Of a DNA stretch of 64,000 nt, positions 1 to 64,000 are shown piece by piece. The notes beneath the pieces are model-generated. The model did not search any database, had not been told where the DNA came from, and saw only the letters and a list, made by a program, of their open reading frames with translations. The stretch is from Natronospira proteinivora (lineage in GTDB: Bacteria > Pseudomonadota > Gammaproteobacteria > Natronospirales > Natronospiraceae): the NCBI RefSeq assembly GCF_024170465.1, contig NZ_JALJYF010000002.1:558001-622000 (forward strand), given 5' to 3'. Each line of letters starts with the position of its first letter. Positions within the stretch are counted from its first letter, which is position 1. The position numbers were made by a program, and so were the translations under genes.

Positions 1-145
1 GCAGCGCCGCCACACCGGCAACCGCCAGCGCCGCCAGGGCCACCAATAAAAAAAAGACCAGCCGACCGCGGCTTCCCAGCGAGTCGTTGGGTTGGACCAC
101 AATTCGATGGGGCCCTGCCCTGGCTGATCCCTTGACCTTGGTCAT
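1..145 (-). CDS. DUF2244 family membrane protein, N-terminal fragment
   Basis: The gene runs off the left edge, so only about 48 N-terminal residues are visible. An ATG at 145-143 opens a frame with a basic start, then a segment reading HRIVVQPNDSLGSRGR followed by a hydrophobic stretch rich in Leu, Ala and Val that looks like a first membrane helix. The 'rPN.SL..rgr' pattern just before a helix is what I know from DUF2244 integral membrane proteins, which often sit near cytochrome oxidase genes. No function can be assigned from this piece; another small membrane protein is possible. Confidence 0.6.
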   Translation of the reverse strand, partial: MTKVKGSARAGPHRIVVQPNDSLGSRGRLVFFLLVALAALAVAGVAAL

Positions 146-227
146 GGACTTGGTCCGGGTTTCCGGAGGGCGAAATGGTACTTCAAGCCCCCCCGAGGCG
201 CAACGGTGACAAGCGGCAGGATGCCTG

Positions 228-935
228 CTAGAGGCGGGTGATATCGAATCTATCTGCCAGCTTTTCGGGTTTCGGCGAGGGGGTATGGTCCAGGCGACCC
301 AAACAGGGTGCATCCAAATGGCACTCAAGTGTCTGGAAATTCTCGTCCAGACGGGATTGGCCGGGCTGGGGTTCGGTGGCCACCCAGCCGGTCAGGGGCA
401 GGCCCACGGCTCTGATCCGATCCGCCGTCAACAGGGCGTGACTCAGACAACCCAGGCGCAAGGCCACCACCAAAATCACCGGGGCGCCGATGGCCAGAGC
501 CAGGTCTTCCATGGTCTCGTGATCATTCAGCGGGACCCGCCAGCCCCCTACCCCTTCAATCAGGTGGTAGTCGGCCTGGGGGCGCGGGGTGATCCCGGAC
601 AGCAGCCGCGAAACACTCAGTTCCCGACCAACGTCCCGGGCGGCAATATGCGGAGCGATGGCCGGTTCCAGCACCAGGGGGTTGATCTGCTCATAGGAAA
701 ACCCCGTGCTGGATGCGGCCAACAGGGCCTGGCCATCTTCATTGCGCAACCCCTCGGGACGACGCTCGGCCCCGGAAGCCACCGGCTTGAGTCCCACCGC
801 CGTCTCCCCCCGCCCCCGCAGGGCATGCAGCAAACTCGCCGTCACCAGCGTCTTGCCCACCTCCGTATCCGTTCCCGTTACGAAGTACTCCACGATTTTT
901 TTCTCCTTGGATTGAGCTTGTTTGCTATCTGACAT
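228..935 (-). CDS. bioD: Dethiobiotin synthetase BioD
   Basis: This enzyme makes dethiobiotin from 7,8-diaminopelargonic acid, CO2 and ATP, the penultimate step of biotin synthesis in the cytoplasm. The 235-residue product carries the P-loop GTDTEVGKT at about residues 21-29, the KPVASG substrate/ATP segment, and EGVGGWRVPL further on, all typical of BioD. The frame stays open up to position 1172, but that extension is translated intergenic repeat. The start chosen is the ATG at 935 (MSDSKQAQ), just before the conserved core. It is the last gene of bioBFHCD and is separated from bioC by a 238-bp repeat element, so its expression may be partly uncoupled from the rest of the operon. Confidence 0.95.
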   Translation of the reverse strand: MSDSKQAQSKEKKIVEYFVTGTDTEVGKTLVTASLLHALRGRGETAVGLKPVASGAERRPEGLRNEDGQALLAASSTGFSYEQINPLVLEPAIAPHIAARDVGRELSVSRLLSGITPRPQADYHLIEGVGGWRVPLNDHETMEDLALAIGAPVILVVALRLGCLSHALLTADRIRAVGLPLTGWVATEPQPGQSRLDENFQTLECHLDAPCLGRLDHTPSPKPEKLADRFDITRL

Positions 936-1172
936 TAAAAATCGAACACGAAGGACACGAAGAAAGGCAGAAGAGCAGGAAGGAAAAATTGGCTGGCGGT
1001 TCTGCCCCCGTAGGAGCGGATTTATCCGCGATTGGGTCTCGGGGCGTATAGAAGGCTGGTTTTTTAACACGGAGGTCACGGAGGACGGGGCCACCAGCCA
1101 TTCCTTCCTTCGTGCTCTTCTGCCTTTCTTCGTGTCCTTCGTGTTCGATTTTTTGTATCTGACCTGCACCAA
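936..1172. repeat. Mosaic palindromic intergenic element 1 (inside the bio operon)
   Basis: The whole bioC-bioD gap is one imperfect inverted repeat. The left arm (about 937-997, ATCGAACACGAAGGACACGA onward) is matched by its reverse complement at about 1095-1154, with roughly 50 pairing bases and few mismatches. Between the arms lie a REP-like hairpin module, GTAGGAGCGGATTTATCCGC at 1010-1029, and a short CACGGAG run at 1065-1085. The same modules recur in three other gaps of this window. The open frames through it are translated repeat, not genes. Confidence 0.85.
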
Positions 1173-1173
1173 T

Positions 1174-2043
1174 TCAGGTTTTTTTCAATGCGGGTGCCCA
1201 GACGGTGCCGTAGACGACTTCGTAGGTGGCGGGGAGACGGCCGTCGTGGCGGTAGTCTTCATAGGCGGCCTGGAAGCGGGCCATTTTTTTGCGGCCCATG
1301 AGCCCCCGGGGACGGTTGCCGGTGACGTTGTGGGCGCCGATGCGCTTGATGTCGCGCATCAGTTCGGTGGTGGTTTCATAGGTCAGGGTGAAGTGCTCCA
1401 CGTCCATCACCGGCTCGGCCAGACCGGCCCGGACCAGACCGTCACCGATGTTGTGCATATCGGTGAAAACATTCACATGGCTTTTCTCGTCCACCGCCGA
1501 CCAGGCCGCCCGTAACTCCTTGAGGGTATCCGGGCCGAAGGTGGTAAACAGGAAAAGCCCCTGGGGTTTCAAGACCCGGCGCACCTCGCGAAACACCCGG
1601 TCCAGATCATCCACCCACTGCAGGCCCAGGCTGGAGAAGACCAGGTCCACGCTGTGGTCGGCGATGGGCAGGGCGGTCATATCCGCGCCCACCGGATGCA
1701 GACGGCGGAACCAGCCACCCCGACGGCGGGCTTGCTTGAGCATGGCCTCTGACAGATCCATGGGCAGCACCCGGGCCTTGCGATAACGCTCAAAGAGGGC
1801 CCCGGCCCCCTGGCCGGTGCCGCTGGCCAGATCCAGGATCACCTGGGGTTCGATGGTGGTGTAGTCCAGCCGTTCCAGGAGACGATCGCAGACTTCCCGT
1901 TGCAGCACGGCATGCTCGTCGTACTCGGCCGCGGCCCGATCAAAGGAGCGGCGCACGGCGGAACGCTCCGGCAGCTCCGGATGGGATTCGGGGCGGTCGT
2001 CCAGCCGTGGCAGGGAGGGATCAACCCGCTTGGGTGAAGTCAT
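1174..2043 (-). CDS. bioC: Malonyl-ACP O-methyltransferase BioC
   Basis: BioC methylates the free carboxyl of malonyl-ACP with SAM, so the fatty-acid cycle can build the pimeloyl chain of biotin. The 289-residue protein has a class I methyltransferase fold: the SAM loop LDLASGTGQG at about residue 68, the acidic strand end VLPMDLSEAML, and the motif VFSSLGLQWVDD. RRSFDRAAAEYDEHAVLQ near residue 35 is the usual BioC N-terminal signature. Its start overlaps the bioH stop by 23 nt, which suggests translational coupling. It sits upstream of bioD across a repeat element. Confidence 0.94.
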   Translation of the reverse strand: MTSPKRVDPSLPRLDDRPESHPELPERSAVRRSFDRAAAEYDEHAVLQREVCDRLLERLDYTTIEPQVILDLASGTGQGAGALFERYRKARVLPMDLSEAMLKQARRRGGWFRRLHPVGADMTALPIADHSVDLVFSSLGLQWVDDLDRVFREVRRVLKPQGLFLFTTFGPDTLKELRAAWSAVDEKSHVNVFTDMHNIGDGLVRAGLAEPVMDVEHFTLTYETTTELMRDIKRIGAHNVTGNRPRGLMGRKKMARFQAAYEDYRHDGRLPATYEVVYGTVWAPALKKT

Positions 2044-2791
2044 GGATCAGCTCCAGAAAATGCTCGGGATCGGACAGGAATGGCGCATGAGCGGTGCGCT
2101 GTAAACAATGATAATCCGCCTTGGGGATGGCCTCCGCCATGGCCCGGCCCGCCTCGGGATGGGTGAGGCGATCCAGGCGGCCGCTGATCACCCGGGTGGG
2201 CGGCTTGAGGCCCGGCAATTCCGCCCGCAGGTCCACCGAGCCCAGCAGGGAAAGGCCGTTTTCCAGTACCTGGTGATGGGGCTCGCCATGGCGAAAGACC
2301 GCTTCCCGTAATTGTCGCAGAAGTGGCCGGGCCTGGGGGTCGCCCTGGACCTGCAGGGCCAGAAACTGCTGGACGGTGCCCTTGAAATCGTTTCGCAGTT
2401 CGCTGGCGAATTTCTCCAGGGTCTCGGGAGCCATGGCATGGGGCCAGTCCGGGCCGGTGACAAAACGCGGCGTGGTGGCCACGGCCAGCAGGCGCTCCAC
2501 CCGCTCGGGGGCATCCAGGGCGGCCCGGGTGGCGACCATGCCGCCCAGGGACCAGCCCAGCCAGCTGGCCTTTTCAGGGGCCACGGACAGGGCGGCCTCG
2601 GCCCAGTCGGCCAGACTCTCGCCCACCGGCACCTCGCGGCTGTGGCCATGGCCGGGCAGATCGATGCGAGTGACCCGGTAGCGAGCCGTGAGCTCGGCCA
2701 GGATGGGATCCCAGACATCGGAATGCAGGCCCCAGCCGTGGATCAGGACCAGGAGCGGGCCATCGCCGCTTGTTTCATACCAGGGTGTCAT
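2021..2791 (-). CDS. bioH: Pimeloyl-ACP methyl ester carboxylesterase BioH
   Basis: BioH removes the methyl group added by BioC, ending pimeloyl chain synthesis. It is a 256-residue alpha/beta hydrolase with the oxyanion segment HGWGLHSDVW, the nucleophile elbow GWSLGG (Ser about 81), an Asp in ISGRLDRLTHP and the catalytic His in AHAPFL near the C terminus. A TTG at 2806 would give a start overlapping bioF. I prefer the ATG at 2791, which has GGAAG about 8 nt upstream and leaves a 5-nt gap after bioF. Its place between bioF and bioC separates it from generic esterases. Confidence 0.93.
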   Translation of the reverse strand: MTPWYETSGDGPLLVLIHGWGLHSDVWDPILAELTARYRVTRIDLPGHGHSREVPVGESLADWAEAALSVAPEKASWLGWSLGGMVATRAALDAPERVERLLAVATTPRFVTGPDWPHAMAPETLEKFASELRNDFKGTVQQFLALQVQGDPQARPLLRQLREAVFRHGEPHHQVLENGLSLLGSVDLRAELPGLKPPTRVISGRLDRLTHPEAGRAMAEAIPKADYHCLQRTAHAPFLSDPEHFLELIHDFTQAG

Positions 2792-2796
2792 TGTCT

Positions 2797-3987
2797 CTAC
2801 TTCCAAAGCGTTGCCAGGGCCGCCACCAGGGCCTCGACGTCCGCCTCGCTGTGGGCGGCGGAGAGGGTGACCCGCAGTCGCGCGGTGCCGGCAGGGACGG
2901 TGGGCGGGCGGATGGCCTGGACCAGAAAGCCGGCCTCCGCCAGGGCGCGGGATAATGCCACGGTCGGGGCCGCCTCGCCCACCCGGATGGGCTGAATGGG
3001 CGTGCGCGAAGGCATCAGCGGGATGCCATGGGCCTCGGCCCCTTCACGAAACTGGGCAATTCGCGCCGCAAGCTGGTCGCGCGGGCCCGTATCTTCCCGG
3101 CAGATGGCAACGCCCGCCCGCACCATGGCCGCCACCGAGGGCGGGGTGGCGGTGGTATAGACATAGGCGCGAGCGTATTGCTGCAGATAATCGATCAGCG
3201 TTCGACTGCCGGCCACGAAGGCCCCGAAACCGCCCAGGGCCTTGCCCAGGGTACCCATGAAGACCGGGACCTGCGCCGGACCCAGCCCCGCTTCTGCGGC
3301 CGCGCCCCGACCTTCCGGGCCGAGCACCCCCAGACCATGGGCCTCGTCCACCATGAGCGTGGCCTGATGCGCCTGACAATGGTTCGCGATTTGTTTCAGC
3401 GGGGCGATATCCCCGTCCATGCTGAACACTGAATCGGTCATCACCAGGCGGTGGCCAGGGGCGGTCGCCAATCGCTGGTCCAGATGCTCGGCATCGGCAT
3501 GGTGATAGCGGATCAGACGAGCCCGGCTCAACTGGCCCCCGTCAATCAAGGAGGCATGGTTGAGCTTGTCCTGAACGAGACTGTCGCCCTTGCCGGCCAG
3601 GGCCTGGGCCAGGCCCAGATTGGCCATGTAGCCGGTGGAAAACAGCAAGGCAGCCTCGCGACCGGTCCACTCGGCCAGCTCTGCTTCCAGGGCGGCATGC
3701 TCGGGACTGTGGCCCGTGATCAGATGCGCGGCGCCGCTGCCGGCCCCATGGGCCTGAAGGGCCTGCTCACCGGCCGCCACTACGCGGGGGTCGGCGGCCA
3801 GGCCCAGGTAGTCGTTGGCGCAGAAGTTGATGCATTCCCGGCCCTGCCATTGCACCCGGGTGGCGGAACGGCGCTGGAAGGTGCGGGTCTGGCGCCGCAG
3901 CCCTTCGGCCTCGCGCTGGGCAAGGCCGGGGGCAAGGCGGGCATCCAGGCGTTGGGCGGGGTTATCGGGCTCAGTCGGCCCGGACAT
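2797..3987 (-). CDS. bioF: 8-amino-7-oxononanoate synthase BioF
   Basis: This PLP enzyme condenses pimeloyl-ACP with alanine to give 8-amino-7-oxononanoate. The 396-residue protein shows the alpha-oxoamine synthase pattern: [50 protein letters not shown], and the PLP-binding lysine in [12 protein letters not shown]. The open frame extends into the 3' end of bioB. The ATG at 3987 (MSGPTEPDN) matches family length and overlaps the bioB stop by 17 nt. Confidence 0.95.
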
Positions 3988-5080
3988 GGGGCTCGGCCTG
4001 ATCAGCTTGAGCAGCGGCTTCGGCGGCGGCGTCCTCCCGCTTGCCGCGACCGCATTCGCGGCGCTCTTCCACCCGCCCCACCGCTTCCGGGCGCAGACCC
4101 AGGCGCTGGAAGAGCTGCTGGTCGGCATCGGCTTCCGGGTTGTCGGTGGTCAGCAGCTTATCGCCATAGAAAATGGAGTTGGCACCGGCCAGAAAACACA
4201 GGGCCTGGGTCTCGTCGTTCATGTCGGTACGGCCCGCAGACAGGCGAACATGGGAGGCGGGCATCATCAGCCGGGCCGCGGCAATGGTACGCACGAACTC
4301 CACCGGGTGGACTTCTTCCTGGCCGTACAGCGGCGTGCCCGGGACCTGGACCAGCTGGTTGATGGGCACGCTGCCCGGGTGTTGGGGCAGATTGGCCAGG
4401 GCCCGCAGCATGTCGGCCCGATGGCCGGTCTCCTCGCCCATGCCCACGATGCCGCCGCAGCAGACATTGAGCCCGGCCTGGCGAACGTTTTCCAGGGTGT
4501 CCATGCGGTCATCGAAGGTGCGGGTGGTGATGATGTCGCCGTAGAAATCCTCGGCGGTATCGATGTTGTGGTTGTAGTAGTCCAGCCCGGCGTCGGCCAT
4601 CTTCTCGGCCTGTTCCCGGTTGACCATGCCCAATGTGGCGCAGGTTTCCATGCCCAGGGCCCGGACCTGGCTGATCATGTCGGTGATGCGGTCCAGGTGC
4701 TTGTCGGTGGGGCTGCGGTAGGCCGCGCCCATGCAGAAACGGGTGGCGCCCTTGGCCTTGGCCGCCTTGGCCTGGGCCACCACGAAATTCACGTCCATCA
4801 GCTTTTCCTTTTCCAGACCGGTGTCATAGCGCGCGCTCTGGGGACAGTAGGCACAGTCCTCGGGGCAGCCGCCGGTCTTGATGGAAAGCAGGGTGGAGAC
4901 CTGGACTTCATTGGGATCGAAGTACTGGCGATGCACGGTCTGGGCGGCAAAGATCAGCTCATTGAAGGGCAGCTCGAACAGGGCCCGGGCTTCTTCCGCC
5001 GTCCAGTCATGGCGAATTTCGCCTCGGCGCACGCGTTCCAGGGTGGTTTGGGATTGGGCGGTCTGCTGTGAAACGGACAT
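3971..5080 (-). CDS. bioB: Biotin synthase BioB
   Basis: BioB is a radical-SAM enzyme that inserts sulfur into dethiobiotin. The 4Fe-4S triad is [12 protein letters not shown] (Cys 72, 76, 79). Other family signatures are [24 protein letters not shown] and the 2Fe-2S cluster region with RLSAGR. The start is the ATG at 5080 with AGGA upstream. The product is 369 residues, about 20 longer than E. coli BioB. The excess is a charged Ala/Glu/Arg tail after [14 protein letters not shown]; the bioF start overlaps its end. It is the first gene of bioBFHCD and probably responds to biotin through BirA (see the palindrome at 5203-5237). Confidence 0.97.
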
Positions 5081-5202
5081 GGCTGAACGATCCTGGTCTA
5101 TCGCGGGCGCGCGAGTTGAAAGACGAATGCAATTGGGCAACAGTTAATGCTTGCTGCCTGGTCACTGCCGAGGCAGCGAAAGGAAGAAGTCTAACGAATG
5201 CG

Positions 5203-5237
5203 CTGTCAACCTGAAAGGGGGATACATGGTTGACAAG
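5203..5237. promoter_or_regulatory. Candidate BirA (biotin repressor) operator
   Basis: Perfect 8-bp arms TGTCAACC (5204-5211) and GGTTGACA (5228-5235) are separated by 16 bp. On the minus strand this reads TTGTCAACC-N16-GGTTGACAG. The known proteobacterial BirA site is close to TTGTAAACC-N14/15-GGTTTACAA, so each arm differs at one position and the spacer is one longer. It lies in the bioB/comF divergent gap and covers the comF ribosome-binding site and start codon. That a biotin operon starts next to it supports the call; no binding evidence can be seen. Confidence 0.55.
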
Positions 5238-5945
5238 ATTCGGCGCGGCCTGCGCTGGCTGGAGGGGGTATTACTGCCGCATCGCTGCCTGCTTTGCGGC
5301 GCGAATGGTGAGGACGGCCTGGATCTATGCCGGGGCTGCGGCGAAGACCTGCCCTGGAACCGCCACTCCTGTCCCCGCTGCGCCAATCCCCTGCCCCCCG
5401 GCAGCCGACCAGACAGCCTTTGCGGCGCCTGCCTTTCCGGGGAGACGCCCCGTGGCTTTGACCGGATCCACGCGCCTCTGCTGTATGACTTTCCCCTGGA
5501 TCGGCTGATTCTGAACCTGAAGTTTCACGGCCAACTGGCCACCGGGCGCTTGCTGGGTGAATTGACGGCCCAGGCCCTGGCCAGTGAAGGCGTGCGCTTG
5601 CCCCAGGCACTGGTCCCCGTGCCTCTGCACCGGCGACGCTGGCGGGAGCGGGGTTTCAATCAGGCCCGGGAGCTGGCCCGGCCCATGGCTCGCCGTTTCC
5701 AAATCCCCATCGCCGACGGCCTGGTCCACCGGCGCCAACACGGCCCCGCCCAGGCCGAGCTGCCCCTGGACCAGCGGCGACGCAATATCCGGGGCCTGTT
5801 CAAGGTCCGCCGCGAACCGCCCGGGCATGTGGCCATCGTAGACGATGTGGTCACCTCCGCCAGCACCGTCGCCGAACTGGCCCGCACCCTCAAACAAGCC
5901 GGCGCCACCCGCGTGGATGTCTGGGCCATTGCCCGGACGCCTTGA
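5226..5945 (+). CDS. comF: ComF family phosphoribosyltransferase-like protein
   Basis: A 239-residue ComF/GntX protein, linked in other bacteria to uptake and processing of transforming DNA; its biochemical role is unclear. The N terminus has zinc-ribbon cysteine pairs (CLLCG, CRGCG, CPRCA, CGAC). The C-terminal half has the phosphoribosyltransferase PRPP loop VAIVDDVVTSAST, preceded by PVPLHRRRWRERGFNQ. The start is the ATG at 5226 with a GGGGG ribosome-binding site. It is divergent from bioB, an arrangement common in gammaproteobacteria, and the candidate BirA site covers its start. Confidence 0.92.
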   Translation: MVDKIRRGLRWLEGVLLPHRCLLCGANGEDGLDLCRGCGEDLPWNRHSCPRCANPLPPGSRPDSLCGACLSGETPRGFDRIHAPLLYDFPLDRLILNLKFHGQLATGRLLGELTAQALASEGVRLPQALVPVPLHRRRWRERGFNQARELARPMARRFQIPIADGLVHRRQHGPAQAELPLDQRRRNIRGLFKVRREPPGHVAIVDDVVTSASTVAELARTLKQAGATRVDVWAIARTP

Positions 5946-5947
5946 CT

Positions 5948-6347
5948 ATGAAAATCGAACACGAAGGTCACGAAGAAAGGCAGAAGGACACGAAGGAAAA
6001 AATGGCTGGCAGTCCCGCATCCGTAGGAGCGGATTTATCCGCGATTGGGCCTCGGGGATGTATAGAAGGCTCGAAATTTTGAACACGGAGTGCACGGAGG
6101 ACCACGGAGATCACGGAGGGGATGAATGGGGGGCTATTAGGTGTGGGAGCGGCGTCCGCCGCGAATTGGGGATCTATCTGCCTTGATCGCGGCGGACGCC
6201 GCTCCCACGGCATAGTTAAACTCCGTGCCCTCCGTGGTTCTCCGTGATCTCCGTGTTAAATCCCCAAACCTGAATCCAACAAGGCAGCATCTACCGCCCC
6301 TGCACCCAACAGTATTACTCCTTCGTGTCCTTCGTGTTCGATTTTCA
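5948..6347. repeat. Mosaic palindromic intergenic element 2
   Basis: The gap between convergent comF and lysAC is a symmetric nested structure. In order: CACGAAG repeats (5955-5998), the GTAGGAGCGG hairpin (6023-6046), CACGGAG repeats (about 6082-6119), the GTGGGAGCGGCGTCCGCCGC hairpin (6143-6164), then the inverse of that hairpin (6185-6208), inverse CACGGAG repeats (about 6220-6257) and inverse CACGAAG repeats (about 6322-6345). The two halves could fold into one long hairpin. Nothing coding is supported here. Confidence 0.88.
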
Positions 6348-6367
6348 ACAACCTAACCGCCCCGAAA

Positions 6368-8956
6368 TCATTCAATGACGATTTCGGCGGCGGGGTCGCG
6401 GCGGTTGTAGTTAGAGCTCATGACGCGGCCGTAGGCGCCGGCGTTGGCGATGGCCAGGACGTCGCCTTCGGTGCATTCGGGCAGCAGGCGTTCATTGCCC
6501 AGCACATCCCCGGTCTCGCAGATGGGCCCCACCACCGTGGCCGGGCTGCCCGCGGGTTCATTGGGCCGGGAGAGATTGACGATCTCGTGCCAGGCGCCAT
6601 AGAGGGATGGACGGATGAGGCTGTTCATACCGGTCTCGATGCCCACATAGCGAGCCTCGCCCTTGCCCTTGGTCTGGGTCACCCGGGCCAGCAAGACCCC
6701 CGCACGAGCCACCAGGTAACGGCCCGGCTCGATCCAGAGTTGCTTGCCGGGAAAGGCCGAGGCCATGCTCTTGAGGGATTCGTCCATGGCCTCGGTATCC
6801 AGAGGCTGGTCGCCGGGCTTTTCCACCACGCCCAGGCCGCCGCCCAGATCCAGGATCTCCACATCGGGAAAGCGCTCGGCCGCCTCGCCCAGGATGATGG
6901 CGATCTGGCGCCAGTTGTCCGGGGTGCGGATGCCACTGCCACTATGGGCATGCAGGCCCACCACCCGGGCCCCGGCCGCTTCCACCAGGCGGGCGGCTTC
7001 ATCCAGTTCGAACAGGGGAATGCCGAACTTGGACTGGATGCCGGCGGTGCGCACATGCTTGTGATGGCCCCGGCCCTGCCCCGGGTCCAGGCGCAGGAAG
7101 ATATCCCGGCCGGCGAACAGCTCCGGCCAATGGATCAGGGGATGCAGATTGTCCAAAGTCACCCGCACGCCCTGCTCCAGGCCAAAGACATATTCGGCCC
7201 GGGGGGCGAAGTTGGGGGTGAAGAGAATGCGCTCGGGGTCCAGCCCCGGCAGTTGTTCTTTGACATGGCGGACCTCGCCGGGGGAGACGCATTCAAATCC
7301 GAAGCCAGCCCGCTCCACCTGGGCCAGAATCTGCGGGTGGGCATTGGCCTTGACCGCATACAGGACCCGGTCCACGGCGGTGACCGCGGCCAGTTCATCG
7401 ATGGCCGATTGCACCGAGGGCAGGTGATAGACAAAGGCCGGGGCCTGTTCCACAGCCAGGCTGAGCAAGCGATCCCGGTCCTGCCACCACCAGCTGGCCG
7501 GGCGCAGGGGGGTGACCGCCTGGGGGCCGGGCTCGAACAGCTGCTGCCAGGTGGGGCCCAGCACCGGGTCGTCAGGGACCGTGTGAATCAGGCTGCGGTG
7601 CAGCTGCTCCACCAGGCGCGGGGCTTCGCCGGCCTCGATCACGGCGGTGAAGTTGAGATCATTGGCGGCCTGGCTGAGCAGGTGGATATGGCGCTCTTCA
7701 AAGACCTCCAGGGCCGGGCCCAGTTGATGCAGGATGGAACGGATACGCCGGCCCACCACGCTGACGGTGGCGCAATCCCGGATCAGGGTGGCACGGCAAA
7801 AGCCGGACAGATCATCCAGCAAGCCCGTCAAGACCTCTTCGCCCAGATCGTTGGCATCGGCATCCAGGGAGACGGTGACGTTGGTCTCGGAGGTGGAGAC
7901 CAGGTCCACCGAGAGCCCGTGGCGGCTGAAGCAATCAAAGGCCCGGGCCAGGAAGCCCACTTCCTGCCACATGCCCAGGGTTTCCATGGAAACCAGCACC
8001 ACGCCACTGCGGGTGGAGATGGCCTTGACCCGGGCTTCGGTATCGCCGCTGCCGGGGCCGATCTCAGTACCGTCCATGTCGGGATTGCCGGTATAGCGAA
8101 CCCAAAGGGGAATCTGGTGGCGGCGCACCGGGGCGATGCAGCGGGGATGGAGAATCTTGGCGCCGGTGGTGGCGATTTCCTGGGCCTCGTCATAGTCCAG
8201 GCGGCGAAGCAGGCGGGCCGAGGGCAGGGCCTTGGGATTGGCACTGAACAGGCCGGGCACATCGGTCCAGATTTCCAGCCGCTCCGCCCCCAGGCGGGCA
8301 GCCAGATAGGCCGCCGAGGTGTCCGAGCCACCCCTGCCCAGCAGGGCGGGACCGCCCTCCGGATGGCGGGCAAAAAAGCCCTGGGTCAGCACCAGTTCGC
8401 CCCGGCCCTGCAGCCAGGCCTGGCCGCCCGGGTCGGCGGCATCGTCGCAGACCGCCGACAGCCAATCGGCGGCATCCAGGTCACGGGGTTGGATGCTCAA
8501 CAGTTCAGTGGGGTCCACCGCATCCGGCGCCAAGCCGGCCGCTTCCAGGCGGGCCTCGGCCAGCACCCCGGCCAGGCGTTCGCCCTGACTCATGGCCCGG
8601 GCCCGCAGGCGGGGGGTCACCTCACCGATCAGGCGGGCCCCTTCCAGCAAGCGGCCCAGCTCTTCCAGCCCTTCTTCCAGGCCCGATTCCACCCCGGCCA
8701 AATCCATGCTGGCGGCCAGGCTCAGATGACGGGCACGCAATTCATCGATCAGGCTGTCCGGATCCAGACTGCTGATCCCGGCCAAAGCTTCGGCAATGGT
8801 GTCCGAGACACCGGCCAGGGCGGAATGGACCAGCAGCACCCGAAAACCGGCCTGTTTTCGTTTGGCCACCACGGTTTCGATCTGCTTCCAGTTGTCACTG
8901 GATGAAACACTGGTTCCGCCAAACTTGAGGACGACTAAGGGACTGCTGGGTTCCAT
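6368..8956 (-). CDS. lysAC: Bifunctional aspartate kinase / diaminopimelate decarboxylase LysAC
   Basis: One 862-residue protein joins the first and last enzymes of lysine synthesis. The N-terminal part (about 1-460) is aspartate kinase with KFGGTSV at the start, GRGGSDTSA, and two ACT-like stretches (LVSMETLGM, VSVVGRRI). The C-terminal part (about 490-862) is a PLP decarboxylase with the lysine YAVKANAHP near residue 536, HSGSGI, LGGGLGV, EPGRYLVA and the CETGD motif. The fusion is known from Xanthomonas and some other gammaproteobacteria. The start ATG has AGGAG 7 nt upstream. A 5' leader with an attenuator-like fold precedes it, suggesting control by lysine supply. Confidence 0.95.
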   Translation of the reverse strand: MEPSSPLVVLKFGGTSVSSSDNWKQIETVVAKRKQAGFRVLLVHSALAGVSDTIAEALAGISSLDPDSLIDELRARHLSLAASMDLAGVESGLEEGLEELGRLLEGARLIGEVTPRLRARAMSQGERLAGVLAEARLEAAGLAPDAVDPTELLSIQPRDLDAADWLSAVCDDAADPGGQAWLQGRGELVLTQGFFARHPEGGPALLGRGGSDTSAAYLAARLGAERLEIWTDVPGLFSANPKALPSARLLRRLDYDEAQEIATTGAKILHPRCIAPVRRHQIPLWVRYTGNPDMDGTEIGPGSGDTEARVKAISTRSGVVLVSMETLGMWQEVGFLARAFDCFSRHGLSVDLVSTSETNVTVSLDADANDLGEEVLTGLLDDLSGFCRATLIRDCATVSVVGRRIRSILHQLGPALEVFEERHIHLLSQAANDLNFTAVIEAGEAPRLVEQLHRSLIHTVPDDPVLGPTWQQLFEPGPQAVTPLRPASWWWQDRDRLLSLAVEQAPAFVYHLPSVQSAIDELAAVTAVDRVLYAVKANAHPQILAQVERAGFGFECVSPGEVRHVKEQLPGLDPERILFTPNFAPRAEYVFGLEQGVRVTLDNLHPLIHWPELFAGRDIFLRLDPGQGRGHHKHVRTAGIQSKFGIPLFELDEAARLVEAAGARVVGLHAHSGSGIRTPDNWRQIAIILGEAAERFPDVEILDLGGGLGVVEKPGDQPLDTEAMDESLKSMASAFPGKQLWIEPGRYLVARAGVLLARVTQTKGKGEARYVGIETGMNSLIRPSLYGAWHEIVNLSRPNEPAGSPATVVGPICETGDVLGNERLLPECTEGDVLAIANAGAYGRVMSSNYNRRDPAAEIVIE

Positions 8957-8998
8957 TCTGTTACTCCTGAGTCTTGCTTGTGATTGGGTCTTGGGTTT

Positions 8999-9022
8999 AT
9001 CGCGGATGAATCCGCTCCTACG
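8999..9022 (-). repeat. Solitary GTAGGAGCGG-type REP-like hairpin
   Basis: Reads GTAGGAGCGGATTCATCCGC-like on the minus strand, the same module as in the four mosaic elements. It lies alone in the lysAC leader, between the attenuator-like terminator and the lysAC ribosome-binding site. Confidence 0.75.
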
Positions 9023-9051
9023 GGTGGCCCATAGTTGATTATTCAGGACAT

Positions 9052-9079
9052 AAAAAAACCGGCGCAGAGGCCGGTTTTT
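9052..9079 (-). terminator. Rho-independent terminator in the lysAC leader (attenuator)
   Basis: On the minus strand the stem ACCGGC-ctctgc-GCCGGT, with A5/T5 extension, is followed by a run of seven T. It lies about 95 nt upstream of the lysAC start and downstream of the Lys-rich leader peptide. The 5' half, CCGGC, can pair instead with GCCGG at 9096-9092, an antiterminator that excludes it. The A-run also makes it usable on the plus strand. Confidence 0.8.
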
Positions 9080-9103
9080 CGGAACAGATTTCCGGCATGC
9101 AAA

Positions 9104-9178
9104 TCAACGGGCAGGGAACAGCTTTTTGCTGTCTGCCTCCTGTTTCACCCGTTTGCATTTGCTGGTCATGCTGCGCAT
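9104..9178 (-). CDS. Candidate lysine-rich leader peptide of lysAC
   Basis: A 24-codon frame begins at the ATG at 9178 with AGGA 7 nt upstream and ends TGA at 9104. It starts MRSMTSKCKRVKQEADSKK and ends LFPAR, with five lysine codons (AAA/AAG) in fifteen positions, one pair adjacent. The segment ATGCAAACGGG (9158-9148), which spans two Lys codons, can pair with CCCGTTGATTTGCAT (9111-9097). The same downstream segment continues into GCCGG, which can pair with the 5' half of the terminator. That 1:2 / 2:3 / 3:4 layout is the classical amino-acid attenuator. A structured RNA without translation is the alternative. Confidence 0.55.
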   Translation of the reverse strand: MRSMTSKCKRVKQEADSKKLFPAR

Positions 9179-9243
9179 GGCTTGGTCCTGTTCGGAAATA
9201 TTGTTCAGTCATAAGCCCGGGTACGGTGAACCCGGGCGGCGCT

Positions 9244-9273
9244 ACTTTACGCCCATTTTCAGGGCTGAGGCAA
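9244..9273 (-). promoter_or_regulatory. Possible promoter of the lysAC leader transcript
   Basis: On the minus strand TTGCCT (9273-9268) and TAAAGT (9249-9244) are separated by 18 bp, each matching four of six consensus positions. Transcription would start near 9237 and produce a leader of about 185 nt to the terminator. The first part contains a GCCCGGG...CCCGGGC hairpin (about 9215-9238). The match is moderate. Confidence 0.35.
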
Positions 9274-9281
9274 GGAAATTC

Positions 9282-9840
9282 TGACACGAAGGACACGAAG
9301 AAAGGCAGAAGGACGCGAAGGAAGACAATGGCTGGCGATCTCGCATCCGTAGGAGCGGATTCATCCGCGATCGGGTCTCGGGGTGTATAGCGGGTTCGGT
9401 GTTTTGAACACGGAGGACACGGAGAAGCCACGGAGAGCACGGAGGGTATAAATGTGGCGGCTGTAGGAGCGGATTCATCCGCGATTGGGTTTTGGGGGTG
9501 TAGCGGGTTGGGCCTTTGGAACACAGAGGGCGCGGAGGATCCGCAGAGATCACAGAGGGGTTATTTGTGAAGGTAACATCGCCTTGTGGGAGCGGCGTCC
9601 GCCGCGATCAATAGCGAGCTGGCTGGAAGTCGGGGCAGGAATGCCCCTCCCACAGCTAAGGCCTTGCCCATTTCCCCCTCCGTCTCCTCCGTGGCTTCTC
9701 CGTGATCTCTGTGTTCTTAAATAACCAGCCCTCTATGGCCCCGCAGGCCTATCGCGAATGAATTCGCTCCTACGGATACAGAACCGCTAGCCATTCTTTC
9801 CTTCGTGTCCTTCTGCCTTTCTTCGTGTCCTTCGTGTCAC
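9282..9840. repeat. Mosaic palindromic intergenic element 3 (longest copy)
   Basis: A 559-bp element whose ends are near-perfect 50-bp inverted arms: GACACGAAGGACACGAAGAA onward at 9282, with its complement ending at 9840. Inside are GTAGGAGCGG hairpins at 9349-9372 and 9463-9486, CACGGAG-type repeats after each, one GTGGGAGCGGCGTCCGCCGC hairpin at 9586-9609, then inverse CACGGAG repeats (about 9680-9716) and an inverse GTAGGAGCG-type hairpin (about 9752-9774). It separates the LPP20 gene from the lysAC leader. Open frames across it are translated repeat. Confidence 0.88.
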
Positions 9841-9853
9841 GCTTTTCAATCAA

Positions 9854-10429
9854 TCAATTCCCGCGGCGGCGTTCCAGGGCGCTGTCCATTTCTTCGCGGG
9901 CCTGGGTGTGACGGAACTGTTCCCAGAGGACGGCCTCATCCTGATCGGCCATGGGGCGGTTACTGGTTTCAATGATGTCGTCGAACAGGCCACGCATATC
10001 GGACTCCCCCATCACCAGCATGGTGCAAAGCTGGCGCTGTTCATTGATGGTTTCATAACCGGCCTGGTTGACCCGCACTCCGGTCAGGGTCTGATCGGTG
10101 AGCTGACGGGACACGCTCTGGAAGGTGGAACCGGAGACGGTTTCTCCCTCGCTGGTACGGGTCTGCTGTTGGTAAGTCTCATCCATGGCTTCCACCCCCA
10201 CTTCGATCTGGGCCGCCAGCATCTGGCGGGTCAGGGCGATGGCTTCACTGCGATCAATGGAAAAGCTGTCCGAGGCCGGCACGCAATTGGTCGCGGCCAG
10301 GCCATCGCTCACCTCACTCTGGGGATCGGCCACCCAATCGGGAATACGGTCTTCCGGGGCCTGCTCAGGGCCGGCACAGGCGGCCAATATCAGGGCCGCG
10401 ACGGCCACGGTGGTGGTTTGCTTGAACAT
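9854..10429 (-). CDS. LPP20-family lipoprotein
   Basis: A 191-residue lipoprotein. The signal peptide MFKQTTTVAVAALILAAC ends in the lipobox LAAC at Cys 18. The mature part begins PDWVADPQSEVSDGLAATNC and continues with SRSEAIALTRQMLAAQIEV-like helices and a repeat of QLTDQTLTGV, the pattern of the LPP20 lipoprotein domain, whose function is poorly known. It is the last gene of a minus-strand cluster with a second LPP20-like lipoprotein, LpoB and a TPR lipoprotein, so a role at the outer membrane near peptidoglycan synthesis is plausible by context only. Confidence 0.75.
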   Translation of the reverse strand: MFKQTTTVAVAALILAACAGPEQAPEDRIPDWVADPQSEVSDGLAATNCVPASDSFSIDRSEAIALTRQMLAAQIEVGVEAMDETYQQQTRTSEGETVSGSTFQSVSRQLTDQTLTGVRVNQAGYETINEQRQLCTMLVMGESDMRGLFDDIIETSNRPMADQDEAVLWEQFRHTQAREEMDSALERRRGN

Positions 10430-10443
10430 GATCTTCCCTCCTT

Positions 10444-11463
10444 TTAAAGAAACTCGATGAGATGCCGGCCCAGATCCCGGCCCAGGGCGTCACCCATACG
10501 GGACAGGACCCTGTCCTCCGCCAGGCCGGCGTCGGTGGAGCCTTCCCGGCTGCGGTGGCGGAATTGGCCCAAGGCTCGCCCTTCAGCGTCCCGGACCACC
10601 ACATCGCCTTCGGCGAAGGCAAAATAGTCGGGGTCCCGGCTCACGGTGCGAATACGGATGTCACCGCCGATTACAAGATCCGGTGTCTGGTCGCCGCCCA
10701 CCCGCAGGCCCTGTTCCAGCAAGCCGGATTTCAGGGCATGGGCGATTCGGCTATCAAAGGCCTCATCATCCACCTGGATGCGCAAGGCATCCAGGGCATC
10801 CCGGGCCTGATCGAGCACATGGGCATGGCTTTGGGAAACCGGATCCCGCATCGCAGCTTGGCGGGCAATCAGACTGAGTTGCTCCTCCAGCTGTTCAGCT
10901 TGGGCAAACTGCTCCAATGCAGGCAGGTAATGGCGGACCAGCGCCAGGCGGTCGCCCCCGTTGGGCACCTGCCCCGCCAACTCCTCAAGCCGGTCACGCA
11001 CCCGGTTAAGCTGATTGGACAGACGCAGGGTGGCGGCGCTGCGGTCCAGGCGCACCAGCACATAGAGCACCTCGCTGGCTTCATCCACCACCGCCTCGGC
11101 CATTTCCATCTCATCCAGAGTGGTGTCCGGCACCCGCGTTCTCACCTGTTCGGCAAAACCGCGGGTCACCGGGCCGGCGCCGTCTTCGCGGACCCGCTCG
11201 ATCCAACTCACGGTTCCCCCGGAGACGGTCACCCGCAAGCCCTGGATGAGATCGCTGCGGGCCCGGTCGGTGGCAATCCGACGGGCATGGGCCTGGTCAT
11301 CGCGTACCGGAGAAGAACCCACCCCGTAGGCGTAGCGCAGGTCCTCGGGGGTCTCCAGCACCCAGTCAGGGACCCCGCCCGGGGCGGATTCTTCCGGCCC
11401 GGTGGCGCAGGCCGAGACGGCCAGGCCCAGCAGCATCAGTGACAATAATGGACGAAGGCGCAC
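10444..11463 (-). CDS. LPP20-like lipoprotein
   Basis: A 339-residue predicted lipoprotein. The open frame reaches 11532, but the likely start is the GTG at 11463. It lies one base after the lpoB stop, has GGGGGC upstream and opens directly into the signal peptide ending LAVSAC. Residues about 35-140 (PDWVLETPEDLRYAYGVGSS, then ATDRARSDLIQGLRVTVSGG) look like an LPP20 domain; the helical middle (about 150-230) and the C-terminal beta-rich part are not recognised. The one-base spacing implies coupling with lpoB. Function unknown; it probably works with its lipoprotein neighbours. Confidence 0.65.
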   Translation of the reverse strand: MRLRPLLSLMLLGLAVSACATGPEESAPGGVPDWVLETPEDLRYAYGVGSSPVRDDQAHARRIATDRARSDLIQGLRVTVSGGTVSWIERVREDGAGPVTRGFAEQVRTRVPDTTLDEMEMAEAVVDEASEVLYVLVRLDRSAATLRLSNQLNRVRDRLEELAGQVPNGGDRLALVRHYLPALEQFAQAEQLEEQLSLIARQAAMRDPVSQSHAHVLDQARDALDALRIQVDDEAFDSRIAHALKSGLLEQGLRVGGDQTPDLVIGGDIRIRTVSRDPDYFAFAEGDVVVRDAEGRALGQFRHRSREGSTDAGLAEDRVLSRMGDALGRDLGRHLIEFL

Positions 11464-11464
11464 G

Positions 11465-12073
11465 TCACAGCCCCCGCCGGGATTGCTGCATGACCTTCTG
11501 AATACGCTTCTGACCATTCCAGACTTCCACATTGGTCTCCAGGTCCACCAGTCTCAGATCCACCTGATAGGAGGTGGCCCGGGTGCCGTCCAGACGATCC
11601 ACGAAGGAATTGATGGTGCCGCTCAGGGCATAATCGGCCCCAAGCTCCCGGCCCATCTCGGCCCGGGTGGCTTCGTCGGCATGGAATTCCTGATCCCGGC
11701 GCTCTTCCCGGATGTCTTCCCGATCGGCGCCGCCGGCGACGAAATCCACCCGTCCGGCACGGATCAGTTCCCGGCGCAGATCATTGATGAAGGTCTCCAC
11801 CGGAATATGCTCATGGGAGCGATTGCGCACGGATTGAATAATGACCCGGGGCCTGTCCCGATCCGGATTTGCACTGTGGAAGCGATCCACCCAGGGGAAG
11901 GTCAGCATTTCCTCGATCATGGCCTCGGAGACCAGGCGGGAATCGGTGGCATTCCAGCGATCGGTGAGATCCACCTGCTCATCCGGATCCAGGCGGGTCA
12001 CTTCCGTGCCACCGCAGCCCACCAGCGTGGCGATCAATACCGTGATCAAGAGGCCTGGCAAAAATCGTTGCAT
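11465..12073 (-). CDS. lpoB: Penicillin-binding protein activator LpoB
   Basis: A 202-residue outer-membrane lipoprotein of the LpoB family. In E. coli LpoB crosses the periplasm to stimulate the transglycosylase and transpeptidase of PBP1B. The signal peptide ends in the lipobox LVGC. The body has the family's segments SRLVSEAMIEEML, PRVIIQSVRNRSHEHI, FINDLRRELIRAGRVDFV, GADYALSGTINS and LVDLETNVEVWNGQKRI. It is followed by LPP20-like lipoproteins and preceded by a TPR lipoprotein 23 nt upstream. Confidence 0.88.
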   Translation of the reverse strand: MQRFLPGLLITVLIATLVGCGGTEVTRLDPDEQVDLTDRWNATDSRLVSEAMIEEMLTFPWVDRFHSANPDRDRPRVIIQSVRNRSHEHIPVETFINDLRRELIRAGRVDFVAGGADREDIREERRDQEFHADEATRAEMGRELGADYALSGTINSFVDRLDGTRATSYQVDLRLVDLETNVEVWNGQKRIQKVMQQSRRGL

Positions 12074-12096
12074 CCTTCCTTCTCCCTGAATCGACC

Positions 12097-13839
12097 CTAA
12101 TGGTTAAGACGAATCATAGCCTCATTGCGTTCCAGCGGGGGCAATAAATCATGCCGATGGGAAATACGCCGGGCCTGAAGCACATGGACATCCCCGGCGG
12201 AGACTGTCAGCCGGACGGTGGCCGATTCGCCCCCTTCGGGAATCATGAAACGACCGCTGGACAATCGCAACTCATGTTCCCCCGGGGGCAGTTCCAGGCG
12301 AACCACTCGAACCGCGGCGGGCAGCCCCTGCCAGGCCCGGGTGTCAGCCCGCACCGTGGCTGAGGTGCCGGCCCGGGCGAAGAGTCCCAGGAGCAATCCC
12401 GCTGTCCCGAATTCCTCTTCCAGTTCCCGGGCCGCCAGGGAGGCCAGGGAATGGCGCAGCAGCTCCCGGGCCACGGCCCGGCGCAATTCCTCCCCGGCTT
12501 CCATGAGCAGGTCCTGGTAGGCCATGTAAGTCAGATTGTCGGCCGTCTGGAAAACATGCTGGCCCTCGCCCACCCAGAGCTTGGCTGGCGGCGGAGGCGG
12601 ACGCGGCGGGCCGGGATAGGGCACCGCCACCCGCACCCCGCCCCGCAGGGCGTCCACCAGGCCCAGGGATTCCAGTTGGCCCCAGAAGGGGCCGATATAG
12701 AAGCTTTTCTCGAAGCTGCCCCGGATCAGGCCTTCCAGGCCCCCCTGGCTGAAATGCGTGAGCCAGCCCAGGGGACCGGTATCGGCATACAGGGCCCGGA
12801 ACCAGATCTCCTGGGCCATCTGCTCCTCATAGCTACCCACGGCCACCGGCTGAAGGGTGACCGAGCGTCGACGGGGGTCGGCATACATCACCAGATTGAG
12901 CTCGCCCCGGGGTGGCAGTCGATCCACATGCTGGATCACCACCACATGCGCAGTATCCGAATCGCTTTCCCGAATCCCTTGGGCGGCCGATTCGCCCAGC
13001 CGCTGTTCGGCCGTCTCGGCCACCGCCGACCAATTGCCCGTGACAGCCTCCATGCGAAAGGCATCCCGCCAGGCCCGGTCCACCATCCCCTCATCGATGG
13101 CAAACTGCTGGGCGTAGCCCTCTTCGTACAACTCCGCCGCCCGCTGGTAGGCAATACGGGCATCATCCAGATCGCCGGCCTTCTCATACAAGACACCGCT
13201 GAGGTAGCGCAACCAGGCCGCTTCCCGGAACTGCAGCAGATTGGGATCGCTGATATCCGCGGAAATACCATGGAAGGCCTGCAACAGGCCGGACATGCGA
13301 TTGGCTTCCCGGTCGGCGGCCGCCTCCTGGTAATCCCCCTCCAGCAGCATCAACTCCCGCAGCCGGGCATCCAGGCGGCGGGTCTCCACCAGGGCACTGT
13401 CCAGGTGACGGCGCCGGGTGACCCGGTCATCACTTTGCTGGGCCAGGTGGGTGAAGTTCAGGGCCTGGAAATAATGGATGTAGGCCAGCTCATAGGCCGT
13501 GCCCCGGTAGGGCGCATTGCGCGGATGGCTCAGGGCGGCACGCACGGCATCACTAAAATAGCGAGTATAGAGGGCATCGCCGATGTCTTCGGCGGTAAGC
13601 AGATAGTCAATGCTCTGCTGATAGTCTCCGGCCAGGTGGGCAATCACCCCCTGCTCCAGGTGATAGAGCAGGCGATCATCCCCTTCCGGGTCCAGCACCT
13701 CACTCAGGCTTTCCCGAGCAGCCTCGTACTCCCCGGCATCGGCCATGCGCAGGGCCCCGCCCACCTCGTCACCATAGGTGGCACAGCCGCCAAGCAGGGT
13801 CAGGCTCAAACAGAGCGCCAGCCAGGGTGTATTCCGCAT
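12097..13839 (-). CDS. TPR-containing lipoprotein (COG3014-like)
   Basis: A 580-residue lipoprotein: signal peptide with lipobox LLGGC (Cys 19), then helical repeats to about residue 260, including AGEYEAARESLSEVLDPEG and AGDLDDARIAYQRAAELYEE that read as TPR units. A C-terminal region from about 300 contains a proline-rich stretch (PYPGPPRPPPPPAK) and a beta-rich end (PPGEHELRLSSGRFM). From memory, this architecture and its neighbourhood with LpoB and LPP20 genes fit the uncharacterised COG3014 group. It begins the lipoprotein operon and is divergent from the UMF1 transporter. Function unknown. Confidence 0.65.
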   Translation of the reverse strand: MRNTPWLALCLSLTLLGGCATYGDEVGGALRMADAGEYEAARESLSEVLDPEGDDRLLYHLEQGVIAHLAGDYQQSIDYLLTAEDIGDALYTRYFSDAVRAALSHPRNAPYRGTAYELAYIHYFQALNFTHLAQQSDDRVTRRRHLDSALVETRRLDARLRELMLLEGDYQEAAADREANRMSGLLQAFHGISADISDPNLLQFREAAWLRYLSGVLYEKAGDLDDARIAYQRAAELYEEGYAQQFAIDEGMVDRAWRDAFRMEAVTGNWSAVAETAEQRLGESAAQGIRESDSDTAHVVVIQHVDRLPPRGELNLVMYADPRRRSVTLQPVAVGSYEEQMAQEIWFRALYADTGPLGWLTHFSQGGLEGLIRGSFEKSFYIGPFWGQLESLGLVDALRGGVRVAVPYPGPPRPPPPPAKLWVGEGQHVFQTADNLTYMAYQDLLMEAGEELRRAVARELLRHSLASLAARELEEEFGTAGLLLGLFARAGTSATVRADTRAWQGLPAAVRVVRLELPPGEHELRLSSGRFMIPEGGESATVRLTVSAGDVHVLQARRISHRHDLLPPLERNEAMIRLNH

Positions 13840-13973
13840 CGGGTTTTGCCGTCAGTCTCATTGGGTCACACGATTATGCTACATCAGGCCATGGACAGGC
13901 GGCGCATCATGGTCGGTCCGGAATGAATCCGATAGCATGTCAAGGAATACCCGGCACAAGGACTGAATGGACC

Positions 13974-15311
13974 ATGGTCAGCAAGCGGCGGGCGCCGGCC
14001 CGGGAAATATTCGGCTGGGCGATGTTCGACTTCGCCAACCAGGCCTACACCCTGTTGATCATCACGGTGATCTTCGGGGATCTGTTCACCCGGGTGATTG
14101 TGGGCGACGGGCCGGATTACCGTCTGGGCAATCTGCTCTGGAGCCTGGCACTGGCGGTGAGCTATTTCCTGGTGGTGGTCAGCGGCCCGGTTTGCGGGGC
14201 GATCATGGACTATTCCCGCAGCCGCAAGCGCTTTCTGTTTGCCAGCTATGTGCTCACCATCACCGCCACTGCCCTGCTCTACTTCGTGGAGCCCGGCTGG
14301 ATTGTGCTGGCCATGGTGCTGATCATCGTCTCCAACTTCGCCTATGCCATCGGCGAGAACTTCATTGCCAGCTTTCTGCCGGACCTGGGTCCCCGCAAAG
14401 ACCTGGGCTGGATTTCCGGCCTGGGCTGGGGCCTGGGTTATATCGGTGGCTTGATCGCCACCGCCTTCACCCTGGTGGTGTTGGGGGAGGTGGCGGCGGA
14501 CAACTTTGATCGACTGCGCTGGGTGGGACCCTTCGCTGCGGGCTTTTTCCTGCTGGCCGCCATTCCCACTTTCCTCTGGCTCCGGGAGCGGGGACGCCGG
14601 CGTACCGTGCCGGTGGGCAGCAGTTACGTTCGCGCCGGCTTCCAGCGACTCCGGGACACCTACCAGCAACTGCGCCAGTTCCGGGATCTGAGCATTCTGC
14701 TGATCTCCATCTTTTTCACCATGGCCGGCATCTACATCATCATCAGCTTCTCCTTCATCTACGGGGCCCAGGTGATTCAGTGGGATGAATCGGTGCGGAT
14801 GATGATGTTTGTCACGGTACAAATCACGGCGGCGGTAGGGGCCCTGGGCTTTGGCTTTTTGCAAAGCCGCATTGGCGCCAGGCTGACCTATCTGATCACC
14901 CTGGCATTGTGGATGGGCGCGATTATCGCCATCTGGCAGACCCCCAATGTGGCGGCCCTGGCCCAGAGCCTCTGGTCCCTGGAGTGGGAAGCCCAGTATG
15001 TCTTCCTGTTTGCCGGGGTCTTGGCCGGCTTGAGCCTGGGTGCGGCCCAATCAGCCGGGCGGGCATTGGTGGGGGTGCTTACTCCCCGGGGCAAGGCGGC
15101 GGAGTTCTTCGGTTTCTGGGGTTTCGCCTCCAAACTGGCGGCCATCTTCGGCATCCTGGGCCTGGGTCTGATCCAGGCCTGGCTGGGCCTGGCGGATGCC
15201 ATTCTCTTCTGCCTCAGCCTGTTCATCCTGGCCTTTATCTTCGCCCTACCCGTCAACGAACAACGCGGCGAACAAGTCGCCGAGAACTGGCGGGAGCGGG
15301 GTGAGGGTTGA
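13974..15311 (+). CDS. UMF1/Atg22-like MFS transporter
   Basis: A 445-residue membrane protein with about twelve hydrophobic segments. The opening GWAMFDFANQAYTLLI matches the 'yDwANsAy' signature of the UMF1 family of major-facilitator transporters, related to yeast Atg22. The loop MDYSRSRKRFLF between helices 2 and 3 fits the MFS pattern. The start is the ATG at 13974; earlier codons in the same frame lie in the divergent promoter gap and make no sensible protein. Substrate unknown. The gene stands alone and converges on ubiA across mosaic element 4. Confidence 0.85.
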   Translation: MVSKRRAPAREIFGWAMFDFANQAYTLLIITVIFGDLFTRVIVGDGPDYRLGNLLWSLALAVSYFLVVVSGPVCGAIMDYSRSRKRFLFASYVLTITATALLYFVEPGWIVLAMVLIIVSNFAYAIGENFIASFLPDLGPRKDLGWISGLGWGLGYIGGLIATAFTLVVLGEVAADNFDRLRWVGPFAAGFFLLAAIPTFLWLRERGRRRTVPVGSSYVRAGFQRLRDTYQQLRQFRDLSILLISIFFTMAGIYIIISFSFIYGAQVIQWDESVRMMMFVTVQITAAVGALGFGFLQSRIGARLTYLITLALWMGAIIAIWQTPNVAALAQSLWSLEWEAQYVFLFAGVLAGLSLGAAQSAGRALVGVLTPRGKAAEFFGFWGFASKLAAIFGILGLGLIQAWLGLADAILFCLSLFILAFIFALPVNEQRGEQVAENWRERGEG

Positions 15312-15319
15312 ATGGATGA

Positions 15320-15724
15320 CACGAAAATCGAACACGAAGGGATTGTAATGTTGCTGGGCTACGGGGCGGTTGATGCTGTCTTGTTGGATTCGGGGTTGGT
15401 AATTTAACACGGAGATCACGGAGGGCCACGGAGAACACGGAGTTGAATTGGGTGCGGGCCTATCGTAGGAGCGAATTCATTCGCGATGATTCTGTGGGCA
15501 GTGGGAGCGGCGTCCGCCGCGATCAAAGGGCAAACCCTCTGGCAATCGCGGCGGACGCCGCTCCCACAAACTCCCATTCATCCACTCCGTGCCCTCCGTG
15601 GTTCTCCGTGATCTCCGTGTTCCAATAAACCAACCCTCTACACCCGCCGAGACCCGATCGCGGATAAATCCGCTCCTACGGATGCAGGGTCACCAGCAAT
15701 ATTTCCCTTCGTGTTCGTTTTTCA
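15320..15724. repeat. Mosaic palindromic intergenic element 4
   Basis: This fills the gap between the convergent transporter and ubiA. In order: a short CACGAAGG arm (about 15322-15342), CACGGAG repeats (about 15406-15442), a GTAGGAGCGAATTCATTCGC hairpin (15465-15484), a GTGGGAGCGGCGTCCGCCGC hairpin (15500-15523), its inverse (15545-15566), inverse CACGGAG repeats (about 15583-15622), an inverse GTAGGAGCGG hairpin (15656-15679) and an inverse CACGAAGG arm (about 15706-15722). Module order differs from element 2, showing that modules are shuffled within a constant mirror symmetry. Confidence 0.87.
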
Positions 15725-15742
15725 AATCCATCTAACGCTCAA

Positions 15743-16687
15743 TCACAAAGTAAAGGTGTAGTGCAGGAGGATGCCGGCGAAGATGAAAAAGCCAGCCCAG
15801 TTGTTGGAAAGGAAGGCACGGAAGCAGTCGTCCCGGCGGCGGCGATAGATGAGCATCTGTTGCCAGATCATGTTGACGGCGGCGAAGGCCAGGCCCCAGT
15901 AATAGGCCGCGCTCAACTCCGCCTGCTGGCCGATGAGATAGAGGGTCCATAGAAAGGCCGCCTGGATCAGACCGATGATGAGCCGGTCCAGGTCCCCGAA
16001 CAGGATGGCCGCTGACTTGACGCCGACCTTGAGATCATCGTCACGGTCCACCATGCCGTAGATGGTGTCATAGGCCAGGGCCCACAACACCACGGCGATA
16101 AACACCAGCCAGGCCAGTTCACTCAGCCCACCGGTCTGAGCCGCCCAGACCATGGGCGCCGCCCAGCCGAAAGCGATACCCAGATAGCCCTGGGGCAGAT
16201 AGGTATAACGCTTCATGAAGGGATAGGTGGCAGCCAGGAAGATGCCGACAAAGGCCAGCTGAATGGTCAGCACATTGGTGGTGAGCACCAGGCCAAAGGC
16301 CAGCAGCCCCAGCACCACGAACAGCATGATGGCTTCCCAGGCCTGGATAGCACCGGTGGCCAGGGGCCGGTCCTTGGTGCGTTTTACATGTCCGTCGATA
16401 TGGCGGTCGGCAAAGTCATTCATGACGCAGCCGGCGGCACGCATGACAAAAACCCCCAGTACAAAGACCACAAACACATGGGGGTCGGGTTGTCCTTCAC
16501 CGGCCAGCCACAGGGCCCAAAGGGTGGGCCATAGCAGCAGGAAGGTGCCGATGGGTCGGTCGATTCGCATCAGGCGAATGTAGTGACCCACCCGGTCGCG
16601 AGCCGCCGGCAATTGCGCCTGAACGAAATGACTGCGGCGCAACCGTTTAAGCTGCCGCATCAAACGTTGCGAGGGGCGTGGACTCAT
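15743..16687 (-). CDS. ubiA: 4-hydroxybenzoate polyprenyltransferase UbiA
   Basis: UbiA attaches the polyprenyl tail to 4-hydroxybenzoate in the inner membrane, the second step of ubiquinone synthesis. The 314-residue protein has several hydrophobic helices and both Asp-rich motifs: [20 protein letters not shown] and [12 protein letters not shown]. The family opening [19 protein letters not shown] is present. The start ATG at 16687 overlaps the ubiC stop as ATGA, so the two are translationally coupled; upstream in-frame codons belong to ubiC's shadow. Confidence 0.95.
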
Positions 16688-17205
16688 TCCGCCTCTCCCT
16701 GCAGAAAACATTCCACAATCACCATGGCCTGACCACCCACCACCAATCGAGAACGCCGTGCCCACAGGGACGACGGCTGCCGATCCAGGCCGTCACACGC
16801 CCGCCGGACCAGGGGATCGTCAGCGGCCAGGCGCGCCACGCAGAGATCTTCCCGACTCGCCGTGGCATCGGAAAAGAGTCGGGTACCCAGGGGCTGGTCT
16901 CCCAGAGAACTCACCCATTCCAGGCGATCCAGCAAGGCGGCGGGGATGTGGCTGACCGCGTAGATCAGCGGTCTGCCCGCGGCATATAGGCGAACCTCCC
17001 GCCGCAGGGCGCCGTCACCATCGCTGACTTCGCTGAGTCTTTCCACTTCCACGGGGGCACCCAGGCTGGCTTCCAGACGCCCAGTCAGGGAACCAGCCTC
17101 CACCAGCCAGGGCCAGTTACGGGGCCGATCAGATTCGGCCACCTGATCGGGGCTCAACCAGGTCGCGCGGGTTTGGGTTTCAGGCTGTCGGCTGGGGGTA
17201 CTCAT
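16684..17205 (-). CDS. ubiC: Chorismate pyruvate-lyase UbiC
   Basis: UbiC cleaves chorismate to 4-hydroxybenzoate and pyruvate, feeding UbiA encoded immediately downstream. The 173-residue product has family features: [14 protein letters not shown] at the start of the fold, the [21 protein letters not shown] segment with the conserved Arg, LGTRLF, and a C-terminal VVECFLQGE with the conserved Glu. The start is the ATG at 17205; a TTG further upstream is less likely. Sequence conservation in this family is low, but the ubiC-ubiA pairing is decisive. Confidence 0.9.
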
Positions 17206-17305
17206 GGCGGGCGATATTGTAGCATCGTGTCGGTACAATGCTTCATGGTGAAATGAAGTCCAAGCAAGGATCAGCCCGGACCGGATCCGGAAAGGAAGGG
17301 ATGTA

Positions 17306-20300
17306 GTGTGGACAGCGGGTATTCAGTCTGGACGGTGGTGGGCAATGCTGATGCTTCCGCTCATCTACAGTCTCGCTGCACCGAGCGAAGCCCTGGACCC
17401 GGCACGCGACGTGGATCAATACATCCACGAAATCTGGACCAGCCAGGACGGACTGCCCCAGAATTCTGTCAATGGCTTGACCCTGGGTCCGCAAGGATAC
17501 CTTTGGCTGGCCACCTATGACGGACTGATTCGTTTCGACGGCCAACGTTTTGAGCGCCTTGAAGATGACGCCCTGCCCGGCCGTCGTCTTCGAATCATCG
17601 GCGATAACGAACAAGGCTTCTGGATCAGTGGTGAGCTGCGAGGCTTGGCTTTCTTCGACGGGGAATCGGCTCAGGCCGTTGAGCTGAACGGCGACGAGAT
17701 GAACTGGCCCTTGTCTCACATCAAGGGAGACCTGGACGAAGCCTGGATTGGGGCCAACAACGGATTGTTTCACCTCAGCCAGGGTCGGCTGAGGCAGCAG
17801 GACAATGGCCTGCCTACCGACAGCGCCATCATGAAACTGGCCCGTTTCGGCCCCGAGAACCGCTTGGCGGCAGGCGGGCTAGCCGGGCTGTTTGTTCAGC
17901 AGGAGGATGGCTTCCGGCAAATTGCCCCTTCCGCCTTGGGGTATATGGCGGTCTACAGTCTGCTGGCATCCGGAGACACTCTTTGGGCGGGGGGCGATGC
18001 CGGCCTTTATCGGGTGGACATGGATGCCGACACCGATGCGCCAACGGTCTCGGCCACCGGGTGGCAATGGCCTGCTTCGGACAGCGCTTCCATCCGGGCC
18101 CTGCACCAGGATAGCGAGAAAAACATCTGGGCCGGCATCCAGGGCCGCGGTGTGGGGCGCATGAATGAACACGGCCATCAACTACTGACCCGTGACCAGG
18201 GGCTGAGCAATCACAATATCAGTGATTTTTTCCAGGGACCGGAAGGCAGTCTCTGGATCGGCACCGACGGGGGTGGCCTGAATCGCCTGCGCAATGGAGA
18301 GATCATTGCCTATGGCGGTGAACGCAGTGCTATCAATCATTCCATTCTTCCCATTATTGAAGGCAAAGATGGGGATCTCTGGCTGGGTGGTGTTTGTTCC
18401 GGGGTACATCGCTTTCGGGATGGAGAAGTCCTGGCGTCTCTGGCCGAGGAAGAAGGCCTGGACAACAGCTGCGTCTACAGCTTGTTGATGGATTCAGACG
18501 GTACGCTGTGGGCCGGCACCTATGGCGGTGGCGTTTTTCGTCGCCAAAACGGGGGGGATTTTCAACAGTTGGCCCTGGCGGACAGTTCGGGGGATGAAGC
18601 AAGCCTGGATGACAATATCGTGGTCACCGCCCTGACTCAATCCGATGACGGCCGTATCTGGCTGGGTAGCAACCAGGGCCTGTTCCTCTACCAACCCGAA
18701 GCCAATCATGCTCGCCGGATAGCGGGCAGCTCGGATCATTTCATCCAGCAGATCACCCTTCATGATCAGACGCTGTGGCTGGCCACGACCCAGGGCGCTT
18801 ACCTTGCCAGTCTGCCCGAGCAAGCAGAGGACCGTCTGGCAACGTCGTTAACCATCAAGCCACTTAGCGACGATTCACGGCTGGTGGACGTGCGTGTACG
18901 TGAAATCCTTCCGGATGAAGATGGCGTCTGGATCGGGACCTACGGCTCCGGCCTTCAGTTCTGGGACGGGGAAGATCTGCATGGCTTGGGTCGAGAGCAG
19001 GGCCTGCAGGAAATGGTGGTCTCCCGCATTCTGCGTACCGATAACGATGACCTGCTCTTAAGCGGCAATCAGGGTATCAGCCGCGTCTCACGCGAAGCCC
19101 TGATGGCTGTAATCCGGGGTGAGCAGGATCAGGCAGTGGTGGAGCTGCTGGGTGTCAAGGACGGTATGCTGGTGGCCGAAACCAATGGTGGGGGACAGCC
19201 GGCCGGCATAAGGGATAGCCAGGGCCGCTACTGGTTCCCCACGGTTGATGGCATCGTGCTGCTGGAACCGGGCCGCATGGAGCGCAACCTCCGCCCGCCA
19301 CCGGTACATATTGAGGAAATCCGGGTTGCCGGGGAAACACAGGGCCTGGAAGGACCCATTTCCATTCCCGCACAGCGTCGGGAAGTGGAGATTCGCTTTA
19401 CCGGCCTGAGCTTCATTGCCCCGGAACGTATGCAATTTCGCTATCGACTGGACGAAGAGGCGCCCTGGGTGGATGTGGGCAATCGCCGCACCCTGCACCT
19501 GGCCCATCTACAGGGAGGTCGACACCGCCTGGAAATCATGGCCGCCAATGAAAACGGTATCTGGAGCGAGGAGACCGCAACCATTGTGCTGGAAGTGGAA
19601 CCGCCCTTCCGGGAGACCCTCTGGTTCCCGCTCAGTTTGGTGGCGGCTGTTGCCGCCGGCCTGGGCGGCCTGTTTGCCCTGGGCCTTCTCCGCGCCCGCC
19701 GCCAGCGGGCCTATCTGCAAGCCCTGGTTCAGGAGCGTACCGCCGCGTTGGAGGCCGCCAATCGGAAGCTCACCACCCAGGCTTCCCAGGATGGCCTCAC
19801 GGGCGCCGGCAACCGCCACGTCCTGCGCAGCCGCTTGCGAGACAACTGGGAAGATTGCCGGGCACGGCAGGCGCCCATGAGCTTGCTGATGATGGATATC
19901 GACCATTTCAAGGAATACAACGATGTCCACGGTCATGTGGAAGGTGACAACTGCCTCAAGCGGATTGTCCAGGCCCTGAACCCGGACCTGCGGCCGGTGG
20001 ATAGCCTGATTCGTTATGGCGGGGAAGAATTTGTGGTGTTGCTGCCGGATACGGATGCGGTAGCCGCCGCCAGCATTGCCGAACGCCTTCGCCAGACCAT
20101 TCTGTCATTGGCGCTGCCCCATGATGCCTCGCCGGTGGAGCGCGTGGTGACCATTTCCATTGGCACCGCCACTGTCTGTCCCCATCGAGGTGGCACCTCG
20201 ACCAGCCTGCTACGAGCCGCCGACGAGGCGCTCTATCAGGCCAAGGCCCAGGGACGAAACTGCATCAGACAGGCCGAGCCGGCAACCGGCGATTCGGACG

Positions 20301-20308
20301 ATAGTTAG
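17306..20308 (+). CDS. Two-component-regulator-propeller diguanylate cyclase (GGDEF)
   Basis: A 1000-residue sensor enzyme. It starts at the GTG at 17306 with GGAAGGG upstream and an N-terminal signal anchor. Residues about 35-640 are repeated blades of the type GxLWIGTxxGGLxR (e.g. GSLWIGTDGGGLNRL, GTLWAGTYGGGVFRR, DGVWIGTYGSGLQF), the two-component regulator propeller. A Y_Y_Y-like domain (about 690-770) is followed by one membrane helix (about 775-800), a coiled coil (about 805-830) and a GGDEF domain. The active loop is RYGGEEF with an inhibitory RPVD five residues upstream, so the cyclase looks active and feedback-controlled. The periplasmic propeller presumably senses an external ligand to set c-di-GMP. 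Confidence 0.93.
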   Translation: MWTAGIQSGRWWAMLMLPLIYSLAAPSEALDPARDVDQYIHEIWTSQDGLPQNSVNGLTLGPQGYLWLATYDGLIRFDGQRFERLEDDALPGRRLRIIGDNEQGFWISGELRGLAFFDGESAQAVELNGDEMNWPLSHIKGDLDEAWIGANNGLFHLSQGRLRQQDNGLPTDSAIMKLARFGPENRLAAGGLAGLFVQQEDGFRQIAPSALGYMAVYSLLASGDTLWAGGDAGLYRVDMDADTDAPTVSATGWQWPASDSASIRALHQDSEKNIWAGIQGRGVGRMNEHGHQLLTRDQGLSNHNISDFFQGPEGSLWIGTDGGGLNRLRNGEIIAYGGERSAINHSILPIIEGKDGDLWLGGVCSGVHRFRDGEVLASLAEEEGLDNSCVYSLLMDSDGTLWAGTYGGGVFRRQNGGDFQQLALADSSGDEASLDDNIVVTALTQSDDGRIWLGSNQGLFLYQPEANHARRIAGSSDHFIQQITLHDQTLWLATTQGAYLASLPEQAEDRLATSLTIKPLSDDSRLVDVRVREILPDEDGVWIGTYGSGLQFWDGEDLHGLGREQGLQEMVVSRILRTDNDDLLLSGNQGISRVSREALMAVIRGEQDQAVVELLGVKDGMLVAETNGGGQPAGIRDSQGRYWFPTVDGIVLLEPGRMERNLRPPPVHIEEIRVAGETQGLEGPISIPAQRREVEIRFTGLSFIAPERMQFRYRLDEEAPWVDVGNRRTLHLAHLQGGRHRLEIMAANENGIWSEETATIVLEVEPPFRETLWFPLSLVAAVAAGLGGLFALGLLRARRQRAYLQALVQERTAALEAANRKLTTQASQDGLTGAGNRHVLRSRLRDNWEDCRARQAPMSLLMMDIDHFKEYNDVHGHVEGDNCLKRIVQALNPDLRPVDSLIRYGGEEFVVLLPDTDAVAAASIAERLRQTILSLALPHDASPVERVVTISIGTATVCPHRGGTSTSLLRAADEALYQAKAQGRNCIRQAEPATGDSDDS

Positions 20309-20319
20309 GGGCTGCATGG

Positions 20320-22419
20320 CTAGACACTGACATACTGGCTGGCCTCCCCCACCCAGCGCTGCATGAGAGCCCGAGCCAGCTCGGGCTCCCGCGCCAAAAG
20401 GGGATCAGCCGCCTGGGCCACTGGACCAAGCAGGTCATTGTCCCGCATGAGATCAGCGATACGCAGCTCCGCGGCACCCGTCTGGCGGGTGCCCAACACT
20501 TCGCCAGGCCCCCGCAGTTCCAGGTCACGACGGGCGATCTGGAAGCCGTCATTGGTCTCGCGCATGATTTCCAGTCGGGCCCGCGCCACTTCATTGAGCG
20601 GGGCGCGATAGAGCAGCACGCAACTACTGGCTTCACGGCCCCGGCCGACCCGGCCACGCAACTGATGGAGCTGGGACAGACCCAGATGTTCGGCGTTTTC
20701 CAGAATCATGAGACTGGCATTGGGGACATCAACCCCCACCTCGATCACGGTAGTGGCCACCAGCAGCTGAATCTCGCCCGACTTGAAAGCGGCCATCACC
20801 GACTCCTTGTCGGCCGCCTTCATGCGCCCATGGATCAGGCCCACCCGAATATCCGGCAGGGCCTCGGCCAGTTGCTCGGCACTCTCTTCGGCGGCCTGGC
20901 ACTGCAGCACTTCCGATTCCTCCACCAAGGGGCAAACCCAATAGACCTGCCGGCCGTCGGCACAGGCCTCGGCTACCCGGGCGACCACATCACTGCGGCG
21001 GGATTCCGGCAGGGCGACGGTTTTCACCGGGGTACGGCCCGGTGGCAATTCATCGATCAGGGAGACATCCAGGTCGGCATAGGCGGTCATGGCCAGGGTC
21101 CGGGGAATGGGCGTGGCGGTCATGATCAGCTGATGGGGGCGATGGCCGTTTTCCGATCCCTTCTCCCGCAAGGCCAAGCGCTGATGGACCCCGAAACGAT
21201 GCTGCTCGTCCACCACCGCCAGGGCCAAGTCCTTGAAACGCACCTGGTCCTGGAAGAGGGCATGGGTCCCCACCGCCACCTGCAACTCGCCATGGGCCAG
21301 GGCCTTCAAGGACCAGCGCTTCTCGGCCGCCGCCTGCTTACCGGAAAACCAGCCCACCCGAACCCCCAGGGGGGCCAGCCATTCCCGAAAGTTCTGGAAA
21401 TGCTGTTCGGCCAGAATCTCGGTGGGGGCCATTACCGCCACCTGGCCACCGGACTCCACCGCCCGCAAGGCGGCCAGCACGGCCACCACCGTCTTGCCCG
21501 AACCTACATCCCCCTGAACCAGTCGCAACATGGGAGCGGTTGATTCAATATCCTGAAATACTTCCCGGGTGACCCGCTCCTGGGCACCGGTGAGCCGAAA
21601 ATCCAGGCCCGCCAAGAAAGCCTTGACCAGATGACCATCTCCCTTGAGGGCACGGGCCTTGTCGTCACGGAAGTGGGCCCGGGCGAGACGCAGGCTCAGG
21701 CGATGGGCCAGCAGTTCCTCAAAAGCCAACCGTCGCCGGGGCGGATAGTCCTCTTCCAGCAAGCGGGTCACCGAGACGTCCGGCGACGGCCGGTGCAAAG
21801 CCTCCAGGGCCTGATAAAGATCCATGGCCAGCGCCTTTGGCAGGTAATCGGCCGGCAGCAGATCCTGGAGCTGTTCGGGGTGCTTTCGGATATAGGCCAG
21901 GGCCTGGGTGATGAGATCCCGCAGGCGATTCTGATTGAGCCCCTCGGTGGTGGGATAGATGGGGGTCAGGGCCTCTTCCACCGGGCTGCCGGGCTCCACC
22001 TGTCGGTACTCGGGATGCACCATCTCCAGGCTGTTGCGCCCCCGTCGAGCCTCGCCGAAGCAGCGCAAATGAGCACCGCGTTTCAAGCGCTCCACCTGGG
22101 CCCGGGAGAAGTGAAAGAAACGCAGGACCAGCGCTCCGCTGCCATCGGAAATCGAGACCAGCAGACTGCGACGGCGGCGATAGACCGTTTCAGCATGCTG
22201 CACCCGGCCTTCAATCACGGCCCGGTCGCCATGCCGCAGCTGGCCGATGGGAATCACCCGGGTCCGGTCCTCCCAGCGCAGGGGTAGGTGAAACAGCAGA
22301 TCCTGGATGCGAAAAATACCCAGGCGCTCCAGCTTTTCAGCCAGGCGCGGGCCGACCCCCTTGAGATAGGTCAGATCGCTTTCCGTCGGGACGGGATCGG
22401 CCGACTCACGCTGGGCCAT
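20320..22419 (-). CDS. recG: ATP-dependent DNA helicase RecG
   Basis: RecG remodels stalled replication forks and Holliday junctions. The 699-residue protein has an N-terminal wedge/OB domain (YLKGVGPRLAEKL, FLPLRWEDRT-type segment) and helicase motifs: the Walker A loop GDVGSGKT, DEQHRFGV (motif II, DExH class), MTATPIPRT (motif III), and HGRMKAADKESVMAAF with QLRGRVGRG near the C terminus. Length is close to E. coli RecG (693). It converges on the GGDEF gene with 11 bp between stops and is followed upstream on its strand by ridA. Confidence 0.97.
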   Translation of the reverse strand: MAQRESADPVPTESDLTYLKGVGPRLAEKLERLGIFRIQDLLFHLPLRWEDRTRVIPIGQLRHGDRAVIEGRVQHAETVYRRRRSLLVSISDGSGALVLRFFHFSRAQVERLKRGAHLRCFGEARRGRNSLEMVHPEYRQVEPGSPVEEALTPIYPTTEGLNQNRLRDLITQALAYIRKHPEQLQDLLPADYLPKALAMDLYQALEALHRPSPDVSVTRLLEEDYPPRRRLAFEELLAHRLSLRLARAHFRDDKARALKGDGHLVKAFLAGLDFRLTGAQERVTREVFQDIESTAPMLRLVQGDVGSGKTVVAVLAALRAVESGGQVAVMAPTEILAEQHFQNFREWLAPLGVRVGWFSGKQAAAEKRWSLKALAHGELQVAVGTHALFQDQVRFKDLALAVVDEQHRFGVHQRLALREKGSENGHRPHQLIMTATPIPRTLAMTAYADLDVSLIDELPPGRTPVKTVALPESRRSDVVARVAEACADGRQVYWVCPLVEESEVLQCQAAEESAEQLAEALPDIRVGLIHGRMKAADKESVMAAFKSGEIQLLVATTVIEVGVDVPNASLMILENAEHLGLSQLHQLRGRVGRGREASSCVLLYRAPLNEVARARLEIMRETNDGFQIARRDLELRGPGEVLGTRQTGAAELRIADLMRDNDLLGPVAQAADPLLAREPELARALMQRWVGEASQYVSV

Positions 22420-22428
22420 GGGAACGCC

Positions 22429-22815
22429 TTATTGATCCAGGACCATGACCCCGTCCATTTCCACCTCGGCGCCCTTGGGCAGCTGGGCAACGCCCAGGGC
22501 GGCCCGGGCGGGATAGGGTTGGCTGAAATATTCCTGCATGAGCTCGTTGACAGTGGCGAAATGAGAGAGATCGGTGAGATATATCTGCAGTTTCACCACA
22601 TCGGCCAGGCTGCCGCCGGCGGCCTGGCAGACGGCGCTGAGGTTATCGAAGACCCGATGGATCTGGGCCCGGATGTCGCCTTCGATGAGCATGCCACTGG
22701 CCGGGTCCAGGGGAATCTGGCCGGAGAGGTAAACAGTATTGCCGGCACGAATGGCCTGGGAATAGGGCCCGATGGCATCGGGGGCCTGATCGGAGTGCAC
22801 GGGTTGGCGCGACAT
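22429..22815 (-). CDS. ridA: 2-iminobutanoate/2-iminopropanoate deaminase RidA
   Basis: A 128-residue RidA/YjgF protein that hydrolyses reactive enamine/imine intermediates released by PLP enzymes. The start ATG at 22815 has GGAAG upstream. Signature segments are [13 protein letters not shown] at the N terminus, [14 protein letters not shown], and [23 protein letters not shown] with the conserved Arg. Its position between recG and spoT is common in gammaproteobacteria. Confidence 0.94.
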
Positions 22816-22941
22816 GAGGCTTCCTCGTCTGGCTGATTGAGCGTTACTGGATATTTGAACAGTGCTCAGTGTCTGAAATGTGGCCTGTTTGTGCAAGTAC
22901 CGCCGGTATTCTCCTAGCACAGCTTGAGGAAGGGGGACTGT

Positions 22942-25104
22942 TCAGGAACGGGTACGGTTGACGCGGAGGGTTTCGGGCATGGCACGGATGGAGCGCATGA
23001 TGTTGGCCAAGTGCTTGCGATCGCGCACATTGAACACGAACTGGAGGGTGGTATAGGTGCCATCCCGCTCCTGGACATTCACGTGCTCAATATTGGATCC
23101 CTGCTCGGACATGGTAGCAGCCATGCGGGCCAATACGCCGCGCTTGTTCTCCACATCCACCCGCACATCCACGGAGAATTCCCGGGCCAGATCCTTCTCC
23201 CACTGAACCTCGATCCACTTGTCGGGATCGTTGCGGTATTCCTGCAGGTTGGAACAATCATCCCGGTGAACCATGATGCCCCGCCCCTGGCTCAGGTAAC
23301 CCACAATGGGATCCCCGGGAATGGGATAGCAGCAACGAGCCAGATTCACCACCATGCCCTCGGTACCACTGATGGTCAGTGGTGTACCACCGTCACCCTC
23401 ACCATCTTCGGTCTCGTCCACCACCAGGCGGCGAGCGATGATGGGCGCCATGCGTTGTCCCAAACCGATCTGTTCGTAGAGATCTTCAATCTCATCCAGC
23501 TGGAACTCTTCCAGTAGCACGGCAATCTGGGATTGGGGCACCTTGCGCAGCTTCACATTGAGCTGATCCAGGGCACGCTCCAGCAGGCGGCGCCCCATCT
23601 CCACCGCATCCTCATGGTGAACATTCTTGAGGTAGTGGCGAATGGCGGTGCGCGCCTTGGCGCTGACCACGAAATTAAGCCAGGCCGGATTGGGGCGGGC
23701 ATTGTCTGCGGTTATGATTTCCACGGTCTGGCCATTGACCAGCCGGGTACGCAGGGGCGCCAGTCGGCGGTCGATCTTGACCGCCACGCAGGCATTCCCC
23801 ACGTCGGTATGGACCGCATAGGCAAAGTCCACGGCAGTAGCCCCCCGGGGCAGACGGCGGATATCCCCCTTGGGAGTGAAGACATATACCTCGTCGGGGA
23901 AGAGATCCACCTTGACGTTCTCCAGAAACTCCATGGAGTTGCCGGAGCCCTTCTGCATTTCCAAAACGCCCTTGAGCCACTCCCGGGCCCGAATCTCGTC
24001 GGGACCGGAATCGTCGTTCGTCTCACTGGACTTGTACAGCCAATGGGCGGCAATACCGGTCTCGGCGATACGGTCCATGTCCTCGGTTCGAATCTGAACC
24101 TCGATGGGCACGCCGTGAGGACCAAACAGGGTGGTATGCAGGGACTGATAGCCGTTGGCCTTGGGGATGGCGATATAGTCCTTGAAGCGACCAGGCACCG
24201 GCTTGAAAACACCATGTACCAGACCCAGCACCCGGTAACAGATATCCACCGAATCCACTGTCACGCGAAAGCCATAGACATCCAGCACATCATTCAGGGA
24301 CAGCCGTTTTTTCAGCATCTTCTGGTAAACGCTGTAGATGTGCTTCTCCCGGCTCTCCACCCGGGCATGGATGCCATACACGTTCAGCGCTTCGGCAAAG
24401 GCATTGTCAATCCGCCGGAAGATTTCCTTCTGGTGCCCGCGTGCCCGGCGCAGATGCCGGCTGATGACCCGGTAGCGGGTGGGATAGAGTGACTTGAAGC
24501 CAAGGTCTTCCAGCTCAAGGCGAATACTGTTGATACCCAGACGCCCCGCGATGGGGGCATAGATCTCCAAGGTTTCCCGGGCAATGCGACGCCGTTTGGC
24601 CGGGGGCATGACCCCCAGGGTGCGCATATTGTGGAGACGGTCCGCCAACTTGACCAGGATGACCCGGATATCCTCCACCATGGCCAGAAGCATCTTGCGG
24701 AAGTTTTCCGCCTGGGCTTCGGCCTTGGAACGAAAACGGATCTGGGTCAGCTTGCTGACACCGTCCACCAATTGGGCCACGTCCTCGCCGAAACGCTCAG
24801 CGATATCATCCTTGGCGGTGGGGGTATCCTCAATGACGTCGTGCAGGATGGCGGCAATGAGGGTTTTATAGTCCATCCGCAGTTCGGACAGAATGCCGGC
24901 CACTGCCACCGGATGGGAGATATAGGGTTCCCCGCTCAGGCGACGCTGACCCTCATGGGCCTCAGCGCCGAAACAAAAGGCCTGCTCCACCGACTCCACC
25001 TGGGCTTCGGGAAGGTAAGCGGCCAGTTTGGCCAGAAGTTCGTCGATCCCCACCGCCCGCCGGGCCCGGCGGCTCTTGGCATATTTGGTGGCGACCTCTC
25101 CCAT
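22942..25104 (-). CDS. spoT: (p)ppGpp synthetase/hydrolase SpoT
   Basis: A 720-residue bifunctional stringent-response enzyme. The HD hydrolase domain contains YISHPVAVAGIL and AAILHDVIEDT (about residues 60-95). The synthetase domain has YGFRVTVDSVDICYRVLG and RFKDYIAIPKANGYQSLHT; the RxKD form is the SpoT/Rel type rather than RelA's ExDD. A TGS domain follows (VYVFTPKGDIRRLPRGAT, about 400-460) and an ACT domain closes the protein. It lies in the usual order spoT-rpoZ-gmk on the minus strand, with rpoZ 47 bp upstream. Confidence 0.97.
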   Translation of the reverse strand: MGEVATKYAKSRRARRAVGIDELLAKLAAYLPEAQVESVEQAFCFGAEAHEGQRRLSGEPYISHPVAVAGILSELRMDYKTLIAAILHDVIEDTPTAKDDIAERFGEDVAQLVDGVSKLTQIRFRSKAEAQAENFRKMLLAMVEDIRVILVKLADRLHNMRTLGVMPPAKRRRIARETLEIYAPIAGRLGINSIRLELEDLGFKSLYPTRYRVISRHLRRARGHQKEIFRRIDNAFAEALNVYGIHARVESREKHIYSVYQKMLKKRLSLNDVLDVYGFRVTVDSVDICYRVLGLVHGVFKPVPGRFKDYIAIPKANGYQSLHTTLFGPHGVPIEVQIRTEDMDRIAETGIAAHWLYKSSETNDDSGPDEIRAREWLKGVLEMQKGSGNSMEFLENVKVDLFPDEVYVFTPKGDIRRLPRGATAVDFAYAVHTDVGNACVAVKIDRRLAPLRTRLVNGQTVEIITADNARPNPAWLNFVVSAKARTAIRHYLKNVHHEDAVEMGRRLLERALDQLNVKLRKVPQSQIAVLLEEFQLDEIEDLYEQIGLGQRMAPIIARRLVVDETEDGEGDGGTPLTISGTEGMVVNLARCCYPIPGDPIVGYLSQGRGIMVHRDDCSNLQEYRNDPDKWIEVQWEKDLAREFSVDVRVDVENKRGVLARMAATMSEQGSNIEHVNVQERDGTYTTLQFVFNVRDRKHLANIMRSIRAMPETLRVNRTRS

Positions 25105-25151
25105 CTAGGAACTCCCGGCGTTACCCTTTGGCAACTCAGTATTGGGGCAAC

Positions 25152-25460
25152 TCAGTGACTGGCGTCGGACTCGCCCTGTTCGCCGGTACCGGCCGAGCGG
25201 CTGGCCTGTTCCGCTGCGGCAGCGGCTTCGGCAGCCATGGCTTCCTGGGCCTCGCGGGCCTCTTCAGCCTCCAGGGATTCCTTGTTCACCAAACCCTCGG
25301 CGATCTCGCGCAGCGCCACCACGGTGGGCTTGTCATTTTCCAAGGGAACCAGGGGATCGGCACCCCGTTCCAGCTTGCGCGCCCGCTTAGTGGCCACCAG
25401 CACCAACTCGAACTGGTTGGTGCATTTCTCGATGCAATCTTCAATGGTTACACGTGCCAT
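25152..25460 (-). CDS. rpoZ: RNA polymerase omega subunit RpoZ
   Basis: A 102-residue omega subunit, which helps assemble RNA polymerase and, with beta', forms a ppGpp site. The N-terminal core [20 protein letters not shown], then [14 protein letters not shown] and [16 protein letters not shown], is canonical. The C-terminal third is a low-complexity Ala/Glu tail (about residues 62-102), longer than in E. coli. It is located between gmk and spoT as in other gammaproteobacteria. Confidence 0.96.
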
Positions 25461-25536
25461 AACTCTATTCCCTAAGACATTGTCTGATGGTGAAAAGTTT
25501 AGTTCAGACGCCCATGGGGCGCCATCGATAAAACCC

Positions 25537-26175
25537 TTATTCCGGGGTTTCGGCCAGCAACCGCTCGGCCAGTTCCCCCACGGCGGGCCGACTGGCCTTC
25601 AAATTGCTGCCTTCGCCGGCGACGATCCGCTGCATATCGGCCAGGGCGCGGTGGAAATCATCGTTGATCACCGCATAGTCGAACTCCGACCATTGCAGCA
25701 ATTCGGCGTGGGCCTCACGCAGGCGACGCTCAATCACCCCGTCACTGTCGGTGCCACGCCCCCGCAGGCGACGTTCCAGCTCCTCCCGGCTCGGGGGCAG
25801 TACAAAGATGCTGCGCCCCTCCGGCATCATTGTCCGGACCTGGCGGGCCCCTTGCCAGTCAATTTCCAGCAAGACGTCATGACCCTCGGCCAATTCCCGG
25901 TCCACCTGGCCCCGGGCGGTGCCGTAGCGATTGCCAAAGACCTGGGCATGCTCGAGAAACTCGCCGGCATCGATCATGGCCACGAAGCGGTCTTCATCCA
26001 CGAAGACATAATCCCGGCCGTTCACTTCCCCTTCGCGGGGCGGGCGGGTGGTGTAGGAGATGGAAAAGCTCAGACGCGGCTCATGGGCCACCAGTTCCCG
26101 AACCAGGCTGGTTTTGCCGGCCCCGGAAGGCGCGCTGACTACCCAGAGATTACCCCTTTCCATCGCCTCACTCAT
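25537..26175 (-). CDS. gmk: Guanylate kinase
   Basis: Guanylate kinase phosphorylates GMP to GDP. The protein has the P-loop [11 protein letters not shown], the GMP-binding segment [19 protein letters not shown] and [11 protein letters not shown]. With the ATG at 26175 it is 212 residues and overlaps the yicC stop as ATGA. An ATG four codons later (26163) aligns better with the E. coli N terminus but has its GAGG too close, so I keep the first. It lies in the order yicC-gmk-rpoZ-spoT. Confidence 0.96.
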
Positions 26176-27038
26176 TCCACATTCTGAATTTGTTCGCGCA
26201 TCTGTTCGATGGCCACCTTGAGTTCCACCGCCGCGGCGGTGGTTTCACTGTCCTGGCTCTTGGAACCCAGGGTATTGGCCTCCCGGTTGAATTCCTGCAT
26301 CAGGAAATCCAGTCGGCGCCCGATGGCCTCGTCCCGCTCCAGGGCATCTTCCACCTCGGCCACATGGCTTTCCAGGCGGTCCAGTTCTTCATCCACATCC
26401 AGCTTCTGGGCCACCATGGCCAGCTCCTGCTCCAGCCGGCCTTCGTCCACTTCCAGGTCCAGCTCGGCCAGGCGGCTACGGTATTTGTCCCGCAGGCCGG
26501 CCAGTACCTGGGGCACCCGTTCGCGAACCTGGGCCACCACCGTGGCGATGGTCCGGCAGCGGGCCAAAAGCATCTCCCGGGTGCGGGCCCCTTCCCGGGC
26601 CCGGTAGGCGGCGAGTTCGCCCAGGGCCGACTCCAGACCGGCCAGGGCATCCCGGCGCAGGGCTTGCGGATCCGGCGACGGTCGGCGGACCAATCCCGGC
26701 CACTGTATCAGTTCGCCCAGACTGGGCGCGCGGGCAGTGGGCAGGCGCTCGGCCAGGGCCGCCAGGGCATGACTCAAGTCATCGGCGGTGGCCTGATCCA
26801 GGGCCAGCCCCCGGCTGCCCTCCTCGGGCTGTTCCAGACGCAAACTGGCATCCAGTTTGCCCCGGCGAAGGACCGCTTCCACCGCCGCCCGACACTGGGG
26901 CTCGGCGGCCCGCACAGCCTCGGGCAGGCGGAAATTCATTTCCAGGTAACGATGATTGACCGAGCGCAACTCCCAGACCAACACGCCGGCATCGGTCTGA
27001 GTCTCGCTCCGGGCAAAGCCGGTCATGCTGTTGGTCAT
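26172..27038 (-). CDS. yicC: YicC family endoribonuclease
   Basis: A 288-residue YicC protein. The family has recently been described as an endoribonuclease implicated in sRNA turnover in E. coli. The N terminus MTNSMTGFARSE and WELRSVNHRYLEMNFRLPE match the conserved YicC start. The C-terminal part has the DVDEELDRLESHVAEVEDAL helix and GRRLDFLMQEFNREANTLGSK-like end (IGRRLDFLMQEFNREAN). Its stop overlaps gmk. It is divergent from the PP2C phosphatase gene. Confidence 0.94.
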   Translation of the reverse strand: MTNSMTGFARSETQTDAGVLVWELRSVNHRYLEMNFRLPEAVRAAEPQCRAAVEAVLRRGKLDASLRLEQPEEGSRGLALDQATADDLSHALAALAERLPTARAPSLGELIQWPGLVRRPSPDPQALRRDALAGLESALGELAAYRAREGARTREMLLARCRTIATVVAQVRERVPQVLAGLRDKYRSRLAELDLEVDEGRLEQELAMVAQKLDVDEELDRLESHVAEVEDALERDEAIGRRLDFLMQEFNREANTLGSKSQDSETTAAAVELKVAIEQMREQIQNVE

Positions 27039-27101
27039 GCGGAAATTCCTGGCCGAAGGACGACGCCCTGATCGCCGATGCCCGCGCCGGGGCGCCGGTG
27101 C

Positions 27102-27110
27102 TGTTAGAAT
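27102..27110 (+). promoter_or_regulatory. Extended -10 promoter element for the PP2C gene
   Basis: TGTTAGAAT is a close match to the extended -10 consensus TGnTATAAT; no good -35 lies 16-18 bp upstream, which extended -10 promoters tolerate. A start near 27117 would leave a leader of about 75 nt before the TTG chosen at 27194. It also argues against the earlier GTG at 27098 as the start codon. Confidence 0.5.
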
Positions 27111-27193
27111 ACGCGCCGTTTAGTCAGAGAACCGTGCATTATACGCGAGAGGGGCCGACGGCTCCATGCACTTCGCGGCCGGGGAGCCCAGCT

Positions 27194-27940
27194 TTGGAAA
27201 TCGAGACCGCCGATATCACCTTGACCGGCGATCGCCAGAACAACCAGGACCGGCTCACCCTGATGGTGGGAGACAAGACGGTCATGCTGGGCGTGGCCGA
27301 CGGCATGGGCGGTCATTCGGACGGGGCGCTGGCGGCGGAGACGGCGGTGCGCGCCTGGTCGGCGGCCTTCAAATCCTCCGGCAAGCTCCTGCGGGCCCCG
27401 GTGAAGTTCCTCGAACACGCCATGCACCGGGCCCACCGCAAAGTCGCCGAGCTGGCCGAGGGAGTGAGCCAGGAAAAGGCCCCCGGGACCACCGGGGTGC
27501 TGGCCCTGATCAATAACGGCAAGGTTCGCTGGATCCATGCCGGGGACAGTCGGGCCTATCTTTTCCGGGACGGGCGCATCCGCCGACGCAGCCGGGATCA
27601 CAGCGTGGTGGATGAACTGCTCAACCGGGGCCAGATCAATGACGAGGAGGCCTTGAGCCATCCCATGCGTCATTATGTGGATTCCTGTCTGGGCGGCCCT
27701 GAAGGCGAGCCGGCCCTGAGGCTGCGGCGACGCCTGAGCCTGCGGCCCCGGGATATCGTGCTGCTCTGCAGTGATGGCTTCTGGGGCGCATTGGACATGG
27801 AGGCCGCCGCCCGCACCCTTTGCGAGGCTAAGGATCTGGATGCCGGTCTCACGGCCCTGGCCGAACAGGCTGCGAAAAACGCGGCTCCCGACAGCGATAA
27901 CATCACCGCCGTGGCGGTGCGCTGGTTGGCCCCGGAATAA
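27194..27940 (+). CDS. PP2C-family serine/threonine phosphatase
   Basis: A metal-dependent protein phosphatase of the Stp/PppA type. The core begins LEIETADITLTGDRQNNQDR, with the metal ligands in NNQDR, GVADGMGGHSDG, GTTGVLALI, HAGDSRAYLF, RRSRDHSVVDELL and the C-terminal SDGFWG and DSDNITAVAV. The frame is open from a GTG at 27098, but that part overlaps a promoter-like -10. The TTG at 27194 follows GGGGAG by 7 nt and starts the domain, giving 248 residues. No Ser/Thr kinase or FHA gene is next to it, so its partner is elsewhere. Confidence 0.85.
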   Translation: MEIETADITLTGDRQNNQDRLTLMVGDKTVMLGVADGMGGHSDGALAAETAVRAWSAAFKSSGKLLRAPVKFLEHAMHRAHRKVAELAEGVSQEKAPGTTGVLALINNGKVRWIHAGDSRAYLFRDGRIRRRSRDHSVVDELLNRGQINDEEALSHPMRHYVDSCLGGPEGEPALRLRRRLSLRPRDIVLLCSDGFWGALDMEAAARTLCEAKDLDAGLTALAEQAAKNAAPDSDNITAVAVRWLAPE

Positions 27941-27994
27941 GCCGGCGCCAATCTTCCATAGATCATCACTGTTTCAAACCCAAGGAGTTATCGA

Positions 27995-28714
27995 ATGCGA
28001 CATGACGGCCGCAGTGCGGAACAGTTGCGCGAGATCCGTTTGACCCGGCATTTCACAATGCACGCCGAGGGCTCGGTGCTTAGCGAGTTCGGCAATACCC
28101 GCGTGATTTGCACCGCCAGCGTCAGTGAGCGTGTGCCCGGCTTTCTGCGCGGCAGTGGCAAGGGCTGGGTCACCGCCGAGTACGGCATGCTGCCCCGCGC
28201 CACAGGCAGCCGCAGCGACCGAGAAGCGGCCCGTGGCAAGCAGGGCGGCCGGACCCTGGAAATCCAGCGCTTGATCGGCCGATCCCTGCGGGCGGTAATG
28301 GACCTGGATGCCCTGGGCGAGCGGGCCATTGTGCTGGACTGCGATGTCCTTCAGGCCGATGGCGGCACGCGCACGGCAGCCATCACCGGCGCCTGGGTGG
28401 CTTTGAAGGATGCCATCAACGGCCTGCTGGCCGACGGCGTTATCAAGAAGGACCCCATGCACGGCCAGGTAGCGGCGGTCTCCACCGGTATTGTTGACGG
28501 CCAGGCGGTACTGGATTTGGATTACCCGGAGGACTCGGGCGCCGAAACCGACCTTAATGTGGTAATGAACGAAGCCGGCGCCTTTATCGAAGTCCAGGGT
28601 ACCGCCGAGGGCCATGCCTTCCGGCGGGATGAACTGGACGAAATGCTGCGGCTGGCGGAGATAGGCATCAAGGAACTCCAGGCCCATCAGCTGGCGAGCC
28701 TGAAGCAGGACTGA
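27995..28714 (+). CDS. rph: Ribonuclease PH
   Basis: RNase PH is a phosphorolytic 3'-5' exonuclease that trims tRNA 3' ends. The 239-residue protein is full length: [80 protein letters not shown] and [16 protein letters not shown] are canonical. It follows the phosphatase gene by 54 bp and precedes rdgB, the usual rph-rdgB-hemW order. Confidence 0.97.
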
Positions 28715-28725
28715 GGGAGGCGCGT

Positions 28726-29334
28726 ATGGCTTTGTCTGAACTGGTTCTGGCCAGCAACAATCCGGGCAAATCGGCGGAGATGGGTGAAATCCTCGCCGAG
28801 ATGGGGATCAATGTCATTTCCCAGCGGGACTTCAACACCCCGGAGGCGAAGGAGACCGCCAATACCTTCGTGGAGAACGCCCTGATCAAGGCCCGCAATG
28901 CCGCCGCCTACAGCGGCCGGACTTGCCTGGCGGATGACTCCGGCCTGTGTGTGGACGCCCTGGAGGGTGAGCCGGGGGTGCGCTCGGCCCGATACGCCGG
29001 GCCCGATGCCAGCGACCAGGATAATGTGGATAAGCTGCTCAAGTCCCTGGCGGATCGAAAGGGGCCGGAACGCCGGGCCCGTTTTGTCTGTCTCATGGTC
29101 TGTCTGCGTCGAATGGATGATCCCCTGCCCCTGATCGCCATGGGGGAGTGGACCGGGCATATCGCCGAAGGACCCCGGGGGGAGGGCGGCTTCGGCTATG
29201 ACCCGATCTTCATACCGGATGGCGATCAGCGGACCGCCGCCGAGCTGCCCAAGGCGGAGAAAAACCGCATCAGCCATCGAGGCCAGGCCCTGGCGCAAAT
29301 GCAGCAAGCCCTGCTGGCCCTCAAGCAGGGCTGA
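28726..29334 (+). CDS. rdgB: XTP/dITP diphosphatase RdgB
   Basis: This 202-residue house-cleaning pyrophosphatase removes dITP, XTP and ITP from the nucleotide pool. Signatures are the N-terminal LVLASNNPGKSAEM, TFVENALIKARNAA, LADDSGLCVDALEGEPGVRS and GFGYDPIFIP, with the final SHRGQALAQM. The ATG has GGGAGG upstream, and the gene is 11 nt after rph. Confidence 0.97.
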   Translation: MALSELVLASNNPGKSAEMGEILAEMGINVISQRDFNTPEAKETANTFVENALIKARNAAAYSGRTCLADDSGLCVDALEGEPGVRSARYAGPDASDQDNVDKLLKSLADRKGPERRARFVCLMVCLRRMDDPLPLIAMGEWTGHIAEGPRGEGGFGYDPIFIPDGDQRTAAELPKAEKNRISHRGQALAQMQQALLALKQG

Positions 29335-29340
29335 GGACAC

Positions 29341-30525
29341 ATGCCCCACCAGATTCCACAATCGAGCACCCCGTTCGGCCACGTGCCGCTGGGGCTCTAC
29401 ATCCACCTGCCCTGGTGTGAGAAGAAGTGCCCCTATTGCGACTTCAACTCCCATGCCCTGACCGGCCCCATCCCGGAGGCGGATTACGTCACCGCCCTCA
29501 AGGCGGATATGGACCGGGAAGCGGCCTATGCCCAGGGACGGGTGATTGAGACGGTCTTCATCGGCGGCGGCACCCCCAGCCTGTTCTCGGCCCGGGCCAT
29601 CGGCGAGGTACTTGAGCATGCCGAGCAGACGGTGGGACTGGCCCCGGATGTGGAAATCACTCTGGAGTCCAATCCCGGCAGCGCCGAGGCCGAACGATTC
29701 AGGGACTATCGCGCCGCCGGGGTGAATCGGCTTTCCATCGGGGTGCAAAGTTTTGATGACCGGGCCTTGAAGGCCATCGGCCGCATCCACGACAGCGACC
29801 AGGCCCGGGAAGCAGCCCGCATGGCCCGGGAAGCCGGCTTTGAGCGGCTCAACCTGGATCTCATGTTCGGCCTGCCCGACCAATCCGAGGACCAGGCCCT
29901 GGCGGATGTGGAGACCGCCCTCGCCCTCGATCCGGATCATATCTCCCACTATGAGCTGACCCTGGAGCCCAACACGGCCTTTCACAGCCGCCCGCCCGAG
30001 CTGCCGGACGAGGACCAGCGCTGGGCCATGCAGGAACGCTGTGGAGAAGGCCTTGAACGGGCGGGACTGGGCCGCTACGAAATTTCGGCCTGGGCCCGGC
30101 CCGGGCAGGCCTGCCGGCACAACCTCAACTATTGGCGATTCGGTGATTATCTGGCCATCGGCGCAGGCGCCCACGGCAAGCACAGCCTGAATGACGGTCA
30201 GGTCTGGCGAAACCGAAAGCATCGGATTCCCCAGCGCTTCATGGCCCTGACCACCCAGGGCGAAGCCGAGGTCAGCCGCCACGCCCTGACCCCGGAGAAC
30301 CGGGTCTTTGAATACATGCTCAATGCCCTGCGCCTGGTGGAAGGCTTCTCCGAGGGGCATTTTGAACGGCTCACCGCACTTGACGCCGAGCGCATTCGCC
30401 CCGCCCTGCGCCAGCTGCAACGGGAAGGACTGATGCAGCAGGCCGGTGAACAGTGGCGGCCCAGCGCCCGGGGCCTGAATTTTCTCAATGAACTGCAGGC
30501 GCGATTCCTGCCGGAGGCGGCCTGA
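29341..30525 (+). CDS. hemW: HemW, heme chaperone/radical SAM protein
   Basis: HemW is a HemN-like radical-SAM protein that binds heme and is thought to deliver it to respiratory enzymes; it is often misannotated as coproporphyrinogen oxidase. The 394-residue product has the cluster motif PWCEKKCPYCDFNSH, IGGGTPSLF, ESNPGS, VNRLSIGVQSFDD and GAGAHGKHS. It follows rdgB by 6 nt and shares one base with the next small gene (TGATG). Confidence 0.93.
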   Translation: MPHQIPQSSTPFGHVPLGLYIHLPWCEKKCPYCDFNSHALTGPIPEADYVTALKADMDREAAYAQGRVIETVFIGGGTPSLFSARAIGEVLEHAEQTVGLAPDVEITLESNPGSAEAERFRDYRAAGVNRLSIGVQSFDDRALKAIGRIHDSDQAREAARMAREAGFERLNLDLMFGLPDQSEDQALADVETALALDPDHISHYELTLEPNTAFHSRPPELPDEDQRWAMQERCGEGLERAGLGRYEISAWARPGQACRHNLNYWRFGDYLAIGAGAHGKHSLNDGQVWRNRKHRIPQRFMALTTQGEAEVSRHALTPENRVFEYMLNALRLVEGFSEGHFERLTALDAERIRPALRQLQREGLMQQAGEQWRPSARGLNFLNELQARFLPEAA

Positions 30526-30713
30526 TGGAGGAACTGTCCTCCCCCGCCATCACCTGCCCCTGGTGTTTTGAGAGCATCGAGATCCAGCTGGAGCCGGAGT
30601 CGGAAGCCGGCGAATGGGTGGAAGACTGTTCGGTCTGCTGCCACCCCATTAACCTGACCCTGAGCATCGAACCCGACGGGCGGTGGCAGATACAGGCCGA
30701 CAGGAGCCACTGA
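30525..30713 (+). CDS. CPXCG-motif cysteine-rich protein
   Basis: A 62-residue small zinc-ribbon-like protein with two cysteine pairs: CPWC near residue 11 and the CSVCCHP stretch near residue 35. They are spaced as in the short CPXCG family (ITCPWCFESIEI, DCSVCCHPINL). Its ATG shares the last base of the hemW stop, so it is translated with hemW. Function unknown; metal binding is inferred from the cysteines. Confidence 0.85.
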   Translation: MEELSSPAITCPWCFESIEIQLEPESEAGEWVEDCSVCCHPINLTLSIEPDGRWQIQADRSH

Positions 30714-31178
30714 TTCCCTCGACCGCCGACACAGAAACGCCGCTGTCAAGGGATTTATTCACATGAAATCACGAGCAAGGCCGAGCCCTGCCTGATCCGT
30801 CCCCGGGCATGGAATCACACTTTAGATAATCCTTAAGTTTCTGTTTTTACTGAATAAAAAATGAATGGCCATTTCTTGGCCGATCCAATAAAGAAGCCGA
30901 TAACAAAGGCCCGGGAGCGACTTGGCCCCATTTTCTCCACAGACTTATCCACAGATACTGTGGAAAGACGAGAAAGCCCTTTCGGGACGGTGGCTTAGCA
31001 ACTTTTCCTCATGCAACATGAAAAACATAAAGATCGAAGGCACGGAATAGGGACACAGACGCGGGAAAATCGGACACAGGACTTGCCGTAGAGCCCCCAG
31101 GGCTTTACAATTTCGCGTTTCCAAATTTCAGCGGCCAGGCAAACCCGCCGGGCCGACAGCAGTCGGGATAGCAACGCC
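30714..31178. other. Gap with DnaA-box cluster and rpmE promoter
   Basis: This 465-bp gap has no supported gene. It is locally AT-rich (30820-30900). Three DnaA-box-like 9-mers lie within 35 bp: TTCTCCACA (30933-30941, one mismatch), a perfect TTATCCACA (30945-30953) and an inverted TGTGGAAAG (30959-30967, two mismatches). The rpmE promoter lies at 31083-31111. A small CCGAC-AGCA-GTCGG hairpin (31153-31166) sits just before the rpmE start and could affect translation. Confidence 0.6.
31083..31111 (+). promoter_or_regulatory. Sigma-70-type promoter of rpmE
   Basis: TTGCCG (31083-31088) and TACAAT (31106-31111) are spaced by exactly 17 bp, matching four and five of six consensus positions respectively. 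The predicted start near 31118 leaves a leader of about 60 nt before the rpmE ATG. Confidence 0.65.
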
Positions 31179-31388
31179 ATGAAAGCGCAGATCCATCCGG
31201 AATACGCCGAAGTCAACGTGACCTGCAGCTGCGGGAATCAATTCACCACCCGCTCCACTCTGGGCAAGGACCTGCAGGTGGAAGTGTGCTCTGCCTGCCA
31301 TCCCTTCTTCACGGGCAAGCAGAAAATCATGGACACTGCGGGCCGAGTGGACAAGTTCCGTCGCAAGTACGGTCGCAAGAGCGCCTAA
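31179..31388 (+). CDS. rpmE: Ribosomal protein L31 (zinc-binding form)
   Basis: A 69-residue L31 of the zinc-binding type. The four ligands are present as CSCGN (Cys 16, 18) and CSACHP (Cys 37, 40), with [17 protein letters not shown] at the C terminus. The paralogue that replaces it under zinc starvation lacks these cysteines, so this is the zinc-replete form. It has its own promoter and is followed by a strong hairpin. Confidence 0.97.
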
Positions 31389-31400
31389 CATCCCCTTGCC

Positions 31401-31429
31401 GGCCGGTACGCCCCTTGGGCGTGCCGGCC
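31401..31429 (+). terminator. Strong hairpin after rpmE
   Basis: GGCCGGTACGCCC-cttg-GGGCGTGCCGGCC forms a 13-bp stem (one G-T pair) starting 13 nt after the rpmE stop. It lacks a T-run, so it may end transcripts inefficiently or protect the 3' end of the rpmE mRNA rather than act as a classic terminator. Confidence 0.5.
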
Positions 31430-31442
31430 TGTCCCCACCCGT

Positions 31443-31472
31443 CTGTCATTCCCGCTCCATCTGGCCTATAAT
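31443..31472 (+). promoter_or_regulatory. Promoter of gltA
   Basis: A perfect -10 TATAAT (31467-31472) lies 18 bp after CTGTCA (31443-31448, four of six -35 positions). Transcription from about 31479 gives an unusually long leader of about 210 nt before the gltA ATG. That leader has a hairpin GGGTGCCAGG/CCTGGTGCCC (about 31487-31507) and no recognised riboswitch or ORF. Confidence 0.6.
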
Positions 31473-31691
31473 CGGGCGCCCGGTTCAGGGTGCCAGGTCC
31501 TGGTGCCCGCCGGTTTCGATCGTCCGCATGTCCATATTTCACGGGATGTCAGGCCACGGCCGACACGCCGCTGCGAGCGACAACGCTCAGCGCTGCGAAC
31601 GAATGCGCATCTCGTGTAAAGGCAGGCCGGGCCAGGGGGCCCGCCGGGCGGCGACCGTGATAACAGGTTTCCACAGAAGCGAGACAACATC

Positions 31692-32987
31692 ATGAGTGAC
31701 AAGACCTGCAAGCTTGGCATGCCGGGCAAGGAAGGCGGCACCGAACTGCCCATTCGCGAGGGTACTTTGGGTCCGTCCACCGTGGACATCGGGCAGCTCT
31801 ACAAGTCCGAAGGCATCTTCACCTTCGACCCGGGCTTTACCTCCACCGCCAGCTGCAAGAGCGCCATCACCTTCATCGACGGTGAGAAGGGCCAGCTTCT
31901 GTACCGAGGCTATCCCATTGAGCAGCTCGCCGAGCACTCCAGCTTCCTGGAAGTCTCCTATCTGCTCATGTACGGCGAACTGCCCAAGCGGGAAGAACTG
32001 GAAACGTTCAAGAATTCCATCCTCTACCACACCATGATCAATGAATCGCTGCTGCGGTTCTTCAATGGCTTTCATTACGATGCCCACCCCATGGCCATGA
32101 TGACTGGGGTGGTGGGTTCCCTGTCGGCTTTCTATCACGACGAGAACGCCATGCGGGACCCGGGGCAGCGGGATACCTTCGCCCATCGCATCATCGCCAA
32201 GATGCCCACCATTGCGGCGGCGGCCTACAAGCATTCCATCGGCCAGCCCTTTATGTATCCGCAGAACCATCTGGGCTACTGTTCCAACCTGCTGCATATG
32301 TTCTTCTCGGTACCGGCGGAGGCCTATTCCCCGGATCCGGTGGCGGCCGAGGCTTTGGATCTGCTGTTCATCCTGCACGCTGATCACGAGCAGAATGCGT
32401 CCACTTCCACCGTGCGCCTGGCCGGCAGCACCGGCACCAATCCCTATGCGGCCATCGCCTCCGGCGTCACCGCCCTTTGGGGCCCGGCCCATGGTGGTGC
32501 CAATGAAGCCGTGCTGGCCATGCTCAATCAGATCGGCGATGTGAAAAACATCCCTGAGTACATTGCGCGCGCCAAGGACAAGGACGATCCCTTCCGGCTG
32601 ATGGGCTTCGGCCACCGGGTCTACAAGAATTACGACCCCCGCGCCAAGATCATCCGGGAGATGTGCTACAAGGTCTTGAAGCGCTTGGGCAAGGAGAACG
32701 ATCCCTTGCTGGAACTGGCCATGGAGCTGGAGCACATCGCCCTGAACGACGATTACTTCGTGGAGAAGAAGCTCTACCCCAATGTGGATTTCTATTCCGG
32801 GATCATCTACAAGGCCCTGGGCATTCCGGTGAGCATGTTCACGGTGATGTTTGCCATTGCCCGCACCGTGGGCTGGACGGCCCATTGGATGGAGATGGTC
32901 AACGATCCGGCCATGCGCATCGGCCGCCCCCGTCAGCTGTACGTGGGCGAAGGGCCCCGGGATTACTTGTCCCTGGATCGCCGCTAA
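31692..32987 (+). CDS. gltA: Type II citrate synthase
   Basis: Citrate synthase condenses oxaloacetate and acetyl-CoA at the entry of the TCA cycle. The 431-residue protein is of the hexameric, NADH-sensitive Gram-negative type. It has [54 protein letters not shown], the catalytic His in GPAHGGAN, the second His in FGHRVYK and the catalytic Asp in NVDFYSG. It has its own promoter with a long leader and ends at a strong terminator. Confidence 0.97.
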
Positions 32988-33022
32988 ACGTTTTCGGCCG
33001 GCTCTTGGCCGTAAACACAATG

Positions 33023-33055
33023 AACCGGAGCCCGGCAGCGGGCTCCGGTTTTTTT
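33023..33055 (+). terminator. Rho-independent terminator of gltA
   Basis: AACCGGAGCCC-ggcagc-GGGCTCCGGTT followed by T7 is a textbook intrinsic terminator, 36 nt after the gltA stop. Confidence 0.93.
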
Positions 33056-33069
33056 GTGCCGAAACCCTC

Positions 33070-33162
33070 ATGAGTAACAGCCCCCAAGTCCAGCTACTTG
33101 AGCAACTCAAACGAAGCCAAAGCCAACTAACCGCCTCCACCGCTTTCCAACTGGAGGATTGA
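33070..33162 (+). repeat. Copy 1 of the RSQSQ-encoding repeat (short ORF remnant)
   Basis: A 31-codon frame, ATG to TGA, contains LLEQLKRSQSQLT and ends in LED. The DNA around 33094-33129 (AACGAAGCCAAAGCCA core) recurs inverted at 33780-33815 and 48197-48239, where the matching frames read LLRQFERSQSQLT and LLGQPERSQSQFT. The first two copies share the ED-stop followed directly by an inverted-repeat element. It may be the 3' remnant of a mobile-element gene; I do not recognise the family. Confidence 0.6.
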
Positions 33163-33427
33163 GCACATGGTGGGATTTTCCAGGGCTAGGCCACTCGCCA
33201 AGGTCCGTACGCGCTCGCAGCCCCACCCCGGCTTTCTCTCGCAAGGCGCGAGGAGCGCCGTGTAGCCACCGTGCTACATAAGCGAGTCGCAACGTAGTCG
33301 AGAGGAAGCTGGGGTGGGGCTGCGAGTGCGTACGGGCCTTGGCGAGTGGCCCTGACAGGGATGTCGCGCCCAGAGCGTCTCAGGGATGGATTCACAGCGT
33401 CCCTGGAAAATTCCACCATGTGATCAA
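33159..33427. mobile_element. MITE-like 269-bp inverted-repeat element
   Basis: Terminal arms of 27 bp (33159-33185 TTGAGCACATGGTGGGATTT onward, and 33401-33427) pair with two mismatches. A second pair of 52-bp arms lies inside (33189-33240 and 33300-33351, GGCCACTCGCCAAGG onward), pairing with four mismatches. The centre (33241-33299) holds a GTAGC/GCTAC hairpin. A 49-bp asymmetric piece lies only on the right. No gene is encoded. The size and terminal repeats suggest a miniature non-autonomous transposon or a very large cruciform; no target-site duplication is evident. Confidence 0.6.
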
Positions 33428-33601
33428 GCCGTGAAGTTGAAACAGAAACCTACCCCATCAGCTGGCCATAGCTAGAACAGCCCAGACGCCTGCTAAGCAA
33501 TAACACTTCGAATCTACCCAATGCGAACACGGTTCAAGGTTCTATTGGCTCAATGATCTAATGCTGTCAGGTTCAGAACCCTACGAGGCGATTTGGGCTT
33601 T

Positions 33602-33787
33602 GCCAGCTGGAGGGAGTGGACTGCTTTCAGGGCTTCACGGCTTGAGTCGTTGGTATTCCTTTTCAGGACCGCCGTGGACCCATCCCTGGGAGGCTTCGAA
33701 AAAATCATCCACGATTTTTACGATCCTGAAAAGGAATACCAACGACTCAATCCTCCCAGATTAAAGCAGTGAAGATGGTGAGCTGGC
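33602..33787. repeat. Second nested inverted-repeat element
   Basis: Perfect 27-bp arms TTGAGTCGTTGGTATTCCTT onward (33642-33668) and their complement (33724-33750) enclose smaller nested arms (CGTGGA/TCCACG). Outside them the symmetry continues imperfectly (GCCAGCT...ACTGCTTT on both sides) to about 33602 and 33787. The right side runs into copy 2 of the RSQSQ repeat. The left flank CTTCACGGCTTGA (33633-33645) is the inverse of the right flank of the 33159-33427 element, so the two elements are related in layout but differ in arm sequence. Confidence 0.65.
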
Positions 33788-33815
33788 TTTGGCTTCGTTC
33801 GAACTGCCTCAGTAG
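33780..33815 (-). repeat. Copy 2 of the RSQSQ-encoding repeat
   Basis: CTGGCTTTGGCTTCGTTCGA is the inverse orientation of copy 1. The minus frame reads LLRQFERSQSQLT and then TALIWED-stop, the same spacing to the stop codon as in copy 1 (TAFQLED-stop). Similarity at both DNA and peptide level suggests a formerly coding 3' end. Confidence 0.6.
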
Positions 33816-33874
33816 GCACCTCCATCTTGCAGTAGTTTCGGTTCGGATTGACTTGCCAACGCGCTCCGATTGAC

Positions 33875-35317
33875 TCATGACTGGCGGATGGCGCGGGCAG
33901 CGGCGAGGGCCTCTTCCCTGGAGGTCTTGTAGTCGATGATGGGCTCCGGGTAATCCCGGCCCAGCTGAATCCCGGCGGCCGCGAGGATGGCCGGGGCCGA
34001 CGCCTGGGGGGTGTGGATGTCGCGGTCCGGCAACTCGGCCAGTTCGGGCACCCAGCGGCGGATATAGCGGCCCTGGGGATCGAAGCGCTTGCTCTGGGTC
34101 CAGGGATTGAAGATGCGGAAATAAGGCGCGGCATCGGCACCAGAGCCGGCCGACCATTGCCAGCCCATGCTGTTATTGGCCAGATCCGCATCCACCAGGG
34201 TGTCCCAGAACCAGCGGGCCCCTTCCTGCCAGGGGGCGCGGATATTCTTCACCAGCAGGGAGGCGGCGATCATGCGTACCCGGTTGTGCATATAGCCGGT
34301 GGCCCAGAGCTCGCGCATGCCGGCATCGACGATGGGAAAGCCCGTCTCGCCCCGCTGCCAGGCCCGCAACAGGGGCTGGTAACCCTCCCGCCAGGGGAAG
34401 CCCGCCCAGCGCTCGTATAGGGGCTCATCCGAGCTGTGGGGAAATTCGAACAAGACATGATGGGCGAACTCCCGCCAGGCCAGTTGGCGTAACCAGGCCT
34501 CGCCGCCCTCGCTCAGGCGGGCTTGTCCGGCCATTCGGGCCCGGGCGCGATGCCAGGCCTGGTGGGGGCTGATCTCGCCGAAATGCAGATGGGGGGAAAG
34601 CCGGGCCGTGTCCGACTCGGCGGGCAAATCACGGCCGTCCTTGTAAACCGCCATGGCGCCATCCAGGAAATGGTCCAGGGCCAGGGCGGCACCGGCTTCC
34701 CCCGGCTGCCATAGATCGTGCAGTTTGCGATCCCAGCGGGGCCGGAGCAGCAGGCCCAGCTCTGCCACGGTCTGCCTGGACGGCCATTGCCCGGGCGGTC
34801 GCAAAGTGGGCGGTTGGCGGAGAGGCTGGGGTGGATCCCCTTGCTTGGCCAGGGTCCGCCAGAAGGGAGTGAAGACCCGATAGGGCTCGCCCTTGCCGGT
34901 GCGCATCTCCCAAGGCTCACGCAATAGATGGGCGCGGAAACTTTTGGCGTTCACGCCTTGCTCACGCAAGGCGGCTTTAACGGACCGATCCCGCTCCACG
35001 ATCAAGGGCTCGTAAAGGCGATTCCAGTAAACCCCCTCGGCACCGGTCTCATCAATCAATTCTCGCAGCAGGGAAAGACTGGACTGGCCCCGGCGAATGA
35101 TCAGACGGCTTTGCTTGGCCGCCAGGTCCTGGGACAGGGCCTGGAGGCTTGCATGCAGCCACCAGCAACTGGCCCCACCCGGGGCCCATTGGGCCTCTTC
35201 TTCCGGGGCATGGAGATAGACCGGAATCACACGCTCGGCTTCTTCCACCGCCGCGCGCAATGCCGGATTGTCCGCCAGACGCAGATCCCGGCGGAACCAA
35301 AGGATGACTGTTTTCAT
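33875..35317 (-). CDS. phrB: Deoxyribodipyrimidine photolyase
   Basis: A 480-residue class I CPD photolyase/cryptochrome-family flavoprotein that repairs UV-induced pyrimidine dimers using blue light. The N-terminal antenna domain begins MKTVILWFRRDLRLADNPAL. The C-terminal FAD domain has RLSPHLHFGEISPHQAW, WREFAHHVLFEFP, GFPIVDAGMREL, TGYMHNRVRM and DADLANNSMGWQWSAGSG, all typical of photolyases. The start is the ATG at 35317; an upstream GTG is less likely. It may belong to the same light response as the LitR regulator 10 kb away, although no LitR-like repeat was seen before it. Confidence 0.95.
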   Translation of the reverse strand: MKTVILWFRRDLRLADNPALRAAVEEAERVIPVYLHAPEEEAQWAPGGASCWWLHASLQALSQDLAAKQSRLIIRRGQSSLSLLRELIDETGAEGVYWNRLYEPLIVERDRSVKAALREQGVNAKSFRAHLLREPWEMRTGKGEPYRVFTPFWRTLAKQGDPPQPLRQPPTLRPPGQWPSRQTVAELGLLLRPRWDRKLHDLWQPGEAGAALALDHFLDGAMAVYKDGRDLPAESDTARLSPHLHFGEISPHQAWHRARARMAGQARLSEGGEAWLRQLAWREFAHHVLFEFPHSSDEPLYERWAGFPWREGYQPLLRAWQRGETGFPIVDAGMRELWATGYMHNRVRMIAASLLVKNIRAPWQEGARWFWDTLVDADLANNSMGWQWSAGSGADAAPYFRIFNPWTQSKRFDPQGRYIRRWVPELAELPDRDIHTPQASAPAILAAAGIQLGRDYPEPIIDYKTSREEALAAARAIRQS

Positions 35318-35407
35318 ATTCTGGTCCGTGCTTTTTGTTATTGTTGCCACTTCAACACCCTGTGGGATTTATTCCGGCAGGGCAAGCCGTGAAGTTGGGA
35401 GTTGAGC

Positions 35408-36010
35408 ATGGGGAATCTGGGGCGCATCTTTCTGGCCGGCCTGGCCGCATTGGTGCCGGCGGTGGTCACCATATGGCTGGCCTTGTGGCTGATTTTCACT
35501 GCGGAAAGCGGTCTGGGCTGGCTGGTCCGATGGGTCATTCCGGATGAGTATTACATGCCGGGTACCGGTGTGGTGCTGGCCATCCTACTGGTATTCGCCG
35601 TGGGGCTGCTCACCCGCACTGAACCTATTCGTCAGCTGTTTGGCCTGGGCGGAGCGATCATGGATCGCATCCCTTTGGTGAAGACAGTCTACGGAGCCTT
35701 CCGGGATCTGATGCAATTCATCGCCGGCGACCGCAAAACCCAATTCAACAAGGTGGTCATGGTTCAACCAAGCCCGGACCCTGACGTTGAATTGATCGGT
35801 TTTGTTACCCGGGAGGATTTCAGTGGCTTGCCGGACGGCATCGGCGGCGAGGACCGCGTCGCGGTCTACATGCCCATGAGTTACCAAGTGGGGGGCTACA
35901 CCTTGTTTCTGCCGAGGGAGCGGGTTCGTCCGGTGGATATCTCCATGGAAGACGCCATGCGCATGGCGCTCACCGCCGGTATGTCCGTGAAAAAAGACGA
36001 TCTGGGTTAA
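35408..36010 (+). CDS. DUF502 family membrane protein (first of two)
   Basis: A 200-residue protein with two N-terminal membrane helices (about 5-30 and 50-70) and the family's central segment AIMDRIPLVKTVYGAFRDLMQF. VGFVTRED-like and VYMPMSYQVGGYTLFLPRERV follow. The start ATG at 35408 has GGGAG upstream; a TTG two codons earlier is less likely. It is nine bases before a second DUF502 gene, so the two are probably made together. The family has no established function. Confidence 0.88.
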   Translation: MGNLGRIFLAGLAALVPAVVTIWLALWLIFTAESGLGWLVRWVIPDEYYMPGTGVVLAILLVFAVGLLTRTEPIRQLFGLGGAIMDRIPLVKTVYGAFRDLMQFIAGDRKTQFNKVVMVQPSPDPDVELIGFVTREDFSGLPDGIGGEDRVAVYMPMSYQVGGYTLFLPRERVRPVDISMEDAMRMALTAGMSVKKDDLG

Positions 36011-36019
36011 GACAGGGTC

Positions 36020-36607
36020 ATGCGATCATTACTGAAATCATTGGGACGCCATTTTCTTCTGGGCCTGATCACCCTGCTGCCACTGGGTCTGATCCTTTAT
36101 GTCCTGGCCCTGTTTCTGCGGGCGGCCGAGTCCATCATGGGCGGGCTGCTGGCGGACTGGCTGCCGCCAGGCTGGTACTGGCCGGGCATGGGACTGCTCA
36201 GCGGGCTGTTGCTGATTCTCTTGGCGGGGGTGCTGGCGGCTAGCTGGGTGGGGCCCTTGATGGGCCGTTGGGTCGGCCGCCGCGTTAGCCGCCTGCCGCT
36301 GCTGGGCAGGGTCTATACCACTCTGCACCGCTTTTTTTCCCGTCTGGGCTCGGATACGCCGGCCGGGTTCAGGGAGGTGGTCTTCGTGCCGCTGCAGGAA
36401 GGCGGTGGCCGAATCGGCCTGATCGTGGACCGACAGCCATTGCGCTACGGCGCCGATGGCCGGGCCCTGGTCCCGGTCTATTTCCCCAAGCCCTTCCAGC
36501 CCGGCGGTGATTTCGAACTGGTCCCGGCGGACCGCCTGGAACACTGCAAACTCTCCGTGGACGAGGCCCTGGGCCTGGTCCTCACCGGGGGCCTGGCCAG
36601 AGACTGA
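36020..36607 (+). CDS. DUF502 family membrane protein (second of two)
   Basis: A 195-residue paralogue of its upstream neighbour. It has two N-terminal helices (about 10-33 and 53-78), RLPLLGRVYTTLHRFF in place of the first copy's IPLVKTVYGAFRDLMQF, then VVFVPLQEGG, LVPVYFPKPFQPGG and the end VDEALGLVLTGG. The duplicated pair differs enough to suggest an old duplication. Function unknown. Confidence 0.85.
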   Translation: MRSLLKSLGRHFLLGLITLLPLGLILYVLALFLRAAESIMGGLLADWLPPGWYWPGMGLLSGLLLILLAGVLAASWVGPLMGRWVGRRVSRLPLLGRVYTTLHRFFSRLGSDTPAGFREVVFVPLQEGGGRIGLIVDRQPLRYGADGRALVPVYFPKPFQPGGDFELVPADRLEHCKLSVDEALGLVLTGGLARD

Positions 36608-36640
36608 GGGCTGGCGCCCCTCCCATGGGCACAGCGAGCA

Positions 36641-37153
36641 TTACCCGGATTCCGGAGTATCGGGTTTGCGCGGACGCCGCGGGCCACGCCGGGGTCGGCG
36701 ACCCGGCCCGCGGCGGGCGGAACGGGGCAGGCGGTCACCGGTTTCCCGGGCCACCCAGCGCAGGATTTGACGCACCCGCGGGGAGCTCAGGTCCCAGGCC
36801 TCTTCCAGGGTTACCCAGCGATATTCATTGTGTTCCGGACAACCCAGCTCCGGCACCACAGGCAGATCCACCTTCTCGGTGGCGGTCCGGGCCAGATAGT
36901 AGCGAGCAATCTTGCCGCGATTATAAGGACCGGTTTCCCGGTATTGCTCCCCCCAATGGAAATCCAGCTCCGTGATGGTGGTTTCCTCCTCCACCTCACG
37001 GATGGCCGCCTCCAGCGGGGTTTCGCCTTCCTCAACCTTGCCCTTGGGAAAATCCCAGTGGTTCCAGGCACGCAACAGCAGATATCGGCGACCGGCATCG
37101 GTTTCCCGAATGATGACGATGCCGGCGGAAAGTGGATCACCCAATGTAGTCAT
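36641..37153 (-). CDS. Nudix hydrolase (Ap4A-hydrolase-like) with basic tail
   Basis: A 170-residue Nudix protein opening like asymmetric diadenosine tetraphosphatases (SAGIVIIRE, WDFPKGKVEEGE). The Nudix box is GKVEEGETPLEAAIREVEEE then TTI. All catalytic glutamates are present, but the usual Gly before the final hydrophobic position is Thr. After about residue 140 comes a Pro/Arg/Gly-rich tail (RRGPGRRPRRGPRRPRK) unusual for the family, possibly binding nucleic acid. It is convergent with the DUF502 pair. Substrate cannot be fixed from sequence. Confidence 0.87.
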   Translation of the reverse strand: MTTLGDPLSAGIVIIRETDAGRRYLLLRAWNHWDFPKGKVEEGETPLEAAIREVEEETTITELDFHWGEQYRETGPYNRGKIARYYLARTATEKVDLPVVPELGCPEHNEYRWVTLEEAWDLSSPRVRQILRWVARETGDRLPRSARRGPGRRPRRGPRRPRKPDTPESG

Positions 37154-37208
37154 GGCCCCAGTATAGCGCCGATGGTCCCCGGATTGTCGCCGATGGGCCG
37201 CTTCAAGC

Positions 37209-39719
37209 TTATTCCTCCCGCAACACGATCAGGGGAGAACGAGTCACCACACGACGACTAGCGAACCAGCCCGCAATCGCCAGCAGCAGCGCGCCTATCA
37301 GCATGACACCCGGAATCAGCCACAAAGGAGGCTGGTAGTCGATCTCGAAGACCTGCCAGGCCAGCAACCAGCCGGCCACTGTTGCCCCCAGCCCCGCCAG
37401 CAAGCCCGCCAGGGCCCCGGCGGCGCCAAACTCGGTGGCGACCATGGCATAGACATGACGCTTGCGCCCGCCAAGCGCACGCAGCAAGGCGCTTTCAAAG
37501 CGGCGCTGATCCCGGGAAGCCTGTACCGCAGCGAACAACACGGTCAACCCGGCCAGCAGGGTGAACAGAAACACGTATTCCACCGCCAGCGACGCCCGGT
37601 CAATGATGCTGCGGACCTGGTTCAGGATGCTCTCCACATCAATGATGGTGACACTGGGATAGGCCCGCACCAGATCCACCAGCTCGGTGCGAGCCTCGGA
37701 TGGAATATGAACCGCGCTGATGAAGGTGGCCGCACTCTCGGAGAGCACATCCGGTGGTGTCAGGAGAAAGAAATTGGTATTGAAGGAATCCCAGCGCACG
37801 CTACGCAGATTGTGAATGGTGAAGGTCTGCTCACGGCCGCCAATACGATAGCTCAGGCGATCCCCCAGCTCTACGCCCAGGGCTTCGGCGATGTCGGCTT
37901 CCAGGGAGATCAAGGGCTCACCGTGTTGGGACTCATCCCACCAATCCCCCTGGACCACGCGATTGTCCTCCTCCAGTTCGGCGGCCCAACTGAGATTGGC
38001 ATCCCGCTGGACAAAACGCTCGCCCCGCTGGCCGGGTAAATCGTACTCATCCACATCCATCTCGTTGATGGCCACCAGACGACCACGAACCAGGGCATTG
38101 AAACGAACCTCGTCGACACCCAGGGCCTGGAGTTCCTCGCGGATGCCGTCCCGTTCTCCGGGCTGGATATTAATCAGGAAATGATTGGGTGCATCCTCGG
38201 GCACGGTGGCCCGCCAACCATCCAGCAGATCCGCCCGGACGATGGTCAGCAAGGTGAGCACCATCAGACCCAGGCCAAAGGCCGTCATCATGGCCAGGCT
38301 GCGGCCTGGGTAGCGGGCCAGATTGCCCAGGCCCTGGCGCCAGGCACTGCCCATGCGCCCGCCCAGGCGCCGCAACAGGGTGACCAGAATCCATCCCCCG
38401 CCCAGCAACATGGCCAGGGTGGTCGCCCCGCCCAGAAGCACGGTAACCGCCAGTAGGGGATCCCGGGCCTGCCCGATCACCAAGCTGGCGATGGCGGCGA
38501 TGGCCAGACCATAGACCAGAACACTGCTGGGCTGCGGCGGCCCCAGTTCCCGGCGCAGCACCCGGGCCGGGGGCGTCCGGCGCAAACGCAATAGCGGTGG
38601 CAGGGCAAAGCCCGCCAGCAGAATCAGGGCCGTGCCCAGGCCGGTGGCCACCGGCGCCCAGGGTTGGGCGGCAGGCAGGCTTTCGCCGAACAGGGTACCG
38701 AGGATGTGCACCAGGCCCCACTGGGCCAGCCAACCGACAGCAATACCCAGGACCGCCCCCAGCAGGCCGATACCAATCAACTGGGAGATGTACAGGGTCA
38801 TGATTCGGGACTGACCCGTACCCAGGGTCTTCATGATGGCCACCGCGTCCAGGCGACGGCGGGCCCATTCCCGCGCCGAAAGCGCCACCGCCACCGCGGC
38901 CACCAGCACACTGACCAGGGCCGCCAGACCCAGGAACTGCTCGGCTCGCTGGATGGCTGCCCCGATCTGCTGTTGGCTGCTGCCCACATCCCGCAGTTGC
39001 TGCCCCTCACTGAGCTGTCCCTCAGCCCAGTCTCGCCAATCCCCCACCGGACCCCGATCGCCGGCCACCAGCAGGCGGTGGGTCATGCGGCTGCCCGGGC
39101 GCAGCAGCTCGGTGGCCGAGAGGGCATCGATATGAATCAGAACCGCCGGGGCCACATCGGCAAAGCCGATCCCTTGATCCGGCAGGGAGGCCACCACCCG
39201 GGTCACCGGGAAAGTGGTCTCGCCGATTTCAATCTCGTCACCCAGTGACAAGTCCAGGCGGGCCATGGCCCGCGCATCCACCCAGGCCTCGCCGGGCGCC
39301 ACGAATTCATTGGTGTCACGGGCCGGCTCAAAGGGGGCATCGCTGACCTGGATTCGCCCGCGCAGGGGATAAGCCGGCTCAACGGCCCGCAAATCCACCA
39401 GTTGGGTGGCGGCATCGCTGGCCACCACGGTAGGCAGGGTAATGGTGCGGGCCGTGCTCAGGCCCCGCTCGATGGCAGCGGCTTCGAACTGCTCGGGCAG
39501 AACGTCACGATCACTGAGTACCACATCGGCCGCCAGGGCTTCGGCCGCCCGACGCTCCATGGCCGCGCCCACCCGGTCGGTGAAAAAGCCCACCGCGGTA
39601 ATCGCGGTGACGGCAATCACCAAAGCCAGCAGCAGGACCGCCAGTTCACCGCCCCGCCATTCCCGCCGCAGCAGACGCAGACCCAGCAATGCCGCACTGC
39701 CCTCGCGGCGACCGCTCAC
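37209..39719 (-). CDS. ybbP: ABC transporter permease, YbbP-like (FtsX family)
   Basis: An 836-residue permease with two FtsX-type modules, each a large periplasmic loop bounded by helices: one helix near residue 25-45, clusters near 280-440 and at the C terminus. It resembles E. coli YbbP, the partner of YbbA beside tesA, proposed to act on envelope lipids or lipoproteins. The open frame begins earlier, but the GTG at 39719 overlaps the ybbA stop as GTGA and starts just before LLGLRLLRREWRGGELAVLL, so it is the better start. The family contains MacB/LolC-like mechanotransmission proteins; the substrate is unknown. Confidence 0.87.
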   Translation of the reverse strand: MSGRREGSAALLGLRLLRREWRGGELAVLLLALVIAVTAITAVGFFTDRVGAAMERRAAEALAADVVLSDRDVLPEQFEAAAIERGLSTARTITLPTVVASDAATQLVDLRAVEPAYPLRGRIQVSDAPFEPARDTNEFVAPGEAWVDARAMARLDLSLGDEIEIGETTFPVTRVVASLPDQGIGFADVAPAVLIHIDALSATELLRPGSRMTHRLLVAGDRGPVGDWRDWAEGQLSEGQQLRDVGSSQQQIGAAIQRAEQFLGLAALVSVLVAAVAVALSAREWARRRLDAVAIMKTLGTGQSRIMTLYISQLIGIGLLGAVLGIAVGWLAQWGLVHILGTLFGESLPAAQPWAPVATGLGTALILLAGFALPPLLRLRRTPPARVLRRELGPPQPSSVLVYGLAIAAIASLVIGQARDPLLAVTVLLGGATTLAMLLGGGWILVTLLRRLGGRMGSAWRQGLGNLARYPGRSLAMMTAFGLGLMVLTLLTIVRADLLDGWRATVPEDAPNHFLINIQPGERDGIREELQALGVDEVRFNALVRGRLVAINEMDVDEYDLPGQRGERFVQRDANLSWAAELEEDNRVVQGDWWDESQHGEPLISLEADIAEALGVELGDRLSYRIGGREQTFTIHNLRSVRWDSFNTNFFLLTPPDVLSESAATFISAVHIPSEARTELVDLVRAYPSVTIIDVESILNQVRSIIDRASLAVEYVFLFTLLAGLTVLFAAVQASRDQRRFESALLRALGGRKRHVYAMVATEFGAAGALAGLLAGLGATVAGWLLAWQVFEIDYQPPLWLIPGVMLIGALLLAIAGWFASRRVVTRSPLIVLREE

Positions 39720-40417
39720 GCGGGCACCCCGGCATCCAGCAAACGGCCATCTTCCAGGGCCACCCGATGATGGCAACGCTCAGCCAGGCGCTCATCATGG
39801 GTGACCAGCACCAGGGTGGTGCCATCAGCCTCGTTCATCTCGAAAATCAGGTCACGAATCTTCTCGCCCGTCCGATTATCCAGGTTGCCGGTGGGTTCGT
39901 CGGCAAACAGCAGGCGGGGCGCCGTGGCGAAAGCCCGGGCAATGGCCACCCGTTGCTGCTCACCGCCGGACAGTTGCCGGGGATAATGATCGGCCCGGGC
40001 CGACAGACCCACCCGGTCCAGGGCCGAGCGGGCTCGTTCCCGGGGCCGGGCCTGACTGTTGAGTTCAATCGGCAACATGACATTTTCCAACGCGGTCAGA
40101 CCGGGCAGGAGGTGAAAAGCCTGAAAGACGAAACCCAATTGCCGGGCCCGAATCGCCGCCCGGCCATCTTCATCCAGCTCGGTAATACAATCACCGCCCA
40201 GCTCGATTCGCCCCCGGGTGGGCAGATCCAGCCCCGCCAACAGGCCGAGCAAGGTACTTTTGCCCGACCCTGAGGCACCAACAATGGCCAGACTGTCACC
40301 GGCCGGCACGCTCAGGCTGACATTATCCACAATGGTCAGCGACCCACCGGGACTGCTAACCTCTTTGCTCACTCCCACCGCCCGGAGGACGGTCATGCCG
40401 CGATTACTTTCGCTCAT
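39716..40417 (-). CDS. ybbA: ABC transporter ATP-binding protein YbbA
   Basis: A 233-residue ATPase of the LolD/MacB-type class. It has Walker A GASGSGKST, the Q-loop GFVFQAFHLLPGLTALENV, signature LSGGEQQRVAIARA, Walker B LLFADEPTGNLD and the switch His in VLVTHDE. The start ATG at 40417 has AGGAG about 9 nt upstream, inside the tesA coding region. The alternative ATG at 40396 lacks a ribosome-binding site. With this start the gene overlaps divergent tesA by 23 bp. Confidence 0.92.
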   Translation of the reverse strand: MSESNRGMTVLRAVGVSKEVSSPGGSLTIVDNVSLSVPAGDSLAIVGASGSGKSTLLGLLAGLDLPTRGRIELGGDCITELDEDGRAAIRARQLGFVFQAFHLLPGLTALENVMLPIELNSQARPRERARSALDRVGLSARADHYPRQLSGGEQQRVAIARAFATAPRLLFADEPTGNLDNRTGEKIRDLIFEMNEADGTTLVLVTHDERLAERCHHRVALEDGRLLDAGVPA

Positions 40418-41030
40418 TACTGCAGCTCTCCTGCTGTTTGTGGCCCTGCCCGCCCCGTCTGCCACGGCATCGGAGGGGCCGATTCTGGTGATCGGCGACA
40501 GTCTGAGCGCCGATTACGGTTTCGATCGTGGCAGCGGCTGGGTCAGCCTGCTGGAAGACCGTCTGCGTGAACAGGACCATGATCGCATGGTTATCAATGC
40601 GGCGATCAGTGGTGACACCACCCGCAGTGGTCGTGCCCGCCTGCCCGAGGCCCTGTCGGAGTACGAACCGGCCATCGTGATCATCCAACTGGGCGGCAAC
40701 GACGGCCTCCGGGGCCTGCCCATCGAGGAAGCCCGAAGCAATCTCGACACCATGATCGAAACCGCCCTGGCGGCCGAAGCCCGGGTCATCCTGGTGGGGG
40801 TGCGCATGCCCCCCAACTATGGACGGCGGTATACCGAAGCGTTCGCGCAAATGTATCAGGACTTGGCCGAACACCATGATATCGTCTTGGTGCCCCGCGT
40901 GCTGGAGGGTGTTGCCGAGCGGGAAGACCTGATGCAATCGGATGGCATTCACCCCACCGCCGAAGCCCAGCCCATCATCCTGGACAATATCTGGTCGGCC
41001 CTGAAAGGGCTGCTCACCGACCCAAGCTGA
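40395..41030 (+). CDS. tesA: Acyl-CoA thioesterase I / lysophospholipase (GDSL esterase)
   Basis: A 211-residue periplasmic SGNH hydrolase. The N-terminal signal peptide (MPRLLSLITAALLLFVALPA) is followed by the four blocks of the family: IGDSLSADYG (nucleophile Ser), INAAISGDTT, IQLGGNDGLRG and DGIHPTAEAQ (catalytic Asp and His). The start ATG at 40395 has GGAGGA 7 nt upstream. It is divergent from ybbA as in E. coli, but here the two coding regions overlap at their 5' ends. Confidence 0.95.
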   Translation: MPRLLSLITAALLLFVALPAPSATASEGPILVIGDSLSADYGFDRGSGWVSLLEDRLREQDHDRMVINAAISGDTTRSGRARLPEALSEYEPAIVIIQLGGNDGLRGLPIEEARSNLDTMIETALAAEARVILVGVRMPPNYGRRYTEAFAQMYQDLAEHHDIVLVPRVLEGVAEREDLMQSDGIHPTAEAQPIILDNIWSALKGLLTDPS

Positions 41031-41111
41031 CACCCCCGCCTCGAGCCAGCCCGGCTGGCTGCCCCGGCTCGCACCATGGTTGTGAGCCATGGGCGCCCGT
41101 GGGCTGAAAAT

Positions 41112-41158
41112 TTAACTGGACTTAAATTATACAAATATTATACCCTTCGTACACTTTC
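41112..41158 (+). promoter_or_regulatory. Candidate LitR/CarH operator and promoter of the FAD-DUF1365-cfa operon
   Basis: Three tandem 11-bp units lie in an AT-rich stretch: ATTATACAAAT (41126-41136), ATTATACCCTT (41137-41147) and CGTACACTTTC (41148-41158). The first two share ATTATAC exactly and the third keeps T and AC in register. As I recall, CarH binds direct repeats with an 11-bp period of the form nnTnnACAn, and these fit. Promoter-like hexamers (TTAACT at 41112, TATTAT at 41136) overlap the repeats. The same octamer ATTATACA appears inverted at the litR promoter. Confidence 0.55.
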
Positions 41159-41192
41159 TTGGCACTGACCCTCCCCGAGGGCGAGGCAAACC

Positions 41193-42521
41193 ATGCGCAT
41201 CGCGGTGATTGGCGGCGGTATATCCGGTCTGGGCAGCGCTTGGTTACTGACTCGGGATCATGAGGTGACGCTCTACGAGGCAGGACCACGGGCCGGTGGG
41301 CACAGCAACACCGTGAGCGTCAAAGAGGCCGGCCGAGATATTCCCGTGGATACCGGATTCATCGTCTTCAATGAACGCAACTATCCCCATCTTTGCGCTC
41401 TGTTCAGGACCCTGGACGTGGCCAGCCATGACAGCGATATGTCCTTTTCCGCCTCCCTGGGGCAGGGCCGGCTGGAATACGCCGGAGACAATCTACTGAA
41501 GCTATTCGCCCAGCCGGCCAACCTGCTGCGACCCAGCCATTGGCGGATGTTGCGCGAGATCCTTCGCTTCAACCGAACCGCGTTGGACTGGCTGGCCCAA
41601 TCGCCGGGAGAAGACAAGCCGCTGGGCGAGTTCCTGCGCCAGCATGATTTTGCCCGGGAACTGAGTGAGCGCTATCTGCTGCCCATGGCGGCGGCCATCT
41701 GGTCGGCCCCCATGAGCCGGATACGAGATTTTCCGGCCAGTCGCTTTCTCCGTTTTTTTCGCAATCACGGTCTGCTGCAAGTGAGTGAGCGGCCCCAGTG
41801 GAAAACGGTGGCGGGGGGCAGTCAGTACTACGTGGAGAAAATCGTGAAGGCCTTGGGCAAAGACATTCTGCTGGATACTACGGTTAAATCGATTGAACGC
41901 AGCCCCCGGGGGGTTGTGGTACGGGATCATCGCGGTGGCGAGGCAGAGTTCGACCAGGTCATCCTGGCCAGTCACGCCGACCAAAGCCTGTCCATGCTCA
42001 GTGATGCGGATGCCGAGGAATACGGAATCCTCTCGGCTTTTCAATTCCAGCCCAACAAGGCCTATCTGCACAGTGACTCGGCGCTCATGCCTCGGCGACG
42101 ACGGGTCTGGGCTTCATGGAATTACCTGGCTGAGTCGTCCGTTGACGGTGAACAGCGGGTGTCTGTCAGTTATTGGATGAATCGATTGCAGGCACTGAAT
42201 AGTCAGCGAAACTACTTCGTCACTCTGAATCCACCACGGCCACCGTCCCGCGGCTTGACCTGGTATGAATGCGATTATGACCACCCCGTCTTTGATCAAA
42301 AGGCGGTGGCCGCACAGGAGCGACTGGGCGAGATTCAAGGGCGGGGCGGTATCTGGTACGCCGGTGCCTGGACCGCCTATGGCTTTCACGAGGACGGATT
42401 CCGCTCCGCACTTGATGTGGTCAATGCAATGGGGGTCAAGGCACCCTGGCAAGCCACCACCCATGAGCAAACACCCGCCGATACGGCCCCGACCCCACCG
42501 GTAATGGCGAAGGAGGCCTGA
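41193..42521 (+). CDS. FAD-dependent amine-oxidase-like protein (COG2907)
   Basis: A 442-residue flavoprotein with the N-terminal dinucleotide fold IAVIGGGISGLGSAWLL, the second FAD strand VTLYEAGPRAGGHSNTV, and C-terminal GIWYAGAWTAYGFHEDGFRSAL, which closes the FAD site. It is the first gene of a tight operon with DUF1365 and a cyclopropane-synthase-like methyltransferase, one base from the next gene. Such trios are known in light- or singlet-oxygen-induced regulons, and a fatty-acid-modifying role is proposed for some. The exact reaction is unproven. GAGG lies 7 nt before the ATG. Confidence 0.88.
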   Translation: MRIAVIGGGISGLGSAWLLTRDHEVTLYEAGPRAGGHSNTVSVKEAGRDIPVDTGFIVFNERNYPHLCALFRTLDVASHDSDMSFSASLGQGRLEYAGDNLLKLFAQPANLLRPSHWRMLREILRFNRTALDWLAQSPGEDKPLGEFLRQHDFARELSERYLLPMAAAIWSAPMSRIRDFPASRFLRFFRNHGLLQVSERPQWKTVAGGSQYYVEKIVKALGKDILLDTTVKSIERSPRGVVVRDHRGGEAEFDQVILASHADQSLSMLSDADAEEYGILSAFQFQPNKAYLHSDSALMPRRRRVWASWNYLAESSVDGEQRVSVSYWMNRLQALNSQRNYFVTLNPPRPPSRGLTWYECDYDHPVFDQKAVAAQERLGEIQGRGGIWYAGAWTAYGFHEDGFRSALDVVNAMGVKAPWQATTHEQTPADTAPTPPVMAKEA

Positions 42522-42522
42522 G

Positions 42523-43335
42523 ATGCTTGCCTCCAGCCTCTATCCGGGACGAGTCATGCACCGACGCAAAGTGCCCCGGGCCTACCGCTTCAACTATTCG
42601 GTGTTCGGCCTGCTCATCGATATCGATGAGCTGAACGCCATTGAAAGCCATTGCCGGCTCTTTTCCCGCAACCGCTTCAACTTGATCGCTTTTCATGACC
42701 GGGATTTTGGCCCTCGGGATGGCAGCGATCTGCGTCACTGGGCAGAGGCAAGCCTGGGGCGCGCTGGTCTCAAACCCAGCGGCGGCCCGATCCGGGTTCT
42801 GTGTTTTCCCCGGGTGCTGGGCTATGGCTTCAACCCCCTGTCCGCCTGGTTCTGCCACAGGGACGATGACTCGATTCAGGCGGTCATTCTGGAAGTGCGT
42901 AATACCTTCGGGGAAAAGCATCAATACGTGATCAACGCCGATGAGCATTCCGACTTCGCCTGGCCTCATCATTGGTCGGCCGACAAGGCTTTTCATGTGT
43001 CCCCTTTTATTGGCCCTGAAGCCCACTACCGCTTTTTCCTGCAGCCGCCGGGCGAACAATTTCTCTTGCGCATCGAGGAAAGCTGGGACAGCCCGGACAG
43101 TGATGACGCCCCCCAGATGCTTGCCAGCTGGTCGGGAAAACGCCGCCCCCTGAATGACCGCGGCCTTTTGACCATGTCCCTGAAAGTGCCGTTTCAGGGA
43201 CTCAAGATCATCGCCCTGATTCACTGGCATGCCCTGAAGCTGTGGCTTCGGGGTGTGCCCTTTCATTCCAAGCCGCGTCCCCCGGAGAAGGAGGTATCGG
43301 CCACATGTCCGCAAGATACGAACTACAAAAGATGA
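42523..43335 (+). CDS. DUF1365 family protein (COG3496)
   Basis: A 270-residue DUF1365 protein. The conserved opening SLYPGRVMHRRKVPRAYRF, then YSVFGLLIDIDEL, RVLCFPRVLGYGFNPLSAWF and FHVSPFIGPEAHYRF are family landmarks. AAGGAGG precedes the ATG, which follows the upstream stop by one base. It nearly always accompanies the FAD protein and Cfa-like methyltransferase found on either side here. No biochemical function is known to me; membrane-lipid modification is inferred from context. Confidence 0.9.
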   Translation: MLASSLYPGRVMHRRKVPRAYRFNYSVFGLLIDIDELNAIESHCRLFSRNRFNLIAFHDRDFGPRDGSDLRHWAEASLGRAGLKPSGGPIRVLCFPRVLGYGFNPLSAWFCHRDDDSIQAVILEVRNTFGEKHQYVINADEHSDFAWPHHWSADKAFHVSPFIGPEAHYRFFLQPPGEQFLLRIEESWDSPDSDDAPQMLASWSGKRRPLNDRGLLTMSLKVPFQGLKIIALIHWHALKLWLRGVPFHSKPRPPEKEVSATCPQDTNYKR

Positions 43336-44528
43336 AGGGTGCCCGTCTCGGCCTGCCCCTGAAATTATTGCTGCGCGCGGCACGGCATCTGCGCCATGGC
43401 AGCCTGGAGATCCACATCCCGGGCCATCCTCCCCAGCTGTTCTCGGGAACGGAGGATGGACCTCACGGGGTACTCCAGATTCAGGATCCATCCTTTCTCA
43501 AAAGGCTGTTGAAACGGGGGGATATGGGCTTTGCCGAGGGCTATATGGCGGGCGAATGGAACACGCCGGATCTGGCGACACTGCTCAAATGCCTGGATCG
43601 AAACCTGGATGGCTTCGGGGTCCTGGAGCGAGGACGGATCATGCTCCGCTGGCTCAAGGTGCTCAAGCAGCGGGTTCTGCTTCGCAATAACCGCAGCGGC
43701 AGCCGGCGAAACATTGCCTATCACTATGACCTGGGTAACGACTTCTACCGTCTGTGGCTGGATCCAAGCATGACCTATTCAGCGGCCAATTTTACCGACG
43801 CCAGGCAGGACCTGAACGCGGCGCAGGCGAGAAAATACGAGCGCCTGCTGGATCTTTGCGGGGCCACCGAGAGTGATCATATTCTCGAGATCGGCTGTGG
43901 CTGGGGTGGATTCGCCCTGCATGCGGCCCGGGAACGAGGCTGCCGGGTCACCGGCCTGACCCTGTCCCGGGAGCAACAGGCCTGGGCCCGGGAAAAGGTC
44001 CGTGAGGCCGGCCTTGAGCATAGAATCGAGATTCGCCTTCAGGACTACCGGGATGTGAGTGAGACGTTTGATCACATCGTCTCCATCGAAATGTTCGAGG
44101 CGGTGGGGGAAGCCTATTGGCCGGTCTATTTTCAAACCGTGCATGACCGGCTCAAGCCCGGTGGTCGGGCGGCCCTGCAGGTCATCACCATTGATGATTC
44201 CGAGTTCGAACGCTATCGGCGGGATGTGGACTTTATCCGTCAATACATCTTCCCAGGCGGCATTCTGCCCTCTGTCTCGGTGTTTGAACAGCAATGCCGA
44301 CAGGCCGGTCTGAGCCTGTCCCACCGTGAGTTCCATGGAAGCGATTATGCTCACACCCTGGCCTGCTGGGCCCAGCGCTTCAAACAGGCCGAATCATCCG
44401 TGAAGGCCCAGGGGTTCGACGAGCGTTTTATACGCATGTGGCATTACTACCTGGCCTATTGCGAGGCGGGCTTTCGTAACGGTCGCATCGATCTCATGCA
44501 GACCGTGTTGCAGTCCCGTCTTCGATGA
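43305..44528 (+). CDS. cfa: Cyclopropane-fatty-acyl-phospholipid synthase family methyltransferase
   Basis: A 407-residue SAM-dependent enzyme of the CFA synthase/UfaM group, which transfers a methyl or methylene group to unsaturated acyl chains of membrane lipids. The N-terminal lipid-binding half includes GDMGFAEGYMAGEW. The catalytic half has NIAYHYDLGNDFYRLWLDPSMTYS-type sequence (YHYDLGNDFYRLWLD), the SAM loop LEIGCGWGGFA, IVSIEMFEAVGE and YIFPGGILPS. Its start overlaps the DUF1365 stop by 31 bp, with a near-perfect AAGGAGGT ribosome-binding site. In Rhodobacter a Cfa-like methylase acts in furan fatty acid synthesis; whether this one makes cyclopropane or methylated products is open. 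Confidence 0.9.
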   Translation: MSARYELQKMKGARLGLPLKLLLRAARHLRHGSLEIHIPGHPPQLFSGTEDGPHGVLQIQDPSFLKRLLKRGDMGFAEGYMAGEWNTPDLATLLKCLDRNLDGFGVLERGRIMLRWLKVLKQRVLLRNNRSGSRRNIAYHYDLGNDFYRLWLDPSMTYSAANFTDARQDLNAAQARKYERLLDLCGATESDHILEIGCGWGGFALHAARERGCRVTGLTLSREQQAWAREKVREAGLEHRIEIRLQDYRDVSETFDHIVSIEMFEAVGEAYWPVYFQTVHDRLKPGGRAALQVITIDDSEFERYRRDVDFIRQYIFPGGILPSVSVFEQQCRQAGLSLSHREFHGSDYAHTLACWAQRFKQAESSVKAQGFDERFIRMWHYYLAYCEAGFRNGRIDLMQTVLQSRLR

Positions 44529-45192
44529 GGGCAGGCAGGGCCCGCAAATTGCGAATCACCGGGACGGGACTATCGACGCCCCGGTCGCCGATGCGATCCA
44601 GCAGCACCGCGGCACAACCGGCCCTGCGCGCACCGGCCACATCCCGGAGCGGGTCGTCACCCACATGGAGTATCTCTGCCGGGGCCAGATCCAGACGCCG
44701 GGCCGCATGGTGGAACATCCGGGGGTCGGGTTTCGCTGCACCGGCTTCAATGGCCGAGATACCAAAGCGGAACCAGGGGGCCAGACCGGTGAGCGCGAGG
44801 TCCGCATTGCCATTACTGAGGGCAACCAGGGTATGACGCTCTGCCAACGATGAGATGACTTCAGCCACATCCTCATACCACTGAACTCGATTGCGGGCTT
44901 CAAAAAAGATCTGAAAGGCGGGCTCGGCCAGGTCCTCATCCACACCGGCCTGACGGCAGGCCAGGCGCAATGACAGACGACGCATCAAGCTGAGGTCGTG
45001 AGCCTGTTCCGGGTGTGCTTCCGCCACCGCGAGACGGAGCCGGCGCAGGCCTTCCACATCAAAACAACGGGCCACGGGGGGACCGTGACGAAGAAACCAG
45101 GCATGGACCGCCTGCTCGGCCGTTTCAATGACCGGTGCCACTGGCCACAAGGTGTCGTCCAGGTCAAAGCTGATGGCGCGAATCTGAGTCAT
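44494..45192 (-). CDS. HAD-superfamily hydrolase (YigB-like)
   Basis: A 232-residue HAD phosphatase with motif I SFDLDDTLWPV, motif II VALSNGN, the motif III Lys in GAAKPDPRMF and motif IV HVGDDPLRDVAGARRAG. The alpha-helical cap between about residues 20 and 95 is of the C1 type, as in YigB-like FMN or nucleotide phosphatases. Its 3' end overlaps the 3' end of cfa by 35 bp in convergent orientation, and it is divergent from litR. The substrate is not predictable. Confidence 0.87.
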   Translation of the reverse strand: MTQIRAISFDLDDTLWPVAPVIETAEQAVHAWFLRHGPPVARCFDVEGLRRLRLAVAEAHPEQAHDLSLMRRLSLRLACRQAGVDEDLAEPAFQIFFEARNRVQWYEDVAEVISSLAERHTLVALSNGNADLALTGLAPWFRFGISAIEAGAAKPDPRMFHHAARRLDLAPAEILHVGDDPLRDVAGARRAGCAAVLLDRIGDRGVDSPVPVIRNLRALPALIEDGTATRSA

Positions 45193-45212
45193 GGTTGCTA
45201 GGTACTCGGCAA

Positions 45213-45240
45213 TTGTCGGCCTGTAACAGGGATGTATAAT
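45213..45240 (+). promoter_or_regulatory. litR promoter with candidate autoregulatory operator
   Basis: TTGTCG (45213-45218), a 16-bp spacer and a perfect TATAAT (45235-45240). Lying over the spacer and -10, on the minus strand, are ATTATACATCC (45240-45230) and CTGTTACAGGC (45229-45219), two 11-bp units with ACA in register. ATTATACA is identical to a unit at the 41193 operon promoter. This is the geometry expected if LitR represses its own gene by covering the promoter. Confidence 0.6.
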
Positions 45241-45307
45241 ATAAGATTAAGATAATTAACAATGGATAATAAGATACATTTTCTTCACCCAAGGGGTTAG
45301 ACACAGG

Positions 45308-46252
45308 ATGGCAAATTCCTCCAATGAATTGGTCCCGATCCGAACCGTTTCTCAGATGACCGGCGTTAACCCCGTCACCCTGAGGGCCTGGGAACGTCGC
45401 TACGGCCTGATCAAACCCCAACGGACCCCGAAAGGACACCGTCTTTACAGTCGCGATGACATTGAGTTGATTCATCGGGTGCTGGGCCTGCTGGACCGGG
45501 GCATGTCTATTGGCCAAGTCCGCCATGCCCTTGAGAACGCCAGTGAGGAGCCGGTGAGCGAAGACCAGACCAACAACTGGGAACGCTATCGCAAACAAAT
45601 GCTGGCAGCCATCCACCGTTTTGACGAATCGGCCCTGGACGAGACCTACAATGAGACCTTGGCCCTGTATCCGGTCAATGTGGTGACTCGCCGGCTGGTG
45701 GTTCCGCTACTGCAGGAAATTGGTCGCCGCTGGGAAAGCGGGGAAGGCACGGTGGCCGAAGAACACTTCTTCGGGGCCTATCTTCGCAACAAGCTGGGCG
45801 CCCGTTTTCACCATCGGCCCAAGCACGCCCGGGGGCAACGGCTAATCATGGCCTGCCTGCCCGATCAATATCATGAAATCGGCCTGCTGCTGTTCGCCCT
45901 GGCAGCCAGCAGCCGGAATTTCGACATTGTTCTGCTGGGCGCCAACCTGCCCCTGGAGGAACTACCCCAGGCCTGTGAACAAGCCCAGGCGGATGGGGTG
46001 GTCCTGTCGGGATCCAGCCTGCCCATGGAGCCCGAGCTTCGCGCGTCCCTGGCCAGGCAGGTGAAACGGATGACGGTGCCGGTGTTCGTGGGTGGCAAGG
46101 GTCCGGCCCAGGACAGCGAGGCCATTCGAACCATGGGGGCAACGCCCCTGGGGGAAGATATCGACCTTGGTTTGAAGCAGCTGAGTGAAACCCTGGAGCG
46201 GGCACCCGGCGCCGGACTACCAAGACGCCTGAACCGGGGCGGCCGTGCCTGA
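45308..46252 (+). CDS. litR: LitR/CarH-type MerR regulator with cobalamin-binding domain
   Basis: A 314-residue light-sensing repressor candidate. The N-terminal MerR-type HTH (RTVSQMTGVNPVTLRAWERR, then GHRLYSRDDIELI) is of the MlrA/CarH kind. The four-helix bundle carries the CarH Trp-x9-Glu-His motif as WESGEGTVAEEH. The Rossmann B12-binding domain has PDQYHEIG, keeping the cobalt-ligand His, with Gln where most class I proteins have Glu, and VVLSGSSLPMEPELR. In CarH/LitR, adenosylcobalamin holds the tetramer on DNA in the dark and light breaks it. The neighbouring FAD-DUF1365-cfa operon shares its operator-like repeats. Confidence 0.88.
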   Translation: MANSSNELVPIRTVSQMTGVNPVTLRAWERRYGLIKPQRTPKGHRLYSRDDIELIHRVLGLLDRGMSIGQVRHALENASEEPVSEDQTNNWERYRKQMLAAIHRFDESALDETYNETLALYPVNVVTRRLVVPLLQEIGRRWESGEGTVAEEHFFGAYLRNKLGARFHHRPKHARGQRLIMACLPDQYHEIGLLLFALAASSRNFDIVLLGANLPLEELPQACEQAQADGVVLSGSSLPMEPELRASLARQVKRMTVPVFVGGKGPAQDSEAIRTMGATPLGEDIDLGLKQLSETLERAPGAGLPRRLNRGGRA

Positions 46253-46426
46253 GCCACCATCAGCACCGTGCTTGCCCCTGTCGGGGTCCCGATGCTATAC
46301 CTAAGCCCCTGAAACATCTGCCGTCCCCTACTGACTGCATGGGTAAATCACATCCCGCCGCCTGATTTAACTTAAGCCGCGCAAACCTGGCTGCGGCGGG
46401 ACCAGCACAATCCGAGGAGAGAAAGC

Positions 46427-48112
46427 GTGGTGGATAAGATCTGGCTCAAACAATATCCGGAAGGCGTTCCCGAACAGGCGGATGTTGACGCCTATCAGTC
46501 AATCAAGGAGATCTTCGAGGAAAGCGTACAGAAATACCGAGACCTCCCGGCCTTTGAGAATATGGGGGCCAATCTCACCTACGCCGAACTCGACCAGAAA
46601 AGCCGTTATTTTGCAGCCTATTTGCAGAAGGTGTTGGGCCTGCAAAAAGGGGACCCGGTGGCGGTGATGATGCCCAATTGCCTGCAATACCCCGTGGCCC
46701 TGTTCGGCATTCTCCGGGCGGGGCTGACCGTGGTGAATGTCAATCCGCTGTACACGGCCCGGGAACTGGAACATCAGCTCACCGATTCCGGCGCCAAGGC
46801 CATCGTCATCGTGGAAAATTTCTGCAGCACGCTGGAGCAGGTGCTGGACAAGACCGATGTACGCACCGTGCTCACTACCCGCCTGGGTGACATGCTGGGT
46901 TTTCCCAAGTCGTCGCTGGTGAACTTCGTGGTCAAGCACGTGAAAAAGATGGTGCCGGACTGGGATATTCCCTCGGCCCAGACTTTCGAGCGGGCCCTGT
47001 CTGAGGGCAAATGGCAGAACCTGGACGACGTGGAGCTAACGCGGGACGATGTGGCCTTTCTGCAATACACTGGTGGCACCACTGGCCTGGCCAAGGGTGC
47101 GGTACTGACCCATGGCAACATGGTGGCCAATATGCAGCAGGCGGCGGCCTGGCTGGGCAATGAGATCGAGGAAGGCCGGGAGATCGTGGTGACGGCGCTG
47201 CCGCTCTACCATATCTTCTCACTGACGGCGAACTGCATGGTGTTCATGCGAACCGGTGGCAAAAATCTGTTAATCACCAATCCCCGGGATATTCCCACTT
47301 TCATCAAGACCATCCGCAAGTCCGGCTTTACCGCCATTACCGGGGTCAACACCCTGTTCAATGCGCTGCTCAATCATCCCAATATCGATCAAGTGGACTT
47401 CAGAAAACTGAAGCTGGCACTGGGTGGCGGCATGGCGGTTCAACGCTCGGTGGCCGAACGCTGGAAAAAGGCAACCGGTGTTCCGCTACTTGAAGCCTAC
47501 GGCCTGACGGAAACGTCCCCCGCCGTGACCATCAACCCGCTGAACTTGAAGGAATTCAACGGCAGCATTGGCTTGCCCATTCCCAATACGGAAGTGGTGA
47601 TTCTCGATGAAGATGATAAGCCAGTCGCCATCGGGGAAACCGGGGAGTTGGCGGTGCGCGGTCCCCAAGTGATGCGGGAGTATCTTAATCAAGCGGAGGA
47701 GACCAAGAAGGTCTTCACCGAAGACGGTTTTTTCAAGACCGGGGATGTGGGTAAATTTGACGAAGAGGGCTTTGTCTATATCGTTGATCGCAAGAAGGAC
47801 ATGATCAATGTATCCGGCTTCAACGTCTATCCCAATGAGATTGAAGATGTGGTTTCGGAAATGGACGAGGTGCTGGAAGTGGCGGCAATCGGTATCCCCG
47901 ATGAAAAATCCGGCGAGGTGGTGAAACTCTGGGTGGTGAAGAAGGACCAGTCTGTCACCGAGGAGCAGATCATCGAGTATTGCCGCAAATACCTGACGGC
48001 CTACAAGGTGCCCAAGAAGGTGGCGTTCACCGATGAACTGCCCAAGACCAATGTGGGGAAGATTCTCCGCCGGGCACTGCGGGATGAAGACCCGGATGCG
48101 AAAGACGACTGA
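46427..48112 (+). CDS. fadD: Long-chain fatty acid-CoA ligase FadD
   Basis: FadD activates fatty acids to acyl-CoA through an acyl-adenylate. The 561-residue protein aligns with E. coli FadD from the first residues (IWLKQYPEGVPEQADVDAYQ). It has the AMP-binding loop YTGGTTGLAKGA, YGLTETSPAV, FFKTGDVGKFDEEGFVYIVD and DRKKDMINVSGFNVYPNEIE. There is no ATG: two adjacent GTG codons at 46427 and 46430 follow GAGGAG. It stands alone after litR and ends at a strong terminator. Confidence 0.95.
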   Translation: MVDKIWLKQYPEGVPEQADVDAYQSIKEIFEESVQKYRDLPAFENMGANLTYAELDQKSRYFAAYLQKVLGLQKGDPVAVMMPNCLQYPVALFGILRAGLTVVNVNPLYTARELEHQLTDSGAKAIVIVENFCSTLEQVLDKTDVRTVLTTRLGDMLGFPKSSLVNFVVKHVKKMVPDWDIPSAQTFERALSEGKWQNLDDVELTRDDVAFLQYTGGTTGLAKGAVLTHGNMVANMQQAAAWLGNEIEEGREIVVTALPLYHIFSLTANCMVFMRTGGKNLLITNPRDIPTFIKTIRKSGFTAITGVNTLFNALLNHPNIDQVDFRKLKLALGGGMAVQRSVAERWKKATGVPLLEAYGLTETSPAVTINPLNLKEFNGSIGLPIPNTEVVILDEDDKPVAIGETGELAVRGPQVMREYLNQAEETKKVFTEDGFFKTGDVGKFDEEGFVYIVDRKKDMINVSGFNVYPNEIEDVVSEMDEVLEVAAIGIPDEKSGEVVKLWVVKKDQSVTEEQIIEYCRKYLTAYKVPKKVAFTDELPKTNVGKILRRALRDEDPDAKDD

Positions 48113-48136
48113 TACAAGAATTGACAGCGTAAACTA

Positions 48137-48165
48137 GAAAGGGGGCTCATTGAGCCCCCTTTTTC
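48137..48165 (+). terminator. Rho-independent terminator of fadD
   Basis: AAGGGGGCTCA-t-TGAGCCCCCTT followed by a T-run, 25 nt after the fadD stop. The A-run upstream would also allow use on the minus strand for hemE. Confidence 0.92.
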
Positions 48166-48196
48166 CTTCCCGTTAAGCATCGATTTCCGGGGATGT

Positions 48197-48239
48197 GAAC
48201 TGGCTTTGGCTTCGTTCGGGCTGCCCAAGTAGTTAATCC
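48197..48239 (-). repeat. Copy 3 of the RSQSQ-encoding repeat
   Basis: GAACTGGCTTTGGCTTCGTT matches the copies near 33100 and 33790; the minus frame reads LLGQPERSQSQFT and stops a few codons later. It lies between the fadD terminator and the hemE stop without an accompanying inverted-repeat element. It is more decayed than the other two. Confidence 0.55.
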
Positions 48240-48334
48240 TAGAGTAGATGAGCGGCGGCCTCTCTTGATGGGAAATGGCAACGTTTCTTTGGGCGTTCAA
48301 AGCACCTCGCAGAAGTGGCCTTGCTCTTAAACCT

Positions 48335-49411
48335 TCAACCGCTGCCCTGGTGGTACTGGGGGCTGAGGCGAACCACCGCATCGATCATGGCGCCGGCATG
48401 CTCCGGCGGGATCTGGGGGGTGATGCCGTGGCCCAGGTTGAAGATATGGCCGCTGCCGTGGCCGTAGCTGGACAGGATCTCGGCTACTGCTTCCCGGATG
48501 CGGGCCGGTGAAGCATTCAAAGCGGCCGGATCCAGATTGCCTTGCAGGGCCACCTTGTCGCCCACCCGGCGCCGGGCCTCGCCAATGTCCACCGTCCAGT
48601 CCAGACCCAGGGCATCACAACCGGTTTCGGCCATGGCCTCCAGCCAAGGGGAGCCGCCTTTGGTGAACAGAATCACCGGCACCCGGCGCCCGTCCTGCTC
48701 GCGGATCAGGTTTTCCAGAATCCGGGTCATGGGCTCCAGGGAGAAGCGACGGTAATGGGTCGGCGTCAGCACACCACCCCATGTGTCAAAGATCTGGATG
48801 GCCTGGGCACCGGCCCGAATCTGAGCATTGAGGTAATCGCTGATACTGGCCACCAGATGGTCCATCAGACGATCCAGGCTGTCCGGATCTTCCCAGGCCA
48901 TCCCCTTGATGCGGGCAAAGTCCTTGGAGGCTCCGCCTTCCACCATGTAAGTGGCCAGGGTCCAGGGACTGCCACTGAAACCGATCAGGGGCACGCGGCC
49001 ATCAAGCGCTTTCCGGATCCGGCGGACCGCCTCGGGGACATAGCCCAGTTCGTCCTCGATATCCGGCCGTGGTAAAGCGTCCACGTCCCGAGCCGAAGCA
49101 ATGGTGCGCTCAAACTTCGGCCCCTCACCTTTCACGAAATAAAGACCCAGGCCCATGGCATCGGGGATGGTGAGGATGTCGGAAAACAAGATGGCCGCAT
49201 CCAGGGGAAAACGCTCCAGGGGTTGCAAGGTGACCTCGCAGGCCATATCCGGATTCTGCATCAGCTTGACGAAGCTTCCGGCTCGTTCCCGGGTGGCGCG
49301 GTACTCAGGCAAATAGCGGCCTGCCTGTCGCATCATCCAGACCGGGGTACGGTCCACCGGCTGCCTTAGCAGGGCCTTCAACAATCGATCGTTCTGCAGT
49401 TCGCTGCTCAT
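48335..49411 (-). CDS. hemE: Uroporphyrinogen decarboxylase HemE
   Basis: HemE decarboxylates uroporphyrinogen III to coproporphyrinogen III in heme synthesis. The 358-residue protein has the N-terminal signature [60 protein letters not shown] and [14 protein letters not shown]. Its start overlaps the pyrF stop by four bases (ATGA). It ends the minus-strand run aroK-aroB-pyrF-hemE. Confidence 0.97.
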
Positions 49412-50127
49412 TGTTCGAATACCTGACGAATACTGTCCTGAATGGCTTGGGCGGCGACCCGGGGATCATCGGCCTTGCGTATAGGTCGGCCCACCACGAT
49501 GTAATCCGCCCCGTTGTTGAAGGCTTCTTCTACGGTGACCACTCGCTTCTGGTCATCCCCGCCGCGATTGTCCACTGGGCGGATACCGGGGGTGATCACC
49601 AGTAATCGTTCATCCACTGCTTCCCGCATGCGGGCCACTTCCATGCCTGAAGCCACCACACCATCGCAGCCAGCCTCCAGGGCTCGCCTGGCCCGAGACA
49701 GGACCAGTTCTTCCACATCACAATCGAAGCCCATGTCCTCCAGGTCGCCACGATCCAGACTGGTCAGCGCGGTTACCGCCAACACCTTGAGGTGACCGGA
49801 GCGGGCCTCGGCGGCGGCCTCCATGATGCTTTGGTTGCCGTGAATGGTGCAGAAATGCGCGCCCCGCTTGGATAGCTGACGCACCGCAGCCGCCACCGTG
49901 GCGGGTACATCGAAAAACTTCAGATCCACGAAGACTTTCCGGTCCCGGGCAAGCAGCCAGTCCAGAAACTCGAAAAAGCCATCGGCCATGAACAGTTCCA
50001 AACCGATCTTGTAGAAGCGAACACTGTCATCCAGTTGCGTGACCAAGTCCCGGGCTGCCTCGGTATCGGCGACATCCAGGGCAAAGATCAGACGCTCTTT
50101 GGGGGGAATGGCTTTATGCTTGAACAC
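49408..50127 (-). CDS. pyrF: Orotidine 5'-phosphate decarboxylase
   Basis: PyrF makes UMP from OMP, the last step of de novo pyrimidine synthesis. The 239-residue protein has LIFALDVAD at the first strand and the catalytic [10 protein letters not shown] (family DxKxxDIPxT), then [14 protein letters not shown] and the phosphate-binding [10 protein letters not shown]. It is coupled to hemE by a four-base overlap and lies 69 bp after aroB. Confidence 0.96.
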
Positions 50128-50196
50128 GGAGGTCTCCTCACCATTGATTCGGCCTATTGTACTGGAGAGAAGGATTTCCGGCTAAGGTGGCGGCCC

Positions 50197-51273
50197 TCAA
50201 GGACTGGATGCCTGAAGGACAGCCTCCAGGCTCTCGGTCGGCACGTCTGTCACCAGCTCGGCCCGACCCAGGCCCCTCAACAGCACCAGACGCAAACCTT
50301 CACGGGTAGCCTTTTTGTCACGGGCCATCCACTCCAGCCAGGTCCTGGTATCCAAGGCCGGTGGCGTTACCGGCAGATGAAGCTGGCGCAGCAGTGCCAG
50401 GCCGCGCTCATGGTCCCCTTGGCTGATTCTCTCCAGGCGGCAGGACAAGGCGAGTGCCTGGGCCATGCCCGCGGCCACCGCCTCGCCATGCAACCACTCA
50501 CCATAGCCGCAGGCGCCTTCAATGGCGTGGCCAAAGGTATGCCCGAAATTGAGGATCGCCCGCCGCCCCTGCTCGGTTTCATCTTCGGCCACCACCCGGG
50601 CCTTGATGGCACAGCAACGAGTGACGGTTTCGGCGATGGTATCGGCATCCCGAGCATTGAGGGCCGGAATTCGGCCTTCCAGCCAGGCAAGGAAATCCAC
50701 ATCGGCAATGAAGCCGTATTTCACCACTTCGGCCAGCCCGGCCCGGTACTCCCGCTCAGGTAGCGTCGACAGCACTGTGCTGTCGGCAATGACAGCGCGG
50801 GGCTGATGGAAGGCCCCAATCAGATTCTTGCCGCTGGTATGGTTGATGGCGGTCTTGCCCCCCACGGAGGAATCCACCTGGGCCAGCAGAGTGGTGGGCA
50901 ATTGGTAGAAGGCGATGCCCCGTTGCCAGCAGGCGGCGGCAAAACCGCTCAGATCTCCGATCACGCCGCCGCCCAGGGCGACAATGGCACCATCCCGGCC
51001 GATGCCGGCTTCAGCCAGACTGTCAAAGAGGCTGTCCAGGGTCTTCATGGATTTCTGGGCTTCCCCCGGCGGCAGAACACGAATCCCTTGCAAGCGGGGC
51101 CCCAGGGCTGATTCCACGGGAGCCAGATAGTGTTCGGCCACATGGCTGTCGGTTACCAGCAGCAAGGCCGGGGCATCAATCCACCGGGAAAGCTGTTCCG
51201 GCTGATTCAGCAGACCCGGCCCTACATGAATGGGATAGCGGCGCTCGGCCAGTTCCACATGGAGGGTCTGCAT
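50197..51273 (-). CDS. aroB: 3-dehydroquinate synthase
   Basis: AroB cyclises DAHP to 3-dehydroquinate in the shikimate pathway, with NAD and zinc. The 358-residue protein has GGGVIGDLSGFAAACWQRG, PTTLLAQVDSSVGGKTAIN, GLAEVVKYGFI and the metal-binding NFGHTFGHAIE with HGEAVAAGM. It is eight bases after aroK, the usual pairing downstream of the pil genes. Confidence 0.97.
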   Translation of the reverse strand: MQTLHVELAERRYPIHVGPGLLNQPEQLSRWIDAPALLLVTDSHVAEHYLAPVESALGPRLQGIRVLPPGEAQKSMKTLDSLFDSLAEAGIGRDGAIVALGGGVIGDLSGFAAACWQRGIAFYQLPTTLLAQVDSSVGGKTAINHTSGKNLIGAFHQPRAVIADSTVLSTLPEREYRAGLAEVVKYGFIADVDFLAWLEGRIPALNARDADTIAETVTRCCAIKARVVAEDETEQGRRAILNFGHTFGHAIEGACGYGEWLHGEAVAAGMAQALALSCRLERISQGDHERGLALLRQLHLPVTPPALDTRTWLEWMARDKKATREGLRLVLLRGLGRAELVTDVPTESLEAVLQASSP

Positions 51274-51281
51274 GAGAGGAA

Positions 51282-51806
51282 TTACTCGAGGGGCTGAAGA
51301 TCGGCACTGAGCCGACGCATCACCTGTTTCACCGACTGGCCGTCGGTATCCACGGTGAAGTCGGCCAGTTCCTGATAGTAAGGTTCTCGCTCGGCGGCCA
51401 GGTCTCGCAGCCGCTGCTCCGGGTTGTCCGTATGCAGCATGGGCCGGTCATGACGGGACTGACGGGTTCGGGCCAGCTGGTAATCCAGACTGGTGCGCAG
51501 ATAAATCACATAGCCTCGTTCACGCAGCAGGCGACGGTTCTCCTCGGTCACCACCGTGCCACCGCCGGTGGCAATCACGGCACGGTCCAGCTCGCTAAGC
51601 GCCGCCACCGCATCGGTCTCCCGCTTGCGAAAACCCGCCTCACCCTCGAAATCGAAGATGGTGGCAATATCTACCCCGGTACGCTCCCGCAGGTACTCAT
51701 CGGTATCCCGAAACTCATAGCCCAGGGACCGGGCCAACTCCCGCCCAATGGACGACTTGCCGGCCCCCATGGGGCCGATCAAAAAAATGCGGGTGGGGAT
51801 GGGCAT
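51282..51806 (-). CDS. aroK: Shikimate kinase
   Basis: AroK phosphorylates shikimate. The 174-residue product has the P-loop IGPMGAGKSSIG, the shikimate-binding DTDEYLRERTG and FRKRETDA, and the Walker B-like ATGGGTVV. The start is the ATG at 51806 with GGGAG upstream; a TTG eight codons earlier is possible but not needed. In many gammaproteobacteria aroK follows pilQ directly, but here an Ig-like lipoprotein gene intervenes. Confidence 0.96.
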   Translation of the reverse strand: MPIPTRIFLIGPMGAGKSSIGRELARSLGYEFRDTDEYLRERTGVDIATIFDFEGEAGFRKRETDAVAALSELDRAVIATGGGTVVTEENRRLLRERGYVIYLRTSLDYQLARTRQSRHDRPMLHTDNPEQRLRDLAAEREPYYQELADFTVDTDGQSVKQVMRRLSADLQPLE

Positions 51807-51864
51807 ATCCCGGCTCCCAGAATCTATCAATAAGAATTGCCCTGGACTAAAAGGCTGAAATGGC

Positions 51865-51888
51865 CCGGAAGCCCGAAAGGGCCTCCGG
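51865..51888 (-). terminator. Hairpin between the Ig-like lipoprotein gene and aroK
   Basis: CCGGAGGCCC-tttc-GGGCTTCCGG on the minus strand, a 10-bp stem with one G-T pair, directly after the lipoprotein stop. A T-run (TTTT) occurs only some 15 nt later, so termination may be partial. Confidence 0.5.
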
Positions 51889-51899
51889 ACTCAAAGGAC

Positions 51900-53717
51900 T
51901 TAGCTCTCACTTCCGCAGACGGTGACCTCGTGTGCTGCAAGAGAACCAGCACTACAGCTATTCCCAGGCGTGGTGACCTGAATCACGCCAATCTCGCATT
52001 CCTCCAGATCCTCTTCGCCCGACTCGGTAACATTGAAAGACAGTTCAATGGGCCCATCAATATTGGTATTCCCAATTGTAATACTGTCTTCTCCCAAGAC
52101 TTCACCGTAGCCGGGGGCAAAACTCACCTCCGTCCCATTCGGCAAGGGCTGCCCATTGATATCGGACACGGAAAACTCGAAGGGCCCACTTCCCACGGTA
52201 AAGGCATCGTCAGCATCAATCTGCGGATTCAGATTATCTGCCAGAACCATGACACCGGAACGGCCAACCGGCGCATTCTCTGAACCGCAATAATCATTCT
52301 TAAATTGCTCACGATCTCCATCGTCCTCAATACCGGCACCACAAAGGGCGCCGTCCCAAACCCCATTGGGCTCGGACCAAAAACCAGTCTGGTAATAATC
52401 CCAGAAAAAGCTGTCAGCTCCCGGGTCGAAACTGCCGCTTTCATTGTCATCGCGGTAGGGCTCACCCGTGTCAACCCAGCCTACATCCTCATCCACATCC
52501 GGGTTATTGAAATCATAATCATCCTCGGAAGGCCCGAAGCCGGCTTCTTCTTCACCGAACAAGCCATCGCCGGTGCGATCCCGAAAACTTTCCTCGCCCT
52601 GCATATAGGCCAATACCGTGGAACGACTCGGCATGGGTGCCTGGCTGGTCCAGGTCACAGAGCAGCTACCATCTTCCAATTGGCAGCTGGAATCGATCCG
52701 ACCACCCTCGGTGGAGAAATGGACAATGGTGCCATCCACCACCGGATTGGAGAAGCGGTCACGAGCGTGGAAGCTGACCTCCACTTCTTCACCAACACAG
52801 CCGGCCACGGGCGGGTTAAGGGTTTCAAAGGCAATCGAAACCCCCTGCTCTTCAGCAATGCCGGTGCTCACCGTCACCGCGGAGGATTGCGAAGCAACCT
52901 GGGTCTCCACCACCCGCGCATTGACATGCACCGGCGTTGCCGCCGTACCGGACATCAGGTTGACCGTCGCCTGTCCGGCGCTATCAGTCACCGTTTCCTC
53001 GGCCGATAGCTCAAGGCCACCTACTGTGGTGCTCAGCCAAAACTCCACAGCCGTATCGGGCATCGGATTGCCGTTGGCGTCCTCAACCAAGAAGGTCACC
53101 GCCGAGTTCTCAGGGATCCCCATATTGCCCATGCCCTTCAAACCGATGAAGTCCGGGTCGGCCTCCACAAAGATCAGGGTGCCGAGTGAAGCGGATTCTA
53201 TATTGAGGGTGGCATTGGCACTGAGGGTTGTTTCGGCGCCTTCGGCCCCGGTGGAAACCGCTCGAGCGGTCAACACATCTTCACCAAAGCAACCCTGGGC
53301 CTGATAGGTAGCCGAAAACTCCCCGTTGTCGTTCACCGGTACTGGGCTATTGATGGCAGCCTCATCATTGCTCAGGCAAGATGAAGAAAACTCGACCTGC
53401 CAATCACGATCGGTAGCCGGCTCGCCATCCTCATCCAGGACCCGGCCATAGACACCCGTAGAACCACCGGAAGCGATGGTGGCAAGGCCCATACCCAGAA
53501 CACCATCCTGGAAATCATCCCCTTCGCCACTACCGAACATGAACGGTGTGTCCTCATTGTCACCGTTACCAACATCACCGTTGTCGTCACCATTTCCGTT
53601 ATCATCGCCCCCGTTATCGGTACCGCCGCCGGGGTTAATGATGGTGTTTTCGTCACCACAGGCCACTAGCAGCAAGGAGACGGACAGAATCATTGCCAGT
53701 ATGAGTCGGATATTCAT
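51900..53717 (-). CDS. Ig-like-domain outer-membrane lipoprotein
   Basis: A 605-residue, strongly acidic predicted lipoprotein. The start ATG at 53717 has GGGGAG upstream; the signal peptide ends with LLLVAC (Cys about 20). A Gly/Asp/Asn linker (about 28-55) follows, then beta-rich invasin/Big-1-like Ig domains with phrases such as TFLVEDANGNPMPDTAVEFW and SFHARDRFSNPVVDGTIVHF. Near residue 400 an Asp-rich segment (GEPYRDDNESGSFDPGADSF) resembles calcium-binding loops, and the end has two Cys pairs. It lies between terminators, inserted between pilQ and aroK. A surface or adhesion role is inferred. Confidence 0.72.
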   Translation of the reverse strand: MNIRLILAMILSVSLLLVACGDENTIINPGGGTDNGGDDNGNGDDNGDVGNGDNEDTPFMFGSGEGDDFQDGVLGMGLATIASGGSTGVYGRVLDEDGEPATDRDWQVEFSSSCLSNDEAAINSPVPVNDNGEFSATYQAQGCFGEDVLTARAVSTGAEGAETTLSANATLNIESASLGTLIFVEADPDFIGLKGMGNMGIPENSAVTFLVEDANGNPMPDTAVEFWLSTTVGGLELSAEETVTDSAGQATVNLMSGTAATPVHVNARVVETQVASQSSAVTVSTGIAEEQGVSIAFETLNPPVAGCVGEEVEVSFHARDRFSNPVVDGTIVHFSTEGGRIDSSCQLEDGSCSVTWTSQAPMPSRSTVLAYMQGEESFRDRTGDGLFGEEEAGFGPSEDDYDFNNPDVDEDVGWVDTGEPYRDDNESGSFDPGADSFFWDYYQTGFWSEPNGVWDGALCGAGIEDDGDREQFKNDYCGSENAPVGRSGVMVLADNLNPQIDADDAFTVGSGPFEFSVSDINGQPLPNGTEVSFAPGYGEVLGEDSITIGNTNIDGPIELSFNVTESGEEDLEECEIGVIQVTTPGNSCSAGSLAAHEVTVCGSES

Positions 53718-53769
53718 CGTCTTAACTCCCCAATAATGTCGTCGTCCGGTAACGGGCGGCTCCATGAGC

Positions 53770-53804
53770 AAAAAGCGGCCACTCGGTGATAGACCGAGTG
53801 GCCG
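53770..53804 (-). terminator. Rho-independent terminator after pilQ
   Basis: On the minus strand CGGCCACTCGGT-ctatc-ACCGAGTGGCCG is a perfect 12-bp stem followed by CTTTTTG. It closes the pilMNOPQ transcript 33 nt after the pilQ stop, so the downstream lipoprotein gene needs its own promoter. Confidence 0.88.
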
Positions 53805-53836
53805 TTTACGGCCTTCATACCAGTTCAGTCAGTGCT

Positions 53837-56008
53837 TCAATCAATACGGGCGTCATCTTTCAGCAGCTTCGGTGTCACAAATACGAGAAGCTCCGCCTTG
53901 CTGGCACTGCGCGTAGTGGAACGGAACAGCATGCCCAGACCCGGAATATCGCCCAAAAGCGGCACACGGGATTCACCTTCCTGGCGCTGGGTTTCATAGA
54001 TGCCCCCCAGAACCACGGTCTCGCCGTTATTCACGGCCGCCTGGGTTCGGACCACCCGGGTATCGATACTGGGCACGAAACCACCGGTGGCACTGGGCAC
54101 TTCCTCACCAATGGTGTCATTACTGACTTCCAGATCCATGATGATGCGCTCATCCGGTGTAATCTGCGGGGTCACGGTGAGGGACAATACCGCTTCCTTG
54201 AACTCGGTGGTCACCGCGCCAGCCCCAGTGCCGGCCTGGGCAGACTGATAGGGGATTTCCACACCCTGGGAAATCTCCGCTTCCTTTTGATCGGCGGTAA
54301 TCACCCGTGGGCTGGAAATCACCTCACCACGCCCCTGAGATTGCAGGGCGGAAAGCTCCAAATCCACCAGGTAATCCGAATCCAGAATGGCCATGGAAAA
54401 ACGCCCGGCCGGTGCGGTGACCGGCAGGTTTACATTGAGCCGATCATCCAGGTTTGGGGTATCCACTGGCAGCGGGCCGCCGCCACCCTGGATGTTATTG
54501 ATACCGGAGCGAACCATCACATCACTGCCGGCCGCCGAACCGGTCACGGCCATCAACCCGTCATCACCCCGTTCCCGAGCATGCGTAGCACCGAAACGGG
54601 CCCCCAACTCTCGGTTGAAATCACTGGTGGCCACGACGATCCGGGATTCAATCAGAACCTGGCGAACCGGGATATCCAGGCGGTTCACCATGCGGCGGAC
54701 ATCTTCCAGCCGCTCATCGGTGTCCTGCAACAACAAGGTATTGGTACGATCATCCACCGCCACATTGCCCCGATCGGAGAGCATCTGGGAACTGTCGGAA
54801 CGAATCAGCCCCGCCAGATCCGCGGCACGGGCATAATTGACCTGAATGAACTCCGAACGCAGGGGAATCAATTCCTCACGGGCCTGACGGGCCTGCAACT
54901 CCTCCTGCTCACGCTGAGCAATCTCCTGGGCCGGCGCCACCAGAATCACATTGCCGCTCTGACGGGTATCCAGACCCTGGGTCTGAAGGATGATATCCAG
55001 AGCCTGGTCCCAAGGCACGTTCTGCAGACGCAGGGTGACGTTGCCGGTCACGCTGTCACTGACAACGATATTGAGGTCGGTGAAATCGGCGATCAGCTGC
55101 AATACCGCCCGGGTTTCAATGTCCTGGAAGTTCAGCGTCAGCCGCTCACCCTCATACTCCTGCTCACGCCGTTCCTCCACTTCCCGTTCGGTCAATGGCC
55201 GGAATTCCAGGGCGAACTGATTCTCCGACTGGTAGGCCAGTTGTTCATAGTCGCCCTCGGTACGGATCTCCATTTCCACCCCGTCATCGCTACGGCGGGT
55301 ATCAATGGTTTTCACCGGGGTGGCGAAATCAAGCACGTCCAAACGCCGTTCAAGCTCGCGGGCAAGATCGGCATTCTGGAAGGTCACCACCACCCGCTCA
55401 CGACTTTCGTCGATATCAATCGGGGTCCGCTCGTCACTGAGCTCCACCAGAACCCGGCCTTCCCCCTGTTCACCACGACGAAAATCGATGTCGCGGATAC
55501 TGGAGGGCTCGGCAGGGCGTTCGGCATCCTCGTCCAGCTCGAAGGGCGCAGCGGCAGGACGATCCGGTGCGGCCAGTTGATCACTGCCCCTGGCATCGCC
55601 CACACGAATATGAATGTCGTTGCCTTCGGTGTGAACATCGTATCCCTGAGAGCTGGAAAGCCCGATCACCACACGCGTCCGATCCTGAGCTTCGGCCAGC
55701 TGCAGATTCCGCACCGCCCCCACGCCAATATCGTGGCGGCGATCGCGTATTCCTAGGCGAGTATTGGCCAGGTCAAGAACAATTCGGGCCGGCTCATCAA
55801 TGGTGAAGGCCTGGGGTTCCGGTGCCGGCTCACTCAGCCGCAGACGGATTTCCACCCGATCTCCCGGGAGGGTGGAAACACTCACGTCTTCCAGGCGATT
55901 CTGACCACTGCCGGACTGCTGGGCGGCGGCCTGGCCGAACATGACCAATAGCGCCAGTCCCAGGAGGGCGACGAGGCTGTGTTTAGCAATTTTGCGTTGA
56001 ATCCCCAT
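53837..56008 (-). CDS. pilQ: Type IV pilus secretin PilQ
   Basis: PilQ forms the outer-membrane pore through which the type IV pilus passes. The 723-residue precursor has a signal peptide (to about AQA), two AMIN domains (about 30-270), a secretin/TonB short domain (TLNFQDIETRAVLQLIADFTD) and N-domain. The beta-barrel part has VPWDQALDIIL, IPVRQVLIESRIVVA and VVLGGIYE near the end. The ATG at 56008 has AGGAG upstream; another ATG at 56032 overlaps the pilP stop and may also be used. It ends the pilMNOPQ operon. Confidence 0.96.
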   Translation of the reverse strand: MGIQRKIAKHSLVALLGLALLVMFGQAAAQQSGSGQNRLEDVSVSTLPGDRVEIRLRLSEPAPEPQAFTIDEPARIVLDLANTRLGIRDRRHDIGVGAVRNLQLAEAQDRTRVVIGLSSSQGYDVHTEGNDIHIRVGDARGSDQLAAPDRPAAAPFELDEDAERPAEPSSIRDIDFRRGEQGEGRVLVELSDERTPIDIDESRERVVVTFQNADLARELERRLDVLDFATPVKTIDTRRSDDGVEMEIRTEGDYEQLAYQSENQFALEFRPLTEREVEERREQEYEGERLTLNFQDIETRAVLQLIADFTDLNIVVSDSVTGNVTLRLQNVPWDQALDIILQTQGLDTRQSGNVILVAPAQEIAQREQEELQARQAREELIPLRSEFIQVNYARAADLAGLIRSDSSQMLSDRGNVAVDDRTNTLLLQDTDERLEDVRRMVNRLDIPVRQVLIESRIVVATSDFNRELGARFGATHARERGDDGLMAVTGSAAGSDVMVRSGINNIQGGGGPLPVDTPNLDDRLNVNLPVTAPAGRFSMAILDSDYLVDLELSALQSQGRGEVISSPRVITADQKEAEISQGVEIPYQSAQAGTGAGAVTTEFKEAVLSLTVTPQITPDERIIMDLEVSNDTIGEEVPSATGGFVPSIDTRVVRTQAAVNNGETVVLGGIYETQRQEGESRVPLLGDIPGLGMLFRSTTRSASKAELLVFVTPKLLKDDARID

Positions 56009-56028
56009 GATCTTTCTCTCCTGTCCCG

Positions 56029-56571
56029 TCATTCGCTGAGGCTGATGCGGCTTTCACGTTCATTCCAGCCGCCGCCACCGTCCGGAACCAATTCTTTCAA
56101 TGTCACTCGAGTTTCATTGATGGAAACGATTTCGCCATGGTTCTGGCCAATGTGATTGCCAATGGTCACCCGATGGACCGTGCCTTCAGGGTCCTGAATA
56201 ATGGCAAACAACGATCCCGCCATTTCCAAAGTCCCCTGCATGCGCAGACTGTCCAGGGGATACTGCTCCAGATATTCCTGGCGTCGATCAAAATCGGGGG
56301 TCGGCCCGTCGCCATCCGCCACATCGGTTTCCGGGCGAAGCCTGGCATCCGGCTCGAAGGGGGAACGCTCCCCCATCACGCTGTAACTGAAACCCTCATA
56401 GGTCTCAATCTGCGGAATGGGGTCAATCTCCCCGCCGGGGCGTGCATTCACGTCGTCGATATAGTCTTCCAGGTCACTCATGTCCTGCTCACAGGCCACC
56501 AACAACAGGGCTGAACAAGCCAAAAGCAGGGCATGAGCGGGGCGTAGGGGTCGCTTGGGTATGGCTGTCAT
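56029..56571 (-). CDS. pilP: Type IV pilus lipoprotein PilP
   Basis: A 180-residue lipoprotein with lipobox LLVAC. PilP binds the PilN/PilO complex and the PilQ secretin, linking inner and outer membranes. Conserved parts are the disordered N-terminal region after Cys, GERSPFEPDARLRPE, YPLDSLRMQGTLEMAG and VTIGNHIGQNHGEIVSI. It lies 2 bases after pilO. Confidence 0.94.
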   Translation of the reverse strand: MTAIPKRPLRPAHALLLACSALLLVACEQDMSDLEDYIDDVNARPGGEIDPIPQIETYEGFSYSVMGERSPFEPDARLRPETDVADGDGPTPDFDRRQEYLEQYPLDSLRMQGTLEMAGSLFAIIQDPEGTVHRVTIGNHIGQNHGEIVSINETRVTLKELVPDGGGGWNERESRISLSE

Positions 56572-56573
56572 GA

Positions 56574-57185
56574 TCAGTTATCCCCCTCGTCTTCACCCAG
56601 GTAGCGGTAGGTCTTGGCCACCAGCTCTACCCGCAGCTCTCCGTCTTCGGGCCGGATATTGAAGTCATGCAGGGTGACGATCCGCGGCAGACGGGCCACA
56701 TCATCAGTGAACTGACCGAAATCGTGATAACTGCCGTAAAGCCGCATCCGATATGGCAGCTCAGCGTAGAAATCCCGCTCGATTTCGCCGGTAGGCTCGA
56801 AGACATCGGACTCCAGCCCATTGGCTGCGGCCGTCTCGGAGATATCCGTGAGCAGCGCCGGTACCTCGGCTTCTCCCGGTAACTGCTGCAGCATGGTGCC
56901 GAAGGACTCCCGCATTTCTTCCAGTTGTGCCCTGTAATCATCCAGATTAGCGGCCCGCTCCTGACGGGATTCAAACTGCGATCGGAGATCCTGCTCCCGA
57001 TTCTCCAGAGACTCCAGCTGTTCCATCTGATCCTTGACCAGAAAGAAATACCCCCCGGCCAGTACAGCGGCGATGATCACAAGCACCAGAGCCAGGCGTC
57101 CCGCCACCGGCCACTCGGCCATATCGGCGAAATCAATATCCCGGAGATCGGAGAGCTCTATCTCATTGAGTTTTTTCAGATCCAT
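56574..57185 (-). CDS. pilO: Type IV pilus inner-membrane protein PilO
   Basis: A 203-residue protein with one N-terminal helix (about 30-50), a coiled coil (QMEQLESLENREQDLRSQF) and a C-terminal ferredoxin-like domain (ELPYRMRLYGSYHDFGQF). It dimerises with PilN in the pilus alignment complex. It is separated from pilN by a single base. Confidence 0.94.
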   Translation of the reverse strand: MDLKKLNEIELSDLRDIDFADMAEWPVAGRLALVLVIIAAVLAGGYFFLVKDQMEQLESLENREQDLRSQFESRQERAANLDDYRAQLEEMRESFGTMLQQLPGEAEVPALLTDISETAAANGLESDVFEPTGEIERDFYAELPYRMRLYGSYHDFGQFTDDVARLPRIVTLHDFNIRPEDGELRVELVAKTYRYLGEDEGDN

Positions 57186-57186
57186 A

Positions 57187-57750
57187 TCAGTCGTTCTCCG
57201 TGCCCGGGGTTACCTGACGAGCGCGGATCGTAAATTCAAAGACCCGTCCATCACCATCCCTCTGGCGGCTACGCTGGATACCATCCAGATCTGGATCATC
57301 CAGCCATTCGGCATCATCAATGGAACGCAGATAGGCAGAAACCCGGGCCTGGGATTCAGCCACCCCGCGGATGGTAATATTGGCGCCACTCTGGTTGAGC
57401 TGGGTCAGGTACACCCCCGACGGCAGCGATTCGACGAGATCGTCAAACAGTCGAACGCCATCGGGCCGGCTCTTCTGCAGCTCCTCGATGATCTGCATGC
57501 GGGACAGAAGGCGCTCACGGGTTTCCTGGAGCTCCTCGATCTCCGCGATCTGTTGCTCCAGTTGCCGAATTTCATCCTGAATACGGCTGTTCCGGTCTTC
57601 CTGATGGTCTACCCAGCCACCCACCGTGGAATGGGCATAGAACAACATCAGCCCCCCCAGGATGGCGGCACCGGCCATCTGAATCGCGAATTCTTTCTGC
57701 CGCTCCCGGCGCAATTCCTCGCGCCATGGCAGGAGATTGATTCTGGGCAT
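57187..57750 (-). CDS. pilN: Type IV pilus assembly protein PilN
   Basis: A 187-residue inner-membrane protein. The cytoplasmic N terminus PRINLLPWREELRRERQKEF is the PilM-binding motif. One helix (about 22-42), a coiled coil and a C-terminal domain with GVYLTQLNQSGANITIRG follow. Its ATG shares one base with the pilM stop (TGATG). Confidence 0.95.
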   Translation of the reverse strand: MPRINLLPWREELRRERQKEFAIQMAGAAILGGLMLFYAHSTVGGWVDHQEDRNSRIQDEIRQLEQQIAEIEELQETRERLLSRMQIIEELQKSRPDGVRLFDDLVESLPSGVYLTQLNQSGANITIRGVAESQARVSAYLRSIDDAEWLDDPDLDGIQRSRQRDGDGRVFEFTIRARQVTPGTEND

Positions 57751-58811
57751 CAGTCAAAGCTCCTAAGCGCCAGCCCGCAGGCAATCATCAAGGCAGGTGC
57801 GTCTTTCTCCACATCCTGCGCCCGAGCCCGGGACGAAAGCTTCATTTCACCGAATGGGTTGCCGATTACCGTGGGCACGTCCAGGCGTTCCTGAATCATC
57901 TGGTCCACGCCCGGGATGGCGGCACAGCCACCACAGACGATGATCTGGTCCAAATGACCCTGGCCACTGGTGGACGAGAGATAGAATTGCAGGGAACGGT
58001 TGATCTGCTGGGCCATATCATCCACGAATGGCTCCAGGATTTCCCCCTCGTAATTGCCGGGCAGCCCCCCTTCCTTCTTGGCCTTGCCGGCTTCCTCGAA
58101 GGAGAGGCCATAAGCTCGCATGATTTCCTCGGTCAGCTGACGACCCCCGAAGGCTTGGTCCCGGGTATAGGCCACCTTGCGATCATAAAGAATACTGAAA
58201 GTGGTGGTGGTGGCGCCAAAGTCCACCACGGCAATGGACTTGTCCAGACCGTTATCCGGCATTTGATGGGTGAGCAGGCCGCAGGCGTTTTCCAGGGCAT
58301 CGGATTCGATATCCACCACGGCGGCTTGCAGATTGGCCGCCTCCAGTACCGCCTGGCGATGCTCCACATTCTCGGTGCGGGTGGCGGCAATGAAGATATC
58401 CACCATGTCCGGATCCGCCTCGGAAGGGCCCTGCACTTCAAAGTCGTAGGAAACCTCTTCCAGGGGAAAGGGAATATACTGGTCGGCTTGCAGCTCCACC
58501 TGCTCTTCCAGCTCCTTGCCGCTGAGACTGGCGGGCAGTGAGATGATCTTGGTGATCACCGAGGCGCCACCAATGGCGACGGCGGCCTGCTTGCAACGGG
58601 TCCCGGAGCGCTTCACCGCCTTGCGGACGGCATCACCGGCCGCATCAATATCGACGATCACTTTATCGCTGATGGAATTCTGAGGCATGGGCTCTGCCGC
58701 ATAGTGATCCACGCGGTACCCGGCCTTGGTCTGGCTGAGTTCAATCACCTTCACCGAGGAGGTGGAGACGTCGAGCCCAAGCATCGGTTTGGAGCGTCGC
58801 TTTGAAAGCAC
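57750..58811 (-). CDS. pilM: Type IV pilus actin-like ATPase PilM
   Basis: A 353-residue cytoplasmic actin-fold protein that binds PilN and ATP. Signatures are LGLDVSTSSVKVIELSQ at the first phosphate loop, VVDFGATTTTFSIL at the second, and IIVCGGCAAIPGVD at the adenosine motif. The start is the GTG at 58811 with AGGAA 7 nt upstream; an ATG nine codons later would cut off the basic N terminus. It is the first gene of pilMNOPQ, divergent from mrcA as in Pseudomonas. Confidence 0.95.
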   Translation of the reverse strand: MLSKRRSKPMLGLDVSTSSVKVIELSQTKAGYRVDHYAAEPMPQNSISDKVIVDIDAAGDAVRKAVKRSGTRCKQAAVAIGGASVITKIISLPASLSGKELEEQVELQADQYIPFPLEEVSYDFEVQGPSEADPDMVDIFIAATRTENVEHRQAVLEAANLQAAVVDIESDALENACGLLTHQMPDNGLDKSIAVVDFGATTTTFSILYDRKVAYTRDQAFGGRQLTEEIMRAYGLSFEEAGKAKKEGGLPGNYEGEILEPFVDDMAQQINRSLQFYLSSTSGQGHLDQIIVCGGCAAIPGVDQMIQERLDVPTVIGNPFGEMKLSSRARAQDVEKDAPALMIACGLALRSFD

Positions 58812-59133
58812 TGCTTTTTTCCTTTCTCAGACGGCAACTTGGCGGCAGAACATGGCCCAAAACATTAAGTGATGAATTGAACTATATATCATCGTGGCGT
58901 CAAATCAAATGTGGATTTGTGTCCGAATGAAGCGCGGAAAACTGGCGGTCGAGGTCCGCTCGTCAGAGGCCCAGCCTGGGAGCATTTGCTAACTTTGGCG
59001 ATAAACCCATGAAATAAAAGGGCATTTTTCCCAATCCGGGGAGCTCTGCCCAGTCTCGCCATGGGCTGGTCGCGCTCACGGGGCGGGCACCGTAAAATAT
59101 TGTCCAATTGTTGATTTTTTGCCGGGGAGTTGC
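58812..59133. other. Divergent promoter region between pilM and mrcA
   Basis: No gene is supported in this 322-bp gap. It contains the pilM promoter (58882-58909) and, near 59090, an AT-rich TAAAATATTG stretch that may belong to mrcA. A GGGGAG ribosome-binding site for mrcA sits at about 59124-59129. Confidence 0.6.
58882..58909 (-). promoter_or_regulatory. Promoter of the pilMNOPQ operon
   Basis: On the minus strand TTGATT (58909-58904) and TATAGT (58887-58882) are separated by 16 bp, giving four and five consensus matches. It lies about 70 bp upstream of the pilM GTG. Confidence 0.55.
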
Positions 59134-61575
59134 ATGAAACGGTTTTCCAGGATTCTGGTGTTCCTGCTGGGAGCAGGCTTCACGATGTTCGTCGTGGGCA
59201 TCGGCGTCATCATTGCCGCCTATCTCTATGTGGCGCCCGACCAGCCGGATGTGCAGAGCCTTCGGGAGGTAGACCTCCAGGAGCCCATGCGCATCTATTC
59301 CCGGGACGGGCGACTGATGGCCGAGTTCGGCGAGGAGCACCGCAAACCGCTGAGCTACGATGAAATACCGGAGCAGCTCCGTCAGGCGTTCATCGCCGCC
59401 GAGGATGATCGTTTCTACGAGCATCCGGGGGTCGATTATCAGGGCCTGATTCGGGCCGCCGTCAACTTGGTCCGTACCCGTGAACGCAGTCAGGGCGGCA
59501 GCACCATCACCATGCAGCTGGCCCGCAATTTCTTCCTGACCCGGGATCGCACCTATGTGCGAAAGATCAGTGAGATTTTTCTTGCGCTCAAGATTGAACG
59601 GGAGTTCACCAAGGAAGAAATCCTCACCCTGTATCTGAATAAGATCTACCTGGGACAACGGGCTTACGGGGTGGGCGCGGCCGCCGAGATCTATTACGGC
59701 GCTGATGTGGACGAATTGACCCTGGCCCAAATGGCCATGATTGGTGGTCTGCCCAAGGCGCCTTCGCGGGACAATCCTGTAGCCAACCCGGACCGGGCGA
59801 CCGGACGGCGGGGTTATGTGCTGGGACGCATGCACACCCTGGGAATGATCGATCAGGAAACCTATGCCGAAGCCACCATGGCGCCGGTCACGGCCGGTGT
59901 CCACAGCGCCACCATCGAAGTGGACGCCCCCTTTGTGGCGGAAATGGTACGCCGGGAGATGGTGGAGCGTTTCGGGGAACAGGAAGCCTATACCGGCGGT
60001 TACCAAGTCACCACCAGCCTGGATGCGAGCCAGCAGAGCGCCGCCCAGGAGTCACTGAGAAACGGCCTGATCCAGTATGACCGCCGACACGGCTGGCGCG
60101 GGCCCGCAGGACAGGTGATTGCACCGGACGATCTGGAAGATGATTCAGCCTGGGCAAGCCGCCTATCCGAATATTATCGCATTGCCCACCTGCACCCGGC
60201 GGCGGTGGTACATGTGGACGAAGACGGTGCTGAAGCGGTTCGCCGCAACGGGGAACGGATCAACGTGCCCTTTTCCACCATGGAATGGGCCGAACCCTTC
60301 GTGAACCGCAACCGTCGAGGCCCGGCGCCAGAGCAACCCTCGGATGTGGTGATGGTGGGCGATGTGGTCTTCCTGGAGGAGGAGGAAGATTACTGGGCCC
60401 TGTCCCAGGTACCGGAAATTGAAGGCTCCGTGGTGGCCATCGACCCCGACAACGGCGCTATCCGTGCGCTGGCGGGTGGCTTCGACTTCCGCCACAGCCA
60501 GTTCAACCGGGGCGCCCAGGCCCTGCGCCAACCGGGCTCCGCTCTCAAGCCCTTCATCTATTCCGCCGCCCTGGCCCACGGCTTCACGCCGGCCAGCCTG
60601 GTGAATGACGCACCGGTGGTGGAAGGCGAAGGCACTGAATCCATCTGGCGTCCGGTGAACTACACGCGGCGTTTCTTCGGCCCTACCCGCCTGCGGGAGG
60701 CACTGGTTCATTCCCGCAACCTGGTGTCGGTACGGATCCTGCGCAGCATGGGCATTAGTAACGCCGTGGACTTCCTGCGCGCCTTCGGTTTCACTGAACA
60801 GGCCTTGCCAAGGGACCTGACCCTGGCCCTGGGCACGGGTGAGATGACACCACTGGACCTGACCCGGGGCTATGCCGTCTTCGCCAACGGCGGCTATCGG
60901 GTAGAGCCCTGGTTTATTGAAAGCATTCATGACCGCCATGGAGAAACGATCTACCAGGCACAACCCAAGACCGTCTGCCCGGACTGCGAGGTCAACACCG
61001 CGGCAAACGGCAGCCAGGATCATGACAGCACGGAGGCGGATGAGACCTGGCGACCCTCGCTGTTCGATGACGAGCTCCAGCCGCAGGAACCGCTGCAGCT
61101 GGCGGAACGGGTGATCACCCCCCAGAACGCCTTTCTCATCAACAGCATGTTGCAGGATGTCATTCGCCAGGGCACGGGGCGGGGCGCCCGCCAGCTGGGA
61201 CGCTCGGACCTGGCCGGCAAGACCGGCACCGCCAACGAATACCGGGATGCCTGGTTCAGTGGTTATAACCGCAACCTGGTGGCCACCGCCTGGGTGGGTT
61301 TTGACCGTTCCCAGCCCATGGGGCCCCAGGAGTCGGGGGGGCGCACGGCACTACCCATCTGGCGGGAATTCATGAGCTTGGCCCTGCTGGGCGAACCGGA
61401 GACCAGCTGGGAACAGCCCCCGGGCCTGGTATCGGTGCGGATTTCCCGGGAAACCGGCCTGATGGTGGGCGCAGACCACCCCAATGGCATGTTTGAACTC
61501 TTCCCGGAAGATCAGTTACCGGAACGGGAAGACAGTGACAATGATGAAGAGGTCAGTACCGAAGATCTGTTCTAG
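59134..61575 (+). CDS. mrcA: Penicillin-binding protein 1A
   Basis: An 813-residue bifunctional peptidoglycan synthase with an N-terminal membrane anchor (about 7-33). The GT51 domain has AAEDDRFYEHPGVDYQG and GGSTITMQLARNFFL. An OB-like insert (about 310-420) precedes the transpeptidase domain: SxxK as GSALKPF, SxN as HSRN, and KTGT as GKTGTANE. The C terminus is acidic. The start ATG at 59134 has GGGGAG upstream. It is divergent from pilMNOPQ, the common gammaproteobacterial arrangement; its partner activator would be an LpoA, not the LpoB seen at 11465. Confidence 0.96.
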   Translation: MKRFSRILVFLLGAGFTMFVVGIGVIIAAYLYVAPDQPDVQSLREVDLQEPMRIYSRDGRLMAEFGEEHRKPLSYDEIPEQLRQAFIAAEDDRFYEHPGVDYQGLIRAAVNLVRTRERSQGGSTITMQLARNFFLTRDRTYVRKISEIFLALKIEREFTKEEILTLYLNKIYLGQRAYGVGAAAEIYYGADVDELTLAQMAMIGGLPKAPSRDNPVANPDRATGRRGYVLGRMHTLGMIDQETYAEATMAPVTAGVHSATIEVDAPFVAEMVRREMVERFGEQEAYTGGYQVTTSLDASQQSAAQESLRNGLIQYDRRHGWRGPAGQVIAPDDLEDDSAWASRLSEYYRIAHLHPAAVVHVDEDGAEAVRRNGERINVPFSTMEWAEPFVNRNRRGPAPEQPSDVVMVGDVVFLEEEEDYWALSQVPEIEGSVVAIDPDNGAIRALAGGFDFRHSQFNRGAQALRQPGSALKPFIYSAALAHGFTPASLVNDAPVVEGEGTESIWRPVNYTRRFFGPTRLREALVHSRNLVSVRILRSMGISNAVDFLRAFGFTEQALPRDLTLALGTGEMTPLDLTRGYAVFANGGYRVEPWFIESIHDRHGETIYQAQPKTVCPDCEVNTAANGSQDHDSTEADETWRPSLFDDELQPQEPLQLAERVITPQNAFLINSMLQDVIRQGTGRGARQLGRSDLAGKTGTANEYRDAWFSGYNRNLVATAWVGFDRSQPMGPQESGGRTALPIWREFMSLALLGEPETSWEQPPGLVSVRISRETGLMVGADHPNGMFELFPEDQLPEREDSDNDEEVSTEDLF

Positions 61576-61586
61576 CCTTAATGACC

Positions 61587-61615
61587 CAATGCCGGGCCCA
61601 TCAGGGCCCGGTCAT
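61587..61615 (+). terminator. Hairpin after mrcA
   Basis: CCGGGCCC-atca-GGGCCCGG within a wider AATGACC/GGTCATT symmetry, 15 nt after the mrcA stop. It lacks a T-run, so it is either a weak terminator or an mRNA-protecting stem. Confidence 0.5.
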
Positions 61616-61779
61616 TGTCATCCTCCCTGTTTAGTGTAAACCTTCTCCTAGCGTCCAAAGCGGAGAAACATTAACACCGTCGAAACCCTTCAAAACCTGC
61701 ATCGGCCATCCGGCCGCCCGAATCGGGCTTCCATCGGATTGACAAGGGCCAGCGGCCCTTTGGCAATGGAGAGGCAATC

Positions 61780-62415
61780 ATGCCCAAAGCGAGTTTTGAC
61801 CGACGGGGCGAGGAACTTCGCCATCGCATGGCCCAGGAAGCAGCGCGCATCCTGGCCGAGGAAGGGGTCCGCGACTATCTCATGGCCAAGCGCAAAGCCT
61901 CGGAACGGTTGGGGCTGGACCGGGCCCAGCAGCGTCGCATCATGCCCACCAATGTGGAGATCGAATCGGCGCTGAATGAACACCTTCGTCTCTTCCACGG
62001 CGATACCCAGCCGGAACGCCTGCGGGAACTCCGTGCCGCAGCCGTGGAAGCCATGCATCTGCTGCGGGATTTCTCGCCGCGATTGGTGGGCGGGGTACTG
62101 GATGGCAGCGCGACCCTGCATGCGGATGTCTGCCTGCACGTCTTCGCCGAGATGCCCGAAGCAGTCTATATGCACCTGATAGACAGCGGCATTCCCGCCG
62201 ATATCGACGAACGTCGATTACGACAATCCAACGGCAAACACGATCAGTATCCAGTTTACCGTTTCCTGGCCGGTGACATCAGCCTGGATATCACCGTATT
62301 CGCCATGCACGAGAAAGGCCACGCCCCCCGCAGCCCCATCGACGGCCGCCCCATGAAGCGGGCCAACCTGACAACGGTCAAGGCACTGCTGGAAGAGACC
62401 GAGGACGTGATCTAG
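61780..62415 (+). CDS. Conserved hypothetical protein, possibly nucleotidyltransferase-like
   Basis: A 211-residue soluble protein not firmly recognised. It has a basic helical start (RMAQEAARILAEEGVRDYLM), then a region reading LVGGVLDGSATLHADVCLHV and LAGDISLDITVFAMHEKG. This recalls the beta-hairpin and acidic strands of nucleotidyltransferase folds, but the classical GS-x-DxD pattern is incomplete. I cannot name a function. It lies alone between mrcA and a convergent dehydrogenase gene. A ribosome-binding GGAGAGG precedes its ATG. Confidence 0.7.
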   Translation: MPKASFDRRGEELRHRMAQEAARILAEEGVRDYLMAKRKASERLGLDRAQQRRIMPTNVEIESALNEHLRLFHGDTQPERLRELRAAAVEAMHLLRDFSPRLVGGVLDGSATLHADVCLHVFAEMPEAVYMHLIDSGIPADIDERRLRQSNGKHDQYPVYRFLAGDISLDITVFAMHEKGHAPRSPIDGRPMKRANLTTVKALLEETEDVI

Positions 62416-62435
62416 GGCACCGCGAAGCCCCCCCC

Positions 62436-63398
62436 CTAGACCACCCGGTTACGACATTCGCCTTCCTGAAAGGCGCGGATGTTCATGGCCATCTCATCCA
62501 GGGCACGCTGACGGGCCTCCACCGCAGCCCAGGCCACATGGGGCGTGAGAATGAGATTGGGGATATCATCCGCCAACAGAGGACTGCCATCCACCGGCGG
62601 CTCCTGACTGAGCACATCCACCCCCGCCCCGGCAATCTCCCCGGCGCGCAGGGCATCCGCCAGGGCCTGTTCATCCACCACTGCGCCCCGGGCGGTATTG
62701 ATCAGCAATGCATGCCGGGGCATGCGCTCAAAGGCCTGGGCATTCAGAAGATTCCGGGTATGCTCGGTCAGGGGGCAGTGCAGGCTGACAATGTCGGACT
62801 GTACAAGCACATCATCCACTGGCAGGCGGCCTTGCCGAAGCGGGCCCTCCCGACCGGGACGTTCGGCCAGCAGCACCTCCATGCCGAAGGCTTCTGCAAT
62901 CCGGGCCACGCCACCACCCAACTCCCCGTAACCAATGATACCCAAAGACTTTCCGGACAGTTCACTGATGGGATAGTCCAGCATGGTGAAGTGGGGCGAC
63001 TCCTGCCAGTTGCCAGCGCGCATGCGCTGTCGGTAACCATCCAGCTTCTGATTCAGGGTGAGGATCAAGGCAAAGACATGCTGGGCCACCGCCTGGGTGC
63101 AGTAACCGGCGATATTACAGACGGCAATACCCCGTTCCCGGGCCGCGTCGATATCCACATTATCAAAGCCGGTGGCTGCCAGGCAGACCAGCTTCAATCG
63201 AGGCGCGGCATCCATGACGGCAGCGGTGACTTTGACCTTGTTGGTCAGAAGCACCTCCACATCCTGGATACGATCTGGAATCTGCTCCGGCGTACTCACT
63301 GGATACTGCTGAAAATCACTCAGCACTGCATCCAGCTCGGTGGTTTGAATATCGCCCTCATGGGACACGGTATCGAAATCGAGAAATACACCCTTCAA
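62436..63398 (-). CDS. D-2-hydroxyacid dehydrogenase (glycerate/hydroxypyruvate reductase-like)
   Basis: A 320-residue NAD(P)-dependent dehydrogenase. It has LVCLAATGFDNVDIDAAR, the Rossmann loop LGIIGYGELGGGVA, the catalytic Arg in NTARGAVVD, Glu in LSQEPP and His in TPHVAWAA. Overall it is closest to glycerate dehydrogenase/hydroxypyruvate reductase among family members, by my reading of motifs; the substrate is not fixed. It has its own upstream gap and is convergent with the hypothetical gene. Confidence 0.88.
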   Translation of the reverse strand: MKGVFLDFDTVSHEGDIQTTELDAVLSDFQQYPVSTPEQIPDRIQDVEVLLTNKVKVTAAVMDAAPRLKLVCLAATGFDNVDIDAARERGIAVCNIAGYCTQAVAQHVFALILTLNQKLDGYRQRMRAGNWQESPHFTMLDYPISELSGKSLGIIGYGELGGGVARIAEAFGMEVLLAERPGREGPLRQGRLPVDDVLVQSDIVSLHCPLTEHTRNLLNAQAFERMPRHALLINTARGAVVDEQALADALRAGEIAGAGVDVLSQEPPVDGSPLLADDIPNLILTPHVAWAAVEARQRALDEMAMNIRAFQEGECRNRVV

Positions 63399-63433
63399 GG
63401 TCTTGTCTCCTCAGGCTTTTCAGGGGAATAAGA

Positions 63434-64000
63434 TCAGCTGGCGGGATTGTAGGGTTTCTGCGGGGGCGCATCGGGCTTACAGAAGAGAAAGCCCTGGGCG
63501 AAATCCACATTGTGGGCCTGGAGAAATGCCCATTCGGTTTCCGATTCAATGCCCTCCGCCACGGTCAAAACCCCCAAATCCTGAGCCATTTCCGCCAGCT
63601 TGATGAACACCTTCTGTTTGTAGGGATTGATATCAATATCCCGCACCAGCTCCCGGTCGAATTTAACGTAGTCGGGACGCAGGGAAGACAGGAGGTTCAA
63701 TGAAGCATAGCCAGAGCCCAGATCATCCAGGGCAACACCGAAACCCGCCTTGCGATAAAAATCCAGGATGGAGGTCAGGTGATCCACATCCCTCACCTCT
63801 TCACTCTCAATCACTTCAAAGACCAATCGGCTGGGATCGATACCGGCGTCCTGTGTGGCCCTTACCGTGGTTTGAAGGCAAAAGGCAGGATCATAGATAG
63901 CGGTGGGGTTGAAGTTGATAAAGATCTTGCCTGCCAGATCATAACGTACGGCATCACGTATGGCCGTCAGCCGTGCGGCCCGATCCAGATGGAACATCAG
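63434..64000 (-). CDS. EAL-domain c-di-GMP phosphodiesterase, C-terminal fragment
   Basis: Truncated by the right edge, with its 5' end outside. The visible 188 residues are most of an EAL domain: NFNPTAIYD (metal-binding Asn), FEVIESEEV (Glu), ALDDLGSGYASL (the paired Asp motif), DYVKFDREL (catalytic Lys), LTVAEGIESE (Glu) and AQGFLF. The residues needed for catalysis that can be seen are intact, so hydrolysis of c-di-GMP is likely. Upstream sensor domains, and the EAL motif itself, lie beyond the window. Confidence 0.9.
   Translation of the reverse strand: MMFHLDRAARLTAIRDAVRYDLAGKIFINFNPTAIYDPAFCLQTTVRATQDAGIDPSRLVFEVIESEEVRDVDHLTSILDFYRKAGFGVALDDLGSGYASLNLLSSLRPDYVKFDRELVRDIDINPYKQKVFIKLAEMAQDLGVLTVAEGIESETEWAFLQAHNVDFAQGFLFCKPDAPPQKPYNPAS

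Follow-up and report, generated by a model that had tools for sequence, protein, structure and literature searches.

Transcription of the lysAC gene of Natronospira proteinivora is likely to be controlled by ribosome-mediated attenuation in response to charged Lys-tRNA. The gene, which encodes a bifunctional aspartate kinase/diaminopimelate decarboxylase, occupies positions 8956-6368 on the minus strand of the window (the whole stretch of 64,000 nucleotides that was analysed), and its product was identified by the NCBIfam equivalog NF006515 (1157.6 bits) together with four Pfam domains. When lysine is plentiful, a ribosome would read a leader of 24 codons to its stop and cover the sequence GCCGG (region 2), such that the 3:4 terminator would form and transcription would stop before lysAC. 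When Lys-tRNA is scarce, the ribosome would stall on the Lys codons of the leader and leave region 2 free, and pairing of region 2 with CCGGC (region 3) would block the terminator and allow lysAC to be transcribed.

The leader open reading frame (ORF) lies on the same strand as lysAC, as do the other elements of the leader, and runs from an ATG at 9178 to a TGA at 9106-9104. It encodes the peptide MRSMTSKCKRVKQEADSKKLFPAR, with Lys at codons 7, 9, 12, 18 and 19 (five of 24), and AGGA at 9189-9186, seven nucleotides 5′ of the ATG, is its candidate Shine-Dalgarno sequence. An earlier, sequence-only reading of this DNA had claimed a five-Lys ORF of this length upstream of a lysine-synthesis gene, which turned out to be right base for base, the gene being lysAC. 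The stop codon is separated by 27 nt from the intrinsic terminator (9076-9052, -10.7 kcal/mol), which consists of the stem AACCGGC/GCCGGTT (9076-9057) and a T-run (9058-9052); that reading had placed its 3:4 terminator here. The two further pairings that it had drawn are likewise present at the coordinates it gave: region 1 (ATGCAAACGGG, 9158-9148), which overlaps Lys codon 9, with its partner CCCGTTGATTTGCAT (9111-9097), which spans the stop codon, and region 2 (9096-9092) with region 3 (9074-9070), the latter being both the 5′ arm of the terminator and the antiterminator partner.

Upstream of the ORF, a consensus scan of the window gave no convincing promoter for this leader; a possible, weak one consists of TTGCCT (9273-9268) and TAAAGT (9249-9244) with 18 nt between them. 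A G+C-rich hairpin, GCCCGGG/CCCGGGC, lies at 9237-9215 and was not seen in the two sister species.

In both of these, the other available species of the genus (G001 and G002), the ORF and the terminator are also found directly 5′ of lysAC, the leader peptides being MRFISKCKPAIKEAGSDVLFIAR and MIGMCAKRKVEKKEVSKKLGSAR, respectively. Indels within the ORF are 3 nt each in the three-species alignment, those after the stop codon are 1, 2 and 4 nt long, and the stop itself occupies one shared site as TGA, TGA or TAG. These multiple-of-three indels and the alternating stop codons point to translation of the leader ORF. Invariant in the three species are a KxK motif, the C-terminal AR-stop and the block GCCGGAAA; the conserved blocks outside the ORF and the terminator are short. 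The check in related genomes that the earlier reading had asked for came out in its favour: the ORF and the terminator are kept in all three, the Lys codons less well, G001 having only three. G001 is the weakest case also for the repeat DNA that separates its terminator from lysAC; this stretch of some 250 nt (L003, 1300-1500) contains long inverted repeats and looks like an inserted mobile element. No clear Shine-Dalgarno sequence precedes the ORF of G002. Beyond the genus, a search found no relatives of the peptide: one candidate (G037, E = 1.06) was rejected for its internal stop. A locus with weak DNA similarity to the leader (L006) was discarded because it falls within the terminal part of a coding gene.

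How the RNA would switch can be judged from folding calculations. With a ribosome modelled at Lys codon 19, RNAfold gave a 2:3 stem in each of the three species, at -8.2, -8.8 and -7.8 kcal/mol, which holds while region 4 is still untranscribed; with the ribosome modelled at the stop codon, the terminator was the only structure remaining in all three. When region 4 has been transcribed, 2:3 is less stable than the terminator, and the switch model therefore needs co-transcriptional timing, on which other attenuators likewise depend. The 2:3 stem of five pairs, which the earlier reading had singled out as the weakest part of its model, never varies in the genus and for this reason receives no support from covariation, and its duplex energy in Natronospira was not significantly above that of shuffled sequences. 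With respect to the check by conservation and covariation proposed for these pairings, the Natronospira antiterminator is conserved and shows no covariation. The 1:2 stem exists as drawn in N. proteinivora, and the sister species use other partners there. A further structure beside 1:2, 2:3 and 3:4 is a hairpin within the ORF (GGCAGACAGC...GCTGTTCCCTGCC, 9137-9110), which RNAfold predicts in all three species and whose loop, AAAAA, consists of Lys codons 18-19.

Within its order, the fused lysAC was found only in Natronospira; the 16 genomes from outside the genus gave separate LysA-like matches or none. A fused LysAC is present in 104 of 147 genomes of another gammaproteobacterial order, and the gene may have been acquired from outside Natronospira's own order. 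We read 214 distinct lysAC upstream regions, and 88 of them have a terminator at most 260 nt from the KFGG motif. A scan that was blind to Lys content (TTGA, a spacer of 16-18 nt, a -10 element and a short ORF 4-9 nt after it) found a sigma-70-like promoter with an ORF at the likely +1 position in 64 of the 214, together with a terminator in 63 of these 64. The spacer measured 17 nt in 62 of the matches, and in 62 the start codon lies 6-8 nt past the -10 element, so that in these regions the first base of the mRNA is probably also that of the leader ORF. The leader of N. proteinivora itself is probably not leaderless.

Lys-enriched leader ORFs with terminators occur 5′ of lysAC in other gammaproteobacterial families as well. 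Over nine equally weighted leader groups, in which a few ORFs were picked with their Lys content in view, 14.1% of residues are Lys, which compared with shuffled ORFs (z = 11) makes it the most enriched amino acid, followed by Met (z = 5.5), with Arg at expectation. In the Lys-blind scan, the Lys fraction was 10.3% at the 15 loci outside the f164 family and 6.6% at the 48 loci within it; the LysAC proteins themselves contain 1.5-2.9% Lys. Fisher tests on the lysAC regions beyond the genus are indicative only, the genomes being related. In f183 and f188 leaders, the final ORF codons contain region 2, which pairs with the terminator's 5′ arm, clearly above shuffles in L184, L227 and L141 and marginally or not significantly elsewhere. 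Such a layout would be expected if ribosomes stalled further upstream freed region 2 and ribosomes completing the ORF masked it. The f21 genomes (L042, L052, L057) were not counted, since they have a terminator before lysAC but their Lys-rich ORF is a conserved small gene with no leader ORF between. This small gene, of the VKKGPAAWSKLEDVLAEKRLQKALQEFDVD type, adjoins lysAC upstream in these three loci and in L046 and L060, with a terminator after it in three.

These findings bear on the alternative that a small protein gene or small RNA with a terminator of its own happens to lie upstream of lysAC, and that the lysAC promoter is downstream of 9052. Such an arrangement would agree with the conservation of the ORF as a peptide and with the situation in G001, where the ORF starts 8 nt past the stop codon of the upstream gene and is 250 nt away from lysAC. 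However, the ORF stays beside lysAC in the three Natronospira species while other neighbours change, the likeness of the peptides is concentrated in the Lys residues and at the ends, and many unrelated Lys-containing peptides occupy the same place before lysAC elsewhere. We therefore regard a separate small gene as unlikely, and attenuation through the leader peptide as the better account of this ORF.

The f164 leaders belong to the other order. In an alignment of 50 of them (A1, helices 1, 2, 4 and 5 used), the 1:2 helix covaries, with two-sided changes in five of its 10 pairs and 97.6% of cells paired (far lower in slid controls), and a second covarying helix follows the stop codon; pairing in the 2:3 helix reaches 97%, and covariation there is slight. 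Where the start column holds ATG, GTG or TTG, the frame is open up to a conserved ARQR in 40 of 41 leaders, and where it holds no start codon, four of nine frames are closed. Lys occurs six codons before ARQR in 36 of 45 leaders and three codons before it in 34 of 45. With a covariance model, the f164 leader was detected as a single copy in each of 21 among the 147 genomes of that order; in two of these, which lack the fusion, the RNA stands directly 5′ of a lysA-like gene. These two genomes and L197 have kept the RNA but not the full ORF. It follows that part of the function of the f164 leader may not depend on the peptide, which limits the use of this family as evidence for the mechanism in Natronospira. 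The model matches neither the Natronospira leader nor those of f183 and f188, and we therefore do not claim a single homologous element.

The f164 RNA is strongly structured and contains the invariant GGCGCGCCAGAGG (in L314 and L315, with CCAGAGG at oriented position 1570, and in L197). Its AGAGGUGCG recalls part of the lysine riboswitch; the RNA carrying it has no match in Rfam. A second alternative is that the leader RNA binds lysine or another ligand directly, in the manner of a riboswitch, with the ORF being secondary. The covariation of the f164 RNA, its invariant loop and its survival of ORF loss would fit such a mechanism. For Natronospira we nevertheless think it very improbable: a search of the window and ten related loci against Rfam gave nothing above threshold for the lysine riboswitch (RF00168), a T-box or any other leader, the f164 model misses the Natronospira leader, and there the frame of the ORF is kept and conservation outside it and the terminator is limited to short blocks. 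A broader, speculative idea, to which we assign a rather low probability, is that in several families of Gammaproteobacteria the leaders of lysAC and lysA form an unreported class of lysine sensors, in which leaderless peptides and a conserved structured RNA (with GGCGCGCCAGAGG in f164) would act together and the RNA would regulate alone where the ORF has been lost. If so, an f164-type RNA acting alone would represent a new kind of RNA that responds to lysine and has no relation to the L-box.

The attenuator proposed by the sequence-only reading is thus supported by conservation in the genus, by the Lys-enriched leaders found elsewhere and by the lack of a riboswitch or T-box match; we infer the regulation itself, that is, translation of the leader, ribosome stalling and the switch, as well as a promoter upstream of the ORF. 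Leader-peptide attenuation is textbook knowledge for several amino acids, and lysine is assigned to riboswitches and T-boxes. The remark in that reading that lysine is normally under riboswitches agrees with the literature, where a survey lists L-box riboswitches for lysine and attenuators for his, thr and phe (PMC1262725). Like the classical proteobacterial attenuators (trp, his, leu, thr, phe, ilv), the lysAC leader combines a short ORF rich in codons for the end product with hairpins predicted to be mutually exclusive and an intrinsic terminator 5′ of a biosynthetic gene; it differs from them in that the control amino acid is lysine and that the ORF seems to be leaderless in related families. 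With the L-box (RF00168) it would share a leader terminator as the means of controlling lysine genes, but the L-box works through a large aptamer that binds lysine directly, and this has no match here.

Two leader peptides of Sinorhizobium meliloti resemble it in single respects. The trpL peptide is translated from a leaderless transcript (PMC10117765), as we suppose for lysAC leader peptides in the other order, although it concerns tryptophan in an alphaproteobacterium and the Natronospira leader probably does have a 5′ leader of its own. The same paper proposes SEP5, with six Thr and three Lys codons, as a leader peptide before aspartate dehydrogenase (PMC10117765); it resembles the present ORF as a short frame with clustered Thr/Lys codons before an aspartate-family gene, but the description there does not include an attenuator structure. 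In a search that covered open-access literature we found no report of a leader-peptide attenuator for lysine, and its priority is accordingly not certain. On the best explanation, what is novel is lysine as the control amino acid, the attenuation mechanism itself being classical. If lysAC is preceded by a conserved attenuator with Lys codons, this would close the lysine gap among leader-peptide attenuators and would explain how lysine could be sensed in bacteria with a fused lysAC and no L-box. The many natural variants of the leader, several of them apparently leaderless, allow tests of which attenuator features are essential.

The Lys content of the leader was also set against the genome, in 464 kb of N. 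proteinivora sequence. This contains 45 terminators and 32 units of a short ORF with a terminator, 17 of which have a downstream gene; apart from the lysAC leader, none of the 32 reaches five Lys codons or 20% Lys. The 161-nt leader folds with z = -3.7, beating 200 of 200 dinucleotide shuffles. That a random short ORF happens to precede an ordinary terminator here is conceivable, as dispersed repeats abound in the flanking DNA, which has evidently been rearranged, but we consider this very improbable in view of the frame, stop position and terminator conserved in three species and of a Lys content unique in 464 kb. Among the dispersed repeats is the palindromic TAGGAGCGGATTCATCCGCG, of which the window holds eight copies with none expected (1011-1030, 6024-6043, 9001-9020, 9350-9369, 9464-9483, 9753-9772, 15466-15485 and 15659-15678), and the copy at 9020-9001 sits between the terminator and lysAC.
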